Assembly (NCBI GenBank): GCA_017632345.1
Contig: JAGBRL010000011.1
Span: 62,001 to 126,000 of the forward strand
Direction of reading: 5' to 3'
Source of the DNA: Paludibacteraceae bacterium
GTDB taxonomy: Bacteria > Bacteroidota > Bacteroidia > Bacteroidales > Paludibacteraceae
DNA length: 64,000 bases
The notes under the pieces: generated by a model
The model's input: only the letters and a program-made list of their open reading frames with translations
Told to the model about the DNA's origin: nothing
Database searches by the model: none
Translations under genes and position numbers: made by a program
Shown: piece by piece, positions 1-64,000 of the stretch
Numbering within the stretch: the stretch's first letter is position 1
Layout: each line of letters starts with the position of its first letter

Positions 1-3000
1 CAACCGTCTCCGTCACAGGGTCGAGCAACAGAATCCTTACAGAACCTTTTTTATCATCATCCGAAAGATTCGTCACCTTTGCCGTTAAAGCGATTTTATC
101 ACCATCACGGAAGAAGCGAGGCAAATTAGCAGAGACCATAAACGGTTTTTGTGTTATGACCGTTGCCTTTTTCTGCCCATAATACAAATCCTTCGTATGA
201 GAAAGCAGCATGAAGTTCCAGCGGGTGAGGCTTTCAGGAATCTGGAACGAAATTTTCACATTACCTGCGCTATCCGACTCCATGTGCGGAAAGAAGAACG
301 CAGTTTCTGCAAAATTGGAACGCACCTTTACCTCCTCGGTCGGAACTGGCACTGGCACAGTCTCAGTAACTACAGAAATAGAACCCGTCAAATCGCTCTT
401 CTTCATAGCTCCTTGTTCTGCCAATGTATTCCCCATCGCCAATTTAGGCGAAGCACCATGTGCTTTCATTGTTGAAACGGAATGATCATATAATTCCTCT
501 AATTCCTCTGCTTCAGAACCCCAGCTGTTGCCATCGTCAGCCAAACTAATAGAGTACATTCTCATTTTCCTATTTAAATCACCCGACGGCAAATCCATGA
601 AATGACATTTCACATAATGACGAGAAAAGCAATTATTTTTAAACGGAGAATAAGTTTCAAAAAACAGTGCATTGCGATTATTGCACGTTCCATAATCTCT
701 GAAATTATAAAATTTTCTGTATTTCGGATTGAAATTCCAAGAGAGTGGAGCTAACAGATCCAGTGACGCATCATACATAGTGGCAAGCACTTCTGCCTTA
801 CGCTCTTTCGGAACAGTTACAGTCCACGTCTCCTCCGCGCCCGGCAGAATATTGTCCCTAAACACAGCCAACTCTATCGGCATAGATTTATCCTCCTCCT
901 TCAGATTCAAATCCATTTTCGTACTATGCAAAGAACCATTATGTACAAGATAAAAATAAACTGATTTAGCTTCACCGTCCTCTTTCTGCAACATAAGGTC
1001 GAAGGTTCTGATTTCGTCATTCAACTTAACCCATTTAAGTTTTTTCTCACCTTTCGCGCTGATTGAAACGACCAACAGGTGAGCATCTTTAAGCGAAGAG
1101 CCAATACGAACGGTGTGCTTTTCACCATAAGCAAGCGACACACTTTTCACATCCTCCTGCCAAAGAACAGAATAGACCGGCGGACGATTATCCTCTTTTC
1201 TGTAAAGTATCGTTTTGAAAGTTTCCTCCACATCCCTTTTTTTGTCATCCTTTGCTCTGAAAACAAACTGATAAGAACCGGACAACAAATCAGAACCGGA
1301 CAATGGCAGAGTAAATGCGCCCTCCTCATCAGATCTTACCTCACCAGACGCAACCGTGGTAACCTCCCCGTTTTTGTCTAAGCGTCCCACTTCATAGCGG
1401 ATTGGGAAATTTTTCATTCCGACACCCTCCAAATTTGACAAATGAAATTTGGCAGTCGGCAAATCCTCCACCAAACACCTTTCGCCCAACGAAGAGCGGA
1501 ATGCCATAGAGCGATCACCCACATAGACCGAAAGCAAATCCTCCTGAGACTCCCCATTCTCATCAGTCACAGTCACCTTCACCTCATACCTATAACAAGA
1601 AAGCTCCTTCATTTTGCCCCTTTCTGCCACAAATGGAATGTCAAACTTCCCATCTTTTGAAAGTTCCACTTCGCCCGAAGAGACAACCTTATCTGCTTCT
1701 GAGTTTCCAAACCATCGCCAGAACCACAATTTCCTTGTCACCACATACTTCACCATTCCTTCTGTTAGCGGCGCGCCGAACAGATAATCCGCATGACCCG
1801 AAACTGTCACAGAATCACCGAAAGAGAAGCTGGTCGTCGGTCTGTCTAACTTCACCTCAAAGGTCGGTCGCTTATACTCCTCAACCCTGAATTGTTCTGA
1901 ACTACCGCGTCCCGAAAGAATAGTATAACGACCGGACAAAGCATCCTGAGGCAAAACGAATGAACCCGAAACAGAACCAAATTCATTGGTAACCAAAGAC
2001 AATTCGCTTATTCTCTGACGATTCGCTCCAATAACATGGAATTTGCAGTTTTTCCCTTGAAGCACGGCAGATCCATTTTCCGCCAACTTATAGCAAATCG
2101 CTTTAAAACGCACTACCTGTCCGGGACGATAGATAGCCCGATCAAAGAAAATGTTACATAGAAAATCCTGCGCATTATCACCTTGATTGACCAGAGGTCC
2201 ATTCCTATAAACATATTCCCAATTATGATAAGCATCATCACCACGTTTGAATCCGTGTTCAACCCTGCTACGTTGATTTTTCATCACCTCATCAGGTATT
2301 TTAGCCTCATCCAAGACACCATCTTTTCCAGAAGTGCCGAACGAATAGACATTTTCTCTATTGCTTCCCCAATACGCAGTAACAGAAACCCCATCGAGAG
2401 GAGCACCCGATTTTGAATCGACAAAAACATAATCCGTCTGATTTTTTTGTGTCAAACTCAAACCAAAAATATCAGTAACAGAAAATTCAAGAAAGCCATC
2501 GTCCTCATTTTTCCCTTCTACATCAACATAATATAAACCATAAGGCAAAGCAGCTATTTCAACCGTTGTATCTTCTAACACAAAATAATTTGACGGAGAC
2601 AATTTGAATTCATAATCAGCAACCTTTTGAGCATAATCTTCAAATTTAGCCTTATCTTTCCAATGCTTTTCCACATCGCGCTCCTTTTCCAAAAGCGAGC
2701 GAGTATCACGATAAATTGTGAATTTCAGGCTGTCCATATTTGCATACATCACGCGAAACTTTAGAGGCTCTCCAGAATGAAAGACTCCCGTTGCATCACG
2801 TTCTATTCGAATATGTTTTCTTTTTATTTTATCAATGTAGCTTTTCAACTTGCATAATTTCACATCATCAGCACGTCCTTCTCCCACATTAGCCAAATCA
2901 TAAACCACCTGAGGTAATTTTGAATTTCTGAAAGCAGGGTTATACTCTTTACCTTCAAGGTATTTCATGAGATAGTAGCACATATCCTCCCTAACAAAAT

Positions 3001-3868
3001 AGGCGTTCTCGTCCTCTCCCAACTCTTTCAGAAAAGCCTCCATTTCCTTATAGTAAGGATGTTCCAATACGAAATCATCACCATGATACTGTCCATCATT
3101 CAGTTCTTCTTCATAGGGAAACTTTTCATCCAAATAATCAAGTTTAGCCTGAACATACAATGTATTGTCCGAATCGTTTTGATGGAACGCCACCAAATCA
3201 GACAATAACTTCTGCACTTCATCTTTTGAGAAACTAGACAACAACCCCGCACTTTCTACAATTTCATTTACGATAAAATCATATAGTTTAGCACCTTCCC
3301 CAATGCTATTTTTTTTCTCATCAAACACAATCAACGGAGCAAACGATTTCGCTTCCACTTTTTTTATAGCAGGCTCTTCGAGAGCCTTGAGGGTTAAATC
3401 TTTGATTTTCTGTGTGAAAATATTCTTTGACCACTCGTTAATATCATCAGGTACAGTATCAGCCAAATTGGTACGTTCATAAATCAGAGAAGAGTTATGA
3501 AAGGAGTAAGATAGTAACATCCGCGCTTCAAGGTAGTATGAGAGGGCAAGAGCCGCCGGATCGCTTATCTGCATGCGACAGTTATGAAGTTCATTCAGAC
3601 AATCCACAAAAGAGGAATCGGAAAAGCATTCTGACACCTTCCCTTTTTTCACAATACCAGCCAACAACTGCGGATAGTTTTTCTCTTTTTCAGCTTGTGC
3701 TTTAACCTCTTCAAGCTTCTTTACAGCAGTCTCTGGATTGCTCTCTTCATTTTCCTTTACAAACGTCCACGCATCTTCGTAAAATTTGCAGGAATCACCA
3801 AACAAATGAAATATAGAAATACTCATACTCAAAAAAAACAATAACTTTAGTAAAAACTTTTTTTTCAT
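1..3868 (-). CDS. Alpha-2-macroglobulin family protein, 5' part (leaves left edge)
   Basis: About 1289 codons are visible. The 3' end, and any CxEQ thioester, lies outside the window. The ATG at 3868-3866 opens a Lys-rich, hydrophobic signal peptide (residues ~1-24). A mainly helical N-terminal part (~25-330) follows, then beta-rich macroglobulin domains. An MG2-type motif FFDRAIYRPGQVVRFKA sits near residue 570, and RSNFAETAFFFPHMESD near residue 1180 matches the start of the A2M core domain. The reading frame is intact from start to edge. Bacterial A2Ms are thought to trap attacking proteases in the periplasm or at the cell surface, often beside a class A PBP; that neighbour cannot be seen. 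The 180 bp upstream (3869-4049) contain no clear TAnnTTTG box. Family assignment is secure; thioester status is unknown. Confidence 0.9.
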   Translation of the reverse strand, partial: MKKKFLLKLLFFLSMSISIFHLFGDSCKFYEDAWTFVKENEESNPETAVKKLEEVKAQAEKEKNYPQLLAGIVKKGKVSECFSDSSFVDCLNELHNCRMQISDPAALALSYYLEARMLLSYSFHNSSLIYERTNLADTVPDDINEWSKNIFTQKIKDLTLKALEEPAIKKVEAKSFAPLIVFDEKKNSIGEGAKLYDFIVNEIVESAGLLSSFSKDEVQKLLSDLVAFHQNDSDNTLYVQAKLDYLDEKFPYEEELNDGQYHGDDFVLEHPYYKEMEAFLKELGEDENAYFVREDMCYYLMKYLEGKEYNPAFRNSKLPQVVYDLANVGEGRADDVKLCKLKSYIDKIKRKHIRIERDATGVFHSGEPLKFRVMYANMDSLKFTIYRDTRSLLEKERDVEKHWKDKAKFEDYAQKVADYEFKLSPSNYFVLEDTTVEIAALPYGLYYVDVEGKNEDDGFLEFSVTDIFGLSLTQKNQTDYVFVDSKSGAPLDGVSVTAYWGSNRENVYSFGTSGKDGVLDEAKIPDEVMKNQRSRVEHGFKRGDDAYHNWEYVYRNGPLVNQGDNAQDFLCNIFFDRAIYRPGQVVRFKAICYKLAENGSAVLQGKNCKFHVIGANRQRISELSLVTNEFGSVSGSFVLPQDALSGRYTILSGRGSSEQFRVEEYKRPTFEVKLDRPTTSFSFGDSVTVSGHADYLFGAPLTEGMVKYVVTRKLWFWRWFGNSEADKVVSSGEVELSKDGKFDIPFVAERGKMKELSCYRYEVKVTVTDENGESQEDLLSVYVGDRSMAFRSSLGERCLVEDLPTAKFHLSNLEGVGMKNFPIRYEVGRLDKNGEVTTVASGEVRSDEEGAFTLPLSGSDLLSGSYQFVFRAKDDKKRDVEETFKTILYRKEDNRPPVYSVLWQEDVKSVSLAYGEKHTVRIGSSLKDAHLLVVSISAKGEKKLKWVKLNDEIRTFDLMLQKEDGEAKSVYFYLVHNGSLHSTKMDLNLKEEDKSMPIELAVFRDNILPGAEETWTVTVPKERKAEVLATMYDASLDLLAPLSWNFNPKYRKFYNFRDYGTCNNRNALFFETYSPFKNNCFSRHYVKCHFMDLPSGDLNRKMRMYSISLADDGNSWGSEAEELEELYDHSVSTMKAHGASPKLAMGNTLAEQGAMKKSDLTGSISVVTETVPVPVPTEEVKVRSNFAETAFFFPHMESDSAGNVKISFQIPESLTRWNFMLLSHTKDLYYGQKKATVITQKPFMVSANLPRFFRDGDKIALTAKVTNLSDDDKKGSVRILLLDPVTETV

Positions 3869-4049
3869 GTCTCTCAGCACTTTATAAATAAGACACTCTG
3901 CAAATAGTGTTGTTATTAATCTTTGCAAGGTATCGAAAAAATGTAATAAAACAAATAGTGATGGCCTAATTCTGTTTTATCAAAACTCCCGCATCTGAGC
4001 GAGAGGGAAAACTTGTAGTGATTCTGACGTTTAAAAGAGAAGCAAATTC

Positions 4050-5048
4050 TTATTCGTAAAAGGAGTCTTTGAACGCCTCTAATTTTTGTGTAGGGTTAAT
4101 TTGACGTTTGAATGCAGCAAAAAAGAATCCTAAGCCGTATCCACATGTCTGTATCAGGCTTGCCCATACACCCAATAATGCTATTTTTACCGATTTCATC
4201 GATAAAAAAGCATCAATGAATATTGCGATTAAGACAAAGGCTAATGGAAGTATGAATGTCCAGTGTATGAAAATAGCAAGCAATATAGACAAAGGAACTC
4301 CAATGACAAAAAGAGATGGAAATAGATGCACGAGTTTTAAAGTCCCTCTGTGTCGATAAGAAAGATCAATGCGAGCGGTGCCAGAACCAAACACTTGTTT
4401 GTAGAAAGAACTAAATTTAGTACGTCGTTTGTGATAAACAGCGGCATTAGGAATGAGGCCAACATTAAATCCGGCTTCAAAACCTCTCATGCTGAAGTCC
4501 ATGTCTTCTCCGAAACGCATATCTTCAGAAAACCCTTTTAGGATTTGAAATTTGTCTCGTCTTACTCCGAGATTAAAACTGCGCGGGTAAAATTTGTCTA
4601 ATTTTTTATTTCCGCCGCGGATACCTCCTGTTGTCAGAATTGATGTCATTGAGTATGAAATCGCTTTTTGAATAGGAGAAAACGATTCGTCTGCCATATC
4701 CGGGCCTCCAAAAAGGTCTAACGGATTTTGTTCCAAATACTGAGTTATGTTTTTGAAATATTCGTCTGGAATGATACAGTCAGAATCGAAAAATATTAAG
4801 TATTCGCCTGTGGCGTATTTTGCACCTTCATTACGAGCAGCGGAAGGCCCTTTGTTTTCCTGAAAAATGTATTTTAAGTTTATCTTTTCGTAGAAACTTT
4901 GGATTTCTTTTTTACAGTTTCGCACAGAGCCGTCTTCAACTACTATTACTTCTATATTGTATGATGACGTGTGTTTTGCGATAGAGCCAAGAAGCTCTGC
5001 AATCTCGTCAGGTCGATTATAAACGGGGATTATTATTGAAAACTTCAT
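4050..5048 (-). CDS. Glycosyltransferase family 2 membrane protein
   Basis: A 332-residue protein beginning MKFSIIIPVYNRPDE, the GT2 (GT-A fold) N-terminal strand and nucleotide-sugar binding region. FFDSDC (~residue 92) is the DxD-type metal-binding motif, and GEDMDFSMRGFEAG (~residue 180) is the ED acceptor-site motif. Two to three hydrophobic segments near the C-terminus (~240-310) suggest anchoring to the inner membrane, as in enzymes building surface polysaccharide or glycolipid. A TTG lies three codons upstream in frame, but the ATG at 5048 places the canonical N-terminus correctly. It follows the VanZ gene by 11 bp, so the two are probably co-transcribed. Sugar donor and acceptor cannot be told from sequence. 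Confidence 0.9.
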   Translation of the reverse strand: MKFSIIIPVYNRPDEIAELLGSIAKHTSSYNIEVIVVEDGSVRNCKKEIQSFYEKINLKYIFQENKGPSAARNEGAKYATGEYLIFFDSDCIIPDEYFKNITQYLEQNPLDLFGGPDMADESFSPIQKAISYSMTSILTTGGIRGGNKKLDKFYPRSFNLGVRRDKFQILKGFSEDMRFGEDMDFSMRGFEAGFNVGLIPNAAVYHKRRTKFSSFYKQVFGSGTARIDLSYRHRGTLKLVHLFPSLFVIGVPLSILLAIFIHWTFILPLAFVLIAIFIDAFLSMKSVKIALLGVWASLIQTCGYGLGFFFAAFKRQINPTQKLEAFKDSFYE

Positions 5049-5059
5049 TTTCGTCAATT

Positions 5060-5473
5060 TTAGTTACACCTGAAAGAGCTTTCCTGTTTGAAGAATTTTG
5101 GAACAAATATCCTGCACAAAAGAAAAGACACAATAACGCCGAGGCTGTCTGCAAGCCAATCGTACCAGTCTCCGGAACGAGGAGGGAAAAAGTTATCCTG
5201 CAAGACTTCTATAAGTCCTCCGTACAGAATCGGTAAGACAACAGCCCACATGACCATTTTTACCGATGAAAATGATGTTTTCTGTACGTAAAAGTCTCGG
5301 CTTAATGCAAAACTTAATGCGGCATACATCAGAAAATGGACAATTTTATCCAACCCTTCTATTTCGGGAATGTCCATCTTCGGTGTTGACCTTGCCACGC
5401 TGAGATAAAGGATTGTAAGCGCAACCACGCAAGATAATCCGTATCGTCTATACCTTTTGAAGAAATCTATCAT
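5060..5473 (-). CDS. VanZ family membrane protein
   Basis: A 137-residue protein with four hydrophobic segments (about 13-28, 45-62, 72-88, 108-122). The VanZ-like pattern is visible: an acidic DKIVHFLMYAALSF helix and a later GGLIEVLQ segment. The family takes its name from a teicoplanin-resistance accessory gene, but most bacterial members, including short Bacteroidetes ones, have no defined role. It lies directly upstream of the GT2 gene on the same strand, so an envelope context is plausible but unproven. A TAACTTCG hexamer-type box (one mismatch to TAnnTTTG) lies on the minus strand about 70 bp upstream. Confidence 0.8.
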   Translation of the reverse strand: MIDFFKRYRRYGLSCVVALTILYLSVARSTPKMDIPEIEGLDKIVHFLMYAALSFALSRDFYVQKTSFSSVKMVMWAVVLPILYGGLIEVLQDNFFPPRSGDWYDWLADSLGVIVSFLLCRIFVPKFFKQESSFRCN

Positions 5474-5774
5474 ACAATCAAAAAAAGTTCAGTAAAATTG
5501 CAACGCCCTAGTTCTGATTTAACATAGGCAAAATTTGCGTGTGCGAAGTTAGTAATTTTTCTTTGTCTTTTTAAGAAAAAAAGCAAATAGTTTGCGTGAA
5601 ACTAAAAAATAGGGGAGAAGATGATTTGCTCTGTTTCGCAGGATAAATCTAAAATAGTTGATAATCAGATACAAAGAAAAAGACAGAAAAATGTATTGTA
5701 TAAAGTAATTTATAAAAATACAAGAAGTGGATTATTTTTTGTAGGAAAAATTATGGTCAAATGAAAAATTAATA
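5474..5774. other. Divergent intergenic region, no gene seen
   Basis: AT-rich spacer between the minus-strand VanZ gene and the plus-strand phosphate transporter. No open frame has coding character and no RNA fold is convincing. It should hold promoters for both directions. The transporter's -7 box lies just beyond at 5775-5782. Confidence 0.5.
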
Positions 5775-5782
5775 TATCTTTG
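5775..5782 (+). promoter_or_regulatory. Bacteroidetes-type -7 box for the Na/Pi transporter gene
   Basis: TATCTTTG matches TAnnTTTG exactly and lies about 70 bp before the ATG at 5853. No convincing TTTG box is seen at 19-21 bp spacing. Confidence 0.55.
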
Positions 5783-5852
5783 CAAAAGTTAATAGCAGAA
5801 ATAGAACAACAAAAAATATGTGATTTTTGTTCTTTGCGTTTAATGTTTTATT

Positions 5853-7568
5853 ATGAATTACGGTTTTAGTGATTTCCTTACGCTTATAGGTGCGTTAGGT
5901 ATGTTCCTCTACGGAATGAATCTGATGAGTGAGGCTCTTCAGAAAGTTGCAGGCGACCGTCTGCGAAGTATCTTATCGGCAATGACCTCCAACCGCATAG
6001 GTGGTATTCTCACGGGGGTGTTAGTCACAGCAATCATCCAGTCATCTTCCGCCACAACGGTTATGGTGGTGAGTTTCGTAAATGCGGGACTTTTGTCGTT
6101 AGTTCAGTCCATCGGTGTTATAATGGGGGCTAATATAGGAACGACAGTAACGGCGTGGATTATCTCGATTGCAGGTTTTAAATGTGACATAGGCGCGATA
6201 GCTCTGCCGCTTATGGGTCTTGCGTTGCCGCTTATTTTCCAGAAAAGATTTATTTTGAAATATTGGGGAGAGTTTATCGTTGGTTTCGCTTTGCTGTTCA
6301 AAGGTCTTGAATATCTTAAAACGTCTGTTCCTGATGTAGGAAGCAACCCTGAAATGCTTTCTTTCCTTCAAGACTATACAAGTTTTGGCTATGGTTCCAT
6401 TTTGTTATTCTTGCTTGTTGGTACAATCCTTACAATCGTGGTTCAGTCGTCATCTGCTACGATGGCTATCACGTTGATTATGTGTAGCAACGGATGGATA
6501 TCTCTTGAAATTGCGGCAGCTATGGTGCTTGGCGAAAACATAGGAACAACAGTTACCGCAAATATCGCAGCTTTGTCTGGTAATACCTCCGCAAAACGAG
6601 CGGCTCTTTCCCATTTCTTCTTTAACGTGTTCGGGGTTATTTGGGTTCTGGTGCTGTTCTATCCTTTTATGGGAGTTGTGAAATATATAGTTTTCGGAGA
6701 TGCCAGCTATGACACTTCAGTAGTAGGAGAAAATACGGATTGCACATTCGCGCTGTCATTGTTCCATACAATGTTTAACGTGTGCAACGTGTTAATCTTG
6801 TCTTGGTTTGTTAAGTCAATCGCTAAGTTTGTGACTTACGTTTTGCCTCAGAAGGAAGATTCGGAAGAGGTGTTCCACCTGAAACATATCTCTACAGGTA
6901 TGCTTTCGACTTCAGAGCTCTCTTTGCTTCAGGCTAATAAGGAAATCCTTGTATATGCAACTCGTACGCGCAAGATGTTCGGTATGGTTAAGGACCTTTA
7001 TGAAGAGACAGACCAAAGCAAGTTCGCCAAACTTTATACGAGAATAGAGAAGTATGAGGCTATCAGTGACCGTGTGGAGGTTGAGATTGCCAATTATCTG
7101 ACAAAGGTTTCGGAAGGGCGCTTGAGCGCGGACAGTAAGCAGAAGCTGCTCTCTATGCTGAAGATGGTGAGCGAGATAGAAAGTATCGGAGACAGTTGCT
7201 ACAACCTGGCAAGGACTATTTCGCGCAAGCATGATGATGAAATTGTCTTTGGTGAAGACGTTGACAAGAATGTCAAGTCGATGTTCTCTCTTGCAGACGA
7301 CGCTATTGGTCAGATGATTTTGGTGGAAGAACAGTTCGAAAGTGGTTCTGTCGATGTTGTTAAATCGTACAATATTGAGAATGAAATAAATAATCTGAGA
7401 AATCAGCTTAAGGCGAAGAACGCTCAGGACATCAAGACTCACCTTTACACTTACAAGGCAGGTGTTCATTATATGGACTTGGTTACGGAGTGTGAAAAGC
7501 TTGGAGACTACGTGCTGAATGTTGTTGAGGCTATGGCTGAGTCTAAGATGAAAGTCGCTGAGAAATAA
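5853..7568 (+). CDS. Na+/phosphate cotransporter with C-terminal PhoU-like domain
   Basis: A 571-residue inner-membrane protein of the PNaS (NptA/YjbB) family. It has the two inverted core repeats of the family, each with a QSSSAT signature (near residues 63 and 200) within bundles of hydrophobic helices up to ~330. The rest (~345-560) is soluble and helical with PhoU-like spacing. Such proteins move inorganic phosphate with Na+, by family as import or as efflux of excess phosphate. The gene stands alone, with its own promoter box and a strong terminator right after it, so it is probably monocistronic. No pho-box-like operator could be recognised. Confidence 0.92.
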   Translation: MNYGFSDFLTLIGALGMFLYGMNLMSEALQKVAGDRLRSILSAMTSNRIGGILTGVLVTAIIQSSSATTVMVVSFVNAGLLSLVQSIGVIMGANIGTTVTAWIISIAGFKCDIGAIALPLMGLALPLIFQKRFILKYWGEFIVGFALLFKGLEYLKTSVPDVGSNPEMLSFLQDYTSFGYGSILLFLLVGTILTIVVQSSSATMAITLIMCSNGWISLEIAAAMVLGENIGTTVTANIAALSGNTSAKRAALSHFFFNVFGVIWVLVLFYPFMGVVKYIVFGDASYDTSVVGENTDCTFALSLFHTMFNVCNVLILSWFVKSIAKFVTYVLPQKEDSEEVFHLKHISTGMLSTSELSLLQANKEILVYATRTRKMFGMVKDLYEETDQSKFAKLYTRIEKYEAISDRVEVEIANYLTKVSEGRLSADSKQKLLSMLKMVSEIESIGDSCYNLARTISRKHDDEIVFGEDVDKNVKSMFSLADDAIGQMILVEEQFESGSVDVVKSYNIENEINNLRNQLKAKNAQDIKTHLYTYKAGVHYMDLVTECEKLGDYVLNVVEAMAESKMKVAEK

Positions 7569-7591
7569 TAGTTCTTTGGGGTTGGATAGTT

Positions 7592-7622
7592 AAAGGGCGA
7601 AACTTGTTTTCGCCCTTTTTTG
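7592..7622 (+). terminator. Intrinsic terminator after Na/Pi transporter
   Basis: AAAGGGCGAAA pairs with TTTTCGCCCTTT around a short loop, followed by a run of T. Confidence 0.9.
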
Positions 7623-7677
7623 TTGAAGAAATGCAAGTTTTATCGGCAAAGAGTGATATTTTGTCTTTAAAATGTTA

Positions 7678-7685
7678 TATATTTG
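7678..7685 (+). promoter_or_regulatory. -7 box upstream of small basic protein
   Basis: TATATTTG matches TAnnTTTG and lies 48 bp before the ATG at 7733. The nearest TTTG is only 14 bp upstream, so the -33 element is weak. Confidence 0.45.
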
Positions 7686-7732
7686 GATGTTTAAAAATCC
7701 AAGTCTAAATTTGGACGGTTTATTTCAAGTTT

Positions 7733-7960
7733 ATGGCGAACAAAAAAATAAAAGAAATTCGTCTGGCACCAAAAGTCAAAAGAGAGCATCGGATTGTGAT
7801 CTCGTTGAATGACAAAGAGAAAATAGTGCTTGACAATTTTTGCAAAAAATATAAGATAGAGAAAAAGGCGAAGTTTGTTCGAGAAACGCTCTTTACCGCT
7901 ATCTTGAAGCGTCTGGACGAAGATTATCCAACTCTTTTTGACGAAAAAGAGATGAGGTAA
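7733..7960 (+). CDS. Small basic protein, possible ribbon-helix-helix DNA-binding fold
   Basis: 75 residues, rich in Lys and Arg. A predicted strand-like RIVISLNDKEK segment is followed by two helices (about 33-46 and 49-64, the second with KFVRETLFTAILKRL). That order, short strand then two helices, resembles ribbon-helix-helix or mobilisation-type regulators, but no diagnostic motif is present and function is not assigned. The length, ATG, upstream -7 box and clear end before the next gene support a real gene. The SpmA-SpmB gene starts 75 bp downstream on the same strand. Confidence 0.6.
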   Translation: MANKKIKEIRLAPKVKREHRIVISLNDKEKIVLDNFCKKYKIEKKAKFVRETLFTAILKRLDEDYPTLFDEKEMR

Positions 7961-8035
7961 TCTCTCTGGTGTTTGTTTGTGTTCTTCAGTCTGAACAGGA
8001 AAATTTAATATTTTGAGCGAAAAAGTGAGTAGGCG

Positions 8036-9271
8036 ATGGTTTTGAATTACATTTGGGTCGGTTTTTTCCTTGTCGCTATGTTGGTAGCGATTGCTCGTTG
8101 TGCGTTTTTTGGTGAGTATCACGTGTTTGAGGCTATTGTAGCAAGCACGTTTGAGAAGGCGGAGTCCGCAGTGATGGACATTGCTCTTCCGTTGGGCGGT
8201 GTGATGATTCTGTGGATGGGGCTTATGAACATCGGCGAGAAGGCTGGCGCTATAAATTTGCTTTCACGAATAATCGGGCCATTCTTCTCTAAATTGTTTC
8301 CGGAAATACCTAAAAACCATCCGGTTAATGGTCAGCTTCTGATGAATTTTTCGGCAAATATGCTGGGGCTGGACAATGCGGCGACTCCGCTTGGACTGAA
8401 AGCGATGGAGAGCCTTCAGGATTTGAACAAAGAGAAGGAAACTGCGTCTAATGCTCAGATTATGTTTCTTGCGCTGAACACATCAGGGCTGACAATCATT
8501 CCAATAACGATTATGGCTCAAAGGGCTATTATGGGTTCTGCCAATCCGACAGATATATTCATTCCTCTGCTTCTATCTACTTATTGCTCTACAATTACAG
8601 CCATAATTTTTGTCGGAATAAAACAGAAATTGAATCTTTTGAACAAAACTGTTATTGGTTGGCTGACAGGAATCACAGTGGTTATTGCATTGATAGTCTG
8701 CGGTTTTGGCTCTTTGGAGCAAGAAAAAATGGCGCAAGTTTCAAAAATTGTGAGCAATTGCCTATTGTTTTCTATAATTGTTATATTTATCTTAGGGGCG
8801 TTATATAAAAAGGTGAATGTTTACGACGCATTCATTGAAGGTGCAAAAAACGGTTTCGACACGTCTGTCAAGGTGATGCCTTACCTTGTCGGCATGCTTG
8901 TCGGTATTGGGGTTTTCCGTGCGTCGGGAGCTATGGACTTTATTATTGACGGGCTGAGGTTTGTCTTTGATTTTGTGCTTCCGGACACGACCTTTGTTGA
9001 TGCTTTGCCGACTGCATTCATGAAGCCTCTGAGCGGAAGCGGAGCCAAGGCGATGATGTTGGACACTATGGCTCAATACGGGGCGGATTCGTTTGTGGGC
9101 AGGCTTAGCTGTATGTTCCAAGGTGCGGCAGACACCACGTTCTATATCATAGCGCTTTATTTCGGCTCTGTCGGAATTAAACGTACGAGATATGCCGTTA
9201 CAGCGGGGCTTGTGGCAGACCTGGGCGGTGTTATAGCTGCGATTATGGTGGCATATTTGTTTTTTGCGTGA
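8036..9271 (+). CDS. SpmA-SpmB fusion, nucleoside recognition (Gate) domain membrane protein
   Basis: A 411-residue polytopic membrane protein in two homologous halves. Residues ~1-195 resemble SpmA, with NFSANMLGLDNAATPLGLKA as the characteristic stretch. Residues ~230-411 resemble SpmB, with FMKPLSGSGAKAMMLD. In Firmicutes these are two spore-maturation proteins; in non-sporulating Bacteroidetes the fused form is common and its job is unknown. The Gate domain is shared with nucleoside transporters, so a small-molecule transport role is possible. It begins the run spm-ybeY-TlpA-like. Confidence 0.88.
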   Translation: MVLNYIWVGFFLVAMLVAIARCAFFGEYHVFEAIVASTFEKAESAVMDIALPLGGVMILWMGLMNIGEKAGAINLLSRIIGPFFSKLFPEIPKNHPVNGQLLMNFSANMLGLDNAATPLGLKAMESLQDLNKEKETASNAQIMFLALNTSGLTIIPITIMAQRAIMGSANPTDIFIPLLLSTYCSTITAIIFVGIKQKLNLLNKTVIGWLTGITVVIALIVCGFGSLEQEKMAQVSKIVSNCLLFSIIVIFILGALYKKVNVYDAFIEGAKNGFDTSVKVMPYLVGMLVGIGVFRASGAMDFIIDGLRFVFDFVLPDTTFVDALPTAFMKPLSGSGAKAMMLDTMAQYGADSFVGRLSCMFQGAADTTFYIIALYFGSVGIKRTRYAVTAGLVADLGGVIAAIMVAYLFFA

Positions 9272-9326
9272 TTTACACTAAACGAGGGCTCTGCTCTCTA
9301 TGTTAAAAATTTAAATTTATTGGCTT

Positions 9327-9755
9327 ATGGCAATATCGTACATGGCCGAAGAGGTCAAAATGCCTAAAATTTCAAAACGTGAAATTTCGGCATGGATTAA
9401 GAAAATAGCTGAAATGAAAGGGTTTCAGATTGGAGATATTTCTTACGTGTTTTGTTCAGATGAATATATTCTGAATGTCAACAAGGAGTATCTTCAGCAT
9501 GATTATTATACAGATATAATCACCTTTGATTATACTGAAGGTAACGTTATTTCGGGCGATCTCATAATCAGCCTGGAGACTATAGAGAGCAATGCGGAGC
9601 AGTTTGGCGTGACTTATGAGTCGGAACTGAACCGTGTGATTATACACGGGATATTGCACCTCTGCGGCATTGACGACAAGGGTCCTGGAGAGAGAGAGAT
9701 TATGGAGGCTAATGAAAACGAAGCTTTGCAGGTTTTGGCTGATATGCAGGATTAA
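9327..9755 (+). CDS. ybeY: Endoribonuclease YbeY (16S rRNA maturation)
   Basis: 142 residues, the usual length for Bacteroidetes YbeY. The zinc site is visible near the C-terminus as HGILHLCGIDDKGPGE. The first two His are kept; the third, usually His in GYDH, is replaced by an acidic residue region as is common in this phylum. The central TDIITFDY block is also typical. YbeY is a metal-dependent RNase for 16S rRNA 3' maturation and ribosome quality control. It ends 15 bp before the next gene, so both are probably on one transcript. Confidence 0.92.
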   Translation: MAISYMAEEVKMPKISKREISAWIKKIAEMKGFQIGDISYVFCSDEYILNVNKEYLQHDYYTDIITFDYTEGNVISGDLIISLETIESNAEQFGVTYESELNRVIIHGILHLCGIDDKGPGEREIMEANENEALQVLADMQD

Positions 9756-9770
9756 TTGATTTTTAAATAC

Positions 9771-11177
9771 ATGATGGTTGGATTTTCTTTCAGAAAACAT
9801 TTTTTGTGCATGTCTGCGCTTGTCGTTATGGCTTTAGGGGCTTTTGACGCAAGGGCGGAAAGGACGGTTGTGTCTGGTGTTGCGAAGAGTTATGCAGGCA
9901 AGGAACTTGCCCTTAAGTGTTTTTCTGACCAGATTGTCTATACGGAGAGATTGTTGGCAAACTCTGTTGTCGATGAATCGGGCAATTTTACTTTTGTCGT
10001 CGATGTGGATTCGCCTGTGCAGGCTTTCGTGCCGATGGATGTGTGCCGAGGTTTTATATATCTTGAGCCGGGTGAGACTTATAAGATTTCATTGCCTGAA
10101 TATGAAGAGAGAACTTTGCCGCAGAAACTCGACCCTTATTTTCAGCCTAAGGATTTTTTGCTGTCAATTGAGGGTTTGAAAAAGGGAGACTTTAACTTTC
10201 AGATGATGGAGTTCGATGATGCTTTTGACTATTTCAGCATGAAGCATCTTGTGTATGGGGCTAAAAAGGATTCTGTGCTGGCTTCCATTGAAAATATGCA
10301 GAACATTTTTCCTGACTTGACTAAGCCTTATCAGCGGGAGTTTATGGATTATCGCTTCCTGCTCTTGGAAAACCTCTCTGATATGTCTAAAGATAGTGTC
10401 TTGCTGCATTTTAACAAAATAGGGACGAATGTTTATAATTCTGCTTTTTGGGACGCTTTTAATAATATTTTGAATGAGTTTATTGCTCAGACTGGCGGCT
10501 CTGAGGAGTTTTATATCTTTAAGAAGATTGTGGAGGAGGAGAATGCGAAGATTCTTTTTGCAATGCTGCAAAACAGATATGGAGTGACTGATGTGAATCT
10601 TATGGAGCTGATGGCAATCAAGATTATTGCGGACCTTGCTAATAATCCGATTTTCAACAAGGAGAATGTGTTTAATCTGTTGCACAATATGTACGGACTG
10701 CTGTCGAGCGAGGAGAACAGGAAACTGCTTATTGCGGTCGAAACGTTAGTCAGCTCTAATTTTATAGGAACGTACGCTTCTGATTTCGAGGCTTTTGACC
10801 ATGAAGGGAAAGCAAGAAAATTGTCTGATTTGAAGGGAAAGTATGTGTATATTAACGTGTGCAATTCTAAGGTGGATAAAACTCTGAAGGATCTTAACGT
10901 GCTTATGAGGTTTCATGATGCGTATAAGGATAATCTTGTGATTGTGAATCTGTTTTTGTATGATGAGGTTGAGGATCTGGCTCATTATCCTGCACATTTT
11001 AAGGCGAAGATGAAGTTTTGGCAGATGCCTAATCCTGATGCGTTCCGAAAAATTTATGGAGCTGTAAACGTTCCGTCTTATTTCCTTATTGACCCTGAAG
11101 GGAAGTTCTTGATGAATGGAGCTGAACCTAATGATGAGCTTAGGATTCTTTTACAGCGTATTTTGCTAAAACAGTAG
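9771..11177 (+). CDS. Exported thioredoxin-like (TlpA/DUF4369-type) protein with degenerate active site
   Basis: 468 residues from the ATG at 9771; a TTG 15 bp upstream is less likely. A signal peptide ends near AFDARA. Residues ~25-110 form a beta-rich domain like the DUF4369 domain often placed before thioredoxin domains in Bacteroidetes. Residues ~335-465 have a thioredoxin-like fold, with a YVYINVCNSKVDKTLKDL strand-helix and a cis-Pro region VPSYFLIDPEG. The usual CxxC is reduced to a single Cys (CNSK), so it is unlikely to be a normal disulfide reductase. Its 3' end overlaps the convergent PorP/SprF gene by 12 bp. Confidence 0.8.
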   Translation: MMVGFSFRKHFLCMSALVVMALGAFDARAERTVVSGVAKSYAGKELALKCFSDQIVYTERLLANSVVDESGNFTFVVDVDSPVQAFVPMDVCRGFIYLEPGETYKISLPEYEERTLPQKLDPYFQPKDFLLSIEGLKKGDFNFQMMEFDDAFDYFSMKHLVYGAKKDSVLASIENMQNIFPDLTKPYQREFMDYRFLLLENLSDMSKDSVLLHFNKIGTNVYNSAFWDAFNNILNEFIAQTGGSEEFYIFKKIVEEENAKILFAMLQNRYGVTDVNLMELMAIKIIADLANNPIFNKENVFNLLHNMYGLLSSEENRKLLIAVETLVSSNFIGTYASDFEAFDHEGKARKLSDLKGKYVYINVCNSKVDKTLKDLNVLMRFHDAYKDNLVIVNLFLYDEVEDLAHYPAHFKAKMKFWQMPNPDAFRKIYGAVNVPSYFLIDPEGKFLMNGAEPNDELRILLQRILLKQ

Positions 11178-12074
11178 TCTGTCGTTATCCCAGCTGGCTG
11201 GCGGCTCGTTTTTTACTGGTTGCCTGAATCCGAATATGAATTCGAAGGTTGAGGCTGTGTGCGACTTCCTTAGCGCGTTAGCGGCGTGTTCGTATGCTGC
11301 GCCCACGTACAAGTGACGGCTAAAATTAACTTTTATATGAAATCCGATGTTTTTCTCTGCTCTGTAAGATAGTCCTGCAAACAGTTTTTCGTCTGACGCA
11401 AGTATTGCGCTTATATCTGGAGCGTAGCCTGTAAATTGTTCTGTCTGCACGTTTCCTTCTATGTTCAGGGTGAGTTTTTTTGTGAGTTGCGCTTTATATC
11501 CTGAAGTTATATATCCGTGCGGTTTTGGAGTGTAAAAGTTCGATTTGAACTTGTTCAGGTTTGACACTGTTGCGCCGAAATAAAAGTTGTCGAAGCAAAG
11601 GTAAAGCCCGGTTCTGAATGATAAGAAGCGGCAGTCCGGCGTTCGGCTCAGCGAGGCTAAGTCGCGAACCTCCTCGTCAGACAGGTCTGAAATGTCCCAT
11701 TTCATCGAGTTAAAAGAACTCCCGATGCCAAAGGCGAGCAGGCTATTCTTTAAGTTGATTCCGTAAGAGAATATAAGTTCAGCCATGCTGTTTGTCTTTA
11801 TGCCGCATTTCTCTTGATTTGCAATGGCTCCGATTGCAAGTCCGCCGGATCTTATTTTGTAATGTCCGGAAAACAGTGTGTTTTGAGGATTGCCCTCTAT
11901 GCCTCTCCATTGATTGCAGTACAGCAAAGTCAGATTTACCTCCTCTTTGGTTGCGCTGTATGCAACTTGCCGCAATTGGGGAACGAAATGGTGCATTATT
12001 GTATGAAATTCTTGCTGCGCTTTTATATTCAGGGCAAGGCAGAGCAGCAGTGCAGATAAAAAGATCTTCTTCAT
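11166..12074 (-). CDS. PorP/SprF family type IX secretion membrane protein
   Basis: A 302-residue predicted outer-membrane beta-barrel. The signal peptide (cleavage after ALNIKA) is followed by alternating amphipathic strands and the typical early QFHTIMHHFVP-like region. PorP/SprF proteins work with T9SS to deliver or attach particular cargo at the surface; SprF is needed for the adhesin SprB in gliding Flavobacteria. The start codon lies 1 bp after the stop of the large type B cargo gene, so this pair looks like a dedicated cargo-partner operon. Divergence from the copy at 20710 suggests a different cargo. Confidence 0.85.
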   Translation of the reverse strand: MKKIFLSALLLCLALNIKAQQEFHTIMHHFVPQLRQVAYSATKEEVNLTLLYCNQWRGIEGNPQNTLFSGHYKIRSGGLAIGAIANQEKCGIKTNSMAELIFSYGINLKNSLLAFGIGSSFNSMKWDISDLSDEEVRDLASLSRTPDCRFLSFRTGLYLCFDNFYFGATVSNLNKFKSNFYTPKPHGYITSGYKAQLTKKLTLNIEGNVQTEQFTGYAPDISAILASDEKLFAGLSYRAEKNIGFHIKVNFSRHLYVGAAYEHAANALRKSHTASTFEFIFGFRQPVKNEPPASWDNDRLLF

Positions 12075-12075
12075 A

Positions 12076-14520
12076 TTAGTAAAATATATCGATGAAACCG
12101 CTCATTTTTATCTCTTTCTCAGTGTAAAAAATATAAAAATAGGTTGAAGGCGGCAGCTTTTTACCATTCTCAAATCTGTTATTGCTCATATTGACACCGT
12201 CCCATGTGTTTGCATAATTCTTTTGACGAAAAACAACGCTTCCCCATTTATTGAAAACAATCAGTTCATTTTCGGGATAGCTGTCAATATCATTAATTTC
12301 AAAAAAATCGTTTATCCCGTCGGAATTAGGTGTCATTATTTTTTTCTGATAGGTGTCGTCAAAATCATAAGAAGGCTCATGTTTCTCTTTTGTTATAAGG
12401 ATGGAAAACTTGCAAGTTTTGACAATATTGTCGGCATTGTCTTTTATGTGATATGTAAAATTGTACAGGCCGGGTTTAAACGTTTGATTTATGGAGCCTG
12501 GTTCTCCGTGCACATAGTACGAGCCGCAGTCTTTAGATATAAGGATTTCTTCCATGCAGAGCGTTGTGTCTTGCTGTCCGTCCTTCAGTTCCATAGATTT
12601 GTCTGTCGGGCAATTTAGAAAATGCACGTCTGTCGTGTCCTTAGCGGTGGCAGTGATTGCGCAAGAGTCGCGGCTTTCTTTGCAGCCGTCTTCTGCGACG
12701 AACAGAAAAGTTGCTTTGTCGCCGTCAGATAGTGTTGCTCCGTTCGGCTGTATGCGAGTGAACGTGCCATTCGTGGCGATTGGTGGGTTGGGCGAAAAAT
12801 AGGCTTCGCAAGCACCTTCTTCAATGTATATCGTGGTGTCTTTAGGACAGATGATTTTAGGAGGTTCGGCAGTTTTAACCACATTTAGGTAATAAGAGCA
12901 ACTATCCATTTTAATCTTTTGAGAGTCTGCAAGATAGAAAGTCAGCAGATGTTTTCCTACTTTATAATAAGCGGGAATGGAGTGCTTTGTCTCTATCGAA
13001 TAGTATCCGCAAATATCATCGAAGTCGGGTTGTGGCGGTGCAAAATAAAAGGAGTCTCTTCCGCACTTTACATAGACGGTTGTGTCTTTCGGACAATTTG
13101 TGAAAATAGATTTGATGGAGTCCGTTTTAAATTTTACAGACAATTCAAACTCGTTTCTTTCTCCGCATTCAGAAAAAGTAATTAATTTAGTTTTGTAAAT
13201 TGAATCTGGTTTAGGACAGTTGAATATCTCGTTCTCAATCTGTACAGAGTGCAAATGTTTATTGTCAGACACGAAGTCTGTGGCATTCAGACATATTTGA
13301 GGAGATTGAATGCAGATTGTTGAGTCTGTCCTAATTTTAGGAAACGAGTCTCGTTTGATTGTAACTTTAATCGTCTGATACTCATTCATGTACAACTCGG
13401 TTTTGTAGTTTGCCATTTTAAAAACAGGAAAAACGGAAAGCTGATAATCACCCGGAGGCAAATTCTCTATCTTCGTTGTTTTTTCGGAACCTGAATATAC
13501 GCATCTCCAGCTTGAATTTTCGATGGAATCGCACTTTTCTGCAGAATTAGCTTTGTATTCTGTCCCGTTTTTCGGGAGGGCGACAGGTTCTTTGTCTGTA
13601 GATATAAACACAGCGAAAGAGTCGGCAGAAGGAAATGCTTCCCAATTTACGGAGAGTTTGCAGTCCTCGTAAATATTAGTGATGTCATATACTAACGGCA
13701 CAAACTCTATGGCAGTGGCGAGACTATCTCTGGAGAGCAGGGGGACGGGCAGTACATTCCGTTCCTTAACCCACTTTTTCGTAAGATGGTTGTACCATCC
13801 GTGAACTTTGTACAAAATATTGTCTTTTGCAGAATTTGCGGGGAAAAACTTAGAGTCCTTGTCAAATAGAGAGCCGTTTGGCAAAGTGTAGCCGTAAGTG
13901 CCTGATTTAGTGATAGTGTCGCCGTAAAAAAGAGCGTCGGAAGGTATGCTTGCGGCAGAAATTTCGGAAGCCTTCAGGCAGAAAGCCGCAATGCCGTCTG
14001 CATCGCCTCCGTTGCCAAGAAATCCGAAGTTTTTAGCTCTTCGGCTACCAATTCCGCCGTCGCCAAGCATGTTGAGGCAGTCGAATTGCTTGACCCAGTT
14101 GAGGTCAGAAATATCCTCGCTGCCTGGTCCGTTCAGCACACTGTTTATTCCGCCTACATAGAGAGTTTCGCCACGCTTGATAGAACCCGAATTAATCTCC
14201 ATGGCGTATGTGCAAGTCAGTCCGGAGACCCAGCCGTTTGTCTTTAAAGCGTTTCCGTTGTTGCAAGTGATGATTGTGTGTGGCGTTTCGGTAAAGTCGA
14301 TGCTGTCCAGCGCCATCAACTGGATATATTCAAAATTGCCGTCGCTGCCCTTGGCATTTGGCAGGTAAGCGCTTATAAGTAACTGAGCCTTAGCGTCTGT
14401 AGAGATTAAAAACAGAGCCAAAACATTAGTTAAGATAAACAGACCGAATCGTACCAGCCGTGACAATATGGCAAAGTCCGCCGCAAACGCCTTTGCCTTG
14501 CTAAAACAAACAATATTCAT
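12076..14520 (-). CDS. T9SS type B sorting domain (CHU_C) surface protein with lamin-tail-like and HYR-like domains
   Basis: 814 residues. A basic N-terminus and hydrophobic stretch up to STDAKA form a signal peptide. Residues ~46-230 resemble a lamin-tail domain. The middle contains beta-sandwich repeats, including two HYR-like units starting NCPKDTTVYVKCG and ICPKDTTIYIEEG. The last ~85 residues are a type B (gliding-motility-associated) sorting domain with IMTPNSDGINDFF and FNKWGSVVF. Type B cargo crosses the outer membrane through T9SS and usually stays at the surface or is released. It is co-transcribed with the PorP/SprF gene that follows. Ligand unknown; adhesin-like by architecture. 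Confidence 0.9.
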   Translation of the reverse strand: MNIVCFSKAKAFAADFAILSRLVRFGLFILTNVLALFLISTDAKAQLLISAYLPNAKGSDGNFEYIQLMALDSIDFTETPHTIITCNNGNALKTNGWVSGLTCTYAMEINSGSIKRGETLYVGGINSVLNGPGSEDISDLNWVKQFDCLNMLGDGGIGSRRAKNFGFLGNGGDADGIAAFCLKASEISAASIPSDALFYGDTITKSGTYGYTLPNGSLFDKDSKFFPANSAKDNILYKVHGWYNHLTKKWVKERNVLPVPLLSRDSLATAIEFVPLVYDITNIYEDCKLSVNWEAFPSADSFAVFISTDKEPVALPKNGTEYKANSAEKCDSIENSSWRCVYSGSEKTTKIENLPPGDYQLSVFPVFKMANYKTELYMNEYQTIKVTIKRDSFPKIRTDSTICIQSPQICLNATDFVSDNKHLHSVQIENEIFNCPKPDSIYKTKLITFSECGERNEFELSVKFKTDSIKSIFTNCPKDTTVYVKCGRDSFYFAPPQPDFDDICGYYSIETKHSIPAYYKVGKHLLTFYLADSQKIKMDSCSYYLNVVKTAEPPKIICPKDTTIYIEEGACEAYFSPNPPIATNGTFTRIQPNGATLSDGDKATFLFVAEDGCKESRDSCAITATAKDTTDVHFLNCPTDKSMELKDGQQDTTLCMEEILISKDCGSYYVHGEPGSINQTFKPGLYNFTYHIKDNADNIVKTCKFSILITKEKHEPSYDFDDTYQKKIMTPNSDGINDFFEINDIDSYPENELIVFNKWGSVVFRQKNYANTWDGVNMSNNRFENGKKLPPSTYFYIFYTEKEIKMSGFIDIFY

Positions 14521-14702
14521 CTGAAAACGTAAAATTTAAAAAAACGCAGCAAAGATAAAGCAATCTTGCATATAAAAAACATGGGATATAAAAAAGATGT
14601 ACGAGGTCTATTTTTTTAAGATTTTTTAAGAAAGAAAACACTTATGAGTGAGAAATCAAGATAAAATTGCAAAAATAATTTTTTTTAGTTGGACTAAAAT
14701 TG

Positions 14703-14710
14703 TAACTTCG
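14703..14710 (+). promoter_or_regulatory. Possible -7 box (TAACTTCG) before first short T9SS cargo gene
   Basis: One mismatch to TAnnTTTG, about 92 bp before the ATG at 14802. A sister box TAATTTCG with the same downstream CAT lies before the beta-prism lipoprotein gene, which makes a shared promoter type plausible. Confidence 0.4.
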
Positions 14711-14801
14711 CATTACAGATTTTAAATGTGAGGGTTTTGCCTGCTTTTTATGTCTGTTAGATTAAGTTTAATGCTGACCTATATAATAGGGTAAATATTT
14801 T

Positions 14802-16061
14802 ATGAGATTATTTATTTCAACAATTCTGACGCTATTCGTCAGTGTCACTTCTTTTGCAGTGACTACAATTAACGTCCACGTCACCGACAAGAACGGCAAC
14901 CCTGTTCCGAACGCAAAGGTTGAGGTGAAGGGTGTTAATGCATGGGAAGAGGAGGATTTTCTTGAAACTATAGGGGTGGATTTTCATAAATGTTTCGAGG
15001 AAAAGGGTTATGTATTCGATACATTAGAAGACTTCTCTCTTGTACCACTCTCTCCTGGTTTTGAGAGTGTTGAATCTGCTGAAGTTACATTAAAAAAGGA
15101 GGTGCTCAACAAGCTTGAGACATGCGGGTATTTTGAAGATTTAGATACTTGGGAGGAGCAGATGCGTAAATATGAGGGCAGATTCAAGTCGGAATATATA
15201 ACAACAGTCAGAACAGATGCAAGTGGGTATGCGCGCGTTGAGGTTGACGGATATGAGGAATATCGCGTGGCAGTGTCAAATTCTGTACGTTTTTTTAAGG
15301 ACGGGGCGGAAAATTTGAAGATGTCTGTTGTGACAGAGGCTGACGTTGTCAGAATGATTTTTGGAGAGTTTTTTGGAAGGTGTGCATTAATAGATGGAAG
15401 CGACTGGACACTTTATGTGGTGAAATCCAATCCTTATTTTGACATACGTAAGTCATTCCCCTACAATGACAGTTTGCTTCGACCGGAAGATATACTTAAA
15501 TATTATCCGGAGATTCATGATATAAGAGTTTTGAGTAAAGATGCGTACTCAGAACATTTTTTGAATCGATGGGCATGGACTTCTTGGGATAGAATTCCAG
15601 CCAAGGACAGATCTTTTTCTTTGTATCTGGAGCAGGGGGAGTATCAGTTTATTCTGTCTTCTGACGACGGCAGCATTGTTGTTGATGATGTTGACACAAG
15701 AACAGTGAGGTCTAATGAAAGCGACCAAAGAAAAACCTTTTGGAGAAAGGACTCGGCAGGACGGTGGCTGCTTTATTTCTTTGTTGATATGAATTATGAC
15801 TACAAAACCAAAACACCACCGGACAACATCCAAATCCCTACCGTCATAACCCCATACACTCAGGACGGTTTGAACGATGACTTTTTGCCGGGCTACGAGG
15901 TGGAAATCTTCGATTATTACGGCAATTTTGTAAGTTCGTCGGCTAACGGCTGGGACGGTCGCAAAGGCTCTGACTTAGCCCCTCCGGGCATCTACTTCTA
16001 CAAAGTGACGCTGAAGGACGGCAGAAAACGCAAAGGGACGGTTGAGGTGATAAAAATGTAA
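14802..16061 (+). CDS. T9SS type B sorting domain protein, short paralog 1
   Basis: 419 residues. Signal peptide ~1-19, then NVHVTDKNGNPVPNAKVEV, the start of an Ig-like or carboxypeptidase-regulatory-type beta domain that closes with TDASGYARVEVDG near residue 150. A variable middle (~160-335) has no recognised motif. The C-terminal ~80 residues carry VITPYTQDGLNDDF and a FDYYGN..WDGRKGSDLAPPGIYFYKV pattern, a type B T9SS sorting domain. It is a close paralog of the gene at 17280: both ends are nearly identical while the centres differ. Exported surface protein; function unknown. About 215 bp separate it from the next gene, which has its own candidate promoter. Confidence 0.85.
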   Translation: MRLFISTILTLFVSVTSFAVTTINVHVTDKNGNPVPNAKVEVKGVNAWEEEDFLETIGVDFHKCFEEKGYVFDTLEDFSLVPLSPGFESVESAEVTLKKEVLNKLETCGYFEDLDTWEEQMRKYEGRFKSEYITTVRTDASGYARVEVDGYEEYRVAVSNSVRFFKDGAENLKMSVVTEADVVRMIFGEFFGRCALIDGSDWTLYVVKSNPYFDIRKSFPYNDSLLRPEDILKYYPEIHDIRVLSKDAYSEHFLNRWAWTSWDRIPAKDRSFSLYLEQGEYQFILSSDDGSIVVDDVDTRTVRSNESDQRKTFWRKDSAGRWLLYFFVDMNYDYKTKTPPDNIQIPTVITPYTQDGLNDDFLPGYEVEIFDYYGNFVSSSANGWDGRKGSDLAPPGIYFYKVTLKDGRKRKGTVEVIKM

Positions 16062-16066
16062 AAATA
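15826..16066 (+). repeat. Direct repeat, copy 1 (type B sorting-domain DNA)
   Basis: About 235 bp nearly identical to 18200-18436, with roughly a dozen mismatches by eye. It encodes the sorting domains of the two paralogs. Same orientation, 2.37 kb apart. Confidence 0.9.
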
Positions 16067-16118
16067 AAAAATAAGCAAAAAAAGCGAATTAATATTTTTT
16101 ATTTCAAAAATAAATATG

Positions 16119-16126
16119 TAATTTCG
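16119..16126 (+). promoter_or_regulatory. Possible -7 box (TAATTTCG) before beta-prism lipoprotein gene
   Basis: One mismatch to TAnnTTTG, followed by CATC as at the 14703 box. It implies a leader of about 145 nt. Confidence 0.4.
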
Positions 16127-16277
16127 CATCGTTGAAAGTTTATACGGCTTTATATCGATATTTTGCAAAGAAGTTTGTCTTGGATTGTTTTCTTGAATAT
16201 TTCGGGGAAAAGTTTAACCAAACAACGTCTAAATTTTAAACACAGTATTAATTATTTAAAAAACTTAAAATTTAAAA

Positions 16278-17228
16278 ATGAAATCATTTAATTTGAAATG
16301 GGGGGGGGTAATTATGCTTTCCGCATTTATGTTTATTTCGTGTGAAAAAGATGATGCATTGAATCAGGATGCGCAAAACTTGAACAGCGAAAGCCAGTTG
16401 GATAAAGACATCCAGATTCTTCCGTTCTTCGAAGTCGCAAAGGGAGATTCTATCTCTAAGGATGTGTATAGGGAGAAGCCAGAATGGGCTGAAAATGAAG
16501 AAAATGAAATGTCAGAAGATGCGGTGTCAGAAGATGATTCTAACTATTCTTCAATATTAAGATCTTCAGAATCTGAACCAGAAGATCAGCGTGTGCTTAT
16601 AGACATACAGGTTAGATCTTTTAATAAGTCAACAGATGCTCCTTCATACTACTATTCCTATCCTAAAAATATGGATAAGTGTAATGAATGGTTGTATTAT
16701 GGGAAATGGAATTACGATTTAAATAAAGGAGCAGGAGGTAAATATATTTATTTTTATACTGCATATCGATGGGTTAGTAAAACAGATTTGGTTAATCTTA
16801 CGAATTCTTCTATATCAAGGTGCAAAGGTTGGGCGTTAAGGAATGTTGTTTCTAACTCATACAAGCGGTCTGGAGATTATACAGAATCGATTAATAAAAC
16901 AATGGCAAATACATATGGGTTTCAATACGAATGGCATAAATTGGGGACAAATGGTTGTGGTCAACTAGATTCTATGGAGGAACTTATGCGAGGGAAGTAC
17001 AGCCCTGCTTATTATGGAACAGGAAAACAAGTAGATTTAAACGAAGGAGCAGGAGGTAAATATATCTATATTTGGGGATCTTCTAATTGTCGACACGAAG
17101 GATATATTCACACGTTAATGTTGTCGAATGATAGTAATAGAAGAAAAGATGGTTATGAAAGATTGACAGGAGATCTAAATGATGGGGCTGGTGGTAAATA
17201 TATATATTTACATTGCAAACGATATTAA
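16278..17228 (+). CDS. Lipoprotein with three beta-prism/MABP-like repeat motifs
   Basis: 316 residues from the first ATG. The signal sequence ends in a lipobox at FMFISC, so it is a predicted lipoprotein. An acidic Ser/Glu-rich linker (~25-105) follows. DLNKGAGGKYIYFY, DLNEGAGGKYIYIW and DLNDGAGGKYIYLH start at about residues 147, 253 and 299. The DLNxGAGGKYIY signature occurs in MABP and in C-terminal beta-prism domains of some MACPF-type proteins, where three such motifs mark pseudo-threefold symmetry; this link is from family knowledge, not a search. A run of nine G (16300-16308) lies at codons 8-11. If translation starts at the in-frame ATG at 16313, the G-run falls in the ribosome-binding region instead. 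Flanked by two type B paralogs. Confidence 0.7.
   Translation: MKSFNLKWGGVIMLSAFMFISCEKDDALNQDAQNLNSESQLDKDIQILPFFEVAKGDSISKDVYREKPEWAENEENEMSEDAVSEDDSNYSSILRSSESEPEDQRVLIDIQVRSFNKSTDAPSYYYSYPKNMDKCNEWLYYGKWNYDLNKGAGGKYIYFYTAYRWVSKTDLVNLTNSSISRCKGWALRNVVSNSYKRSGDYTESINKTMANTYGFQYEWHKLGTNGCGQLDSMEELMRGKYSPAYYGTGKQVDLNEGAGGKYIYIWGSSNCRHEGYIHTLMLSNDSNRRKDGYERLTGDLNDGAGGKYIYLHCKRY
16300..16308 (+). repeat. Nine-base poly-G tract at the 5' end of the beta-prism lipoprotein gene
   Basis: A homopolymer of nine G in an otherwise AT-rich region, 22 bases into the reading frame. A change of one base would shift the frame from the first ATG, or alter spacing to the second ATG at 16313. Confidence 0.85.
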
Positions 17229-17235
17229 ACGTAGG

Positions 17236-17264
17236 ATTTTTCAGGGGCTTTAAGCCCCTGAAAA
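17236..17264 (+). promoter_or_regulatory. Perfect hairpin just upstream of the second type B paralog start
   Basis: TTTTCAGGGGCTT and AAGCCCCTGAAAA form a near-perfect palindrome. The stem ends about 15 nt before the ATG at 17280. On the plus strand it is followed by AAATTAAATAA, not a T-run, so it is a weak terminator for the lipoprotein gene. It may instead affect mRNA stability or initiation. Confidence 0.55.
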
Positions 17265-17279
17265 TTAAATAAATGACAA

Positions 17280-18431
17280 ATGAGAATTTTATTTTTTCTT
17301 GTAATTGTTTTATACAATTCGATGTCTTTTGCTCTAACTACCATAAACGTCCACGTCACCGACAAGAACGGGCGTCCTGTGCCTAATGCAAAGGTGGAGG
17401 TGAATGGCGTTGTGCTTTTGTCTGAAGAAGAGTTTTTGAGGCAAATTGGACTAGAGAATTGCGTGGAGTGTGTTAAGAAAAACAAAAAAAAATTAGAGCA
17501 GGAACTGAAATATGACAAAATCGGGAATTGGCAAGACTGCGGATATGATAATTATGAAGTATGGCGTATGAGCATGTCTGAGAGAGCTGGTCGTTACGAA
17601 TATGACTATTTAGGGTCTTATATGACTGATGAAAATGGTTTTGCAAGAGTTGAGGCTGACGGATTTGAAGAATATCGCATTTCTGTTAATGGTGCGACAA
17701 GATATTTTATAGATGGTTTGAAAAATGTAAAAATGTCGGTGAAATCGGGAGAACAGCGATTGCAATTTTCAATATCAGATATATTTAGATTGATTGATAG
17801 TGTCAATATTGTCTATGTGGTTAAGAAAAATCCGTATCTTGACATAAGGAAGAAACTGCCAGAAAATAAAGGTCTTCTTAAATTTGAAGATGTTTTGAAA
17901 TATTATCCGGAGGTGCAAAGTGTAAGATACTTTAAAAGAGAGGCTGTTGAATGTATTGCTTTTCTTTATTCCACAATGGACGTTTCAGCCAGATATTGTG
18001 TAGAGCGTAATTTGTTTTTTTATCTTGAATATGGAGAATATCAGTTAATTGTCGGTCGAGAAAATGGTGAGATCTATATTTCAGATTTTATTATCGGTTA
18101 TGATGACGCTGTATGGATATGGAATGGAGTATCATGGGAGAATTTTTTGGCTTTGAAGTGGAACTCAGATTATAAAACACTTCCACCTCCGGACCAGATC
18201 CAAATCCCTACCGTCATAACACCATACACTCAGGATGGTTTGAATGACGATTTTCTGCCGGGCTACGAGGTTGAAATCTTCGATTATTACGGCAATTTTG
18301 TATGTTCGTCGGCTAACGGCTGGGACGGTCGCAAAGGCTCTGACTTAGCCCCTCCGGGCATCTACTTCTACAAAGTCAAGCTGAAGGACGGCAGAAAACG
18401 CAAAGGAACGGTTGAGGTGATAAAAATGTAA
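17280..18431 (+). CDS. T9SS type B sorting domain protein, short paralog 2
   Basis: 383 residues with the same plan as the gene at 14802: signal peptide ~1-18, NVHVTDKNGRPVPNAKVEV, TDENGFARVEADGFEEYR closing the first domain (~residue 130), a divergent middle with a conserved YVVKKNPYLDIRK block, and a C-terminal type B sorting domain with VITPYTQDGLNDDF. The N-terminal ~25 and C-terminal ~80 residues are nearly identical to its paralog; the middle is about 35 residues shorter and diverged. It starts a tight run (9, -4, 1 and -4 bp spacings) with two FKBP-type lipoproteins, an OmpA-family protein and PorP/SprF, so it is probably the cargo of that set. Confidence 0.85.
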   Translation: MRILFFLVIVLYNSMSFALTTINVHVTDKNGRPVPNAKVEVNGVVLLSEEEFLRQIGLENCVECVKKNKKKLEQELKYDKIGNWQDCGYDNYEVWRMSMSERAGRYEYDYLGSYMTDENGFARVEADGFEEYRISVNGATRYFIDGLKNVKMSVKSGEQRLQFSISDIFRLIDSVNIVYVVKKNPYLDIRKKLPENKGLLKFEDVLKYYPEVQSVRYFKREAVECIAFLYSTMDVSARYCVERNLFFYLEYGEYQLIVGRENGEIYISDFIIGYDDAVWIWNGVSWENFLALKWNSDYKTLPPPDQIQIPTVITPYTQDGLNDDFLPGYEVEIFDYYGNFVCSSANGWDGRKGSDLAPPGIYFYKVKLKDGRKRKGTVEVIKM

Positions 18432-18436
18432 AAAAA
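18200..18436 (+). repeat. Direct repeat, copy 2 (type B sorting-domain DNA)
   Basis: Nearly identical to 15826-16066. Recombination between the two copies would remove the beta-prism lipoprotein gene and fuse the paralogs. Confidence 0.9.
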
Positions 18437-18439
18437 GAA

Positions 18440-19138
18440 ATGAACAGACTATTATTTATATTTGCCACTTTGGTGATTGCACTTGCATCGTGCAGCAGCA
18501 AGCAGGAGGCTAAGGAAAACATAGGCAAACAAGAGCAAGATTCGCTCTGCTTTGCTATGGGGTATAAGAGCGCGGACGCGATAAGAACGCAGGCGTCGCT
18601 TTTCCCTGACACAATGACTTTTAAAAGCCATCTGCTGATAAAAGGCTTTATCGACGGACTGAAAAACGACACGTCGGTCAACATTTCGGCAGAAGAGGCG
18701 GATATGCTTCTGATTAGTTATCATGAATATCTGAACAGACAGAAATATAAGGAGAATATCTCTGAGGGCAATGCTTTTTTTGCAGAATATGCTAAAAAGG
18801 AGGGCGTTGTGAAATTCTCTGACTTTATTTTGTACAGAGTCAAAAAGCAGGGCAACGGCATTCGTCCAACGGAGTATGACAATATAATAATAAATTACGA
18901 AGGCAAAGACGCTACCGGCACAACATTCGAGATATTCAAAAAGGATAAGGTTGTCTATATCAACGATTTTATAGATTGTCTTGGAGAGGTGATAATGCAG
19001 ATGCCTGAAGGTTCTGAGTGGGAGATTGTTTATTCTCCAACTTTGTTCAACGAATTTGCATTCTTTGGCAAAAAATACAATGTCAAACCGTATTCGGCTC
19101 TTGTCTATAATGTGGAACTAAAAAAAGTGGTGAAATGA
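18440..19138 (+). CDS. FKBP-type peptidyl-prolyl isomerase lipoprotein
   Basis: 232 residues. A lipobox at ALASC predicts lipidation at residue ~18. Residues ~35-120 match the helical FKBP_N dimerisation domain (CFAMGYKSADAIR, LLIKGFIDGLKND, ENISEGNAFFAEYAKKEGV). Residues ~125-232 have the FKBP fold with ILYRVKKQGNG, IIINYEGKDATGTTFE and QMPEGSEWEIVYSP. The second half is shortened compared with typical FkpA/Mip proteins and several aromatic active-site positions are not obvious, so isomerase activity is uncertain; a chaperone role is possible. It lies 8 bp after a T9SS cargo gene and overlaps the next by 4 bp, suggesting it assists export of the local surface proteins. Confidence 0.85.
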   Translation: MNRLLFIFATLVIALASCSSKQEAKENIGKQEQDSLCFAMGYKSADAIRTQASLFPDTMTFKSHLLIKGFIDGLKNDTSVNISAEEADMLLISYHEYLNRQKYKENISEGNAFFAEYAKKEGVVKFSDFILYRVKKQGNGIRPTEYDNIIINYEGKDATGTTFEIFKKDKVVYINDFIDCLGEVIMQMPEGSEWEIVYSPTLFNEFAFFGKKYNVKPYSALVYNVELKKVVK

Positions 19139-19461
19139 GAAAGTGTTTGGTGGTTTTAGGGGCGGCTATTTTGCTGCTTTCATGCAAGGAGAGAGCGCCC
19201 AAAGGCGATGTGATGGTTTCGGACTTCTCTTTGCGCGACTATACTGATACAATTAACTACATACTTGGCTATCAGCAGGGGCAGAACTGCATGGGGCGTC
19301 TTATGATAGCTGAGAAAGATTTGGACAGCAGCTCTATCACAACAGGCTTTATTTCGGGCCTGAAACGTGACACTCTCTTTATGTCTGAAGCGCAAATGGA
19401 CACAATGATGAAATGCTTTTCGGACGCATTAATGGAAAGACTCAAAAATAAAGATCAGTAA
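19135..19461 (+). CDS. Short lipoprotein resembling an isolated FKBP N-terminal domain
   Basis: 108 residues. Lipobox LLLSC at residue ~17. DTINYILGYQQGQNC, ITTGFISGLKRDT and AQMDTMMKCFSDALMERLK follow the pattern of the FKBP_N domain of the preceding gene (CFAMGYKSADAIR, LLIKGFIDGLKND), but the catalytic FKBP domain is absent. An ATGA overlap with the preceding stop indicates translational coupling. It may dimerise with the full-length FKBP lipoprotein, since FKBP_N is a dimerisation domain in known family members; this is inference. It could also be a decaying duplicate, although the frame is intact and the start and stop are clean. Confidence 0.7.
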   Translation: MRKCLVVLGAAILLLSCKERAPKGDVMVSDFSLRDYTDTINYILGYQQGQNCMGRLMIAEKDLDSSSITTGFISGLKRDTLFMSEAQMDTMMKCFSDALMERLKNKDQ

Positions 19462-19462
19462 T

Positions 19463-20713
19463 ATGAGAAAATATTTTTATATAATAGGGTTGATTGGGGT
19501 TAATTGGTTTAGTGCCAGCGCGTTGGATAAGATGTTTGCGGATACGGACATTGCTTTGTCGGCTGTGAACAGCAGAGGCTCTGTCAGGTCTGTTTCGCTC
19601 TTCAAAGACAGCGTGCTGGCGCTGAACATAGACGGCGGTTTTTATCTGGCGGAGGTGGACTCTGTTTCTAAAGACCTGAAAAACGTGAGGCATACAAGCA
19701 TCTTCTCCTCTTTAGGTATAGAGGGGCGTTTCACTTACGACGAAGAGTCCGGCACGCTCTATTTCTCTAAAGGCGGAATGCTCTACGAAGCTAAAGTTGA
19801 CGGAGGTGTGGTCGGCTCTCCTAAGCCGCTCGAAATCAAGGACGTGACTTTCTCGGAACGCGAGACTCGTGAGGGCGGAATGTTCTCGCATGCAAGCACA
19901 AGGTACAAGAAGAAACTGCAGGGCGGACTGCAAAATCCGATTTTGGCGGAGAATGGTAAAAGGCTCTTTTTTGCGGCTGATTTCACGCAGGGAAACGGCG
20001 GCCTTGACATCTGGACTATCTCTCGTCAGAAAAACGGCAAATGGACTGCCCCAAGGTCTGCAGGGCAGCGAATTAATAGTAAGCACGACGAAGATTTGCC
20101 ATTTGTCTTTAATGACAAGATTGTCTATAGCTCGTATGATAAAAAAGGAGACTTCGACTTGTGGGTGTCTAAGCAGAGAAGCACGGAAAAGCCGCAGCAT
20201 CTCCCTGAAAAGTTTAATTCGCAGCAGAAAGAACGCAATATGGTTGTGCTGAAGGACGCTCTGTTCTTTTTGAGAGACAATAAGCTGTATAGACTTGAAA
20301 ATAAGATAGAAAAGAAAGTTGAACTGTATGAAACTCCGGTTGTGTCATCAGATGATGTTGTGACTTTGGCGGATAGGCAGATTGTGTATTTTAAGTACAA
20401 CTCTGACGAGAGCGACAGCACGTTTGCCAAAAAGGTTGGTCTGATAAAACGTTATATTGAGGAAAATCCGAACTGCCGCTTTAAAATTGTGGGGCATACG
20501 GACGAGCGCGGCAATGTGAAGGAAAACAAAGCTCTTTCCATTAGGCGCGCGTCTAAAATTTACGACGAGCTGATCAAACTTAAAGTGCCTCAGTCTCTGT
20601 TAGAGAAGGACGGAATGGGAGCCTCGCAGCCTGCAGTGAAGAATGCAAAGTCTGATGAGGAGCATCAGAAAAACAGACGTGTGGAAATTATAAAAATGGA
20701 GGGTGTTAGATGA
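19463..20713 (+). CDS. OmpA-family outer membrane protein with PD40-type propeller repeats
   Basis: 416 residues. A signal peptide (~1-20) without lipobox is followed by WD40-like/PD40 strands (~25-290), with repeated motifs such as NGKRLFFAADFTQGNGGLDIW. The C-terminal ~105 residues form an OmpA peptidoglycan-binding domain, with IVGHTDERGNVKENKALSIRRA and KNRRVEIIK. PorE-type T9SS proteins combine TPR, propeller and OmpA domains; this one lacks an evident TPR. It probably anchors the neighbouring surface complex to peptidoglycan. It sits between the FKBP-type lipoproteins and the PorP/SprF gene, overlapping the latter by 4 bp (ATGA). Confidence 0.87.
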   Translation: MRKYFYIIGLIGVNWFSASALDKMFADTDIALSAVNSRGSVRSVSLFKDSVLALNIDGGFYLAEVDSVSKDLKNVRHTSIFSSLGIEGRFTYDEESGTLYFSKGGMLYEAKVDGGVVGSPKPLEIKDVTFSERETREGGMFSHASTRYKKKLQGGLQNPILAENGKRLFFAADFTQGNGGLDIWTISRQKNGKWTAPRSAGQRINSKHDEDLPFVFNDKIVYSSYDKKGDFDLWVSKQRSTEKPQHLPEKFNSQQKERNMVVLKDALFFLRDNKLYRLENKIEKKVELYETPVVSSDDVVTLADRQIVYFKYNSDESDSTFAKKVGLIKRYIEENPNCRFKIVGHTDERGNVKENKALSIRRASKIYDELIKLKVPQSLLEKDGMGASQPAVKNAKSDEEHQKNRRVEIIKMEGVR

Positions 20714-21585
20714 AAAAGTTTTTATTGACAATAGCTTGTCTTGCAATGTGCTGCGCTTTGTTTTCGCAGCACGACATAATGTTTTCGCAGCAGTTCTTTT
20801 CAAGAATAAATAAAAATCCGGCGGGAACAGGCAACTACGAGGGCATAGACCTTTTTTTGGTCGGGCGGTTGCAGTTTGTTGGCATGGATAATAGTCCGCG
20901 CACTCTGCTTCTTAACGGAACGGGTTATTCGGAGAAATACAAGTCGAGCGTCGGACTGTCTATTCTGTCTGATAAGGTCAGTATAGCTAAGAGGAACGAC
21001 AATTTCAAGCTGGTTTATGCGTATCATATAGATTTGAGCGACAATTATCTGCTTTCGTTGGGCGTTTCTGGCGGTGTGAATAACTTCAGTTTTAATCCGT
21101 CAAAACATACTATACGTGATGAAGGCGAGACGTCAGAAACATATCCGCAGGAGAAAGTTTCTGAGCTGGACGCAGATTTTGACTTTGGAGCGGAACTTGC
21201 GAATGAGCATCTTTTGTTCGGTGCTTCTGTAAAGCATATCCTTGAAAATGAGCAAACTACGTTCTCTAATATGAGACATTTCTATTTGTATGGAAGAGGT
21301 TATTTTTCAGTTGCTGAAAATTTAGACCTTGCTCCGGCTTTGATATTTATGTGCGCGGACGATGTTGCGGAGCTTGACATCAATGCGATGCTTTTTTACA
21401 AAAGGATGTTGTGGGGCGGTTTGACGTATCGTCCTGACATGAAAGACGGATTCAAGGGAGCCGCTGTAGCTGGACAGATCGGTATTGAATATAAAAATAT
21501 GAGGGTAGGGTATTGTTTGGAAATTGGCGGAAGAGCATCGTCAACATCGCACGAACTTATCCTGTCTGTAGGATTAGGAAAGTAG
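20710..21585 (+). CDS. PorP/SprF family type IX secretion membrane protein
   Basis: 291 residues. A signal peptide (to ALFSQ) is followed by HDIMFSQQFFSRINKNPAGTG, the classic N-terminal PorP/SprF motif with early NPA, then alternating strands of an outer-membrane barrel ending in LILSVGLGK. Last gene of the 17280-21585 run. PorP/SprF proteins partner with particular type B cargo, so the likely cargo is the first gene of this run, or also the paralog at 14802. A short hairpin (AGAGGTG/CACCTCT) lies just after the stop but lacks a T-run. Confidence 0.92.
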   Translation: MKKFLLTIACLAMCCALFSQHDIMFSQQFFSRINKNPAGTGNYEGIDLFLVGRLQFVGMDNSPRTLLLNGTGYSEKYKSSVGLSILSDKVSIAKRNDNFKLVYAYHIDLSDNYLLSLGVSGGVNNFSFNPSKHTIRDEGETSETYPQEKVSELDADFDFGAELANEHLLFGASVKHILENEQTTFSNMRHFYLYGRGYFSVAENLDLAPALIFMCADDVAELDINAMLFYKRMLWGGLTYRPDMKDGFKGAAVAGQIGIEYKNMRVGYCLEIGGRASSTSHELILSVGLGK

Positions 21586-21736
21586 AGGTGCTGTGTTTCA
21601 CCTCTGCTTCCATTCTGTTAACATCTGAACCATGCAGTTTCTCTTCCTGCCTGAATAGCAGCGCAAAGCGTAGCGACGGAAACGAGACCAAGAAGAGAAA
21701 AATCGTAAAAAATTTCATTTATAATAAAAATTCATA

Positions 21737-21744
21737 TATCTTTG
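21737..21744 (+). promoter_or_regulatory. -7 box for GH9 gene
   Basis: TATCTTTG matches TAnnTTTG exactly, 32 bp before the ATG at 21776. The GH9 gene thus has its own promoter, separate from the T9SS run. Confidence 0.6.
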
Positions 21745-21775
21745 GCGGCAGTATAAATGTTTTTTGAAGTTTTTT

Positions 21776-23518
21776 ATGAAAAAAGTTGTTTTAAACCTAT
21801 GTGTGGCAATGCTTTGCTCGTTGTCGCAAGTGGCCTATTCGCAGGGCGAGATTCGCGTGAATCAGATAGGCTACTGTCAAGATTCGCCAAAGTGGGCGAT
21901 GGTCGCGGACATTGATGCGAAGAGTGTCACAGTCTGCAATGCAAACGACGGAAAGGTCGTGCTGAGCAATGTTCCCGTAACTAAAAGCGAGTACTGGAAG
22001 GAGTCTGGAGAGAATATCCAATGGGTTGACTTCTCTGCTTTAAAGACTCCGGGCAGATATTTCTTGCAAATTGGCGAGACAGTTTCTTTCCCTTTTGAAA
22101 TAAAGCAGAATAGCGTTTATGACGAAATTTCACTTTGGTCGCTGAAGGCGTTTTACCTTTGGAGGTCTTCGACAGAGATTCCGGCTAAGTATGCTACATT
22201 TAAGGGGGTGAGTTTTGCGCGTCAGGCAGGCCACCCTGATACTGAGGTGCTTATACATAAAAGCGCTGCTTCTGAAAAGTTGCCGGAGGGCAAGATTGTC
22301 TCTGCTCCAAAAGGCTGGTATGACGCTGGAGATTACAACAAATATGTGGTAAATGCAGGAATAACGGTGCATAACCTTGCTCTGGCTTATGAAATGTATC
22401 CGAACTATTTTAAAAAACTTAATCTGAATATCCCGGAGAGCAACGATAATGTTCCAGATATTCTGAACGAGCTAATGTGGGAGTATGAATGGCTCCTTGC
22501 AATGCAGGACCCTAACGACGGCGGTGTTTACTGCAAGCTTTCGACCTTGCGTTTTTGCGGAATGGTCCAGCCGCACGAAGACCAGCAGCCTCGTTACATG
22601 ATAGGTAAGACTACAACTTCGGCTCTCGATTTTGCCGCAGTTATGGCGGCGGGAGCGCGTATATTTGCCGATTATGAAAAGGAGTTCCCCGGATTCTCTA
22701 AGAAGGCGCTCGACGCAGCTGTAAGGGCGTGGGACTGGGCGGAAAAGTATCCTGACATCAAATTTGACAATCCTTCTGATGTGAGGACTGGTTCTTATAG
22801 CGACGATTATTTTGAGGATGAAAGGCTTTTTGCGGCGGCGGAGCTTTTTGTGACAACTAAGGATAAAAAGTATTTCAGTAAGATAAATTTTGAGCAGAGG
22901 TTTGAGATGCCAACTTGGAGATATGTGGCAGGAACAGGGCTGATGACGCTTTTCTTCCATTTGGACAAATTGCCTCTTGACGCGAAAGAAAAGGCTATGG
23001 TCGAAAGCAAATATTTGAAACTTGCGGATGAATATTGCGAGCTTGCGAATAAATCTGCAGGCCGTTATCCTGTGAAAAAATTTGATTGGGGCAGTAATGG
23101 AGAAATTTCTACAACCGGAGCTTTTCTTGGGTTGGCGTACAGACACCAGAAGGACGCCTCAAAAAGCAATGCTGATAAATATAAAATGCAGATGCTGAAC
23201 TGTTTTGACTATCTGCTTGGCGTGAACGCCACGAACTACTGCTTCTTGTCGGGCTTCGGCTCTAAGTCGCCGCGTAACCAGCACGACAGAAGAAACGAGT
23301 CTGACAATATAGATGAGCCTATTCCGGGCTATCTGAGCGGAGGTGTTGCTACAGGTTTTCAGAACAGAGACTGTGGAATGGACAAATATCCGTCAACCTT
23401 CCCGGCAAAGGCATATTACGACGGCACCTGCAGTTTCTCCACAAACGAGATTGCAATAAACTGGAACGCTCCGTTTGTGCTGCTGACAACAATTATTCAG
23501 AATGAATTTTGCAAATAA
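21776..23518 (+). CDS. Glycoside hydrolase family 9 endoglucanase with N-terminal CelD_N Ig-like domain
   Basis: 580 residues from the ATG at 21776; an in-frame TTG lies 12 bp upstream. Signal peptide to VAYSQ, then a CelD_N beta-sandwich (~20-105) starting GEIRVNQIGYC. The (alpha/alpha)6 GH9 domain (~110-580) carries WYDAGDYNKYV, with the catalytic-base pair at about D183/D186. A C-terminal His near residue 503 (RNQHDRR) and the proton-donor Glu near residue 558 (STNEIAINWNAP) complete the active site. It should cleave beta-1,4-glucan. No T9SS sorting domain, lipobox or carbohydrate-binding module is seen, so periplasmic or simple secreted location is likely. Monocistronic between its own promoter and terminator. 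Confidence 0.93.
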   Translation: MKKVVLNLCVAMLCSLSQVAYSQGEIRVNQIGYCQDSPKWAMVADIDAKSVTVCNANDGKVVLSNVPVTKSEYWKESGENIQWVDFSALKTPGRYFLQIGETVSFPFEIKQNSVYDEISLWSLKAFYLWRSSTEIPAKYATFKGVSFARQAGHPDTEVLIHKSAASEKLPEGKIVSAPKGWYDAGDYNKYVVNAGITVHNLALAYEMYPNYFKKLNLNIPESNDNVPDILNELMWEYEWLLAMQDPNDGGVYCKLSTLRFCGMVQPHEDQQPRYMIGKTTTSALDFAAVMAAGARIFADYEKEFPGFSKKALDAAVRAWDWAEKYPDIKFDNPSDVRTGSYSDDYFEDERLFAAAELFVTTKDKKYFSKINFEQRFEMPTWRYVAGTGLMTLFFHLDKLPLDAKEKAMVESKYLKLADEYCELANKSAGRYPVKKFDWGSNGEISTTGAFLGLAYRHQKDASKSNADKYKMQMLNCFDYLLGVNATNYCFLSGFGSKSPRNQHDRRNESDNIDEPIPGYLSGGVATGFQNRDCGMDKYPSTFPAKAYYDGTCSFSTNEIAINWNAPFVLLTTIIQNEFCK

Positions 23519-23585
23519 AAAGATAAAAGTTCTGGAGTTAGGAACTTAAGATTATACTGTGTAATTCTGATTAAATCTACTTAAA

Positions 23586-23620
23586 AAGCCTCCGTTTAGT
23601 CTGTACGGAGGCTTTGCTTT
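23586..23620 (+). terminator. Intrinsic terminator after GH9 gene
   Basis: AAGCCTCCGT pairs with ACGGAGGCTT, followed by TTGCTTTTT. It may also serve the convergent CNNM gene. Confidence 0.85.
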
Positions 23621-24667
23621 TTAACTCTTAATCTCAAAGTCGTTAATGTTTTCAGAGAGTTTTTTCCATCGTTCTTTTGCGAATTGCTGCATATCAATTT
23701 GTATGTCAAATTCGTCGGTTATTTCTAGTCCGAGAAGAGTCTCTATCACATCCTCCAGAGTTACGATGCCTTCCATACCGCCGTATTCGTCTATTACAAG
23801 CGCCACATGTTCCTTGCGCGTTATCATCAGATCGTAGAAACGTAAGATAGTCGTGTTTTCGTAACAACTGATAATATCTCTGCGGATGTCCTTCAACTTT
23901 ATGCTCTTTTTGTTGTTTGCAAGGTGAAGCAGAATGTCTGATTTAAGAACAAAACCTGTTATATTGTCGATGGAATCGGTATAAACAGGTATTCTGGAGT
24001 ATCTGAAAAAATCTTTGTTGCAGAAAAACTCTTCTAAAGTAAGGTCTTCTTGCGCAGCTAGCACCACAGTGCGCGGAGTCATGATGCTTCTTACTTTGAT
24101 TGACTTCAGTTTTATAAGATTGTTGATGATTTTGCTTTCGTTTGATTCAAAGACGCCCTCGCGTTCGCCAATGTTGGTCAGCACAGCAATCTCTTCACGA
24201 CTGATGGTTTGGCCATCTTTACGAGAAAAGAGTTTTGTGAGGAACTCGGTGACAAGCACAAGCGGATATGCAATGTATATCATAGTGTTCACAAGGTAGC
24301 CTATGGGCACGCAGATTTCACGCCAGAATGTTGCTCCGATTGACTTTGGAATAATTTCAGAAAAGATTAGTATCATTACAGTCAGAAGCCCCGATATAAC
24401 TCCAAGGTAGGTCTCTCCAAACACAGCCACCGTTTGAGCCCCAACAGCAGAAGCACCTGCAGTGTTTGCTATTGTGTTTACAGCAAGGATTGCAGAAACA
24501 GCCCTGTTCTGGTTGGTTTTGAGTTTCTTCAGCAGTTTGCCTCCGCTGCTTTTGTCCGCAATTGTCTCGATGTAAGACATCGATGAGGAAAAAACAACAG
24601 ACTCGCTCATTGAACACAAGAACGAGATTAGCAGAGTCCCTGCAATTAAAATTATCAGTAAAGTCAT
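23621..24667 (-). CDS. CNNM/DUF21 membrane protein with CBS pair (HlyC/CorC family)
   Basis: 348 residues. The N-terminal DUF21/CNNM transmembrane domain (~1-150) has an SMSESVVFSS small-residue helix and a SEIIPKS motif. A CBS pair (~175-310) follows, with SIMTPRTVVLAA and VIDEYGGMEGIVTLEDVIE. The C-terminal CorC_HlyC domain of many homologs is absent; the protein ends ~25 residues after the second CBS. Family members are implicated in Mg2+/Co2+ homeostasis. The gene follows the HAD phosphatase by 32 bp and is probably co-transcribed with it. Confidence 0.9.
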   Translation of the reverse strand: MTLLIILIAGTLLISFLCSMSESVVFSSSMSYIETIADKSSGGKLLKKLKTNQNRAVSAILAVNTIANTAGASAVGAQTVAVFGETYLGVISGLLTVMILIFSEIIPKSIGATFWREICVPIGYLVNTMIYIAYPLVLVTEFLTKLFSRKDGQTISREEIAVLTNIGEREGVFESNESKIINNLIKLKSIKVRSIMTPRTVVLAAQEDLTLEEFFCNKDFFRYSRIPVYTDSIDNITGFVLKSDILLHLANNKKSIKLKDIRRDIISCYENTTILRFYDLMITRKEHVALVIDEYGGMEGIVTLEDVIETLLGLEITDEFDIQIDMQQFAKERWKKLSENINDFEIKS

Positions 24668-24699
24668 TTTATACGAGTAAATTTGTGATACAACCCAAA

Positions 24700-25506
24700 T
24701 CAGATGATGTACTTTTCTATGACATGAGCCACACCATCGTCATCATTAGAGAGCGTGATGAAATCGGCGCTTTCCTTTACTTGCGGCTGCGCATTTTGCA
24801 TCGCTACGCCAAGTCCTGCATACTTTATCATGGAGATGTCGTTAAAACCGTCTCCGCAGGCAATCATCTCTTTTTCTGTGCAGCCTATATGCTTCAGCAA
24901 CTTTCCGAGGGAGAAAGCCTTGTCTATATTTTGAGGCATAATCTCCAAGAAGAAAGGTTCTGAACGGTAAACGTTTAGTCTGTCGCCATAGTCAGCCTTG
25001 ATGTTTTTTTCCACATTGGCCAGATGGTCGCCGTTACCTACCATAAGGCATTTAGGCACGCTGAAGTTAATGGCGTCTGTAAACGAGTCAACCTCTTTGA
25101 CTGGCATCTTGTTAATCCTTGCCTCTATCTCAACATATTGGTCATCAGTGTTTTCTGTTATTATCGAAGTGTCGTCGTAACTAACGATGGTCACACCGTT
25201 TTTCTTCGCGGAGTTGTAAAGAGACGGAATCTCTTCGTCCGGAAGAATTTTCTGAAAGATGACCTCTTTTGATTTGTAATCTATGATTTTCCCGCCGTTA
25301 AAAGACAAGATATATCCGCCGAACTCGTCGAAGCCGATCTCTTCTGCAATTGGCAGAATGCCCGGGGTAGGGCGTCCAGACGCAAGCACCACTTTAACAC
25401 CTTTTTCGTAAGCTTTGCGCAGAGCTTTTTTTGTTTTGCTGGTAATCTCTTTTTTTGAATTTGTCAGTGTGCCGTCAATGTCGAGCACAAGCACTTTATA
25501 ATCCAT
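24700..25506 (-). CDS. Cof-type HAD-IIB family phosphatase
   Basis: 268 residues. Motif I LDIDGTLTNS holds the nucleophile Asp9 and acid/base Asp11. Motif II is VLASGRPTPG, the Lys motif lies near residue ~195, and motif III/IV is ACGDGFNDISMIKYAGLGVAM. The type IIB cap lies between. These cytoplasmic enzymes dephosphorylate sugar phosphates, FMN, PLP or similar metabolites; the substrate cannot be read from sequence. Upstream 190 bp separate it from ftsH and contain a palindromic repeat. Confidence 0.93.
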   Translation of the reverse strand: MDYKVLVLDIDGTLTNSKKEITSKTKKALRKAYEKGVKVVLASGRPTPGILPIAEEIGFDEFGGYILSFNGGKIIDYKSKEVIFQKILPDEEIPSLYNSAKKNGVTIVSYDDTSIITENTDDQYVEIEARINKMPVKEVDSFTDAINFSVPKCLMVGNGDHLANVEKNIKADYGDRLNVYRSEPFFLEIMPQNIDKAFSLGKLLKHIGCTEKEMIACGDGFNDISMIKYAGLGVAMQNAQPQVKESADFITLSNDDDGVAHVIEKYII

Positions 25507-25580
25507 AAATATAAGTAAAGATGAATTTAAAAACCGTTCTGTTTGTCGATGAAACGGTGTTTTTTTAATAAATGTTTAGA

Positions 25581-25646
25581 GACAATTTCTACAAATTACG
25601 ATTTGAATTCAAAAATCATCTCAACCTGATTTACAGAATTTGTCCC
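25581..25646. repeat. Palindromic intergenic repeat (short form)
   Basis: The left arm begins GACAATTTCTACAAATTA. The right arm, read on the other strand, begins GGACAAATTCTGTAAATCAG. Both converge on GAATTC. The arms match longer intergenic elements at 29735-29999 and 44949-45128. Confidence 0.65.
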
Positions 25647-25667
25647 AATACAGACCGTCTATATAGA

Positions 25668-25698
25668 AAGGGCAAGGGGACCAAAGCCCCCTTGCAAA
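25668..25698 (-). terminator. Hairpin after ftsH, possible terminator
   Basis: Read on the minus strand, GCAAGGGG pairs with CCCCTTGC directly after the ftsH stop. Only a short, interrupted T-run follows. Confidence 0.5.
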
Positions 25699-27759
25699 TC
25701 AGTTCAAATCATTTTCAGAAGCGTTGTTCTGTTTCTCTTTCTCTGCAACGTTTTCATCTGTCTCATCCGCCTCGTCGTTTTCTGCAGGCAAAGGCTTTTC
25801 TGTCTCTTCTTCCATATCCTCCTTTTCAGCCTCCTTGTTTTTAGCATTAGCCTCCATCAGCTCTTCAGTACGAGAAGCCCAAGGTCTCTTTCCGAATATC
25901 TTTTCCAAGTCGTCAGCAAAGATGACTTCTCTTTCGATGAGAATTTTTGCGAGTTCGGCAAGCCCCTCTTTGTGTTCAGTAAGAATTGCCTTTGCACGTT
26001 CATACTGTTCTTCAATCAACTTTTTAACTTCATCGTCAATAAGTTTCGCAGTCTCTTCGCTATAAGGTTTTGAGAACGAGTAAGCGGACTGACCTGACGA
26101 ATCATAATAGCACAAGTTCTGAAGTTTGTCGCTCATGCCATAGTAAGCAATCATAGCGTAAGCCTGTTTGTTAGTTCTCTCCAAATCGTTCAGCGCTCCA
26201 GTAGAGATTTTGCCAAAAGTAAGGTCTTCCGACGCACGTCCGCCAAGAGTGGCGCACATTTCGTCCAGAAGCTGTTCCTTTGTGGTCAGCTGTCTCTCTT
26301 CAGGGAGATACCAAGCGGCGCCCAGAGCTTTTCCGCGCGGCACTATGGTAACTTTCACCAGCGGGTTGGCATATTCCAGCATCCAGCTTACTGTAGCGTG
26401 TCCGGCCTCATGAAAAGCGACAGCCTCTTTTTCCGCTTTTGTCATTATCTTGTTCTTCTTTTCAAGCCCTCCTATGATTCGGTCAACGGCATCAAGGAAG
26501 TCCTGCTTGTCAACAAACTTTTTGCTACGGCGTGCAGCTATAAGAGCCGCCTCGTTGCACACGTTTGCGATGTCTGCTCCAGAGAATCCCGGAGTCTGAC
26601 GTGACAAGAAGTCAATATCAACAGAGTCGTCCAGTTTCAAAGGCTTTAGATGCACGTTGAAGATTTCCTTGCGGTCGTGCACATCTGGCAGGTCCACGCT
26701 AATCTGACGGTCAAAGCGTCCGGCGCGCAGCAAAGCCTTGTCCAATATCTCCACACGGTTAGTGGCGGCCAGTATTATAACGCCGCTGTTAGAACCGAAC
26801 CCGTCCATTTCAGTAAGCAGCTGGTTGAGAGTGTTTTCTCGTTCATCGTTGCCGCCCATATTCAAGTTTTTGCCTCTGGCACGTCCTATGGCGTCGATTT
26901 CGTCGATGAAAACGATACATGGAGCCTTTTCTTTAGCTTGGCGGAACAGATCGCGCACACGAGACGCACCCACGCCCACGAACATCTCCACGAAGTCAGA
27001 ACCGGAAAGGGAGAAGAACGGAACTTCAGCTTCGCCTGCAACAGCTTTTGCAAGCAAGGTCTTACCAGTTCCCGGAGGGCCTACAAGCAAAGCCCCTTTA
27101 GGAATCTTGCCACCAAGTTCAGTGTATTTGCTCGGGTTTTTCAAGAAAGAGACAATCTCTTCCACCTCCTGTTTCGCTTCGCTAAGTCCGGCAACATCCT
27201 TAAATGTGACTCTTGTGCCAGTTGTTTTGTCAAAAAGCTGAGCTTTAGACTTGCCGACGCTGAACACGCCGCCACCGCCACCGCCGCTGCTCATGCGCCT
27301 CATTATGAAGAACCAGATGCCGGCAAGCAGCAAGAACGGAAAGAGGTTAAAGAAGAATGACTGAAAATAGTCTTTGTCCTCCTCAAAACGCAGGGCAACA
27401 TTGTTTTTAGAACCCTTTTGCCATTCGTTTAGCTCCTCAGTAAATTTGTCTGCCGAAGGAATAGAAACAGATATGACCGGATTCTTCTTATATCGAGCAG
27501 AGTCACCTTCAAAAGCGACTCCCAGTTTGTCCTCCTTAATCTTGATTTCGGCAATGTTCTTGTTAGAGATGACCCTAATCTCTTCGACAGCTTTTTTCTC
27601 GATGAGACTCTTAATTTCGTTGTAGGCAATCTCTTTGGACATCGGTGTGGTGTCCATGAAGTTTGCGGCAATCAGCCCAACCACGATTAGCCCGTAAAGC
27701 CAATAGAGACTGAAGCCCTTGAATTTAGAGTCTTTGTTATCTTGTTTTTTTTCAGCCAT
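25699..27759 (-). CDS. ftsH: ATP-dependent zinc metalloprotease FtsH
   Basis: 686 residues. Two transmembrane segments (~18-36 and ~137-152) flank a periplasmic domain. Gly-rich linker, then AAA+ with Walker A GPPGTGKT (227-234), Walker [11 protein letters not shown] and the [20 protein letters not shown]. The peptidase zinc site is HEAGH (450-454). The C-terminal ~50 residues are a charged Glu/Asn-rich tail. FtsH degrades misfolded membrane proteins and regulatory proteins at the inner membrane. It follows rsfS by 22 bp; the rsfS-ftsH order is common in Bacteroidetes and both probably share the promoter at 28160. Confidence 0.98.
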
Positions 27760-27781
27760 AAGAATTTATTTGATTCAAAAA

Positions 27782-28141
27782 TTAGTCCAAGTCGGGAATT
27801 TCGATAAGATTCGCATCTTCCCACAGAGTCTCAATTTGATAAAACTCTCTTAGTTCAGGCAAGAACACATGCACGATAATGTCTCCGTAGTCCATTGCAA
27901 TCCATTGAGAATTTGTGTAACCGTCCACGGCAAAAGGCTTCACTCTGATCTGTTCGCGCACATAGTCCTTTATGGAGTCTGCGATAGAACTTACCTGAGT
28001 CGTAGAGTTCCCCTGACAAATAACAAAATAACTGCAAGTGTAGTTTTCTATATTTGTCATATCTACAATGGTAATTTTGTTACCTTTTCTCTCCTGTATT
28101 CCCTCTACAATTTTGTCTAATACAACTTTTGTATCAATCAT
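27782..28141 (-). CDS. rsfS: Ribosome silencing factor RsfS
   Basis: 119 residues, normal for the Iojap/RsfS family. Visible family blocks are DMTNIENYTCSYFVICQGNS, the VDGYTNSQWIAMDYGDIIVHVF beta region and the acidic LWEDANLIEI end. RsfS binds ribosomal protein uL14 and blocks joining of the 30S and 50S subunits under nutrient limitation. First gene of the rsfS-ftsH pair, with a clear -7 box 19-26 bp upstream of its ATG. Confidence 0.95.
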   Translation of the reverse strand: MIDTKVVLDKIVEGIQERKGNKITIVDMTNIENYTCSYFVICQGNSTTQVSSIADSIKDYVREQIRVKPFAVDGYTNSQWIAMDYGDIIVHVFLPELREFYQIETLWEDANLIEIPDLD

Positions 28142-28159
28142 AAGTTTTCAAATATGTTT

Positions 28160-28167
28160 CAAAAATA
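28160..28167 (-). promoter_or_regulatory. -7 box for rsfS-ftsH
   Basis: Minus-strand TATTTTTG matches TAnnTTTG and gives a leader of about 12-15 nt before the rsfS ATG. Confidence 0.55.
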
Positions 28168-28216
28168 TCAAATTCGTTAATAAAAAACTAAAAATAGGAG
28201 CAAATGACCTTGAATC

Positions 28217-29557
28217 TCACTTTTTTAGCAAAGAATTTGCAGCCTCGTCAACTTTATCGAAAGAGAATTGGCTCATCACTTTCTGCATAAGAGCGGAAAT
28301 CTTGTCGTTGCATAAGTTTCCTATACTGCCTTCGTGTGTGTGAGATATGTTCTTGTTCGGTTTGAAGTTGCCCGATTCAATGTCCAGCCCAACCTTCTTG
28401 TATGCGTCGCGGAAAGGCATTCCCTCAGCGGCAAGCCTGTTGACCTCCTCAACGCTGAATATGAAGTCGTATTTAGGGTCGTCAAGAATCTTGTCGTTTA
28501 TCTTAACCTCCTGCATTATGTGCGATGTCATTTTAATGCAGTCTTTCAGGTCGTCGAATGCAGGAATGAAAATCTCCTTTATAATCTACAGGTCACGGAA
28601 ATAACCCGAAGGCAAGTTATTGACAATCATCATTATTTGCTGCGGAAGCGTCTGAATTTTGTTGCATTTTGCACGAGTAAGTTCAAAAACATCCGGATTC
28701 TTTTTATGAGGCATGATGCTCGAGCCTGTAGTGCATTCGTCAGGCAATTTCATGAAGCCGAAGTTCTGGCTTGTGAACATGCACGCGTCAAAAGCAAGTT
28801 TCGAGATTGTGGCGGCGATGCCTGCCATTGCGAAAGCCACGGTGCGTTCCATTTTTCCGCGTCCCATCTGAGCGTACACAACATTATAGTCCATGCTGTC
28901 GAAACCGAGCAGGTCTGTAGTCATCTGTCTGTTCAGCGGGAACGAAGAGCCGTATCCGGCAGCAGAGCCAAGAGGGTTCCTGTTAGTTATTTTCCAAGAG
29001 GCGAGCAGAAGCTCCATGTCGTCAACAAGACTTTCCGCATAGGCACCAAACCAAAGTCCGAAAGACGAAGGCATAGCGATTTGCAGATGCGTGTAGCCCG
29101 GAAGCGGCACGTTTTTGTAACGTTCGCTCTGTTCTGCCAATATATTGAAAAGATTTTCGCAAGCTTCCGCCACAAGTCTAATCTGCTCTCTCGCATATAG
29201 TTTCATGTCCAGCAGCACCTGATCGTTTCGGCTACGTCCGCTATGTATCTTTTTGCCAATGTCGCCAAGTTTGCGAGTCAGCATCAACTCCACCTGCGAG
29301 TGAACGTCTTCCACACCTTCTTCAATCACAAATTCGCCGCTCTCCGCAAGAGTGTAAATGTTCCTCAACTCGCTGAGCAGCAGCGGAAGCTCCTCTTTCT
29401 CGATTAGTCCGATACTTTCGAGCATAGTGACATGAGCCATAGAGCCTATCACGTCGTGCTTGGCAAGGAAAATGTCCATCTCACGGTCCTTGCCCACAGT
29501 GAAACGTTCTATCTCGGCATTTGTAGCCTTGCCCTTATCCCATAATTTCTGAGCCAT
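28217..29557 (-). pseudogene. argH: Argininosuccinate lyase gene interrupted by one in-frame TAG
   Basis: Translation gives 323 residues of normal ArgH, then TAG at 28588-28586, then another 122 in-frame residues of normal ArgH sequence to a proper stop at 28217. Signature GSSIMPHKKNPD and the NRNPLGSAAGYG region are intact. The TAG falls in GYFRDL-stop-IIKEIF, where ArgH family members usually have Gln, so a single C-to-T change (CAG to TAG) explains it. The full length would be 446 residues, normal for the phylum. As read, the enzyme would lose its C-terminal quarter; arginine synthesis would fail unless the stop is suppressed. TAG ends other genes here, so general recoding is unlikely. Confidence 0.85.
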
Positions 29558-29617
29558 AATATTCTTTCCCTTTATGTATTTTTTTCAAAAAACGCAAAAG
29601 TGCGTCACTCAAAAACG

Positions 29618-29625
29618 CAAAGTTA
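29618..29625 (-). promoter_or_regulatory. -7 box for argH
   Basis: Minus-strand TAACTTTG matches TAnnTTTG, about 60 bp before the ATG at 29557. The promoter therefore looks intact although the gene is interrupted. Confidence 0.5.
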
Positions 29626-29734
29626 CACATTTTTAACTTGCCCTTTAAATTTTATTAGTTAAAAATTCTGAAAATGTAGATTTTTTTAGAGAATAAGGTT
29701 TTTTCATACCCAATTTTAAATGCGGTTTTTATAA

Positions 29735-29999
29735 GGCAATTTCTATAAATTACGATTTTAAGTTATTTTTGTAATAAATTCTGTTTCGGATGCTTTTGAA
29801 TTTATTTCCTTTACCTCTTGCTTATATTCATTTAGTCATGATGCTCGCATCGCTCTTTCTCTTGCGAGTTCCTTTTCTCTCTATGGAAAAGCTGAAATAA
29901 GTTTCATTTTGTTCATTTGGCCTAACGAAAAGTTTCGCAAATATAATCGACCTATGCAAAATGCTCTTCAAATCATCTCGACCTAATTTATAATAGAAG
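29735..29999. repeat. Intergenic palindrome-ended repeat element
   Basis: The left end GGCAATTTCTATAAATTACG and the right end, read on the other strand as TTCTATTATAAATTAGGTCG, are related inverted arms. The interior, read on the minus strand, has ATATAAGCAAGAGGTAAAGG, similar to ATATGAGCAAGAGCGGTAAA in the 44949 element. No gene is seen in 29626-30155 beyond this element. Confidence 0.55.
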
Positions 30000-30155
30000 C
30001 AGCCTTAAATCTGTTTTGTTTATCAAAAAATTATGAAAGTTACTTGTAAACTGTATCAAAATAGAAAAAATAAGCTAAAATTAGGACTGATATACCTTGA
30101 TTTTGGTCAATAAAAAACTTTTTTTGTTGACAAACATCAAAAAAATGTTAAAAAG

Positions 30156-30188
30156 TTTGCAAGATTGCAAAGAAATGTATTACCTTTG
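30156..30188 (+). promoter_or_regulatory. Complete Bacteroidetes promoter for a small RNA
   Basis: TTTG at 30156-30159 and TACCTTTG at 30181-30188 are separated by 21 bp. No protein gene follows on the plus strand before a terminator. Confidence 0.75.
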
Positions 30189-30194
30189 TGGCAA

Positions 30195-30280
30195 AGCAAA
30201 CAAAACAGGTAGATTTTTTCATAGTTAAGGTTTAGGTTAAATGGAAATAGAAGGGGCTGTGAAGTTCCTTCTATTTTTAT
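30195..30280 (+). ncRNA. Candidate small RNA of about 86 nt
   Basis: Bounded by the promoter at 30156-30188 and a terminator (AAATAGAAGG/CCTTCTATTT stem, 30245-30276, then a T-rich tail). The only reading frame inside is a 17-codon ATG frame that runs through the terminator stem, so it is probably not translated. It points toward the 3' end of the UvrD-type gene on the other strand. No known family was recognised. Confidence 0.6.
30245..30280 (+). terminator. Intrinsic terminator of the candidate small RNA
   Basis: A 10-bp perfect stem with a 12-nt loop, followed by TTTTTAT. Confidence 0.8.
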
Positions 30281-30313
30281 TCTGTAATATCTGAATCACT
30301 TTTATGGCTGATG

Positions 30314-33300
30314 TCAATATTCCACTTTGTGAATTTTGTCAGATTTAAAATACCAGATATAGCCCTCAGTATTTTTGTACCCCATATTTCTCAGCAGGTC
30401 AATATACTCTTTCACTTGCGTTTCGTGGTCATTCTTGACAACGTTTCCGAATTTGAAGTCTATCACCGTCATTGTTTCTCCGTCAAAAATTACACGGTCA
30501 GGTCTGCGGGTCTGCAGTTCTCCGTTGTCATCAAAAAAGGTTATGGAGCATTCGTTGAAATATTTCAGCCCAGGTCTGAACCAATGTTTCACATTATTTC
30601 TTTCTATGCTCTCTCTCACAAATTTGATGTATTTTCCCTCGTCGTTGTCAGATATTATGCCCTCGAACTTGAGTTGCGCGGCAGCACTTTCGATATCGTC
30701 AATTGTTTTGATGTTGGCAAAAAGATAGTGCTTTACTTTGCCGTCTTCTATCATGAAGTTTTCCGCAGTGCCGCTGATGAAATCTTTAGACTTGTTAGAC
30801 TGCCGGAATTTAGCCGGTTGGCGGAACGAGCAGAACTCGAACTCCTCCGGTTCGGCAGTAATTTTTAGACGATTATTGCCTTCTTTGTTCTTCGTTTTGA
30901 CGGACAGGCATAGCTGTCCGGATGAGAAAGTAAGATTTTCAGAGTCCCATCGTTCTCTGAAGTATTCGTTTTCGGATGAGCCTATTACGTTCAGAATAAG
31001 TTCTGAGACGTTCTTTCCTACGGGCGTCTCCTCTTTATTATTGTTCTTTTCGTTTTTGCTCTCCTTGTTTTTACATAGAATGAACATGTTTTTCTCTGCT
31101 CGAGTCAAAGCCACGTACAGAAGGTTGATGTTGTCAACCCAAAGCTGCATCTGCTCGTCAGCATATTCGTCGGCAAACAGCGAGTCTCTCATCTTTGGGC
31201 CATATTCTATCGGCAGTATAGGTATTTCGGAGAAAGGCTCCGGCTTGTCATGTGTGGAGCACCATAAGAGCGTTTTGTTTTGTGTGGTCATTGTCCAGTC
31301 GCAGAACGGCAGTATGACGGTATGAAACTCAAGCCCTTTTGATTTATGTATAGTGTAAAGCCTGATTCCTTTGCTTTTTCCGCCAGAAGGAATAGGTTTG
31401 TTGCACAGCACATCGTCCCAATATTTAAGGAAACTGCTCAGGTCCGAAGTCTGGGTTGTTATGAAGTTGTTTATTCCGTCGAAGAAGGAGTACAAATAAG
31501 CCTCCTGTCCTTTCAGGTTCTTCAGGCGCAGTAGTTCATACAGATGTTCCGCAAGTTCGTAAATCGGCAGTTTAGAACATCGTGTCAGTTCCTCCATGAC
31601 GGCGTTCGCCGTTTCGCTTCTCTCCAGTTCTATTTTGCCGGCGTCGTTTATAGACACACGTTTCACAAAATCGTTCATGTCTGAGTCGGAGGTCAAACCC
31701 TCTGTAGTCTGAAAGTCAATCAGCAGTTGAGCTTTGTTGACTGGGTCGTCAGGCTCTACAATGTAGCGCATAGCCTCTATTATAAGATTGACGGCAGTCG
31801 ATGCGTTTAGGCGGAACGCCTCGTCAGATATGACTTTGTGTCCTTCGGCTATCAGTTTATTGGCAATTATGGCAATTTGGTCGTTCTTGCGTGTCAGCAC
31901 CGTTATCAGATTTGGGTCCAGACTTTCGTGATGAACAAGGTAATTGACGGTCTTCACAACCTCGTCAGCCATGTTGTCTTCGTAACGAGTTTTTTCTCCG
32001 TCGTTCTCTTTCTTATCTTCAATAAACTTTACGTTCACATATCCGCAGCACACTTCTTTGGCACTTTTTTGTTCCACATCGCTATAAGCTCCGGCTATCT
32101 GCAAGTCCTTCTCTTCGTTCCCTGTTTTGAACCGTTTAATAGCCTCTTTGAATATGTTGTTGTTGAACCTGATGACCTCAGTTTCGCTACGTCTGTTTGT
32201 GTCCAGCGATTTAACCGTTATTTTCTTTTGATTAAATTCAGATGTTATATTGTTGATGATACGCCAGTCGCCGTCTCTCCATCGGTAGATAGACTGCTTT
32301 GGGTCGCCAACGATAAGGCTCATATTCTTAGAAGCCATGCCTTCGTTCAGCAGCGGCTTGAAGTTATCCCACTGTGTGCGGCTCGTGTCCTGAAACTCGT
32401 CTATCATTATGTTTTTGATGGAAGCCCCGATTTTCTCGTATATGAACGGAGCGTCGTCGTCCTTCATTATTCTGTTTAGCAGCGACTGGGTATTTGCGAG
32501 CATAAAACGGTTGTTCTCGTCGTTGTCCTTGTTTACGATGTCGGCAATAACTTGGAGCAGCCCAAGATTGTTTATCTGTCTAAGCAGAATATCGCAAGAA
32601 TTCAGTGTCTTGATGTTTTCTTTGCGGAAATCTTCTGTATCTCTAAGAATATTGATAAGGTCGGATTTTGCGAGGTTCCTTATCAAATCTGCGTTTTTGT
32701 GCGTTTTGGCAACCCATTTGTCAGAATCGTCCAGCGCGCTGCCGGCCCGTTTCCCGAAAACAGAGTCATCGTAAATTTTATTCTCTACAATCTTCACGAA
32801 ATAGCCAGCCACGCCGCTCTTTCCGAAAGAGAAGTCGTCAATCGTCAGTCCGTTAGCTTTTATCACGTCAAAGAACCGAGAAGCTTTTTCTTCTATCAGA
32901 GAAGCTATTTGCCTCTCTTTTTTGTAGAGAGAGTTTTTGAAACTGTTTAGCGTGCCTAAATCCTTCAGGCTTTTCCTGAGTTCAGGCTCATTGCGCATAT
33001 ATTTTTCGTTGAACAGATTTTCTGCAAAACTGGCGATTTCGTTTTCCAGTTTCCAGCTTTTCCCGTCTCTCACCTTCTCGTCGATGTAGTTGCTTATCCA
33101 GTTCAGCAGCGTCTCGTTGCTTGCCACCTGGTCAAACAGAGTGATGATAGCCTCGTTCAGCACAGCTTTGCTGTCTAGCTCAATGTTCATAAACGCTCCG
33201 TGTCCCAGTTCTTTCGCGAGGTTGCGCAGTATAGTCTGGAAAAAACTGTCTATAGTTTCGATTCTGAAAAAACTGTAGTCGTGAAGAATTTTTGACATCG

Positions 33301-33640
33301 CCAGCTTTGCGTTGTTACGGGCGATTTCTTCGTTCCAAGAGTCGCACTCTTCTGCGTTAAGCACGTTTTCGCACTTTTCGCTGTTCATTTCCGACACGAT
33401 ATTTTTCAGCAGATCGACATACTCTTTGTCTTCAAGCTTGTTGGATATTCCGTACAAATACTCCAAGATGCGAGTCTTCATCTCTGCAGTGGCTTTATTT
33501 GTGAAGGTCACAGCAAGGATGTTCGCGTACCCGAACGGATTAGCGATAATCAGTTTCAGATATTCTTTGGCGAGGGAGTATGTCTTTCCTGAGCCAGCCG
33601 AAGCTTTATAGACAGTTAGGTCTGTTGAGTCCTCTTTCAT
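30314..33640 (-). CDS. UvrD/AddA-type helicase with C-terminal nuclease domain
   Basis: 1108 residues from the ATG at 33640; an in-frame TTG lies 21 bp upstream. Superfamily 1A helicase motifs: Walker A ASAGSGKT (13-20), VTFTNKATAEMK (Ia), RIETIDSFFQ, Walker B DEFQDTSRTQW (~412), VGDPKQSIYRW (III), YTIHKSKGLEF and NLLYVALTRAEK (V-VI). A PD-(D/E)xK-type motif VIDFKFG lies near residue 1057. This is the plan of AddA/RecB-like double-strand-break resection enzymes. No AddB-type gene is adjacent, although the two are often neighbours in this phylum. It stands alone, divergent from ribF. Confidence 0.9.
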   Translation of the reverse strand: MKEDSTDLTVYKASAGSGKTYSLAKEYLKLIIANPFGYANILAVTFTNKATAEMKTRILEYLYGISNKLEDKEYVDLLKNIVSEMNSEKCENVLNAEECDSWNEEIARNNAKLAMSKILHDYSFFRIETIDSFFQTILRNLAKELGHGAFMNIELDSKAVLNEAIITLFDQVASNETLLNWISNYIDEKVRDGKSWKLENEIASFAENLFNEKYMRNEPELRKSLKDLGTLNSFKNSLYKKERQIASLIEEKASRFFDVIKANGLTIDDFSFGKSGVAGYFVKIVENKIYDDSVFGKRAGSALDDSDKWVAKTHKNADLIRNLAKSDLINILRDTEDFRKENIKTLNSCDILLRQINNLGLLQVIADIVNKDNDENNRFMLANTQSLLNRIMKDDDAPFIYEKIGASIKNIMIDEFQDTSRTQWDNFKPLLNEGMASKNMSLIVGDPKQSIYRWRDGDWRIINNITSEFNQKKITVKSLDTNRRSETEVIRFNNNIFKEAIKRFKTGNEEKDLQIAGAYSDVEQKSAKEVCCGYVNVKFIEDKKENDGEKTRYEDNMADEVVKTVNYLVHHESLDPNLITVLTRKNDQIAIIANKLIAEGHKVISDEAFRLNASTAVNLIIEAMRYIVEPDDPVNKAQLLIDFQTTEGLTSDSDMNDFVKRVSINDAGKIELERSETANAVMEELTRCSKLPIYELAEHLYELLRLKNLKGQEAYLYSFFDGINNFITTQTSDLSSFLKYWDDVLCNKPIPSGGKSKGIRLYTIHKSKGLEFHTVILPFCDWTMTTQNKTLLWCSTHDKPEPFSEIPILPIEYGPKMRDSLFADEYADEQMQLWVDNINLLYVALTRAEKNMFILCKNKESKNEKNNNKEETPVGKNVSELILNVIGSSENEYFRERWDSENLTFSSGQLCLSVKTKNKEGNNRLKITAEPEEFEFCSFRQPAKFRQSNKSKDFISGTAENFMIEDGKVKHYLFANIKTIDDIESAAAQLKFEGIISDNDEGKYIKFVRESIERNNVKHWFRPGLKYFNECSITFFDDNGELQTRRPDRVIFDGETMTVIDFKFGNVVKNDHETQVKEYIDLLRNMGYKNTEGYIWYFKSDKIHKVEY

Positions 33641-33737
33641 ACACGGTAATGTTTTTCGCAAATATAAGTAAAAATCAGGTGTCGGAGCGGATTTTTGTTA
33701 AAATAAAATTCTTTGCGTCAATTAAAAATATCTTTTT

Positions 33738-33768
33738 TTTGCTAATATCTTTTTATTTGATATTTTTG
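33738..33768 (+). promoter_or_regulatory. Complete promoter for ribF
   Basis: TTTG at 33738-33741 and TATTTTTG at 33761-33768 are separated by 19 bp. The start site would lie ~15 nt before the ATG at 33791. Confidence 0.75.
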
Positions 33769-33790
33769 CCGAAATTATTTTCGGTTGCTT

Positions 33791-34717
33791 ATGGAATTTA
33801 TAGACAATTTAGAAGGGTTCAAAAACAATGGAGTTGTTTTGACTGTAGGTTTTTTTGACGGAGTTCATGTAGGACATCGTTTTCTTATAAATCAGTTGGC
33901 TGAAATTGCGAAAGCTGAGGGGCTGCAGTCGGCGGTGCTGACTTTTTGGCCGCATCCGCGAATCGTTCTTAAAGAGGACTATAAACCGAAACTTCTTAAT
34001 TCTTACGAAGAGAAATTTGAACTGATGAAGGCTTTGCCTATCGATTTTTGCATAAGAACCGAATTTTCAGAGGCTTTTTCCAACTATCAGGCTTATGACT
34101 TCATGAAACTTCTCAAGGAGAAGCTGAATGTGAAGCATCTGCTTGTGGGTTATGACCATCGTTTCGGAAAGAATAGGGAAGAGGGCTTTGACGACTATTG
34201 TGTTCACGGAAAGGCACTTGGCATTAAGGTGACGCAGGCGCAGCCTCTGGAAGAGAATGGCGGAATGGTAAGCTCATCTTACATAAGAGACCTGCTTGGT
34301 GTGGGCGAGGTGGCTCTTGCTTCTAAGTGCTTGGGTTATGAGTATAAGATTCATGGCAAAGTGGTGTGCGGTCAGAAAAAGGGGCGCGAAATAGGTTTCC
34401 CTACTGCGAATGTCTCGCTCTCTTGCCCGGATAAGTGCTTGCCTAAGAAGGGCGTGTATGCGGCTACGGTTGTGTGCGGCGACATCGCTTGCAACGCTAT
34501 GCTTTACATAGGTAACAGACCTACGGTTGATTCTGAGGGGGATTTGTCTGTTGAGGCTCACCTAATTGGCTTTGACGGCGATTTGTACGGAAAGGATATA
34601 GAAATTTCGGTGATAAGCAGAGTCAGAGAGCAGCGCAAGTTCAACTCTATGGAAGACTTGAAGGACCAGATTGTGAAGGATTGCGAGGCGGCGAAAGATA
34701 TTTTTTGCAAAAAGTAA
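33791..34717 (+). CDS. ribF: Bifunctional riboflavin kinase / FAD synthetase RibF
   Basis: 308 residues from the ATG at 33791. The N-terminal FAD synthetase (nucleotidyltransferase, ~1-180) has GFFDGVHVGHRFLI, the HxGH-type motif, and SSSYIRDLL. The C-terminal riboflavin kinase (~185-308) has KKGREIGFPTANVSL and the acidic LSVEAHLIGFDGDLYGK motif. It converts riboflavin to FMN and FMN to FAD in the cytoplasm. Monocistronic, with a full promoter before and a bidirectional terminator after. Confidence 0.97.
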   Translation: MEFIDNLEGFKNNGVVLTVGFFDGVHVGHRFLINQLAEIAKAEGLQSAVLTFWPHPRIVLKEDYKPKLLNSYEEKFELMKALPIDFCIRTEFSEAFSNYQAYDFMKLLKEKLNVKHLLVGYDHRFGKNREEGFDDYCVHGKALGIKVTQAQPLEENGGMVSSSYIRDLLGVGEVALASKCLGYEYKIHGKVVCGQKKGREIGFPTANVSLSCPDKCLPKKGVYAATVVCGDIACNAMLYIGNRPTVDSEGDLSVEAHLIGFDGDLYGKDIEISVISRVREQRKFNSMEDLKDQIVKDCEAAKDIFCKK

Positions 34718-34740
34718 TGTGATGAATAGATTATAAGATA

Positions 34741-34775
34741 AGAAAAAGAGGGTCTGCACACCCTCTTTTTTTGTC
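34741..34775. terminator. Bidirectional terminator between ribF and expansin gene
   Basis: AAAAAGAGGGT and ACCCTCTTTTT form a symmetrical stem with T-runs on both strands. It serves two convergent genes. Confidence 0.9.
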
Positions 34776-34779
34776 TCTT

Positions 34780-35874
34780 TTACGGCACTGCCGTCATCTT
34801 TGTGAACCTTATTCCGTCTGTCTCTTTTATCTTTAGGATGAAGATGCTGCCGCCTTTCAGTCTCGCTCTGAAATTATCGATTCCATCGGGAGAAACGGAT
34901 GTTATAAATCGTCCGAAAACATCAAATATGTCAATGCTTTGAATATTGTCAGAGCCGGATATTAGTGTCATGCCTGTGTTTGTGCCGGGACATGGAGTGC
35001 CGCCTGTTGTTCCGCCAACACAAAAGCCGCACTCGTCGAGATAAGCCTCTCCGTTCCAATATCCTATGCAGTCTTGTTTGCAAGATGAGTTTTTCTCTAT
35101 GCCTGTTGTTCCGCCGGAGCAGACTCCGCAATTGTCTATCTCCGCCGTGCCGCCAATAACTCCGGAACAGTCCGGGCAGTCAGATTCTTGGAACTGCATG
35201 CCGGTAGAAACCTCATTGCCTTCTATGTACGGGATATCTTTGACAATTATACTTTCGCCAGACACGGCTGTTAGTCTGAATGTGTACGGGCCGCATTTGC
35301 TTTTATCCTCGTCTATGCCCTCCAGCATTACAAAATAGTTGTACATTTCTCGATGAATTGGGATAAAAGAGCCGTCTCGCTTCTGATATTCCACCATGCT
35401 TAGGGCATGCCTGAATCCTCTGAACTGGGCTTTGAAATAGTATGGGCTTGTTCCTTCCGCATAAAAAATCTTGATGTCATCCTCCGTGTCGCAAGGCACA
35501 AAACGCCACTTTATCGGTATGCGTCCGTCTTTCAGTTCTGCAAGTTGAATAAATGCGTCGGTGCTCAGGTCAATATCTCCGTGCAGGCACTCCGGACACC
35601 GGTCAACCACCTTGAGCGTTATCTCGCCTTTAGGTCCGAGCACCCTCACGCATGCCCCGCACGCCGCACTGCTGTCATACTGGACATGGTTCATTGCGCA
35701 GTGGTAAAAATCGCCTTCGTCCACCGGAATTCCGCAGTTGCCGCCCTCACCGCCCGCAACACCGCCATACTGAGTGCCTTCGCCTTCAAACCATAGTTCG
35801 CTGCAGTTCTCTTGTTGAGCAAAAACTGAAGCAAAGGATAAAATTGTCAATGACAAAGCAAAAAAAATTCTCAT
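34780..35874 (-). CDS. Expansin-like protein with T9SS type A sorting domain
   Basis: 364 residues from the ATG at 35874, which gives a clean signal peptide (RIFFALSLTILSFASVFAQ). Domain 1 (~20-125), the double-psi barrel, has GEGTQYGGVAGG, AACGACVRVLGPKG and DRCPECLHGDIDLSTDAF; the Asp of the latter is the family's key acidic residue. Domain 2 (~130-225) is beta-sandwich, with YYFKAQFRGFRHALSMVE and YNYFVML. Two Cys-rich linker repeats (DNCGVCSGGTTG, DECGFCVGGTTGG) follow. The last ~65 residues have IDIFDVFGRFITSV and end in KMTAVP, a type A T9SS domain. Expansins loosen cellulose and hemicellulose networks without hydrolysis. Confidence 0.88.
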   Translation of the reverse strand: MRIFFALSLTILSFASVFAQQENCSELWFEGEGTQYGGVAGGEGGNCGIPVDEGDFYHCAMNHVQYDSSAACGACVRVLGPKGEITLKVVDRCPECLHGDIDLSTDAFIQLAELKDGRIPIKWRFVPCDTEDDIKIFYAEGTSPYYFKAQFRGFRHALSMVEYQKRDGSFIPIHREMYNYFVMLEGIDEDKSKCGPYTFRLTAVSGESIIVKDIPYIEGNEVSTGMQFQESDCPDCSGVIGGTAEIDNCGVCSGGTTGIEKNSSCKQDCIGYWNGEAYLDECGFCVGGTTGGTPCPGTNTGMTLISGSDNIQSIDIFDVFGRFITSVSPDGIDNFRARLKGGSIFILKIKETDGIRFTKMTAVP

Positions 35875-36040
35875 AAGCAAGAAACTAAAAGCAACTTCAA
35901 TAAAAGTCAAGATGATGCTGAGAGACATTTTGTCTATATTGCTCATGTTTGCAGAGGAAGATGCGGACATCGTAGCAGAGCAAGTGCGTGCAAGATAGAC
36001 AAATGTGCTCAAAAGTATCATAAAAGAATTTCAGTATATG

Positions 36041-36063
36041 AAATTTACGGAAGTTGTCTGAAA
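36041..36063. repeat. Partial copy of the intergenic palindromic repeat
   Basis: Read on the minus strand it gives TTTCAGACAACTTCCGTAAA, matching both arm ends of the 44949-45128 element. Upstream text GAGCAAGTGCG...GTGCTCAAAAG resembles that element's interior. Confidence 0.5.
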
Positions 36064-36125
36064 TTACATATCACAAACATACTAAAAAACACTGGTAAAA
36101 GATGCGTTGGAACGAAATATTTCTT

Positions 36126-36133
36126 TACCTTTG
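36126..36133 (+). promoter_or_regulatory. -7 box for the CPA2 antiporter gene
   Basis: TACCTTTG matches TAnnTTTG. It lies inside the frame that would start at the upstream TTG (36107), which supports the ATG at 36155 as the real start. Confidence 0.6.
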
Positions 36134-36154
36134 TTTGAGAAAAGAAAAAGAGCG

Positions 36155-38428
36155 ATGGAAATACCTTCAATAATGTCAGATTTGGCGTTGATTCTGATAT
36201 CGGCGAGTTTGACGACGTTGCTGTTCAAATGGTTGAAACAGCCTGTGATTCTTGGTTATATAGTGGCTGGTCTTCTTGTGGGGAACCAGTTTCAGTTGGT
36301 GCCTACGGTTTCGGATTTTAGCGGAGTCAGAGTGTGGGCAGACATAGGTGTTGTCTTTTTGCTTTTCGCTCTTGGGCTTGAGTTCAGTTTCAAAAAGTTG
36401 CTGAGTGTGGGTAAAAACGCTCTGGTGGCGTCGTTCGTTATTATTGTAGGCATGATTCTGCTTGGTTTTGCAGTGGGAATGTCGCTCGGCTGGGGCTCGA
36501 CCAACAGTATAATGTTAGGCAGCATGATATGTATGTCTTCTACCACAATAATCATAAAGGCTTTTGACGATTTGGACATCAGGGGCAAGAAGTTCACAAG
36601 GCTGGTGTTCGGAATACTTATATTTGAGGATTTGCTCGCCATTTTGCTGATGGTTATAATCTCGACAATGTCAGTCAGCAAGACGTTCGAGGGTACAGGA
36701 CTTGTAATTGCGATAATCAAATTGGGCTTCTTTCTTGTTATCTGGCTTGTGCTTGGCATATTTTTCTTGCCTACATTCTTGAACAGCGCGAAAAAGATGC
36801 TGAATAACGAGACTTTGCTGATTGTGGCTCTTGGGCTGTGCTTCGGGATGGTTATGTTTGCCACGCACGTCGGCTTTTCTTCGGCGCTTGGCGCGTTTGT
36901 GATGGGCTCTATCTTTGCAGAGACGATGGAGGCAGAGCGCATTGACTTTATTGTGAAGCCGGTCAAAGATCTGTTCGGAGCAATATTCTTCGTCTCTGTG
37001 GGCATGCTGATAGACCTCAATATCCTTATAGAATACATTGTGCCGATTCTTGTGATTTCCGCGTCTATTGTTGTTGGCCAGATCTTTTTCGCCACATGCG
37101 GTGTGCTGCTTTCCGGACAGTCACTTAGAACGGCTATTCAGTCAGGTTTCAGCCTTACTCAGGTCGGTGAATTCGCCTTTATCGTGGCGTCGCTTGGAAC
37201 GTCTCTTGGGCTGATAGACAAGTTCCTTTATCCTGTGATTGTGGCTGTGTCTGTAATAACAATATTTATAACTCCGTTTATGATGAGGCTGGCAGACCCT
37301 GCCTACGGGTTTGTTGTAGATAAGATTCCGGCAAACTGGCTGGAAATGATAGAGCGCAAACGCACATCTACAGTAAAGGAGGAGAGCGTGTGGAAAAGCC
37401 TGCTGGCTCAGATATTGCGCATAGTCTGCATCTATTCTGTTGTGATAATCGCCATCATCGCCATTTCGGTGATTTACATAAATCCGTTCATCACTTCGTT
37501 TGTGAGCGGAGTGGCCGGGAAGATTCTTGCGGCCTCGGTCTCTGTACTGCTCATGTCTCCGTTTATCCGCGCTCTGGTGGCTAAGAAGAACCACTCCAAG
37601 GAGTATCGTTATTTGTGGGCTTTGAAAAAGACCAATTGGATTCCGCTGGTGCTGCTGACCCTTGTCAGGGTTATGCTGGCCATAGGTTTTATCAGTTTTG
37701 TGCTGTACTCGGTGTTCAACCATGTGGGCATTATTCTTGTGTTTTCAGTCTCAGCCCTTCTGATTTGTCTGATGATGTTCTCCAAGTTGCTCAAAATGCA
37801 GTCGATAAAGCTGGAGAGAAGATTCATATCCAATCTTAACCTGAGAGAACATGAGTTGCAGAGAGCAAAAGAAGAGAGAAGCACGTTTGACAGCTCTCAG
37901 CTTGAGAAGTCTTTGTCAATATATGATTTGCACCTTGCCGATTTTACAGTTTCTGCAGATGCTCCGTGTTGCGGAAAATCTCTTATCGAACTAAATTATC
38001 GGACTCGCTTTGGAGTGCATGTGATGTCTATCATGCGCGGAAGCCGACGTATTAACATACCTGGCGGAAAAGAGATAATTTTCCCGAGCGACAAGATTCT
38101 TGCGCTTGGCACAGATGAGCAGCTGCAGAGTTTTAAGGGAGAGCTGGAGTTTGATGACTCTTGCAGACCTGATGCGGGAAATATGAAGGAGGTTAGCCTT
38201 GAGCAGATTGAGATAACCAAAGGCTCTTCGTTAATAGGTGTGTCTATACGGGAGTCTGGAATAAGAGACTCTGCAAAGTGCATGGTTGTGGGGATAGAGC
38301 GCAATGCTTGCGCTATGGTTAATCCGGATGTGAAAACCGAGTTTATGGCAGGCGACATCGTTTGGATAGCCGGAGAAAAAGATAAGATAGAAGAGTTGCG
38401 AAGCAAAGGTACTGCTGTAGAGAAATAG
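36155..38428 (+). CDS. Kef-type monovalent cation:proton antiporter (CPA2) with two TrkA-C domains
   Basis: 757 residues. About 12-13 hydrophobic helices fill residues 1-540. The conserved antiporter core shows LKQPVILGYIVAGLLVG and FLLFALGLEFS early, LVFGILIFEDLLAILLM with the paired acidic residues, and LTQVGEFAFIVASLG. The C-terminal part has two TrkA-C-type beta domains (~585-660 and ~675-745), but no TrkA-N nucleotide-binding domain. Such proteins exchange K+ or Na+ for H+ at the inner membrane. Monocistronic by context. Confidence 0.92.
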   Translation: MEIPSIMSDLALILISASLTTLLFKWLKQPVILGYIVAGLLVGNQFQLVPTVSDFSGVRVWADIGVVFLLFALGLEFSFKKLLSVGKNALVASFVIIVGMILLGFAVGMSLGWGSTNSIMLGSMICMSSTTIIIKAFDDLDIRGKKFTRLVFGILIFEDLLAILLMVIISTMSVSKTFEGTGLVIAIIKLGFFLVIWLVLGIFFLPTFLNSAKKMLNNETLLIVALGLCFGMVMFATHVGFSSALGAFVMGSIFAETMEAERIDFIVKPVKDLFGAIFFVSVGMLIDLNILIEYIVPILVISASIVVGQIFFATCGVLLSGQSLRTAIQSGFSLTQVGEFAFIVASLGTSLGLIDKFLYPVIVAVSVITIFITPFMMRLADPAYGFVVDKIPANWLEMIERKRTSTVKEESVWKSLLAQILRIVCIYSVVIIAIIAISVIYINPFITSFVSGVAGKILAASVSVLLMSPFIRALVAKKNHSKEYRYLWALKKTNWIPLVLLTLVRVMLAIGFISFVLYSVFNHVGIILVFSVSALLICLMMFSKLLKMQSIKLERRFISNLNLREHELQRAKEERSTFDSSQLEKSLSIYDLHLADFTVSADAPCCGKSLIELNYRTRFGVHVMSIMRGSRRINIPGGKEIIFPSDKILALGTDEQLQSFKGELEFDDSCRPDAGNMKEVSLEQIEITKGSSLIGVSIRESGIRDSAKCMVVGIERNACAMVNPDVKTEFMAGDIVWIAGEKDKIEELRSKGTAVEK

Positions 38429-38571
38429 CGAGCAGTGTCTCTGCATGGGCAGGTGCGCGTCGCAGGATTGCGATTGCGGCGGCACGCAGCATAGACGTCT
38501 TCGCAACTATCGTGTTGCGGGATTAAAAAATGCTGCTGTATCGCCAAACGCCGTGCTCTTTCGCGGCTATA

Positions 38572-39414
38572 TTATAATGCAAGTGTAATGCGTTCCGCCT
38601 CAATCTCTTCGTGAAGAAATACAGATGCAGATTTTCTGAACTTTTCTATTGCTTCTGTTGTGTAAAATTTGCAAGATGCACTCCTGCCTATATGATTCTC
38701 CATATCGCCATGTCTTGACAAATAATTTTCAAGGCTTTTAGCCACAATTTCGCCTTGCGAAACTATATTCATCTCCTTCGGCACATACTTTCGTATCTTG
38801 TCAATCAACAAAGGATAATGTGTGCAAGCCAAAACAATAGTGTCTATGTCCTTGTCTTGTGATAAAAGACGATCCAGCTCCTTTTTCACAAAATAGTCCG
38901 CGCCGTCTGAGTTATATTCAGAATTTTCCACCAGCGGCACCCACATCGGGCAAGCGTTACCGTTAACTGTTATGTCAGGAAAGAGCTTTTTAATTTCAAT
39001 TGGGTAAGATTCAGACTGTATAGTTCCAACCGTACCGAGAATTCCCACGTGCCTGCTTTTTGTTATAGAGTCAATAGCCTCGACTGTAGGACGAATCACG
39101 CCCAGCACTCTGCGCTCATTGCCCCATTGCGGCAAGTCGTTTGTCTGAATACTTTTCAGCGCCTTGGCAGAAGCTGTATTGCAGCCGAGTATTACCAGCG
39201 GGCAGCCCAAGTCAAACAGTTTCTTCACAGACTGTTTTGTGAACTCATACACCACATCAAAAGAGCGTGTGCCGTACGGCGTGCGCGCATTGTCTCCCAA
39301 ATACACGTAATCGTACTGAGGCATCAGCTCCCTTATTTTCTGCAATATAGTAAGACCACCGTACCCAGAGTCAAAAACCCCTATCGGACCAGTCTGCATA
39401 GGATATTGTACCAT
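38572..39414 (-). CDS. murI: Glutamate racemase
   Basis: 280 residues. FDSGYGGLTIL gives the first catalytic Asp-Ser pair, ILGCNTASAKAL the first catalytic Cys and VLACTHYPLL the second Cys with its His. YLGDNARTPYG is also typical. The enzyme makes D-glutamate for peptidoglycan. ATG at 39414, with a minus-strand TAATTTTG box (39448-39455) about 35 bp upstream. In Bacteroidetes murI often lies downstream of OmpH and BamA genes; here it stands alone. Confidence 0.97.
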   Translation of the reverse strand: MVQYPMQTGPIGVFDSGYGGLTILQKIRELMPQYDYVYLGDNARTPYGTRSFDVVYEFTKQSVKKLFDLGCPLVILGCNTASAKALKSIQTNDLPQWGNERRVLGVIRPTVEAIDSITKSRHVGILGTVGTIQSESYPIEIKKLFPDITVNGNACPMWVPLVENSEYNSDGADYFVKKELDRLLSQDKDIDTIVLACTHYPLLIDKIRKYVPKEMNIVSQGEIVAKSLENYLSRHGDMENHIGRSASCKFYTTEAIEKFRKSASVFLHEEIEAERITLAL

Positions 39415-39447
39415 AAGAACGTACTTTTTAAAACTTCATCTCGATGG

Positions 39448-39455
39448 CAAAATTA
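39448..39455 (-). promoter_or_regulatory. -7 box for murI
   Basis: Minus-strand TAATTTTG matches TAnnTTTG. Confidence 0.5.
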
Positions 39456-39538
39456 AGAAAGATATTTAGAATTTGTTTGAATTTTGAAGAAAATTTATTT
39501 CAGTGAAAAAAGGACTTTTTTTTATTTGTTGTGAAACA

Positions 39539-39570
39539 TTTGGAGAAGTCGTAAAAGCATGCTACATTTG
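39539..39570 (+). promoter_or_regulatory. Complete promoter for the hairpin RNA
   Basis: TTTG at 39539-39542 and TACATTTG at 39563-39570 are separated by 20 bp. The start would be near 39577. Confidence 0.7.
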
Positions 39571-39576
39571 CATAAT

Positions 39577-39836
39577 GATGTTAGTTGCAACGCATCGAAT
39601 GTATAACTTTAAAAACATAAGTATAATTAGAAAAAGAGTAAAAGTTTATAAGTCATAAATAGAAGCATTTTAGCTTTTTTCTTCTTCCCTTTAAATTTGG
39701 CGATTTAAGTATCTGAAGAGAAATGTTAAAGTTGCTCACGCTTTAGCGTGGGCTTAACTTTATTTCTTGCAGATACAAGGTTACGCCAAATACCTAAGGG
39801 AAGCGGGAAACAAGTTAAGTTTCACGCTTTTTTTTA
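39577..39836 (+). ncRNA. Non-coding RNA with long imperfect hairpin (possible 6S-like RNA)
   Basis: Core 39684-39803 folds into one rod. CTTCCCTT (39684-39691) pairs with AAGGGAAG (39796-39803); ATTTGGCG (39695-39702) with CGCCAAAT (39784-39791); GTATCTG (39709-39715) with CAGATAC (39770-39776); AGAAAT (39719-39724) with ATTTCT (39762-39767); AAAGTT (39728-39733) with AACTTT (39756-39761); GCTCACGC (39734-39741) with GCGTGGGC (39746-39753) around a TTTA loop. An intrinsic terminator follows at 39801-39836. There is no coding frame. A long rod with internal loops and no SRP, tmRNA or RNase P motifs suggests 6S RNA, but the large central bubble of textbook 6S is not obvious. The 5' ~100 nt are unpaired in this model. 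RNA gene likely; family uncertain. Confidence 0.7.
39801..39836 (+). terminator. Intrinsic terminator of the hairpin RNA
   Basis: AAGCGGGAAAC pairs with GTTTCACGCTT (one G/A mismatch), then a run of eight T. Confidence 0.85.
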
Positions 39837-39870
39837 TGCCTAAATTTAAACAGATTAAATTTCGTTGTTT

Positions 39871-40224
39871 ATGAAAGGAAAGGTTTTAATTTTAATCACA
39901 TCTCTATTGTTACTATCTGGGTGTGGTTTGAAAAAAACAGTCTCAATGTATGAGACAAGGCAACCATATTATGGTGAAATAACTGTTGTTCCTCTGGGGC
40001 AATCTATACCTGAAGGATATAAAATGATAGGTACAGGCTCTTATGGAGAAAAAGGCTTTACAAGAACTAAAAACTGCACACTGGAAGCCATTATAGAACA
40101 GGCTCGTGCAGATGCGAAAGAGAAAGGTGCGTCGCTAATAAGTATCATGAAAATAAAAGAGCCCAGCATATGGACAACATCATGTTACTATGTGACTGTA
40201 TCATTCTATATAAAAGAAAATTAA
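39871..40224 (+). CDS. Small lipoprotein of unknown function
   Basis: 117 residues from the ATG at 39871. Lipobox LLLSGC at residue ~18. The mature part is about 100 residues, with GYKMIGTGSYGEKGFTR, then ALEA-like helix IIEQARADAKEKGASLISIMKI and a C-terminal strand YYVTVSFYIK. This strand-helix-strand order with GA at the helix end is reminiscent of RcsF/DUF4156-type small lipoproteins, but no defining Cys pair is seen and the match is weak. It starts 35 bp after the terminator of the hairpin RNA and is followed 29 bp later by another lipoprotein gene, probably in the same operon. Confidence 0.75.
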   Translation: MKGKVLILITSLLLLSGCGLKKTVSMYETRQPYYGEITVVPLGQSIPEGYKMIGTGSYGEKGFTRTKNCTLEAIIEQARADAKEKGASLISIMKIKEPSIWTTSCYYVTVSFYIKEN

Positions 40225-40253
40225 TAAGTGTTTAATGTCAAAAGAAATAAATC

Positions 40254-41228
40254 ATGAAATTTTTTAATGTTTTTTTTAAGTTTTTATTGATAGCTTCCTT
40301 AGTGGGCTTTTTTACAACTTCTTGTAGCAAAGAAGATGACGATGACAAAGATGAAGAATTTAAAGAAGAGGAAAAGGAAGAGGTAATTAATTTTCACGTG
40401 GATGTCACAAATTTCAGAGGCGAAACTATTTATTTTTTCGTTGAAGACGGCACTACTAAAAGCATTTTATCTGGAAATGTTTTAACATGGGATCTATCTC
40501 ACAAATCTCAAACAGGTTACGTAAAAGTAGGGGTTAAATTAGCCAATGGGGAAATATTAGACCAAAAAAGCATTGGAGAAGGAGATGTTTATAAACTTGT
40601 TGTGAATAAAGAAAATTCTGACTCTGATGTGTCTGATGATGTTGAAAAATGGAGGCTTATCGTTGAATTAACAAATCTCAGCAGCAATTTTATCTATTTG
40701 TATGTTGACGGAGAACAAACAGAAATAATCGGTTCGGGTAAAGTGTATAGTTATTCTAAAAATATTATCAATCAGTCAGAATCGCTTGTTGAGGTTAAAA
40801 ATGCAGATGGAATTGTGCTATCCTCTAAAAAAGTAAGCAAAGACGGGAACTTCGTAGAAACCATAAAAGACCCGGTCTTTACTATTACAAAGATTGTGTT
40901 AAACAAATGGAGTGCGGATAATTTATGGGACGATCCAGACCCTTGGTTTGAGGTGAAAGTTGGAGATAATGTAGTAGGTAGAAGTATTTATAAACCAGAC
41001 GTTGAGGACGGTAGTGTATGTACTTTTTCTGACTTGTCCATTACAGTTGACGAGATTTACTCTCAGGTAAGTTTTGTTCTTTGGGATCATGACACAGGTT
41101 ATTCTTCTGCTGGCTCAACTTACATCTCTGGGCTTCAAACTACGAATTTTAGTAAATATTGGAGAAAAGACTCGTTCACTATGAGTATTTCCGATTTAGA
41201 GTTTACTGTATATGGTACTTGGAAATAA
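40254..41228 (+). CDS. Lipoprotein with two tandem beta repeats and a C2-like C-terminal domain
   Basis: 324 residues. Lipobox FFTTSC, then an acidic Asp/Glu spacer (SKEDDDDKDEEFKEEEKEE). Two similar units of ~75 residues follow: VDVTNFRGETIYFFVEDG with SILSGNVLTW (from ~48), and VELTNLSSNFIYLYVDGE with IIGSGKVYSY (from ~137). The last ~115 residues, FTITKIVLNKWSADNLWDD to the end, resemble a C2-type beta-sandwich with several acidic residues that could bind calcium. Found beside another lipoprotein; no known function. A strong terminator follows. Confidence 0.75.
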   Translation: MKFFNVFFKFLLIASLVGFFTTSCSKEDDDDKDEEFKEEEKEEVINFHVDVTNFRGETIYFFVEDGTTKSILSGNVLTWDLSHKSQTGYVKVGVKLANGEILDQKSIGEGDVYKLVVNKENSDSDVSDDVEKWRLIVELTNLSSNFIYLYVDGEQTEIIGSGKVYSYSKNIINQSESLVEVKNADGIVLSSKKVSKDGNFVETIKDPVFTITKIVLNKWSADNLWDDPDPWFEVKVGDNVVGRSIYKPDVEDGSVCTFSDLSITVDEIYSQVSFVLWDHDTGYSSAGSTYISGLQTTNFSKYWRKDSFTMSISDLEFTVYGTWK

Positions 41229-41245
41229 GATTTTTCTTTTGTGAG

Positions 41246-41288
41246 AAGCAATCCTGAAGTGTTTTGGCTTCAGGATTTGCTTTTTTAT
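41246..41288 (+). terminator. Intrinsic terminator after tandem-repeat lipoprotein gene
   Basis: AATCCTGAAG pairs with CTTCAGGATT, followed by TGCTTTTTT. Confidence 0.9.
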
Positions 41289-41409
41289 AGATATTGCAGA
41301 ACTAAAAGTCAAAAGACCCAATTGCAAAGAAAGTCAAATCTCTACATGAAATAATTCGACCCAAAGACATTTATTTCAGTGAAAAATGCTTTTTTTATAC
41401 AAAGTTTTT

Positions 41410-41417
41410 TATATTTG
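41410..41417 (+). promoter_or_regulatory. -7 box for cvpA
   Basis: TATATTTG matches TAnnTTTG and lies 25 bp before the ATG at 41443, excluding the in-frame ATG at 41386. Confidence 0.6.
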
Positions 41418-41442
41418 TTCTTCAAACGAAACTGACAAACTT

Positions 41443-41958
41443 ATGAGTATATTTGATTTTTTCGTGATTCTGATATTAGTCGTCGGATTCATAAAGGGCG
41501 CGTCTAAGGGATTTGTGCTTGAGTTTTCTGGGTTCATTGGCATTATTGTAGGTATCTACATATCAAGGTTCTACTCAGGCCCGATGACAGAGATGCTTGT
41601 GAAGGTTTTTGGTGTGGAAAAGGAATATTCTGTGATTTTCGGCTTTGCGCTGACGTTCGTCTTTGCTATGCTTTTGTTCAGCTTCCTTGCGCGGCTTGTG
41701 AACAAGTTTGTGACTCTCATATCTCTTGGTTGGCTGAATAAATTGCTGGGTGGCGTGTTCTCTTTGTTTAAGTACATGTTCGTCATAAGTGTATGTCTCA
41801 ACATATTCGGGTATTTTAATCAGAAGGTTGACTTTGTCCCGAAAGACAAACTTGACGCGTACCTGACTTATAATCCGGTCAAAGCGGTTGTTCCGGCTGT
41901 GCTTCCTTATTTGAACCTGAATGAGTTGCTTGATGTTATAAAGAACGGAAAACAATAA
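41443..41958 (+). CDS. CvpA family membrane protein
   Basis: 171 residues with four hydrophobic helices (about 4-20, 28-45, 65-85, 100-120). FDFFVILILVVGFIKGASKGFVLE matches the CvpA N-terminal pattern of a helix followed by GxxKG. CvpA was named for colicin V production in E. coli; its general role is envelope-related and not well defined. ATG chosen because a -7 box lies between it and the upstream alternative. Monocistronic, followed by a convergent tRNA gene. Confidence 0.87.
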   Translation: MSIFDFFVILILVVGFIKGASKGFVLEFSGFIGIIVGIYISRFYSGPMTEMLVKVFGVEKEYSVIFGFALTFVFAMLLFSFLARLVNKFVTLISLGWLNKLLGGVFSLFKYMFVISVCLNIFGYFNQKVDFVPKDKLDAYLTYNPVKAVVPAVLPYLNLNELLDVIKNGKQ

Positions 41959-42049
41959 AGGCGGATGTAGCTTATTAAAGTTTGCGTTTGTGACTTTGAG
42001 ACATTTAGATGAGTAGCCTCCGAATCTGTTCGCAGATTATACGTAAAAG

Positions 42050-42085
42050 CAAAGGAGCATTTCTCTTTCGAAAAATGCTCCTTCT
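42050..42085 (-). terminator. Terminator of tRNA-Lys
   Basis: Minus strand: AAGGAGCATTT pairs with AAATGCTCCTT, then TGCTTTTA. Confidence 0.75.
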
Positions 42086-42091
42086 GTTGAG

Positions 42092-42164
42092 TGAGCCAGC
42101 TGGGGCTCGAACCCAGGACCCCATCCTTAAAAGGGATGTGCTCTACCTGCTGAGCTACTAGCTC
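42092..42164 (-). tRNA. tRNA-Lys (anticodon UUU)
   Basis: 73 nt, no encoded CCA. Acceptor GAGCTAG pairs with CTGGCTC (one G-U). D-stem GCTC/GAGC; anticodon stem CATCC/GGATG around loop CTTTTAA (anticodon TTT); T-stem CTGGG/CCCAG with loop TTCGAGC. All arms pair fully. It lies alone on the minus strand with its own full promoter and terminator. Confidence 0.97.
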
Positions 42165-42197
42165 TCCCTTGATTGCCTTGATTTCTCAAAGACAGCG

Positions 42198-42227
42198 CAA
42201 AGATACGCAACTTTTTTTAATGTGCAA
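42198..42227 (-). promoter_or_regulatory. Complete promoter for tRNA-Lys
   Basis: Minus-strand TTG (42227-42225) and TATCTTTG (42205-42198) are separated by 19 bp. Confidence 0.75.
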
Positions 42228-42382
42228 TTTTTTTGGCTCTTTTTTTTGACCATTGCGAAAAATATCTCTGCAAATTATGTTATGGATAAATATTTTAAGG
42301 GAGTAAAGCTCTGACAGCGAAATAAAAGAGACTTCAAGATTCAAAAAAAAGAAATTTTTTATTAAGGCTAAAGAATAATTTT

Positions 42383-42390
42383 ATAATTTT
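42383..42390 (+). promoter_or_regulatory. -7 box for DUF4348-like gene
   Basis: TAATTTTG matches TAnnTTTG, 18 bp before the GTG start at 42409, leaving a very short leader. Confidence 0.5.
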
Positions 42391-42408
42391 GGAGTTCTTA
42401 TAGTAGTT

Positions 42409-43122
42409 GTGGATTTGTATATTAGGAAATATAAGGGATTTTTGTGCGTGTTGGTACTGACCTTTGCGCCGGTTCTCTGTTTTTCGCAGGACTTTTCAGA
42501 TTTCTTTGTGGATTTTCTGACTGTTCCGGGGAAACAGATGACCAAGATTGCTGTTCCCCTAAAAACACCGGAGGGTGTTGTGCAGCATGCGTCCAAATAT
42601 TCTCCTATAACTTATAAGGACAAGCGGAATGTCGCAATCTTATGCTCAGACTCGTTGCAGAAGATTTCAGGTAGCAGTTATCCGTCTGTTGCAATTCATA
42701 ATCTGAAGAGCAAAAAGAGCCAGGTCTGCCTGTTCGAAAGAAAAGGCAAAGAGTGGAAGTTGGCGGAAGTCTCCAATTTGAGCGGTGCGGAGGTGTCGGA
42801 CGCAGAGTTCGTCTCTTTTCTGTGCGACTATTCCAAAGATGCGGACCTGCAGATGAAGAGAACCATCTTCCCGTTCCCGATAAGAAACTATTCGAAGAAA
42901 AGCAAGGAGATGCAAGAGACTACGCTGCTCATGCCGAGGGAGTGGAACATGCTGGACTTTTGCAACTCTTATGGCGAAATCTGTTTGTTTGATACCAAAG
43001 ACTTGAGCGTTGCGAATAACAGAAGATTTGCTATATACAGAGACGGCTCTCTTGCCGAAATATATAATTTTATACGGATTAACAAAAAGTGGTACCTCAT
43101 AGAGAAGGAGATTTGGAAGTGA
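42409..43122 (+). CDS. Exported DUF4348-like protein
   Basis: 237 residues, starting with GTG at 42409; no in-frame ATG fits before the signal peptide. The hydrophobic stretch GFLCVLVLTFAPVLCFSQ ends in a type I cleavage-like site. The mature part includes FSDFFVDFLTV and the block DLQMKRTIFPFPI, a pattern known from DUF4348 proteins of Bacteroidetes, which have no assigned function. The C-terminus (FAIYRDGSLAEIYNFIRINKKWYLI) looks like a closing beta-sheet of an NTF2- or lipocalin-like fold, but that is only an impression. It stands alone. Confidence 0.65.
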   Translation: MDLYIRKYKGFLCVLVLTFAPVLCFSQDFSDFFVDFLTVPGKQMTKIAVPLKTPEGVVQHASKYSPITYKDKRNVAILCSDSLQKISGSSYPSVAIHNLKSKKSQVCLFERKGKEWKLAEVSNLSGAEVSDAEFVSFLCDYSKDADLQMKRTIFPFPIRNYSKKSKEMQETTLLMPREWNMLDFCNSYGEICLFDTKDLSVANNRRFAIYRDGSLAEIYNFIRINKKWYLIEKEIWK

Positions 43123-43301
43123 AAATCTGCTTTTGTTGAAATCTTGTGAATAAAAATCAGCGCATATTTTTGGGTTTGACAAATAAAATGACGAATATTG
43201 CCGACGCAAATGATTTTTGCTCGACTAACGTCTCTATTTCTTCATTATAAGAATGTAGGGCGGCAGAATATTTAGAAAACACTTAATATCTATAAAAAGA
43301 G

Positions 43302-43787
43302 ATGAAGAAAAACACGATTTTTTATTTGGTAACATTAGTCGGTACGCTGGCGGTAGGCGGTTTTATATTCACGAACTCCAGAGCTGAAACGTTAGAGGCT
43401 GAAATGATTCCAGCCGAAGCCAAGTGGGAGGTTAAGTTAAAAAGTGAGAAAATGGTTATGGGACAGCCTGTAGAGGCGGTGGAATTAACTCCGATGAAAA
43501 GGTCCGTTTTCGTAAACCGAATACGCACAGGCTCGTTGCCTGCCAGTTTTTTTATTGAGGCGGAAAACACCGGAGCTGAGAAAAATGACGACCTTTCGTG
43601 CAAAATCATGCTGAACGGAGTAGAGGTGGACGGAGACTTTTCTGTAACTGACCGAGATGAAAAATGTGTCAGAGGGGTTGTTTCTATAGATTTGGCTGCG
43701 ATGACGGAGACATATAAAGAGGAACAAATATTAGAATTTTTGAACGCATTCCTCGATAATCGTGATTTTAATGTTAAATTAGATTAA
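43302..43787 (+). CDS. Exported protein of unknown function
   Basis: 161 residues. An N-terminal hydrophobic segment (IFYLVTLVGTLAVGGFIFT) acts as signal peptide or anchor. The remainder is mixed beta with a NGVEVDGDFSVTDRDEKCVRGVVSIDL region and a final helix. No family recognised. A clean ATG after an A-rich leader, no competing frames and codon use like its neighbours support a real gene. It lies alone between the DUF4348-like gene and tRNA-Leu. Confidence 0.65.
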   Translation: MKKNTIFYLVTLVGTLAVGGFIFTNSRAETLEAEMIPAEAKWEVKLKSEKMVMGQPVEAVELTPMKRSVFVNRIRTGSLPASFFIEAENTGAEKNDDLSCKIMLNGVEVDGDFSVTDRDEKCVRGVVSIDLAAMTETYKEEQILEFLNAFLDNRDFNVKLD

Positions 43788-43858
43788 ATTTATCTCTTTG
43801 ATTTTTAATGAGTTCTGAATTAGATTTAATTTTTTTTAGATTTTTTTGGCAAAAAGTG

Positions 43859-43889
43859 TTGCGCAAATAAAAAAAACGACATATCTTTG
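43859..43889 (+). promoter_or_regulatory. Complete promoter for tRNA-Leu
   Basis: TTG at 43859-43861 and TATCTTTG at 43882-43889 are separated by 20 bp; the tRNA begins 20 bp downstream. Confidence 0.75.
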
Positions 43890-43908
43890 CACTGCAAAAA
43901 CAAAGAAA

Positions 43909-43990
43909 GCGGATGTGGCGTAATTGGTAGCCGCGCTAGACTTAGGATCTAGTGCCGCGAGGCGTGGGGGTTCGAGTCCCTTCATCCGCA
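43909..43990 (+). tRNA. tRNA-Leu (anticodon UAG)
   Basis: 82 nt, a class II tRNA with a variable arm and no encoded CCA. Acceptor GCGGATG pairs with CATCCGC; anticodon stem CTAGA/TCTAG around loop CTTAGGA (anticodon TAG); T-loop TTCGAGT. Confidence 0.97.
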
Positions 43991-43992
43991 CA

Positions 43993-44031
43993 CAAAGTGA
44001 GAGGCTGAAGAGTTTCTCACTTTGTTTTTTT
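43993..44031 (+). terminator. Terminator of tRNA-Leu
   Basis: CAAAGTGAGA pairs with TCTCACTTTG, followed by seven T. Confidence 0.9.
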
Positions 44032-44083
44032 GTAAGATGCAAATTTGGGGTTCTGAATCTGAAACTAAACTGACGCGTAAATC

Positions 44084-44944
44084 ATGAATAATAAACTAAA
44101 GGTTTTTATTGTTATTCTTACTTTGTTGTTAGCATTGTTCTCCATCTTTGTTCTGTTCTGGGATAAAGGTCAGAATGTTATGCAAACTCAAAGTTCTGAG
44201 GAACTGACTTTTCGTTTTGAAAATGATGGCGCGGACAATCTTGAAGTGAAAGCCGGCAGTACGGAGTCGTGCGGCAGTCCGGTTGTGGATGAGAGGATGA
44301 AAGGGTATAGAGCGCGTGGTACGGCAGGTTATTTTGAAAATATGAATTTATCGCCAATAGTTTACGGAGAGCCGCTTAAAGTTCCTTATTTCGACAGTGT
44401 TAGAAAGGATTCGGCGGTCAGATTCTATGAGCCAGATATTTTGAGAATAGAGAAAAAAAACAAGGCTGTGGGCAATGCGCTTGGAAGCAACGGCATGACA
44501 AATGAATTCAGAACTTTGTATCATGAATATAATTTCTTTTACAGAGGGCGGCAGGCAGGAAGTCTCTATTATTCCATCTGCTACCATTATGAAGATTGCT
44601 CCCCGAACTTGTACCTTTATGTGCTGAATGGTAAGCTGGAAACCGTTTCGGGCAAGATGCTTGCCGTTGGTAATGGCTGTTTTGTGGAAAGCGAAGAGTC
44701 GGAGATGTTAGATGACTGCGAGATATGGCAGATAGACGCGGAGAATTATGTTACTTTCCTTTCGGATTCGACATTTATCATAAGTGAATGTAAACATTAT
44801 TCTGCAGTAGATGTGCTGACAGAAAAGAAGGGCAGCCTTGAAGAGTGTGAAAATATAGAGTATTTTATAAATTCAGAAGGAAAGATGTCGGAGATTGGTA
44901 GAGATACCGTTCGGACCTGGTCAAAAAATCTGGGCAGACAGTGA
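44084..44944 (+). CDS. Membrane-anchored protein of unknown function
   Basis: 286 residues. One hydrophobic segment (~6-26, FIVILTLLLALFSIFVLFW), probably an uncleaved anchor, then an extracytoplasmic part with YHEYNFFYRGRQAGSLYYSICYHYE and six or more Cys spread along the chain. No family recognised. It has a clean ATG and an intact frame, and ends just before a palindromic intergenic repeat. Its size and position resemble the other lone exported proteins in 42-45 kb, but there is no sequence similarity to them by eye. Confidence 0.65.
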   Translation: MNNKLKVFIVILTLLLALFSIFVLFWDKGQNVMQTQSSEELTFRFENDGADNLEVKAGSTESCGSPVVDERMKGYRARGTAGYFENMNLSPIVYGEPLKVPYFDSVRKDSAVRFYEPDILRIEKKNKAVGNALGSNGMTNEFRTLYHEYNFFYRGRQAGSLYYSICYHYEDCSPNLYLYVLNGKLETVSGKMLAVGNGCFVESEESEMLDDCEIWQIDAENYVTFLSDSTFIISECKHYSAVDVLTEKKGSLEECENIEYFINSEGKMSEIGRDTVRTWSKNLGRQ

Positions 44945-44948
44945 TTCT

Positions 44949-45128
44949 TTTTCAGACAATTTCTATAAATTAGGACGAGATGAATTGAAAGACGTTTTGT
45001 TTTTGATATGTCTTAATTTGCGAGTGCGCGGTGCGGCTATTGTTGCTGAACGTATATGAGCAAGAGCGGTAAAAGGGCTCAAAACGTCAGAGTCGGATTT
45101 AGAATAATTAACGGAACTTGTCTGAAAT
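44949..45128. repeat. Intergenic palindrome-ended repeat element (long form)
   Basis: The left arm starts TTTTCAGACAATTTCTATAA and ends GACGTTTTG. The right arm, read on the other strand, starts ATTTCAGACAAGTTCCGTTA and ends GACGTTTTG. Arms are ~48 bp, about 80 bp apart, with no coding frame. Related arms occur at 25581, 29735, 36041 and 52351. Confidence 0.6.
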
Positions 45129-45171
45129 ATCGAGAGAAAAGCAAAAATTGTTGCACTTTAGATGCATCTTC

Positions 45172-45202
45172 TTTGCTTTTTCAAATAAAAGAATTAACTT
45201 TG
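45172..45202 (+). promoter_or_regulatory. Complete promoter for rimP-nusA-infB
   Basis: TTTG at 45172-45175 and TAACTTTG at 45195-45202 are separated by 19 bp. The start would lie near 45209. Confidence 0.8.
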
Positions 45203-45221
45203 TGCCGATAGATTATGTGAT

Positions 45222-45248
45222 GGGGACGAAGAGTCCCCTATTTTATTG
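45222..45248 (+). promoter_or_regulatory. Terminator-like hairpin in rimP leader (attenuator candidate)
   Basis: GGGGAC (45222-45227) and GTCCCC (45233-45238) close a GAAGA loop, followed by TATTTTATTG. It sits between the promoter and the rimP ATG at 45264, so read-through must be allowed for the operon to be expressed. Confidence 0.65.
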
Positions 45249-45263
45249 CTAAAAAACGAGAAA

Positions 45264-45731
45264 ATGATAGAAAAGAGCGTTGTTAGGCAGATAGTTGACG
45301 AATTTATATCAGGCACAAATTATTTTGTGGTAGATGTGAACGTAAGCGCTGACAATCAGATTCTGATTGAGTTGGACTCTGAAGACGGGTTCTCCATAGA
45401 CGCTTGTGCGGAACTCACTAAGTTTGTTGAGTCTAAGTTGGACCGCGAAGTTGAGGATTACGAACTTGAGGTAGGCTCGCCGGGGCTCAGCACGCCTTTC
45501 AAAGTTCTGGAACAGTACAAAAAGTACATAGGCAGTGAAGTGGATGTGATGGACAACGAAAACACGAAATGGCAGGGCGTGTTGCTTTCGGCAGACGAGC
45601 AGCAGTTTGTGATAGAGATCACTTACAAGGCAAAGCCGGAAGGTGCAAAACGCAAAATTGATGTTACGGAAAACATCACTTTTACATACGATAAAATAAA
45701 ATATACAAAATATACTATTAGATTTAAATAG
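45264..45731 (+). CDS. rimP: Ribosome maturation factor RimP
   Basis: 155 residues from the ATG at 45264; a TTG 18 bp upstream would lie in the hairpin tail. Family blocks are LIELDSEDGFSIDACAELTKFVE and YELEVGSPGLSTPF. RimP helps assembly of the 30S subunit. First gene of rimP-nusA-infB, an order conserved across bacteria; nusA follows after 2 bp. Confidence 0.95.
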   Translation: MIEKSVVRQIVDEFISGTNYFVVDVNVSADNQILIELDSEDGFSIDACAELTKFVESKLDREVEDYELEVGSPGLSTPFKVLEQYKKYIGSEVDVMDNENTKWQGVLLSADEQQFVIEITYKAKPEGAKRKIDVTENITFTYDKIKYTKYTIRFK

Positions 45732-45733
45732 TC

Positions 45734-47080
45734 ATGGCTAAAAAAGAAGTGACAAATATGATCGAGACTTTTTCGGAGTTCAAAGAACTGAAAAATATCG
45801 ACAGAGGAACAATGATCAGCGTGTTGGAAGAGTCTTTCCGCAGCGTGATCTCTAAGATGTTTGGTACAGATGAAAACTACGACGTCATCATTAATCCGGA
45901 CAAGGGCGACTTTGAAATTTACAGAAACAGAGTTGTTGTCGAAGATGATGAAGTGGAAGATTTGAATGTGGAGATTCCTGTGTCTGAAGCGGTTCAGATT
46001 GATGAGGATTTTGAGGTTGGAGAAGAGGTGACTGAAAAGGTTGACTTCGCTTCTTTCGGACGCAGGGCAATATTGAACTTGCGTCAGACTCTTGCGTCTA
46101 AGATTCTTGACCTGCAGAAGGATAGCATCTATAACAAATATCGTGAAAAGATCGGAACGATAATTGTCGGAGAGGTTTATCAGGTTTGGAAAAAGGAAAT
46201 TTTGCTTTTGGACGACGAGGGCAACGAGATGCTTTTGCCTAAGTCGGAGCAGATTCCTACTGACTTCTACAAGAAGGGTGACACAATCAGGGCTGTTGTC
46301 GCAAAGGTTGACAATAAAAACAACAACCCTAAGATTATATTGTCAAGAACATCTCCTCTGTTTTTGCAGAGATTGTTTGAACTTGATGTTCCTGAAATTA
46401 ACGACGGGCTCATCACAATCCGCAGAATCGCCAGAATACCTGGGGAGAGGGCCAAGGTTGCGGTTGAGTCTTACGATGAGCGCATAGACCCTGTAGGCGC
46501 TTGTGTCGGCATGAAGGGAGCGCGTATTCACGGAATCGTCAGAGAGTTGAGAAATGAGAATATTGACGTTATTAACTACACAAACAATGTTTCCCTCTTC
46601 ATTTCGAGAGCTCTAAGCCCTGCCAGAATTTCGTCTATCCGTCTTATCGAAGAGCACCAAAGAGCAGAGGTGTTCTTGAAGCCAGAGGAGGTGTCTCTTG
46701 CTATCGGTAAGGGCGGTATGAATATCAAACTTGCCAGCATGCTTACAGAGTACAAGATAGATGTGTTCCGTGATATTGATGACACTGTTGACGGTGAGGA
46801 CATCTATTTGGAAGAGTTTGAAGATGAAATCGACCCATGGATTATCGATGTGCTGAAAGGCATCGGATGTGATACAGCCAAGAATGTGCTTAGCATTCCG
46901 AGAGACGAACTTATCAAACGTACAGATTTGGAAGAAGAGACTGTTGACGAACTTCTTGCTATTCTGAGCGCCGAGTTTGAGGGCGAGGACGTCGACAGCA
47001 GGGATTATGAAGATGATGAACAGGCAAGAATCGACACTCCGGAAGCTGCAGACGAAGAGTCTGAGAAGCGTGAGGAGTAA
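45734..47080 (+). CDS. nusA: Transcription termination/antitermination factor NusA
   Basis: 448 residues. N-terminal RNA-polymerase-binding domain (~1-130) with an acidic insertion, S1 domain (~135-200, GTIIVGEVYQVWKKEILL), KH1/KH2 (~205-345, VGACVGMKGARIHGIVREL and LAIGKGGMNIKLAS) and a C-terminal acidic segment with a helix-hairpin-helix-like stretch (~365-415). NusA controls pausing, termination and antitermination. In E. coli its operon is autoregulated through leader terminators, which makes the hairpins before rimP and infB relevant here. Confidence 0.97.
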   Translation: MAKKEVTNMIETFSEFKELKNIDRGTMISVLEESFRSVISKMFGTDENYDVIINPDKGDFEIYRNRVVVEDDEVEDLNVEIPVSEAVQIDEDFEVGEEVTEKVDFASFGRRAILNLRQTLASKILDLQKDSIYNKYREKIGTIIVGEVYQVWKKEILLLDDEGNEMLLPKSEQIPTDFYKKGDTIRAVVAKVDNKNNNPKIILSRTSPLFLQRLFELDVPEINDGLITIRRIARIPGERAKVAVESYDERIDPVGACVGMKGARIHGIVRELRNENIDVINYTNNVSLFISRALSPARISSIRLIEEHQRAEVFLKPEEVSLAIGKGGMNIKLASMLTEYKIDVFRDIDDTVDGEDIYLEEFEDEIDPWIIDVLKGIGCDTAKNVLSIPRDELIKRTDLEEETVDELLAILSAEFEGEDVDSRDYEDDEQARIDTPEAADEESEKREE

Positions 47081-47100
47081 TAGGTACGTTTCGGTGAAGG

Positions 47101-47131
47101 TTTCGGGAGAGCGAGGGCTCTCCGTCCGAAA
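47101..47131 (+). other. Stem-loop after nusA
   Basis: TTTCGG-GAGAGC pairs with GCTCTC-CGT-CCGAAA around a GAGG loop, 21 bp after the nusA stop. No T-run follows, so it is not a standard terminator. Confidence 0.6.
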
Positions 47132-47174
47132 TCTGTGAGTGTTGTGAAACTGAGGTTTCGCATTTTAATGTCAA

Positions 47175-47312
47175 TTTTAGAAGCTGTTTATTTCGTCCGG
47201 ATATTGTCGGAACGTGCGTCTTGCGCGATTATGACATCATTTGAGAGGGTGGGTGAACGACAACTTCAAATTGGACTATGTGATTTTAATTAAGAAATAA
47301 CAGCTTCTAAAG
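47175..47312 (+). promoter_or_regulatory. Long-range inverted repeat enclosing infB leader
   Basis: TTTAGAAGCTGTTTATTTC (47176-47194) pairs with GAAATAACAGCTTCTAAA (47294-47311), 18 bp with one bulged T, around ~100 nt of leader. The closing strand ends 16 nt before the infB ATG. Confidence 0.65.
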
Positions 47313-47327
47313 GTATTAAGTCAGAAT

Positions 47328-50153
47328 ATGCGATTAGGTAAAATAGTAAGAGAGTTGAATGTGGGGCTTTCCACTGTGGCGAAATTCTTGCAGAAAAAGG
47401 GTTTCGATGTTTCCGAAGATCCTAATTATAGGATTTCGGAAGAGGAGGTGGATTTGCTTTACAAAGAGTTTAGCAAGGATAAGGCTTTTAAAAAGGATTC
47501 TGAGAAAAGCAGGCAGCAGCAGAAAAAGAAGATGAAGGAGAAGAAGGATTCTGTCTCTATTATGAACGATGATGAGCAGAGCGTGAAAATAGAGGCTCCT
47601 GTAATCGGAATTAAGCAGGTTGGAATGATTGATATTGATTCTGTTAATAAGCCTAAAGGTAATAATAAGACAGAGAAAAAGCCAGAGGTGAAGAAGGAGG
47701 TGAAAGAGGCTCCTGAAAACCAAGTGGCAGAGAATGTCGTTGCTCAGTCTGCAGAAAGCGTGTCGGAGCATGTCGCTCCTGAAAAAACAAAGCCTGCGGC
47801 GGAGCCTGAGCCGACTAACGTCGTTGCTGAAACTACAGAGAAAAAAGAGCCGGACACAGATGTTCAGTCTGCGGACGACGAAGTTTTCAGACTTAGCCCT
47901 AAATCTCCGGGGGTGAAACTTAACGTTTTGGGTAAGCTGGATCTAGACTCTATAAATTCTAAGACTCGTCCGGACAAGAAGTCTAAGGCTGAGAAGAATA
48001 AGATGAGAGATAAGCAGAATCAGCAGAAAAACGCTCAGAAAGGCGGAGGAAACGGCGAGAAGAAAAAGAGAAACCGTATAGCTCAGGGCGAAAAGGTTGA
48101 TATTGCTAATTTCAAAAACGGCGAGAAGAAGGGAGGCGGCCAGGGTAATAACGGCGGCCAGAACGGAAATGCCGGAAATAATGGAGAAAAGAACCGCAAA
48201 AAGAACGGTAAGAACAAAAATAATAATAACAATAATGTAAAGGCTGAAATCAGCGACGAAGCTGTTCAGAAACAGATAAAGGAGACGCTGGCTCGTCTTA
48301 CTAACAAAGGTCAGAACAGCAAGGGCGCGAAGCACCGCCGTGACAAGCGTGAGCTTCAGAGCCAGAAGCAGCAAGAGCTGGAAGAACAGGAACGTCTGGA
48401 ACAGAACAAACTCAAAATTACAGAGTTTGTTACGGTAAGCGAACTCGCTACGATGATGGATGTGCCTGTGACTAAGGTTATCGGAACTTGTATGAGCCTC
48501 GGCTTGATGGTGTCTATAAACCAGCGTCTTGATGCGGAAACTATTAACATTGTGGCTGATGAGTTCGGTTTTGAGACTGAATATATCAGCGCCGAGGTTG
48601 CTGAAGCTATTCAGGAAGAGGAGGACAACGAAGAGGACTTGGTTTCTCGTCCGCCTATCGTTACTGTGATGGGGCATGTTGACCACGGTAAGACTTCTTT
48701 GCTCGACTATATAAGGCAAACTAATGTGATTGCCGGCGAGGCTGGTGGTATCACTCAGCATATCGGGGCTTATAACGTTACTTTGTCTAATGGACAGCAA
48801 ATCACGTTCTTGGATACTCCGGGGCACGAGGCGTTTACCGCAATGCGTGCGCGCGGAGCTAAAGTAACTGACCTTGCGATTATTATTGTGGCGGCAGATG
48901 ATGATGTGATGCCTCAGACTAAGGAGGCTATAAATCACGCTTCTGTGGCTGGTGTGCCTATTGTCTTTGCAATTAATAAAATTGATAAGCCTACTGCTAA
49001 TCCGGATAAGATTAAAGAGTCTTTGGCTAATCTGAACTATTTGGTTGAAGAATGGGGCGGAAAGTATCAGTCTCAGGATATTGCGGCTAAAAAGGGTATC
49101 GGTGTTCCTGAACTTATGGAAAAGGTGCTTCTTGAGGCTGAAATGCTGGACTTGAAGGCTAATCCTAACAGAAAGGCGACTGGCTCTATTATTGAGTCTC
49201 AGCTGGATAAGGGTAGAGGATACGTTTCTACAGTGTTGGTCAGCAATGGTACGCTCCGTGTTGGCGACGTGGTTGTGGCTGGTACTCACCACGGAAAAAT
49301 CAAGGCAATGTTCAATGAACGAAATCAGCGTATCAAGGAGGCTAAACCTTCCGAACCTGCTCTGATTCTCGGTCTTAACGGAGCGCCTCAGGCTGGTGAC
49401 AATTTCAATGTGATGGATACTGAGCAGGAGGCAAGGGATATTGCTAACAAGCGTGAACAGCTTCAGCGTGAGCAGGGTCTGAGAACTTCTAAGCACTTGA
49501 CTCTCGATGAAATCGGACGTCGTATTGCGTTGGGTAACTTCCAGGAACTGAACGTTATCGTTAAAGGGGATGTGGACGGCTCTATAGAGGCGTTGTCAGA
49601 CTCTATCTTGAAACTTTCTACAGAACAGATTCAGGTTAATGTGATTCACAAGGCTGTGGGGCAGATTTCAGAGTCTGATGTTATGCTTGCTGCAGCATCT
49701 AACGCTATTATCATAGGTTTCCAGGTTAGACCGTCGCAGGCGGCTCGTAAGATAGCTGAAAAAGAGGATATCGACATCAGACTTTATTCTATTATCTATG
49801 ATGCCATAGAAGAGATTAAAGATGCGATGGAGGGTATGCTTTCTCCGGAACTGAAGGAAGAGATAACTGGTACTGCCGAAATTCAGAATGTGTTCAAGAT
49901 AACGAAGGTAGGAACGGTTGCCGGATGTCTTGTGCGTGAGGGTAAAATCAAAAGAGGCAATAAGGTTCGCGTTATCCGTGATGGTATCGTAATCTTTACT
50001 GGTGATCTTGCGTCGCTTAAGCGATTTAAGGATGATGTCAAGGAGGTTGTGACTGGATATGAATGCGGTTTGAACATTCAGGGTTACAATGACCTTAAGG
50101 TGGGCGATATAATCGAAGGATTTGAACAGGTTGAAGTTGCTCGTAAACTTTAA
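47328..50153 (+). CDS. infB: Translation initiation factor IF-2
   Basis: 941 residues. N-terminal IF2_N (~1-50, [20 protein letters not shown]), a long Lys/Glu/Asn-rich linker (~55-375), a second IF2_N-like unit (~395-425), then the GTPase core with G1 GHVDHGKT (449-456), DTPGHEA, NKID and domains II-IV to residue 941. IF-2 brings initiator fMet-tRNA to the 30S subunit and helps subunit joining. Unusually, 247 bp of structured non-coding sequence separate it from nusA. A terminator follows. Confidence 0.98.
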
Positions 50154-50170
50154 AAAATAATCATGTCAGA

Positions 50171-50210
50171 TTAAGCCGTGAATTGCAGATGCAGTTTGCG
50201 GCTTTTTTTT
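50171..50210 (+). terminator. Terminator of the rimP-nusA-infB operon
   Basis: AAGCCGTGAATTGC pairs with GCAGTTTGCGGCTT (two internal mismatches), followed by eight T. Confidence 0.85.
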
Positions 50211-50267
50211 GCAACTGACTCTTTCTTTTTATTTTGATAGTGAGGTGAGTAAACTTCAGTTCTCGTT

Positions 50268-51014
50268 CTATTCGAATATCTCTTTCATAACATCTAAAGA
50301 TTTGATTTCTCCGAAGCCCTGTATGTGCAGCTGGTAATAACTGACAATCTGAGACAGAAGAAGTTGACGTTCAGCGCGAGAAAATCGGAAATAAGTCATG
50401 TTTCTATAATTTATACGCAAAAGATTGAGCAGGGTAGCGCTCTCGGCTTTGTCTAAAAAATGTCGATGAAAAGGCTTGTTTTGAGTGTAGGCAGACGATT
50501 TTAGGTCGAAAAATGAGTATGTCTGCATAGCGATAGAGGTCTTTCTAATTTCATTCGCATCAGGAGTGAAACCGAGGAAGTTGCTGAGTTTTACAAGGAA
50601 AGCGATGTGGAAATTTGCAATGTTTCCGGGGTGAAACTCTAAAATTTTGACAGAATTGTAAAGAAAAGAGAACAATGGCAAGTCGCTCTCCCCAGCGCGC
50701 AACGCGTGCAGCAGAAATTCAGCAATAAACATGGCGACAGCGTTTTTGTAAGGGTTGGAGATAATGCCTAGCGATGAACTCTCTGCCTGGACATCTTTTG
50801 CAACCTGTAAGTCGGAACTTGATTTGGAGTCGGAGATGATAGAGACGAGAGACAAAGGCTGCAAGAAAGCCATACGCCTGCCCGTCTTTTTGCTTTTTGT
50901 GCCGTAAAGAACATAACTGACACGGCCGTACTTTTCTGAATAGACGGTCAGTATAGACGAGTTTTCTTTATGCTTTCTGTTAGACAGAATTATGGCTTTA
51001 GTCTCTGTAATCAC
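50268..51014 (-). CDS. recO: DNA repair protein RecO
   Basis: 248 residues, starting with GTG at 51014; no ATG is available nearby. The N-terminal OB fold ETKAIILSNRKHKENSSILTVYSEKYGRVSYV is followed by a helical C-terminal domain. The four-Cys zinc site of many RecO proteins is not visible. RecO loads RecA onto gaps together with RecR. It follows the DUF5715 gene by 9 bp and is probably the last gene of a three-gene transcript starting with the thioesterase. Confidence 0.9.
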   Translation of the reverse strand: MITETKAIILSNRKHKENSSILTVYSEKYGRVSYVLYGTKSKKTGRRMAFLQPLSLVSIISDSKSSSDLQVAKDVQAESSSLGIISNPYKNAVAMFIAEFLLHALRAGESDLPLFSFLYNSVKILEFHPGNIANFHIAFLVKLSNFLGFTPDANEIRKTSIAMQTYSFFDLKSSAYTQNKPFHRHFLDKAESATLLNLLRINYRNMTYFRFSRAERQLLLSQIVSYYQLHIQGFGEIKSLDVMKEIFE

Positions 51015-51023
51015 TTTATGGCA

Positions 51024-51779
51024 CTATTGGATTACTGTTATGTGCAAGCACAACTGTTTATTCTCTTTCATAACAAGACAGCACTTCTCTTTGCGAATTT
51101 CACGTACCGTTTGCTCCAAAATTCTCCTGATGACGAGATATTGCACATCGGTGCTGTCGCAGTTGCGATGAAACTCAAGTCTGGAGATGTCGAACGTTGT
51201 TCCGTATATATGAGAAGACGTTTTACGTGTTGCGTTTTTATTTCTTTTGTGCAAATTACGCTGACTTTCGTCAGTTCTCAAAGCTGAGTTTATATAAAAA
51301 GCATATTCGCGCTGTCTGCGTTTCTTCAGATTTGCATGAAAACGTTCGCCAATCTCATAAAGAAGATTGACGGCCTCAGGAGTAAGATAAGGGTGTGAGT
51401 GAGTCATCTCCTTCACTTTGAAATACTTGTTATCCTCAAGTTTCACAAGCTTCTTGTTTTTCAACAAAGAGTCTTTCGCATAAAGAAATTCTTCATCAGT
51501 AAAGAAAGGGTACTCAAGACCTTGCTTTTGGGCGAAAAGCAGATGATCTGCATTGCAGTCCCTTAAAAAGTGAGTTGCTTTTATAGTTTCGAGATATTCA
51601 CCCTCAAGTGTTGGAAAAGTGTCCTCGTCAGCAATCTCTATTTCGTCAACCAAAGACGAGTCTGCCGAGAAACTGTCACAAGGCATCTCGGTGTCAGATA
51701 CAATTTTCTGGGTTCCATTTCTGTCAGAAGAGCAAGATACAAAAACTGCAATAAACAACAAAACAAAAGCGAGCCTCAT
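51024..51779 (-). CDS. DUF5715 lipoprotein (M15-peptidase-like)
   Basis: 251 residues. Lipobox AVFVSC at residue ~16. The C-terminal half (~150-251) has YINSALRTDESQRNLHKRN, SSHIYGTTFDISR and LCLHITVIQ. The pattern of His..Asp..His is like the zinc ligands of M15-type D,D-carboxypeptidases and of the DUF5715 family in Bacteroidetes. A peptidoglycan-related hydrolase at the outer membrane or periplasm is plausible; activity is unproven. It overlaps the thioesterase gene by 4 bp (ATGA) and precedes recO by 9 bp. Confidence 0.82.
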   Translation of the reverse strand: MRLAFVLLFIAVFVSCSSDRNGTQKIVSDTEMPCDSFSADSSLVDEIEIADEDTFPTLEGEYLETIKATHFLRDCNADHLLFAQKQGLEYPFFTDEEFLYAKDSLLKNKKLVKLEDNKYFKVKEMTHSHPYLTPEAVNLLYEIGERFHANLKKRRQREYAFYINSALRTDESQRNLHKRNKNATRKTSSHIYGTTFDISRLEFHRNCDSTDVQYLVIRRILEQTVREIRKEKCCLVMKENKQLCLHITVIQ

Positions 51780-52183
51780 AGAACATCAGTTTTTTTAGGT
51801 TCTTGTTCTTTACGATATGCAGTAGAATTAAATACCGCAACAAGCTCTCCATTTTCTGCAGTTATATCTACCTTGTAGCCGGCAACAGTTCTGCGAAGAT
51901 ATATCTCAGAGGCGGTAGCTGTAAGTTTGCCAGAAGAGACCGCTTTTATGAAACTGATGTTGGCGTCCAAAGAGACAGCCATCTTTCCGCGTGAGTTTGC
52001 GGCTGCAGCAAAAGCAAGGTCAGCAAGAGTAAATAAGGCCCCACCTTGCACCGTTCCAGCTCCATTGAGATGCTTCTCTTCTATTTGCATTTCCGCAATA
52101 GCACGCCCCTCTCCAAATTCAATAAGCTTAACGCCGTTGCCTACTGCAAATCTGTCATTGTCAAAAAAATCTTTAAGCGTCAT
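51776..52183 (-). CDS. PaaI-type hotdog-fold thioesterase
   Basis: 135 residues, the full length for a single hotdog domain. HLNGAGTVQGGALFTLADLAFAAAANS is the family's catalytic stretch: Asn near the start, and a helix carrying the catalytic Asp in TLADLAF. These cytoplasmic enzymes hydrolyse acyl-CoA or aryl-CoA thioesters; the substrate is not readable. First gene of a three-gene run with DUF5715 and recO. Minus-strand TAATTTTG (52218-52211) lies 28-35 bp upstream. Confidence 0.9.
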   Translation of the reverse strand: MTLKDFFDNDRFAVGNGVKLIEFGEGRAIAEMQIEEKHLNGAGTVQGGALFTLADLAFAAAANSRGKMAVSLDANISFIKAVSSGKLTATASEIYLRRTVAGYKVDITAENGELVAVFNSTAYRKEQEPKKTDVL

Positions 52184-52210
52184 TTCGTTTCGTGTTTATA
52201 AATTCTTCTG

Positions 52211-52218
52211 CAAAATTA
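52211..52218 (-). promoter_or_regulatory. -7 box for thioesterase-DUF5715-recO
   Basis: Minus-strand TAATTTTG matches TAnnTTTG. Confidence 0.5.
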
Positions 52219-52350
52219 AGAAAAAGAGTTATCCTTTGTAGTTTCTATGTTCTGAAATTTGTTTCGGATGTATCCCAATCTGCAATTATCTGTTTGGTTC
52301 CGATACCTGCATGTTTTTTGCAAATATAGTTAATCGAAACAAAAAAAATC

Positions 52351-52386
52351 TTTCAAAATCATTTCGGCACAATTATATAAATTGTC
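52351..52386 (-). repeat. Single-arm copy of the intergenic repeat
   Basis: The minus strand begins GACAATTTATATAATTGTG and continues GCCGAAATGATTTTGAAA, aligning with the left arm at 44955-44990. The flank TTGCAAATATAGTTAATCGA resembles CGCAAATATAATCGACC at 29937. Confidence 0.55.
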
Positions 52387-52393
52387 ATAAAAA

Positions 52394-52864
52394 TTAAACG
52401 GAAGCCTCTTTGTTCTCTTGCAACATCTCTCTAAGTTCATTAAAGACCTTTTCTAGCTTATTCATCTCATAAGACATGAACTTGTAAAATTCAGGCCAAT
52501 CCTCCTGCCTATGTATGTCAATTCCGCGTTTTTCTTTATAAATTCTTGAAACTACCGTTCCGCAAGGCTTTTCATAAAGCAATTCCCATGTCGCATCAGC
52601 AAAATGTTCTTCTACAATCACTTTGTATCTTTCGAGAATTTCAAGCAGTTCAAGTCGGCGCTCCTCCCTTGGGTGATTCAGTTCAAGAATCACAAAAGCA
52701 CCTTCGCGAGTGGCGTCAAATTTCATTTCAATACCCTTTATCTTCGTGTTATAAAGAATCCACTTTTTTTTACGATACTTGAAACGCGGAAGATTTTCGC
52801 AAAAAGCGTCAAATCCACCCCAGAAATTACGTTTCAACTGCTTCATTTCCTCCCTTGAATACAT
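52394..52864 (-). CDS. DUF4268 family protein
   Basis: 156 residues, soluble, rich in charged helices. MYSREEMKQLKRNFWGGFDAF at the start and IKGIEMKFDATREGAFVILEL, then WELLYEKPCGTVVSRI, follow the DUF4268 pattern. Similar domains occur alone in Bacteroidetes and attached to restriction-like proteins elsewhere; no function is established. It lies between the palindromic repeat arm and the Cys-rich small protein; 26 bp separate it from the latter, on the same strand. Confidence 0.85.
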   Translation of the reverse strand: MYSREEMKQLKRNFWGGFDAFCENLPRFKYRKKKWILYNTKIKGIEMKFDATREGAFVILELNHPREERRLELLEILERYKVIVEEHFADATWELLYEKPCGTVVSRIYKEKRGIDIHRQEDWPEFYKFMSYEMNKLEKVFNELREMLQENKEASV

Positions 52865-52890
52865 AATTTATAAGTTTTAATGTTAGAAAA

Positions 52891-53184
52891 TCACTTGCAA
52901 AGCAAATGTCTTATAGCCTCAGCTGGCGCATAAATTAGCATACGTGGGCCAGAGAAACGCATCACTTCACATATTTTTTGCTTCATCAGAGGCTTGTAAC
53001 AATGCGTCGGGCAACTCCTGCACGACGTTTTTTTGTCGCCATATTTACATCGGTCAAGCCTTTCATGAGCGTACTTTTCAAGTTCCTGGCAAGCTGCGCA
53101 CAAAGAAAAGTTTCCTTCATGTTTCTTGCAAAAGATGCGGATCATCAACGAGACCGTTTTCTTTTCTCTCTCTATTCTGCCCAT
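52891..53184 (-). CDS. Nitrous-oxide-stimulated promoter family protein (Cys-rich)
   Basis: 97 residues from the ATG at 53184. An ATG at 53202 would overlap the preceding gene and add six residues not usual in the family. Cys ligands are arranged as CxxC (LCAACQELEKYAHERLD), then CKYGDKKTSCRSCPTHCYKP. The end RFSGPRMLIYAPAEAIRHLL is diagnostic. The name comes from a transposon-promoter context in other bacteria; the biochemical role is unknown, with a metal or Fe-S site likely. It follows the DPP-IV-type peptidase by 4 bp. Confidence 0.88.
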   Translation of the reverse strand: MGRIEREKKTVSLMIRIFCKKHEGNFSLCAACQELEKYAHERLDRCKYGDKKTSCRSCPTHCYKPLMKQKICEVMRFSGPRMLIYAPAEAIRHLLCK

Positions 53185-53188
53185 AAAA

Positions 53189-55276
53189 TTACAAAAAATC
53201 ATTGAAATACTGCAATATCTTACGCATCAGATAAACTCTGTCACTACCCAGCACATTATGAGCATGTCCTGGGAAAACAAAATAATCTGCCAATTTTTTC
53301 GATGAAATGGCCTTTTTCAAGAAAGATAACGTATGTTCCCATAGTACAACAGGGTCGTTATCGCAATGAATCATAAGCAGTCTGCCTTCTAAACCATCGG
53401 CAAAATTACACAAATCATTCTCTTCAAACCCCTCCTGATTTTTTTGAGGTGTCTCCATATAACGTTCTGTGTACATGACTTCGTATTTACGCCAGTCAAC
53501 AACTGCGCCGCCCGCTATTCCAACTTTAAACAACCCCGGCATCTTGAGCATAAGAGACATCGTCATAAAACCGCCGAAACTCCAGCCATACACACCGCAT
53601 CTATTTCTGTCGATGAACTTTTTTTCAGAAAGTAGCCATTTCATCGCATCAGCATAGTCAGTCAGCTGAGCCTTGCCGATGTTTCTCCATATTTTTGCCT
53701 CGAACTCGTGCCCACGGCAATCAGACCCATGAGGGTCAATCTCAAACACCACATATCCATTTTGAGCCATCATGAACTCAAAACCTTTAGAGCCTGTTGT
53801 CCACTCATTCCTTATAAGTTGCACGTGAGGGCCTCCATAAACATAAAACACCAGAGGATACAATCTCTCATTGTCGAAATCGTCCGGCAAGAACAGTCTG
53901 TAATAAATATCGTCTCCATTGATATTAATACAGCCAGTTTCCACAAAAGGAACACGATAATCACGCAAAGGGTTTTCGGCCTTTAACAGACAATGCTCCT
54001 CCTTGTTTCTTAACGATTTCACCGATATTTTTCGAGGTTCATTCAAGTCAGAAAATATATCAAGCCAATAACCGTCCTCCAAATAAACTGCCGAATGCGA
54101 ACCATGGTCAGATGTCAGAAGTTGAAAAAATCCGTCGGCCGACACAACAGCAATATTTCTGTCAAGCGGAGATGGCAGAGTTACTTGAAGCATCATCAAA
54201 CCCAGCTTGCTGTCAAACCCGCAAACTTGACTCACTTCCCATTCTCCTTTGGTAAGAGGTGTGATGCACGAACCATCTTTATCATGCAAATAAACATGAT
54301 TAAAACCAGCAGTCCTGCTGACTCTCAGAAAACGTCCGTCGTCCAAGAAAAACAACGGGTTTTGAGGCTCAACATAATCGTGCCTCGATTCAGAAAACAA
54401 GCGGTTATGGACACCAGTAATTACATCAAAACGGATGATGTCGCACTCTTTCTGATTTCGATTCACAATCGAAAAATAAAGGAATCGCTCGTCAGAGCCC
54501 CAAGACACACACGTTTTATAATTGTCTTTGTTGTCTTCATAATACACAACAGTTTCATTATCAAAACAATACACTCCAATAGAAACAATTTCGCTCTCCT
54601 CTCCGGCCATTGGATATAACTCGGAGTCAAGAGCAGACCTTGGCTCAGCAACACGAGGCATGGGAGCTGATTTTACAAGTTTATTGTCTTGTCTGTAAAA
54701 AGCAATAAAATTACCGTTAGGAGAAACAAAAAATCCGGAAGAGATGCCGAACTCGCTGCGAGCCACAGGCAGTCCAACAAGTTCGTCGTCCGTCAATCCC
54801 TCCGCTACAAGTTTACGCACGTTTCCATTTTCTGCTAAAAGCTGCCTTCCATGCACATAAACAAACAAGTCGCGCTGCTCCACATAAACAATGCTTTTAG
54901 CATCTTCCGCAAACCTAGGCCCTATCCAGAAATGCTTTTGGCTGTAGTCTGCAAAAACAGCAACAAGGTTTTTCTCTTTGTGACGAGATCTGGCCAAAAA
55001 CCAAAACGCATTCCGCTCTTTCAAAAGATGAAAAATAGGGAAACTGTTCATTCTTTCCAATTCATATTTTTCCAAAAAAACATTGATTTCATCGATAGAA
55101 ATCTCGGAAAAATCGCATAAACAAGAAAGGTTCCGTACAAAGACTTTGTTTTCAAAAACATAAATCAAATTGCCGCCAGAAGATGAATACTGTTCAAAAT
55201 TCTTCGGCGAAAAATCCCTAAACAACTCACCTCCAGGAATCAGACCTTCTAGCGGAATAATATTCTTTTTTTCCAT
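53189..55276 (-). CDS. S9 family (DPP-IV-type) prolyl oligopeptidase, apparently cytoplasmic
   Basis: 695 residues. An N-terminal eight-bladed propeller (~60-440) is followed by an alpha/beta-hydrolase domain (~445-695) with GWSFGG (catalytic Ser), CDNDPVV (Asp) and GHAHNV (His). DPP-IV-family enzymes release X-Pro dipeptides. The N-terminus (MEKKNIIPLEG) has no signal peptide or lipobox, unlike many Bacteroidetes DPP-IV proteins that are exported, so it may finish peptide breakdown inside the cell. First gene of a tight run with the Cys-rich protein; divergent from dut. Confidence 0.9.
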   Translation of the reverse strand: MEKKNIIPLEGLIPGGELFRDFSPKNFEQYSSSGGNLIYVFENKVFVRNLSCLCDFSEISIDEINVFLEKYELERMNSFPIFHLLKERNAFWFLARSRHKEKNLVAVFADYSQKHFWIGPRFAEDAKSIVYVEQRDLFVYVHGRQLLAENGNVRKLVAEGLTDDELVGLPVARSEFGISSGFFVSPNGNFIAFYRQDNKLVKSAPMPRVAEPRSALDSELYPMAGEESEIVSIGVYCFDNETVVYYEDNKDNYKTCVSWGSDERFLYFSIVNRNQKECDIIRFDVITGVHNRLFSESRHDYVEPQNPLFFLDDGRFLRVSRTAGFNHVYLHDKDGSCITPLTKGEWEVSQVCGFDSKLGLMMLQVTLPSPLDRNIAVVSADGFFQLLTSDHGSHSAVYLEDGYWLDIFSDLNEPRKISVKSLRNKEEHCLLKAENPLRDYRVPFVETGCININGDDIYYRLFLPDDFDNERLYPLVFYVYGGPHVQLIRNEWTTGSKGFEFMMAQNGYVVFEIDPHGSDCRGHEFEAKIWRNIGKAQLTDYADAMKWLLSEKKFIDRNRCGVYGWSFGGFMTMSLMLKMPGLFKVGIAGGAVVDWRKYEVMYTERYMETPQKNQEGFEENDLCNFADGLEGRLLMIHCDNDPVVLWEHTLSFLKKAISSKKLADYFVFPGHAHNVLGSDRVYLMRKILQYFNDFL

Positions 55277-55417
55277 ACAATCAGTATATGGTTACATTTA
55301 AAGAACCACGTTAAAATTTTAGGAGTGCGGCAATCATAAAACAGCCGCAATACTATGAAAAACGCGCAAAAATAAAAAATAAGCGATTTCTTATTCTCAA
55401 AATTGAAGAAAAAATGT

Positions 55418-55425
55418 TATATTCG
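55418..55425 (+). promoter_or_regulatory. Possible -7 box for dut operon
   Basis: TATATTCG, one mismatch to TAnnTTTG, 120 bp before the dut ATG. The same TAnnTTCG variant precedes two T9SS-region genes. Confidence 0.35.
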
Positions 55426-55544
55426 CAAATTAAGAGCGTTAAATATGTGCAAGCCAATCCTCGTTTTTAGGGAGAAAGAGCTCTTTTTTATGATGGAATG
55501 GCTTATTTTGGCATAATGAAAAAAGAAAAACAAACTAAATAAAG

Positions 55545-55982
55545 ATGAAGGTAAGAATAATAAACAAGTCGGAGCATCAGATGCCGGAATATGCGACGGC
55601 AATGTCTGCAGGAATGGATTTGCGAGCAAATTTGCCAGACGGTGACGTGGAACTAAGACCGTTGGAACGCAGATTGATACCGACTGGTTTGCATATAGCT
55701 TTGCCGGACGGCTACGAGGCTCAGATACGTCCGCGAAGCGGCTTGGCGGCGAAGTACGGAGTAACAGTGCTGAACACGCCCGGAACAATAGACGCAGATT
55801 ACCGTGGTGAGATAAAGGTAATCCTTGTGAATCTGTCTAACGAAACTTTCATGGTGAAAAACGGAGAAAGAGTATGTCAGATGGTCATAGCTAAATATGA
55901 AAAAGTAGAGTGGGAAGAGACTGACAACCTCGACGATACAGAGCGAGGAGAAGGAGGTTTTGGCCATACAGGCAGTCTCTAA
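55545..55982 (+). CDS. dut: dUTP diphosphatase
   Basis: 145 residues, the normal length of trimeric dUTPase. All five motifs are visible: [10 protein letters not shown] (I), [11 protein letters not shown] (II), [12 protein letters not shown] (III), [10 protein letters not shown] (IV) and [11 protein letters not shown] (V). It hydrolyses dUTP to dUMP, keeping uracil out of DNA and supplying dTMP synthesis. First gene of the dut-TPR-DUF4292-EnvC run; 22 bp to the next ATG. Confidence 0.98.
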
Positions 55983-56004
55983 CACCCAAAAGTTGTCAAA
56001 ACGT

Positions 56005-57759
56005 ATGTTAAGACTTGTAACTATATTGATGCTGGCAACAGTTGCTTCGGTCTCCCTTTTCGGGGCAGACGCGAAGGGTGTTGGCGTGCAAAATTCTGAA
56101 CAGACGTCAGATCAAAAACGTAAAGTTCAGTACTGTTATCTTGAGGCTCTTAAACAGAAAAACAAAGGTAATTTTGCAGAGGCGCATGACTTGCTGTGTT
56201 ATTGCTATTCGATGGACCCTGAGAATATAGCAGTTTTAGCAGAGTTGTCAAACATGAACATTACGGCAGGAAAGTACGCAAAGGCTAAAAAGTATATGAA
56301 CACTACGCTTGAACTGGACCCAGACAATTACTGGGTAAGGCAAGCACTTGCACATCTGTATCTGAACACGTCAGAAAATGTCAAGGCGGCAGAAACTTAT
56401 GAAGAGATAATTCGCCGTCATCCCAAGAGGCACGACAATTATTACTATCTTGCCAATATATATACGAGACAGCAAGAGTACGCAAAGGCTGTAGAGGCGT
56501 GGAATAAACTGGAGAATGCGGTTGGTATTAACGAGCAGATTTCAGTAGAGAAGTTTAAACTTCTTGTCAAGATGGGTAAAAACAAGCAAGCATTCGGAGA
56601 GATAGACAAACTGATAGCCGCATATCCTACTCAGACTAAGCACAAAGTGCTGAAAGCGGACTTGTACTCCGCTGTGGGCAAAGATAAGCAGGCTATAAAA
56701 TTATACAACAAGATTCTGAAGGAGAGCCCGAACGATCCAATAATAAATAACCAGATTGGGGCTTACTACCTAAAGAAAGAGGAGTACGGCAAAAGTATGA
56801 AATATCTGCTTAATGTGCTGAGAAACAAAGATGCAGACCTCAAACTTAAGGACAATATATTGTCTGTGGCCACAGACTCTATTATGGAGCCGTACTTTTC
56901 GGACAACATCTTTAAAGAGATGATAGAAATGCACCCTTCGGAAAGTTTTTGCTATTGGAGGTATGCAGAATTTATGATGATGAAAAACAGTCCGGCATTT
57001 GTGCAATATATGGAAAAAGCTCTTGAACTAAATCCGGACATCGAAGCTGGTTGGGGTGTTTTGTATGACTGGCATTTGAGCAATAACGATAAAGATAAAG
57101 CGGAAACGGTGTTGAAGGAAGGATTGAAACATTTCCCTGAAAACGGAAAGTTTCTCTATGACTTGGCTGATTTATATATTGAACAAAAGAAAAACACGGA
57201 GGCGATAGAGTTGTTGCAGAAAGCCACCGTGGCATTTAAATCTGCTAGCAGTTTTGAACTTGCGTCTTTTGTACAGGGGGCTATTGGAGACATTTACTCG
57301 TCGATGAAAGAAACAGACAAAGCGTTTGTCGCATACGACTCAGCACTTGTTCTGAACGAGAATAACATAATGGTTTTGAATAACTACGCATATTATCTTT
57401 CAGAAAAGGGTATCAACCTTGACAAAGCTGAGCTTATGAGCGGTAAAGCTGTTAAAGAGGAGTCAAATAACCCAAGTTATCTGGACACTTACGCATGGAT
57501 ATACTTCAAAAAGGGGAATTATACACTTGCCCTGCTGTACATTGAGCAAGCAATGAAAAATGGAGGAGAGAACAGTGTTGCGGTGCTTGAGCATTACGGA
57601 GATATATTATTCAAAAGCGGAGATAAAGAGAAGGCGGTGAAAATGTGGAGAAATGCGTTTGCTCTCGATGAAATGGGCGTTTTGAAGAATGGTCACGAGA
57701 GTCAGGCGTCTCCATTCTTAAAAAGAAAGATAGAAGAACAACAATATATTGACAAATAA
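56005..57759 (+). CDS. Exported TPR-repeat protein
   Basis: 584 residues from the ATG at 56005; an earlier TTG would overlap dut. Signal peptide to LFGADA. At least ten TPR units follow, for example AKAKKYMNTTLELDPDNYWVRQALAHLYL and later DKAFVAYDSALVLNENNIM. The periplasmic location and position before the DUF4292 lipoprotein and EnvC match a gene order common in Bacteroidetes (dut-TPR-DUF4292-EnvC), so a role in envelope assembly is likely although not defined. Confidence 0.9.
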   Translation: MLRLVTILMLATVASVSLFGADAKGVGVQNSEQTSDQKRKVQYCYLEALKQKNKGNFAEAHDLLCYCYSMDPENIAVLAELSNMNITAGKYAKAKKYMNTTLELDPDNYWVRQALAHLYLNTSENVKAAETYEEIIRRHPKRHDNYYYLANIYTRQQEYAKAVEAWNKLENAVGINEQISVEKFKLLVKMGKNKQAFGEIDKLIAAYPTQTKHKVLKADLYSAVGKDKQAIKLYNKILKESPNDPIINNQIGAYYLKKEEYGKSMKYLLNVLRNKDADLKLKDNILSVATDSIMEPYFSDNIFKEMIEMHPSESFCYWRYAEFMMMKNSPAFVQYMEKALELNPDIEAGWGVLYDWHLSNNDKDKAETVLKEGLKHFPENGKFLYDLADLYIEQKKNTEAIELLQKATVAFKSASSFELASFVQGAIGDIYSSMKETDKAFVAYDSALVLNENNIMVLNNYAYYLSEKGINLDKAELMSGKAVKEESNNPSYLDTYAWIYFKKGNYTLALLYIEQAMKNGGENSVAVLEHYGDILFKSGDKEKAVKMWRNAFALDEMGVLKNGHESQASPFLKRKIEEQQYIDK

Positions 57760-57771
57760 AATAGAAAGCAA

Positions 57772-58605
57772 ATGATTAAAAGTTTCAGTTTAAAATATTG
57801 CGTCTGGCTTGTTGTTGCAGCCTTGTTCATGGGTCTTGCGGGTTGTAAGGCAAAAAAGGAGGCTGTCCAGCCACGTGTCATATCTACTAAGGAGACTCGC
57901 AAAGCATTCCGTACTCTGAGCATGAAAAAGACGGAGTTTACAATAGAAACTAGCAGCAACAAAAGTTCTTTGAACGGAACTATGCGTATAGCCAGAGATA
58001 GTATGATTTTTTGCACAATCATGCCGTTTCCCGGAATGGAATTTGCCCGTCTAAAGATAGATGAGCATGGTGTAACAATAATAGACCGAATAGGCAAACG
58101 CTACTTGGACCAGTCGTTTGCAGACTTGAAATCCAAGTATGGCCTGTCTCTTGATTACAACGCTTTTGAAGCTATATTGACAAACAGGCTCTTTATTTAT
58201 GGCAGCTCTATGTATCCTAATATGTCTGACTTCAAATCGTCTGCGGTGACAGACACAATGTTCAAGTCTGTTGATATAGCGGGACTTACAATGTTGCAGC
58301 GGTCTGACAATAGCGTTTCTCAAGAATTTTATCTTGATTCGCAAAAAAAGGTGCTTTCGGGTAAAATACTCACAACCGCAGAAGGGTATTTCCTTGAATG
58401 GAACTATTCTCAATTCTCGCAAATTGGGCAAGTTTGGTTCCCAAGCGTTATAGATCTGACTTTCTCTACAAAAAATGGCAAGAAGACGAAATTTAGAATT
58501 AAGCATGACGGTATCGAGTTGGACTCTAACAAAAACTTTGAGTTTAAGGTGCCTGAATCGTATCAGAAAGTTGAAATGGAAGAGATAATTCAGTTGTTAG
58601 GTTGA
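57772..58605 (+). CDS. DUF4292 lipoprotein (LolA/LolB-like fold)
   Basis: 277 residues. Lipobox GLAGC at residue ~25. TEFTIETSSNKSSLNGTMRIARDSMIFCTIMP and GVTIIDRIGKRYL are typical of DUF4292, predicted to share the half-barrel fold of LolA/LolB. A role in lipoprotein or lipid handling at the outer membrane is suggested by fold only. It starts 12 bp after the TPR gene and its stop overlaps the next start by 4 bp (TTGA). Confidence 0.9.
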   Translation: MIKSFSLKYCVWLVVAALFMGLAGCKAKKEAVQPRVISTKETRKAFRTLSMKKTEFTIETSSNKSSLNGTMRIARDSMIFCTIMPFPGMEFARLKIDEHGVTIIDRIGKRYLDQSFADLKSKYGLSLDYNAFEAILTNRLFIYGSSMYPNMSDFKSSAVTDTMFKSVDIAGLTMLQRSDNSVSQEFYLDSQKKVLSGKILTTAEGYFLEWNYSQFSQIGQVWFPSVIDLTFSTKNGKKTKFRIKHDGIELDSNKNFEFKVPESYQKVEMEEIIQLLG

Positions 58606-59990
58606 TTTTGGCAAATTTGTTTGGGAAATATGGTCTGAAAACGTTCTTTGCGTTGTTATTGTCGGTAGCTGTGGCTTGCTCGACGGGGGCTGTTTTTGCA
58701 CAAAAAAACACGCAGCAAACGAAAAAAACTGCTCAAACGACGAAAAAGAACACGTCTAAAGCAAAAAAGAAAACGTCAACAAAACAGACCAGCAAGACAA
58801 AAGAGATTAAAAATTTGCAAAATCAGCAATCAAAAATCAATCGTGAGTTAAAGAAAATCGACAGTAATTTGTCGAAAACTAAACTTACAACAAAACAAAC
58901 TTTGCGAGAAATTGAGCGTCTTAATAGTGATATTCGAAAAAGAAATGCTATTATTGCAAAACAAAACGAAGATTTGACCAATCTCGAAAACAGGATTTTG
59001 GGGCTGAACGAAGAGATTCTTGGCATGGAATTAGGTTACAAACAGGCGAAAGAGGAGTATGTTGACTTAATTCACCACGCATACGTCAAGAACAACTCTT
59101 ACAGCCGTCTTATGTTCGTGTTGTCTGCATCGTCTTTTCAAGAGACCTACAGACGTTTTAATTACATACAGCAATTTGCCACTTTGCGTAAAAAGCAGGC
59201 AGAGGAGATTGATCAGTCAAAACGCGAACTGCTTGACAAACGGGAGGTGTTAAAACAGACGCAAAAGGAATCCCGCAAGCTGCTGAGCGAGAGAGAGAGG
59301 GAACAGAGCCGGCTAATCAACGAAAAGGACAAGCAGAATAAACTTGTGGCTTCGTTGCAGAAGAGAGAAAAGGAACTGAAGAAAGATTTGGCAGAGCAGC
59401 AGAAAAAGGCAGCTCAGCTGGATCAAAAGATTCAGAGCATGATTGCGCAGGAGGCCAAAGCTGAAGCAGAACGAAAGAAAAAGCAACAGGCTAAAAGCAA
59501 GCAGTCTAAGAAAACAAACGCAGCTTCCAACAAAAAGAAAACGGCTGCTGCGACAACAGACTCTGACCTTACGGCAAGGTTTGTGAAAAACAAAGGACTG
59601 CTTATGTGGCCTGTGCAGAACGGGACTATTACCGGTCATTTCGGCAATCAGACCCATCCTGTGCTGAAGAATGTCACTACTAACAACAAAGGCATATACA
59701 TCACCGCGCCCAAAGGCTCTGAAGCAAGATGTGTATATCAGGGAGAAGTGACACAAAGGTTCTCGATACCAGGGAATAACAACGCTGTGATTGTAAGACA
59801 TGGAAATTACTTGACCGTGTATGCAAATTTGACAGACATATACGTGAAAGTAGGCTCCAAGGTTGCAAGGGGACAGAAGATCGGCAAAATCTTCGAGGAC
59901 AGCGACAACAAGAACAAGGCTACAATCTTCTTCCAAATATGGAAAGAGAAGGACTTGCAAAACCCGGAAAAATGGATTAAACGAAAATAA
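58602..59990 (+). CDS. EnvC-like murein hydrolase activator with degenerate LytM domain
   Basis: 462 residues. The start is TTG at 58602 (TTGA overlap with the preceding stop); no ATG exists before the signal peptide (FFALLLSVAVACSTGAVFAQ). A Lys/Thr-rich stretch is followed by coiled coils (~55-110, ~190-310), then a LytM/M23 domain (~335-462). Zinc ligands of active M23 enzymes are lost: the HxxxxxxxD Asp is Tyr (NNKGIYI) and the HxH is FFQIW. It therefore probably activates amidases during cell separation, like EnvC, rather than cutting peptidoglycan. Confidence 0.9.
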   Translation: MILANLFGKYGLKTFFALLLSVAVACSTGAVFAQKNTQQTKKTAQTTKKNTSKAKKKTSTKQTSKTKEIKNLQNQQSKINRELKKIDSNLSKTKLTTKQTLREIERLNSDIRKRNAIIAKQNEDLTNLENRILGLNEEILGMELGYKQAKEEYVDLIHHAYVKNNSYSRLMFVLSASSFQETYRRFNYIQQFATLRKKQAEEIDQSKRELLDKREVLKQTQKESRKLLSEREREQSRLINEKDKQNKLVASLQKREKELKKDLAEQQKKAAQLDQKIQSMIAQEAKAEAERKKKQQAKSKQSKKTNAASNKKKTAAATTDSDLTARFVKNKGLLMWPVQNGTITGHFGNQTHPVLKNVTTNNKGIYITAPKGSEARCVYQGEVTQRFSIPGNNNAVIVRHGNYLTVYANLTDIYVKVGSKVARGQKIGKIFEDSDNKNKATIFFQIWKEKDLQNPEKWIKRK

Positions 59991-60005
59991 TAAACATATA
60001 TAAAG

Positions 60006-60959
60006 ATGGAAAAAAAAGAGAAAGAAGAATTGGACTTATTTGAAATCCTGAGAGCGGCGTACAGGTTTTTTTTAAATTTATTGTCCAACATTAAAACATG
60101 TGCAATGTGGATTTGCCGATTTATTTTCCAAAATAAAGCGGCTATGATTGTGTTCCTGCTGTTGGGTGTCGTATTTGGAATATTTTGGAGCCGTCCGTCA
60201 AACAGAGCGTTTGTGGCCGAGTCTGAAATGAAGATAAATGTGGGGGACGCGTTTTATATAAACAGACTTCTGAGCTCCCTTAATTCATATTGTTTGAACG
60301 AAGATTTCAGGTCATTGAGCCGAACGCTCGATTTGCCTATTGATCAGGCTGTGAAAATAGGTGCTGTGAAGTCCTATTTTTACATTGACGATCTGAACGA
60401 CGGTTCGCCAGACAGAATAGACTACACTGAGTCTTTGGATGCTGACACATCTTATACCAAGATGCAGGATAGACTTTTGCTGCAAGTTGTAACGATTGAC
60501 TCATCATTGATTTCAACTATTCAAGATGCTCTGATAAAGCACATTGAAAACAATGAATATATAGACAACATGAATGCTATACGCATGGGGCAGCTTGAGG
60601 AGCGCATACTTAGCTTTGAAAATGAAATTTTCCTTCTGGACAGCTTGCGTCGTCTGGAATATTTCAAAGATAACAAGTCGCGTATTGCCTTTGACGGCAC
60701 TTTGATGCTCGCAGAAAAAGATAAAAGATTGTATCATGGCGACATTCTTGCTCTGGAAAAAGAAAAAGAGACTTTAGAATGGATAAGAGATGTCAAATAC
60801 AAACCTGTAAAAATGGCAAGTGACCTTTCTGTAGTAAAGGTGACAAACAAACCTTTTTCAACTATTGTGAAGTTCTCGCTTATTGTATTCATCATAGGGC
60901 TGTTCGCTACAATCCTATTTGTGAATCGCAAGAGTATAGTAAATTATCTTTCTCGATAA
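60006..60959 (+). CDS. Wzz-like chain-length-determinant family membrane protein
   Basis: 317 residues. A cytoplasmic N-terminus is followed by TM1 (~45-62), a large periplasmic part (~65-285) rich in helices, including a coiled-coil-like EERILSFENEIFLLDSLRR, and TM2 (~287-308). This two-helix hairpin plan is that of Wzz/GumC-type regulators of polysaccharide length, although the Pro-rich motif before TM2 is weak. It lies 15 bp after the EnvC gene, on the same strand. No polymerase or flippase gene is nearby. Confidence 0.75.
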   Translation: MEKKEKEELDLFEILRAAYRFFLNLLSNIKTCAMWICRFIFQNKAAMIVFLLLGVVFGIFWSRPSNRAFVAESEMKINVGDAFYINRLLSSLNSYCLNEDFRSLSRTLDLPIDQAVKIGAVKSYFYIDDLNDGSPDRIDYTESLDADTSYTKMQDRLLLQVVTIDSSLISTIQDALIKHIENNEYIDNMNAIRMGQLEERILSFENEIFLLDSLRRLEYFKDNKSRIAFDGTLMLAEKDKRLYHGDILALEKEKETLEWIRDVKYKPVKMASDLSVVKVTNKPFSTIVKFSLIVFIIGLFATILFVNRKSIVNYLSR

Positions 60960-60978
60960 AAAAACAATATCTTTTTTA

Positions 60979-61015
60979 GTCCGTCTAAGCGAAGCCTTAG
61001 GCGGACTTTGTATTG
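60979..61015 (+). terminator. Terminator-like hairpin after Wzz-like gene
   Basis: AGTCCGTCTAAG pairs with CTTAGGCGGACT (one mismatch/GU), followed by a short T-rich tail. Confidence 0.65.
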
Positions 61016-61048
61016 ACAGCTATATAAACAACATAAAGTAAAGTATAA

Positions 61049-62017
61049 ATGAATTCTAAAGTTTACAATTGGGGAATATTGGGAGCCGGACACATTTCTG
61101 AAAAATTTGTTGCCGGATTAAAAACTCTTGAAAACGCCAGCTGCTACGCGGTTGCGGCAAGAGACTTAAATAAAGCTGAAAACTTCGCAACACAGAACGG
61201 CATCCAGAAGGCGTATGGCTCTTATAAAGAGATGCTTGCTGACGATAATGTTGACGTTGTTTACATTGGCACAATAAACACTTTGCATTTTGAGCACGTG
61301 ATGATGTGCCTTGAAGCAGGGAAGCATGTGCTTTGCGAAAAGCCTTTCGCCTCAAATTATGAACAAGTCATATTAATGACCGACAAAGCAAAGGAGAAGG
61401 GACTTTTCCTTATGGAAGCTTTATGGAGCAGATTTCTTCCTTCTGTAAACAAGTTCAAAAACATTCTGGAAAGCGGTAAGGTTGGAGAGCCGGCGCTGCT
61501 GCGCGCTGATTTTGGCTTTAAAGCTGAATATAAAGAAACAAGCCGTCTGTTCGACCCGAAACAAGGCGGTGGTTCTGTGCCTGATATTGGCATCTATCCT
61601 CTGTTCTTGTCGCTGTTCCTGTTCGGTTATCCTACGGAAATAAAAGTGCTCTCGGAGCAGGCTCCTACGGGCGTAGATATGACAACCGCAGTCATTCTGA
61701 AACATAAAAATGGCGTGATAAGCCAGCTTACATCTACATTTGCCTGCAACTTGGACACCGAAGCTACGATTTACGGCACAAACGGCAAGTGCACTCTTAA
61801 ACGTATGTTCCACATGCCTACAGATTTAGAAATTGTAACTCCGGAAAACAAAAGTTGCGAATCTTTTGAAATAAGATGCAACGGATACGAATTTGAAGCG
61901 GAAGAGGTGATGCAATGTCTTGACAATGGGCTTATAGAGAGTCCCAAACTGACACACGACTTTTCTAAAAAGCTAATCAAATTAATAGACGAAGTATTAG
62001 AAAAATGCAAGTTATAA
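61049..62017 (+). CDS. Gfo/Idh/MocA family oxidoreductase
   Basis: 322 residues. N-terminal Rossmann fold with WGILGAGHIS (dinucleotide-binding GxGxxx, ~8-17), YIGTINTLHFEH and CEKPFA (EKP motif, ~97). The C-terminal alpha/beta substrate domain has PDIGIYPLFL, where many members have a GGGxxxDxGxH-like sequence. These enzymes oxidise or reduce sugars or dihydrodiols with NAD(P). The specific substrate is not evident. It stands alone between a terminator and a pseudogene. Confidence 0.92.
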   Translation: MNSKVYNWGILGAGHISEKFVAGLKTLENASCYAVAARDLNKAENFATQNGIQKAYGSYKEMLADDNVDVVYIGTINTLHFEHVMMCLEAGKHVLCEKPFASNYEQVILMTDKAKEKGLFLMEALWSRFLPSVNKFKNILESGKVGEPALLRADFGFKAEYKETSRLFDPKQGGGSVPDIGIYPLFLSLFLFGYPTEIKVLSEQAPTGVDMTTAVILKHKNGVISQLTSTFACNLDTEATIYGTNGKCTLKRMFHMPTDLEIVTPENKSCESFEIRCNGYEFEAEEVMQCLDNGLIESPKLTHDFSKKLIKLIDEVLEKCKL

Positions 62018-62039
62018 ACTTAAGGAATGTTTAGTATTT

Positions 62040-62307
62040 ATGCGTAAAAAAAACAATTGTATAAGAAAACTTAATTTGTTTTTTATTTAGCTTTTGCGTA
62101 AATAGAGTAATAGCAAGCAACTTCTTCTGCGTAACAGCAGAGGAAGACGGAGTTGTCATTTATTGGAAAAAATTAGCTCAATCATGCTACGAAGAGATGT
62201 TCATGAATTGCAGCAGATTGAAAAAGAAGCCTAAGTTGCCAACTGAAAATTTAGAAATAAGATGTTATGAAAACATGTTTACAGGGTGTGACAAACTATC
62301 GGAATGA
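62040..62307 (+). pseudogene. Remnant of a BspA-type leucine-rich-repeat surface protein
   Basis: The ATG at 62040 opens MRKKNNCIRKLNLFFI, like a signal-peptide start, then meets TAG at 62088. In another frame (62113-62304) the DNA reads NFFCVTAEEDGVVIYW and then CYEEMFMNCSRLKKKPKLP, CYENMFTGC up to TGA. The last parts follow the BspA-like repeat pattern (CYxxMFxGCxxL..P.LP) and the AEEDG segment is typical of the region before the repeats in such proteins. A frame change plus a large internal deletion explains the size. Not expected to make a working protein. Confidence 0.7.
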
Positions 62308-62312
62308 AAATC

Positions 62313-62355
62313 ATAAAAAAATAGGGAACGTCGCTTTGACGCTCCCTATTTTTAT
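62313..62355. terminator. Bidirectional terminator
   Basis: AAATAGGGAACGTC pairs with GACGCTCCCTATTT (one mismatch), with A/T runs on both sides. It ends the S66 peptidase gene on the minus strand and the remnant on the plus strand. Confidence 0.85.
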
Positions 62356-63423
62356 TTACTTGAAACTCAACGTTGCAGTTGACGAATTAATGTTCAGGCT
62401 TACAGACCGACCCAAATACAAAGGCAAATTAGGAGACCCGTGTCCTGCATCAACACCGTACATAACCGGAATCCCTAAATCACCAACCTTCTCTTTAATA
62501 ATCTCTTCCACACTCTTGTCGCTTCCCTGCGTCATCTTTGTAAACTGCCCGACAACAATTCCTTTTACAGAATCCAGTTTGCCGCTCAGCTTCAAATTTG
62601 TCAGCATGCGGTCCAGACTATAATTATATTCGCCAGTATCTTCTATAAACAAAATTGCGTCTTTGGTGTTCAAGTCAAAAAGCGTTCCGCCAAGACTATA
62701 TATAATCGCAAGATTTCCGCCAACCAGACGCCCCTCTGCCGAACCTTCGATGCAATTGCTGTTTGTCGGAATAGAGACTTCGCTCCATTCTCCGAACAGA
62801 GCCTTTTTTAGCGCGTCGCTGCTTGTGGCGTTAGATGACAGGTCAACCGCCATCGCTCCGTGTATAGACTCTATTCCCATATTGTTCAAGGCCGTATGCA
62901 AAACCGTGACATCACTATAGCCTACAAACCATTTAGGGCTGTCTTCAAGAGGCCTGATGTCAACCTTATCCATAATTTGTGCGCAGCCATATCCGCCCCT
63001 TGCCGCAATTATCGCCTTAACGCTCTTGTTATCAATGATTTTTTGCAATCCTTCTATACGTTCACCCATAGACCCCGCATAACGTCCGTCCACGGCATAA
63101 AGATTCTCCGCTTCAATAACATGAAGTCCCCAACTTTTCAGCACCTCAATTCCGCTCTTCACCTTGCTTTCTGTAACAGCATTAGAGGTCGCAACAACAG
63201 CCACAGTGTCGCCAGCCTTCAAAAACGCAGGCCTAAGATCTTTTGTGACAGGCTGTTGCTGAGAGAGAACTGTGCTGTAATACTCTCTGTTATACACATA
63301 TTCGTTTGTGATGTACTCATTCGTGATGTACTCGTTTGTGATATATTCGTCTTCGCACGAACTAACGGCGAGTAGTGAAAATACACAAATACCTGAAATC
63401 GATAATTTAGATAATAAATTCAT
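62356..63423 (-). CDS. S66 family LD-carboxypeptidase lipoprotein
   Basis: 355 residues. Lipobox LLAVSSC, then a linker made of three EYITN repeats and a degenerate fourth (EYVYN). The S66 catalytic domain (~60-355) has ARGGYGCAQIMDKVD, the nucleophile Ser in GYSDVTVLH, Glu in FIEDTGEYNYSLDRM and His in GVDAGHGSPNLPL. LD-carboxypeptidases remove the terminal D-Ala from tetrapeptides in peptidoglycan recycling and are usually cytoplasmic; lipid anchoring suggests an envelope version acting on muropeptides outside the inner membrane. Divergent from the DUF2723 gene. Confidence 0.9.
   Translation of the reverse strand: MNLLSKLSISGICVFSLLAVSSCEDEYITNEYITNEYITNEYVYNREYYSTVLSQQQPVTKDLRPAFLKAGDTVAVVATSNAVTESKVKSGIEVLKSWGLHVIEAENLYAVDGRYAGSMGERIEGLQKIIDNKSVKAIIAARGGYGCAQIMDKVDIRPLEDSPKWFVGYSDVTVLHTALNNMGIESIHGAMAVDLSSNATSSDALKKALFGEWSEVSIPTNSNCIEGSAEGRLVGGNLAIIYSLGGTLFDLNTKDAILFIEDTGEYNYSLDRMLTNLKLSGKLDSVKGIVVGQFTKMTQGSDKSVEEIIKEKVGDLGIPVMYGVDAGHGSPNLPLYLGRSVSLNINSSTATLSFK
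63289..63348 (-). repeat. 15-bp tandem repeat in S66 lipoprotein gene
   Basis: Three near-identical 15-nt units (63304-63348) encode EYITN three times; a degenerate fourth unit (63289-63303) encodes EYVYN. Gains or losses of units would keep the frame. Confidence 0.85.
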
Positions 63424-63557
63424 TGTTTTACTTTTATGGTTTAATTACGACAAATATAAACCAACTTCCATAAATTATGAAGAAAATAGCAAAAAATATG
63501 CATCGTTATTAAACTAACCTGAGCCGAATGAAACCGCACAAAAAAATGCACGAACCT

Positions 63558-63589
63558 TTTGTTCTAGATTCTTTTTTTATTTATCTTTG
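63558..63589 (+). promoter_or_regulatory. Complete promoter for the DUF2723 gene
   Basis: TTTG at 63558-63561 and TATCTTTG at 63582-63589 are separated by 20 bp. Confidence 0.75.
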
Positions 63590-63640
63590 CGACTTGTGTG
63601 AATAGAATTTTAATTTTAAACGGAAAAACAGGTATTTTTA

Positions 63641-64000
63641 ATGAAATCGTTCAAGCTGTTTAACAATATTTGCGGTTGGATTGCATTTGCAATTGCTACG
63701 GTTGTCTATCTGATGACGGTTGAGCCAACTGCAAGTTTTTGGGACTGTGGAGAATTTATAGCCACTGCAGACAAATTGGAAGTAGGGCATCCGCCCGGAG
63801 CACCGTTCTTTATGTTAGTCGGACGCTTATTTACGTTGATGGCGGCAGACCAGTCGCAGGTGGCACTGATGATGAACTCGTTTTCTGCAATTTGCAGCTC
63901 ATTGTGCATCATGTTCCTGTTCTGGACGATTACAAACCTTGCCCGCAAGATACTTGTAGGTCACTCTTTTGACTTGAATTTAGGACAGACGATTGGAGTG
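63641..64000 (+). CDS. DUF2723 membrane protein, N-terminal part (leaves right edge)
   Basis: 120 codons visible from the ATG at 63641. A first helix (~10-26, GWIAFAIATVVYLMTVEP) is followed by SFWDCGEFIATADKLEVGHPPGAPFFML, the acidic loop typical of the DUF2723 family, and two further helices. DUF2723 proteins resemble GT-C glycosyltransferases with a catalytic Asp/Glu in this first periplasmic loop (here DCGEF). In Bacteroidetes they are proposed to be linked to surface glycosylation or lipid modification. The full protein is usually about 1000 residues; the rest is outside the window. Confidence 0.9.
   Translation, partial: MKSFKLFNNICGWIAFAIATVVYLMTVEPTASFWDCGEFIATADKLEVGHPPGAPFFMLVGRLFTLMAADQSQVALMMNSFSAICSSLCIMFLFWTITNLARKILVGHSFDLNLGQTIGV

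Follow-up and report, generated by a model that had tools for sequence, protein, structure and literature searches.

A rod-shaped candidate leader RNA present in multiple copies across Bacteroidota

The 64,000-nt stretch of a Paludibacteraceae contig analysed here, called the window below, carries one copy of a structured leader RNA family that, judged by sequence comparison, is spread across the phylum Bacteroidota. With a probability of roughly 0.78, the window copy is the 5' leader, an untranslated region of about 295 nt, of a lipoprotein mRNA whose coding sequence starts at position 39871. The family is apparently undescribed. It is absent from Rfam 15, in keeping with the suggestion of an unrecognised class in the first-pass annotation of this DNA; no prior description was found in the open-licence literature, and, with subscription papers outside that search, an earlier description is possible. 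Bacteroidota dominate gut and rumen communities and, to our knowledge, only a small number of cis-regulatory RNAs have been described from the phylum.

The window copy and its surroundings

The element is preceded by a promoter on the plus strand (39539-39570), composed of a -33 TTTG at 39539-39542, a spacer of 20 nt and a -7 TACATTTG at 39563-39570. This arrangement matches the Bacteroidota consensus of -33 TTTG and -7 TAnnTTTG (PMC7366714), so that the upstream promoter of the first-pass annotation holds, and it places the expected transcription start at about 39576. The gene murI occupies 38572-39414 on the minus strand, and the promoter, rod and 3' hairpin fill a stretch of 298 nt between it and two predicted lipoprotein genes. 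No open reading frame of 60 or more codons overlaps 39539-39836, confirming the earlier impression of a non-coding segment. The gene behind the leader (39871-40224, plus strand) is an open reading frame for a predicted lipoprotein of 117 amino acids (MKGKVLILITSLLLLSGCG...) with no Pfam family. It starts 35 nt past the U-run of the element, and no TAnnTTTG motif lies in that gap. A second open reading frame on the same strand (40254-41228) encodes a predicted lipoprotein of 324 amino acids and is possibly part of the same transcript. Elsewhere in the window, an open reading frame on the minus strand (34780-36021) resembles, by eye, a bacterial expansin-type secreted protein.

The core of the element (39656-39843, plus strand) matches the covariance model of the family, which includes stems P2, P3 and P5, with 146 bits; the window copy is itself in the training set of the model, and the relatives were initially identified from DNA similarity alone. 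The central part of the fold is a rod of nested stems at 39684-39803, supported by fold energy and, for P2, P3 and P5, by covariation. From the base upwards it consists of P2 (8 bp, 39684-39691/39796-39803), P3 (8 bp, 39695-39702/39784-39791), P4 (7 bp, 39709-39715/39770-39776), two blocks of 6 bp each (39719-39724/39762-39767 and 39728-39733/39756-39761) and the apical P5 (8 bp, 39734-39741/39746-39753), which contains the only G-U pair of the rod. All six paired blocks, including the single wobble, were thus recovered where they had first been noticed. The element folds at -77.4 kcal/mol, compared with -49.5 +/- 4.0 for its dinucleotide shuffles (z -7.0), and none of 200 shuffles equalled the native value.

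The rod is flanked by shorter elements. A small hairpin, P0 (AAGC-AUUUUA-GCUU, 39663-39676), is conserved with covariation among the relatives, and its AAGC can alternatively pair with the GCUU at the start of the U-run, forming P1b. On the 3' side, a hairpin (GCGgGAAAC/GTTTCaCGC, 39803-39827) followed by eight U (39803-39835 in total) has the appearance of a terminator and competes with P1b. The outermost stem, P1, joins CATAAA at 39654-39659 to TTTATG at 39833-39838, beyond the U-run, and both P1 and P1b are closed in the MFE fold computed for the read-through RNA. Across 121 relatives the two P1 strands score 16.4 with their own partners against 13.6 +/- 0.31 with swapped ones, and in the subclass described below as carrying a tail, the 3' arm pairs with that tail (13.9 for own against 11.9 +/- 0.22 for swapped partners). 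Because P1 uses bases past the U-run, and own partners fit better than swapped ones, the comparison shows the read-through RNA to be functional, and the structure does not stop at 39836, where the first-pass annotation had placed the end of the RNA. The terminator it described is present in the window as a 3' hairpin with eight T, but only part of the family has one.

Distribution of the family

Searching 61 genomes by DNA similarity alone located the element in five more members of the window's family, with six copies in one (G022) and five in another (G025). The pattern TTTGGCGAYTN{56,84}GGTTACGCCAAAYACC recovered at least 119 loci in named genomes. Nearly all of them are in Bacteroidales (Alistipes and other Rikenellaceae, Paludibacteraceae, Muribaculaceae, Prevotellaceae, Bacteroidaceae, Tannerellaceae and Lentimicrobiaceae), and two Chryseobacterium isolates were also matched. 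The collections of viral contigs, phages and plasmids that we searched contained no copy. A covariance model (R1) found matches in 88 of the 120 genomes of the window's family, where one genome can have as many as 22 copies, and in 40 of the 394 genomes sampled across the phylum. R1 captured only part of the pairing; a second model (R2), built on a wider alignment, found matches in 124 of the 294 genomes of the order, its copy numbers per genome being lower bounds. The genome of the window contains at least three copies by R2, namely the window copy (139.5 bits) and copies of 71 bits (C78) and 40.5 bits (C35), and all three precede lipoprotein genes. Nearly all of the sequence data come from metagenome-assembled genomes, and many leader matches lie near contig ends.

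Comparison at the window's own site, which the first-pass annotation had suggested through the murI-flanking region of related genomes, was uninformative. In a synteny comparison for an empty site, the neighbourhood at murI was not conserved, and among the relatives examined there was no convincing case of a leader upstream of murI; the window copy is therefore not comparable at its own site.

Covariation of the paired regions

Base pairing was assessed for a structure named by hand (P1b, P2, P3 and P5), in an alignment of 99 distinct sequences drawn from several families. Over these four stems 94.6% of the cells are paired, although P1b is paired in only 83%, and two-sided changes occur in 25 of the 28 pairs. 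Compensatory cells number 563, compared with 150.8 +/- 12.3 in shuffled alignments and at most 87 when the partners are slid, which bears out the expectation that relatives of a structured RNA would show compensatory base changes. Because the model used to fit the alignment already contained most of P2, P3 and P5, the counts lean towards those stems; an effect this large, and P3 sequences that differ among subfamilies (TTTGGCG/CGCCAAA, CTGGTA/TACCAG, TCGAC/GTCGA and TGGAC/GTCCA), are more than such a bias could produce. G-U cells are far commoner than A-C cells, at 124:3 in P5 and 17:4 in P2, which shows selection on the RNA of the plus strand. P5 is rich in G-U pairs, and P3 is almost free of them, with one G-U among 751 cells and 747 Watson-Crick cells.

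Position relative to genes and subclasses

The next gene lies close by and on the same strand in 118 of 124 loci, and the distance from the leader to the start codon is conserved. Of 122 loci, 98 have a TAnnTTTG motif ahead of the RNA, where 10.6 would be expected, and three have one in the gap from the U-run to the start codon, where 5.2 would be expected. With the promoter upstream of the RNA only, the downstream gene appears to have no other ordinary promoter, and this placement, together with the close co-directional gene, argues for the RNA being an mRNA leader. The description of the element as a stand-alone RNA is made unlikely by the same observations: 118 of the 124 relatives sit just 5' of a co-directional gene, and 119 of 122 are without a TAnnTTTG between RNA and gene. 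The suggested tie to the lipoprotein gene is strengthened, the window leader being directly 5' of that gene, on its strand, with a promoter only upstream.

The copies fall into subclasses that differ at the 3' end. The terminator-like hairpin is found in 43 of 72 tail-less copies, the window copy included, in eight of 44 copies that carry a tail between rod and start codon, and in none of the six copies of the CGGTAAG subclass. The tail contains a pseudoknot before the start codon that matches the Rfam family DUF805b, with 49.2 bits in L066 and 38.1 bits in L018 (cut-off 35.6); the scores of L045, L029, L050 and L113, at 27-34 bits, are under that cut-off. The window copy gave no DUF805b match in the Rfam search, permissive cut-offs included. 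Tail copies (L045, L029, L018 and others) also share a conserved TTTGCCTATGAARCAT in the 5' part of the leader, with a stop within a few codons. Read as ATG AAA CAT and so on, it is a possible tiny upstream open reading frame (MKH..) about 30-40 nt past the expected transcription start. In four loci outside Bacteroidales (L241, L243, L244 and L250), the leader lies between a divergent gene for a small, XRE-like HTH protein and a SusC-like gene of about 1000 codons, as judged by eye from the open reading frames, and this three-part layout recurs in all four.

Genes behind the leader

The downstream genes are diverse. Among 114 of them Pfam recognises 60 families, the most frequent being Lcl_C/FISUMP-type and MmeI-type methyltransferase domains, with single or few fimbrillin, CsgG, OmpH and trypsin-like proteins. 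A signal-peptide-like N-terminus was found in 88 of 116 genes by a simple hydrophobicity rule, a rough measure made without a trained predictor or matched background. PADLOC assigns mad2, of the MADS anti-phage system, to eight downstream genes, for three of which NCBIfam agrees on MAD2, and it also reports several other DNA methyltransferases. Proteins of about 1000 amino acids behind several copies in genomes of other families read, from their sequences, as SusC/TonB receptors. There is no metabolic theme common to these genes, which argues against an ordinary metabolite riboswitch.

Comparison between close species shows sites where the leader and its flanks are kept while the gene is replaced. 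In two species of one genus (G025 and G076), leaders at several orthologous sites show 94-99% identity, and their left flanks align. Homology ends where the leader ends in L207/L220, L209/L222 (leader 82% identical) and L211/L225, and the downstream genes differ in L208/L221 too. In another pair (L280/L282, from G018 and G070) leader and flanks share 92-93% identity; the homology extends past the start codon by about five codons, beyond which the genes are unrelated up to the right flank. The same gene is retained in L212/L230, L210/L223, L263/L278 and L281/L283. The breakpoints of exchange lie anywhere between the U-run and roughly the sixth codon of the gene, and no site-specific recombination is seen. 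Within G025, an identical gene start stands behind different leader cores at L215 and L218, and a genome may contain repeats of the genes that follow leaders. The contigs of these two loci (C16 and C6) both end soon after the leader, in the identical gene start.

Discussion

We infer that the leader decides whether, or how well, the downstream gene is expressed, whatever that gene is. For copies resembling that of the window we tentatively propose an attenuator step acting through conditional termination. In this subclass the 3' hairpin (39803-39827) overlaps P1 and P1b, and the two arrangements would be mutually exclusive. With P0, the 3' hairpin and U8 formed, the transcript would stop at about 39835. 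With P1 and P1b closed, the 5' AGAAGC taking GCUUUU and CAUAAA taking UUUAUG, the hairpin would be blocked and transcription would read through into the lipoprotein gene. The balance might be set by a factor recognising the conserved rod, with its AAA/ACC and AUUU/GGUA loops next to P3 and the apical UGCUCACG/CGUGGGC. Given the strong terminator-like hairpin, the window copy could also release an RNA of about 260 nt. The strength of the terminator is not a conserved trait of the family, and attenuation as stated cannot be the mechanism of the whole family.

The lack of a general terminator also makes processive antitermination or transcript protection the main rival to the attenuator step, the leader assignment being the same under both. 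EAR and put are processive antitermination leaders, structured 5' RNAs indifferent to the gene downstream. By analogy, the rod leader could work similarly, its RNA loading a factor on the RNA polymerase or shielding the mRNA, so that foreign and exchangeable genes would be read without any switching; comparison through Rfam found no sequence relation to either. A function independent of the gene would suit 60 Pfam families among 114 genes and the replacement of genes behind the leader, as well as a rod that is conserved without a single conserved expression platform. We regard this reading as less likely than not; against it, no NusG-type or other partner was identified and many of the downstream genes are short.

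Other readings dispense with the leader altogether. The RNA might be a terminated sRNA of about 260 nt, acting in trans or sequestering a protein, its place before genes being incidental or historical. Its own promoter, and the strong terminator-like hairpin with U8 seen in the window and in 43 of 72 tail-less relatives, would fit such a role, and multicopy trans-acting sRNAs such as FopS occur in Bacteroides (PMC11697453). Against this stand the co-directional genes at 118 of 124 loci, which appear to have no ordinary promoter of their own, the P1 pairing that spans the U-run and the subclasses devoid of a terminator, all of which make the sRNA improbable. Still less probable is a hairpin used as DNA, either as a small mobile palindrome or as an attC-like recombination site. 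A dispersed multicopy hairpin whose adjoining gene is replaced would be expected of such an element, and the strict Watson-Crick character of P3 (747 cells against one G-U) would suit it. However, the wobble in P5 and P2 is strand-specific, promoter and start-codon distance are conserved, the breakpoints vary instead of showing the fixed recombination point of attC, and the phage, plasmid and viral collections searched gave no match. A variant of 6S RNA acting on RNA polymerase, the identity first suggested for this element, has the rod shape alone in its favour and can be practically dismissed. Neither 6S (RF00013) nor 6S-Flavo (RF01685) matches anything in the window or its genome; the RF00013 search found matches in five control genomes and RF01685 in none, so that the latter negative is weaker. 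The family, moreover, reaches 22 copies per genome, where 6S RNA would be present in one or a few, and lies nearly always directly 5' of a gene. In the window, only two tRNAs exceed the Rfam 15 cut-offs, and permissive cut-offs yield chance-level matches.

The mRNA leader that we favour can be set beside several known systems. DUF805b (RF02914, clan CL00115), a candidate cis-regulatory pseudoknot, matches the stretch from rod to start codon in one subclass; it covers 35 nt only, whereas the rod of about 185 nt is outside Rfam, and the window copy and tail-less copies are without DUF805b. The present family would place the DUF805b motif as part of a larger leader. FopS and GibS resemble the rod family in being multicopy in Bacteroidota, and FopS also has its own TAnnTTTG-type promoters (PMC11697453). 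FopS (RF04319) is, however, an RNA of 65-70 nt that acts in trans on susC mRNAs (PMC11697453) and is not a leader. The window has no sequence match to FopS or GibS, and their size together with this lack of match rules them out as the same family. A FopS-like sRNA of 49.6 bits (cut-off 56) was noted in another sequence, beside a tRNA cluster (L046:3148-3214, minus strand). The 6S and 6S-Flavo RNAs share a rod-like hairpin with the present family, which is multicopy, placed in the 5' leader and unmatched by their models.

Integron cassettes with attC likewise combine variable genes with a conserved imperfect hairpin. The rod leader differs in occupying dispersed single loci, with the hairpin and a promoter 5' of the gene, wobble pairing at the RNA level and variable breakpoints. 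As a tentative reading of the gene exchange, the leader may serve as an expression socket, fixed at many chromosomal sites into which genes for surface proteins or anti-phage functions are plugged and replaced by recombination. The same pattern would arise at hypervariable loci under selection for novel surface proteins, with no role of the RNA in the exchange. If the socket reading is true, one RNA-level control would apply to each incoming gene, and the family would be a dispersed counterpart, based on RNA, of the integron platform.

The rod family would place many surface, lipoprotein, SusC-like and restriction/MADS genes under one RNA-level control, and it marks loci of gene exchange between close species. 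Through its covariance model, its promoter and compensatory mutants of P3, it would offer a computable handle on the expression of newly acquired genes.
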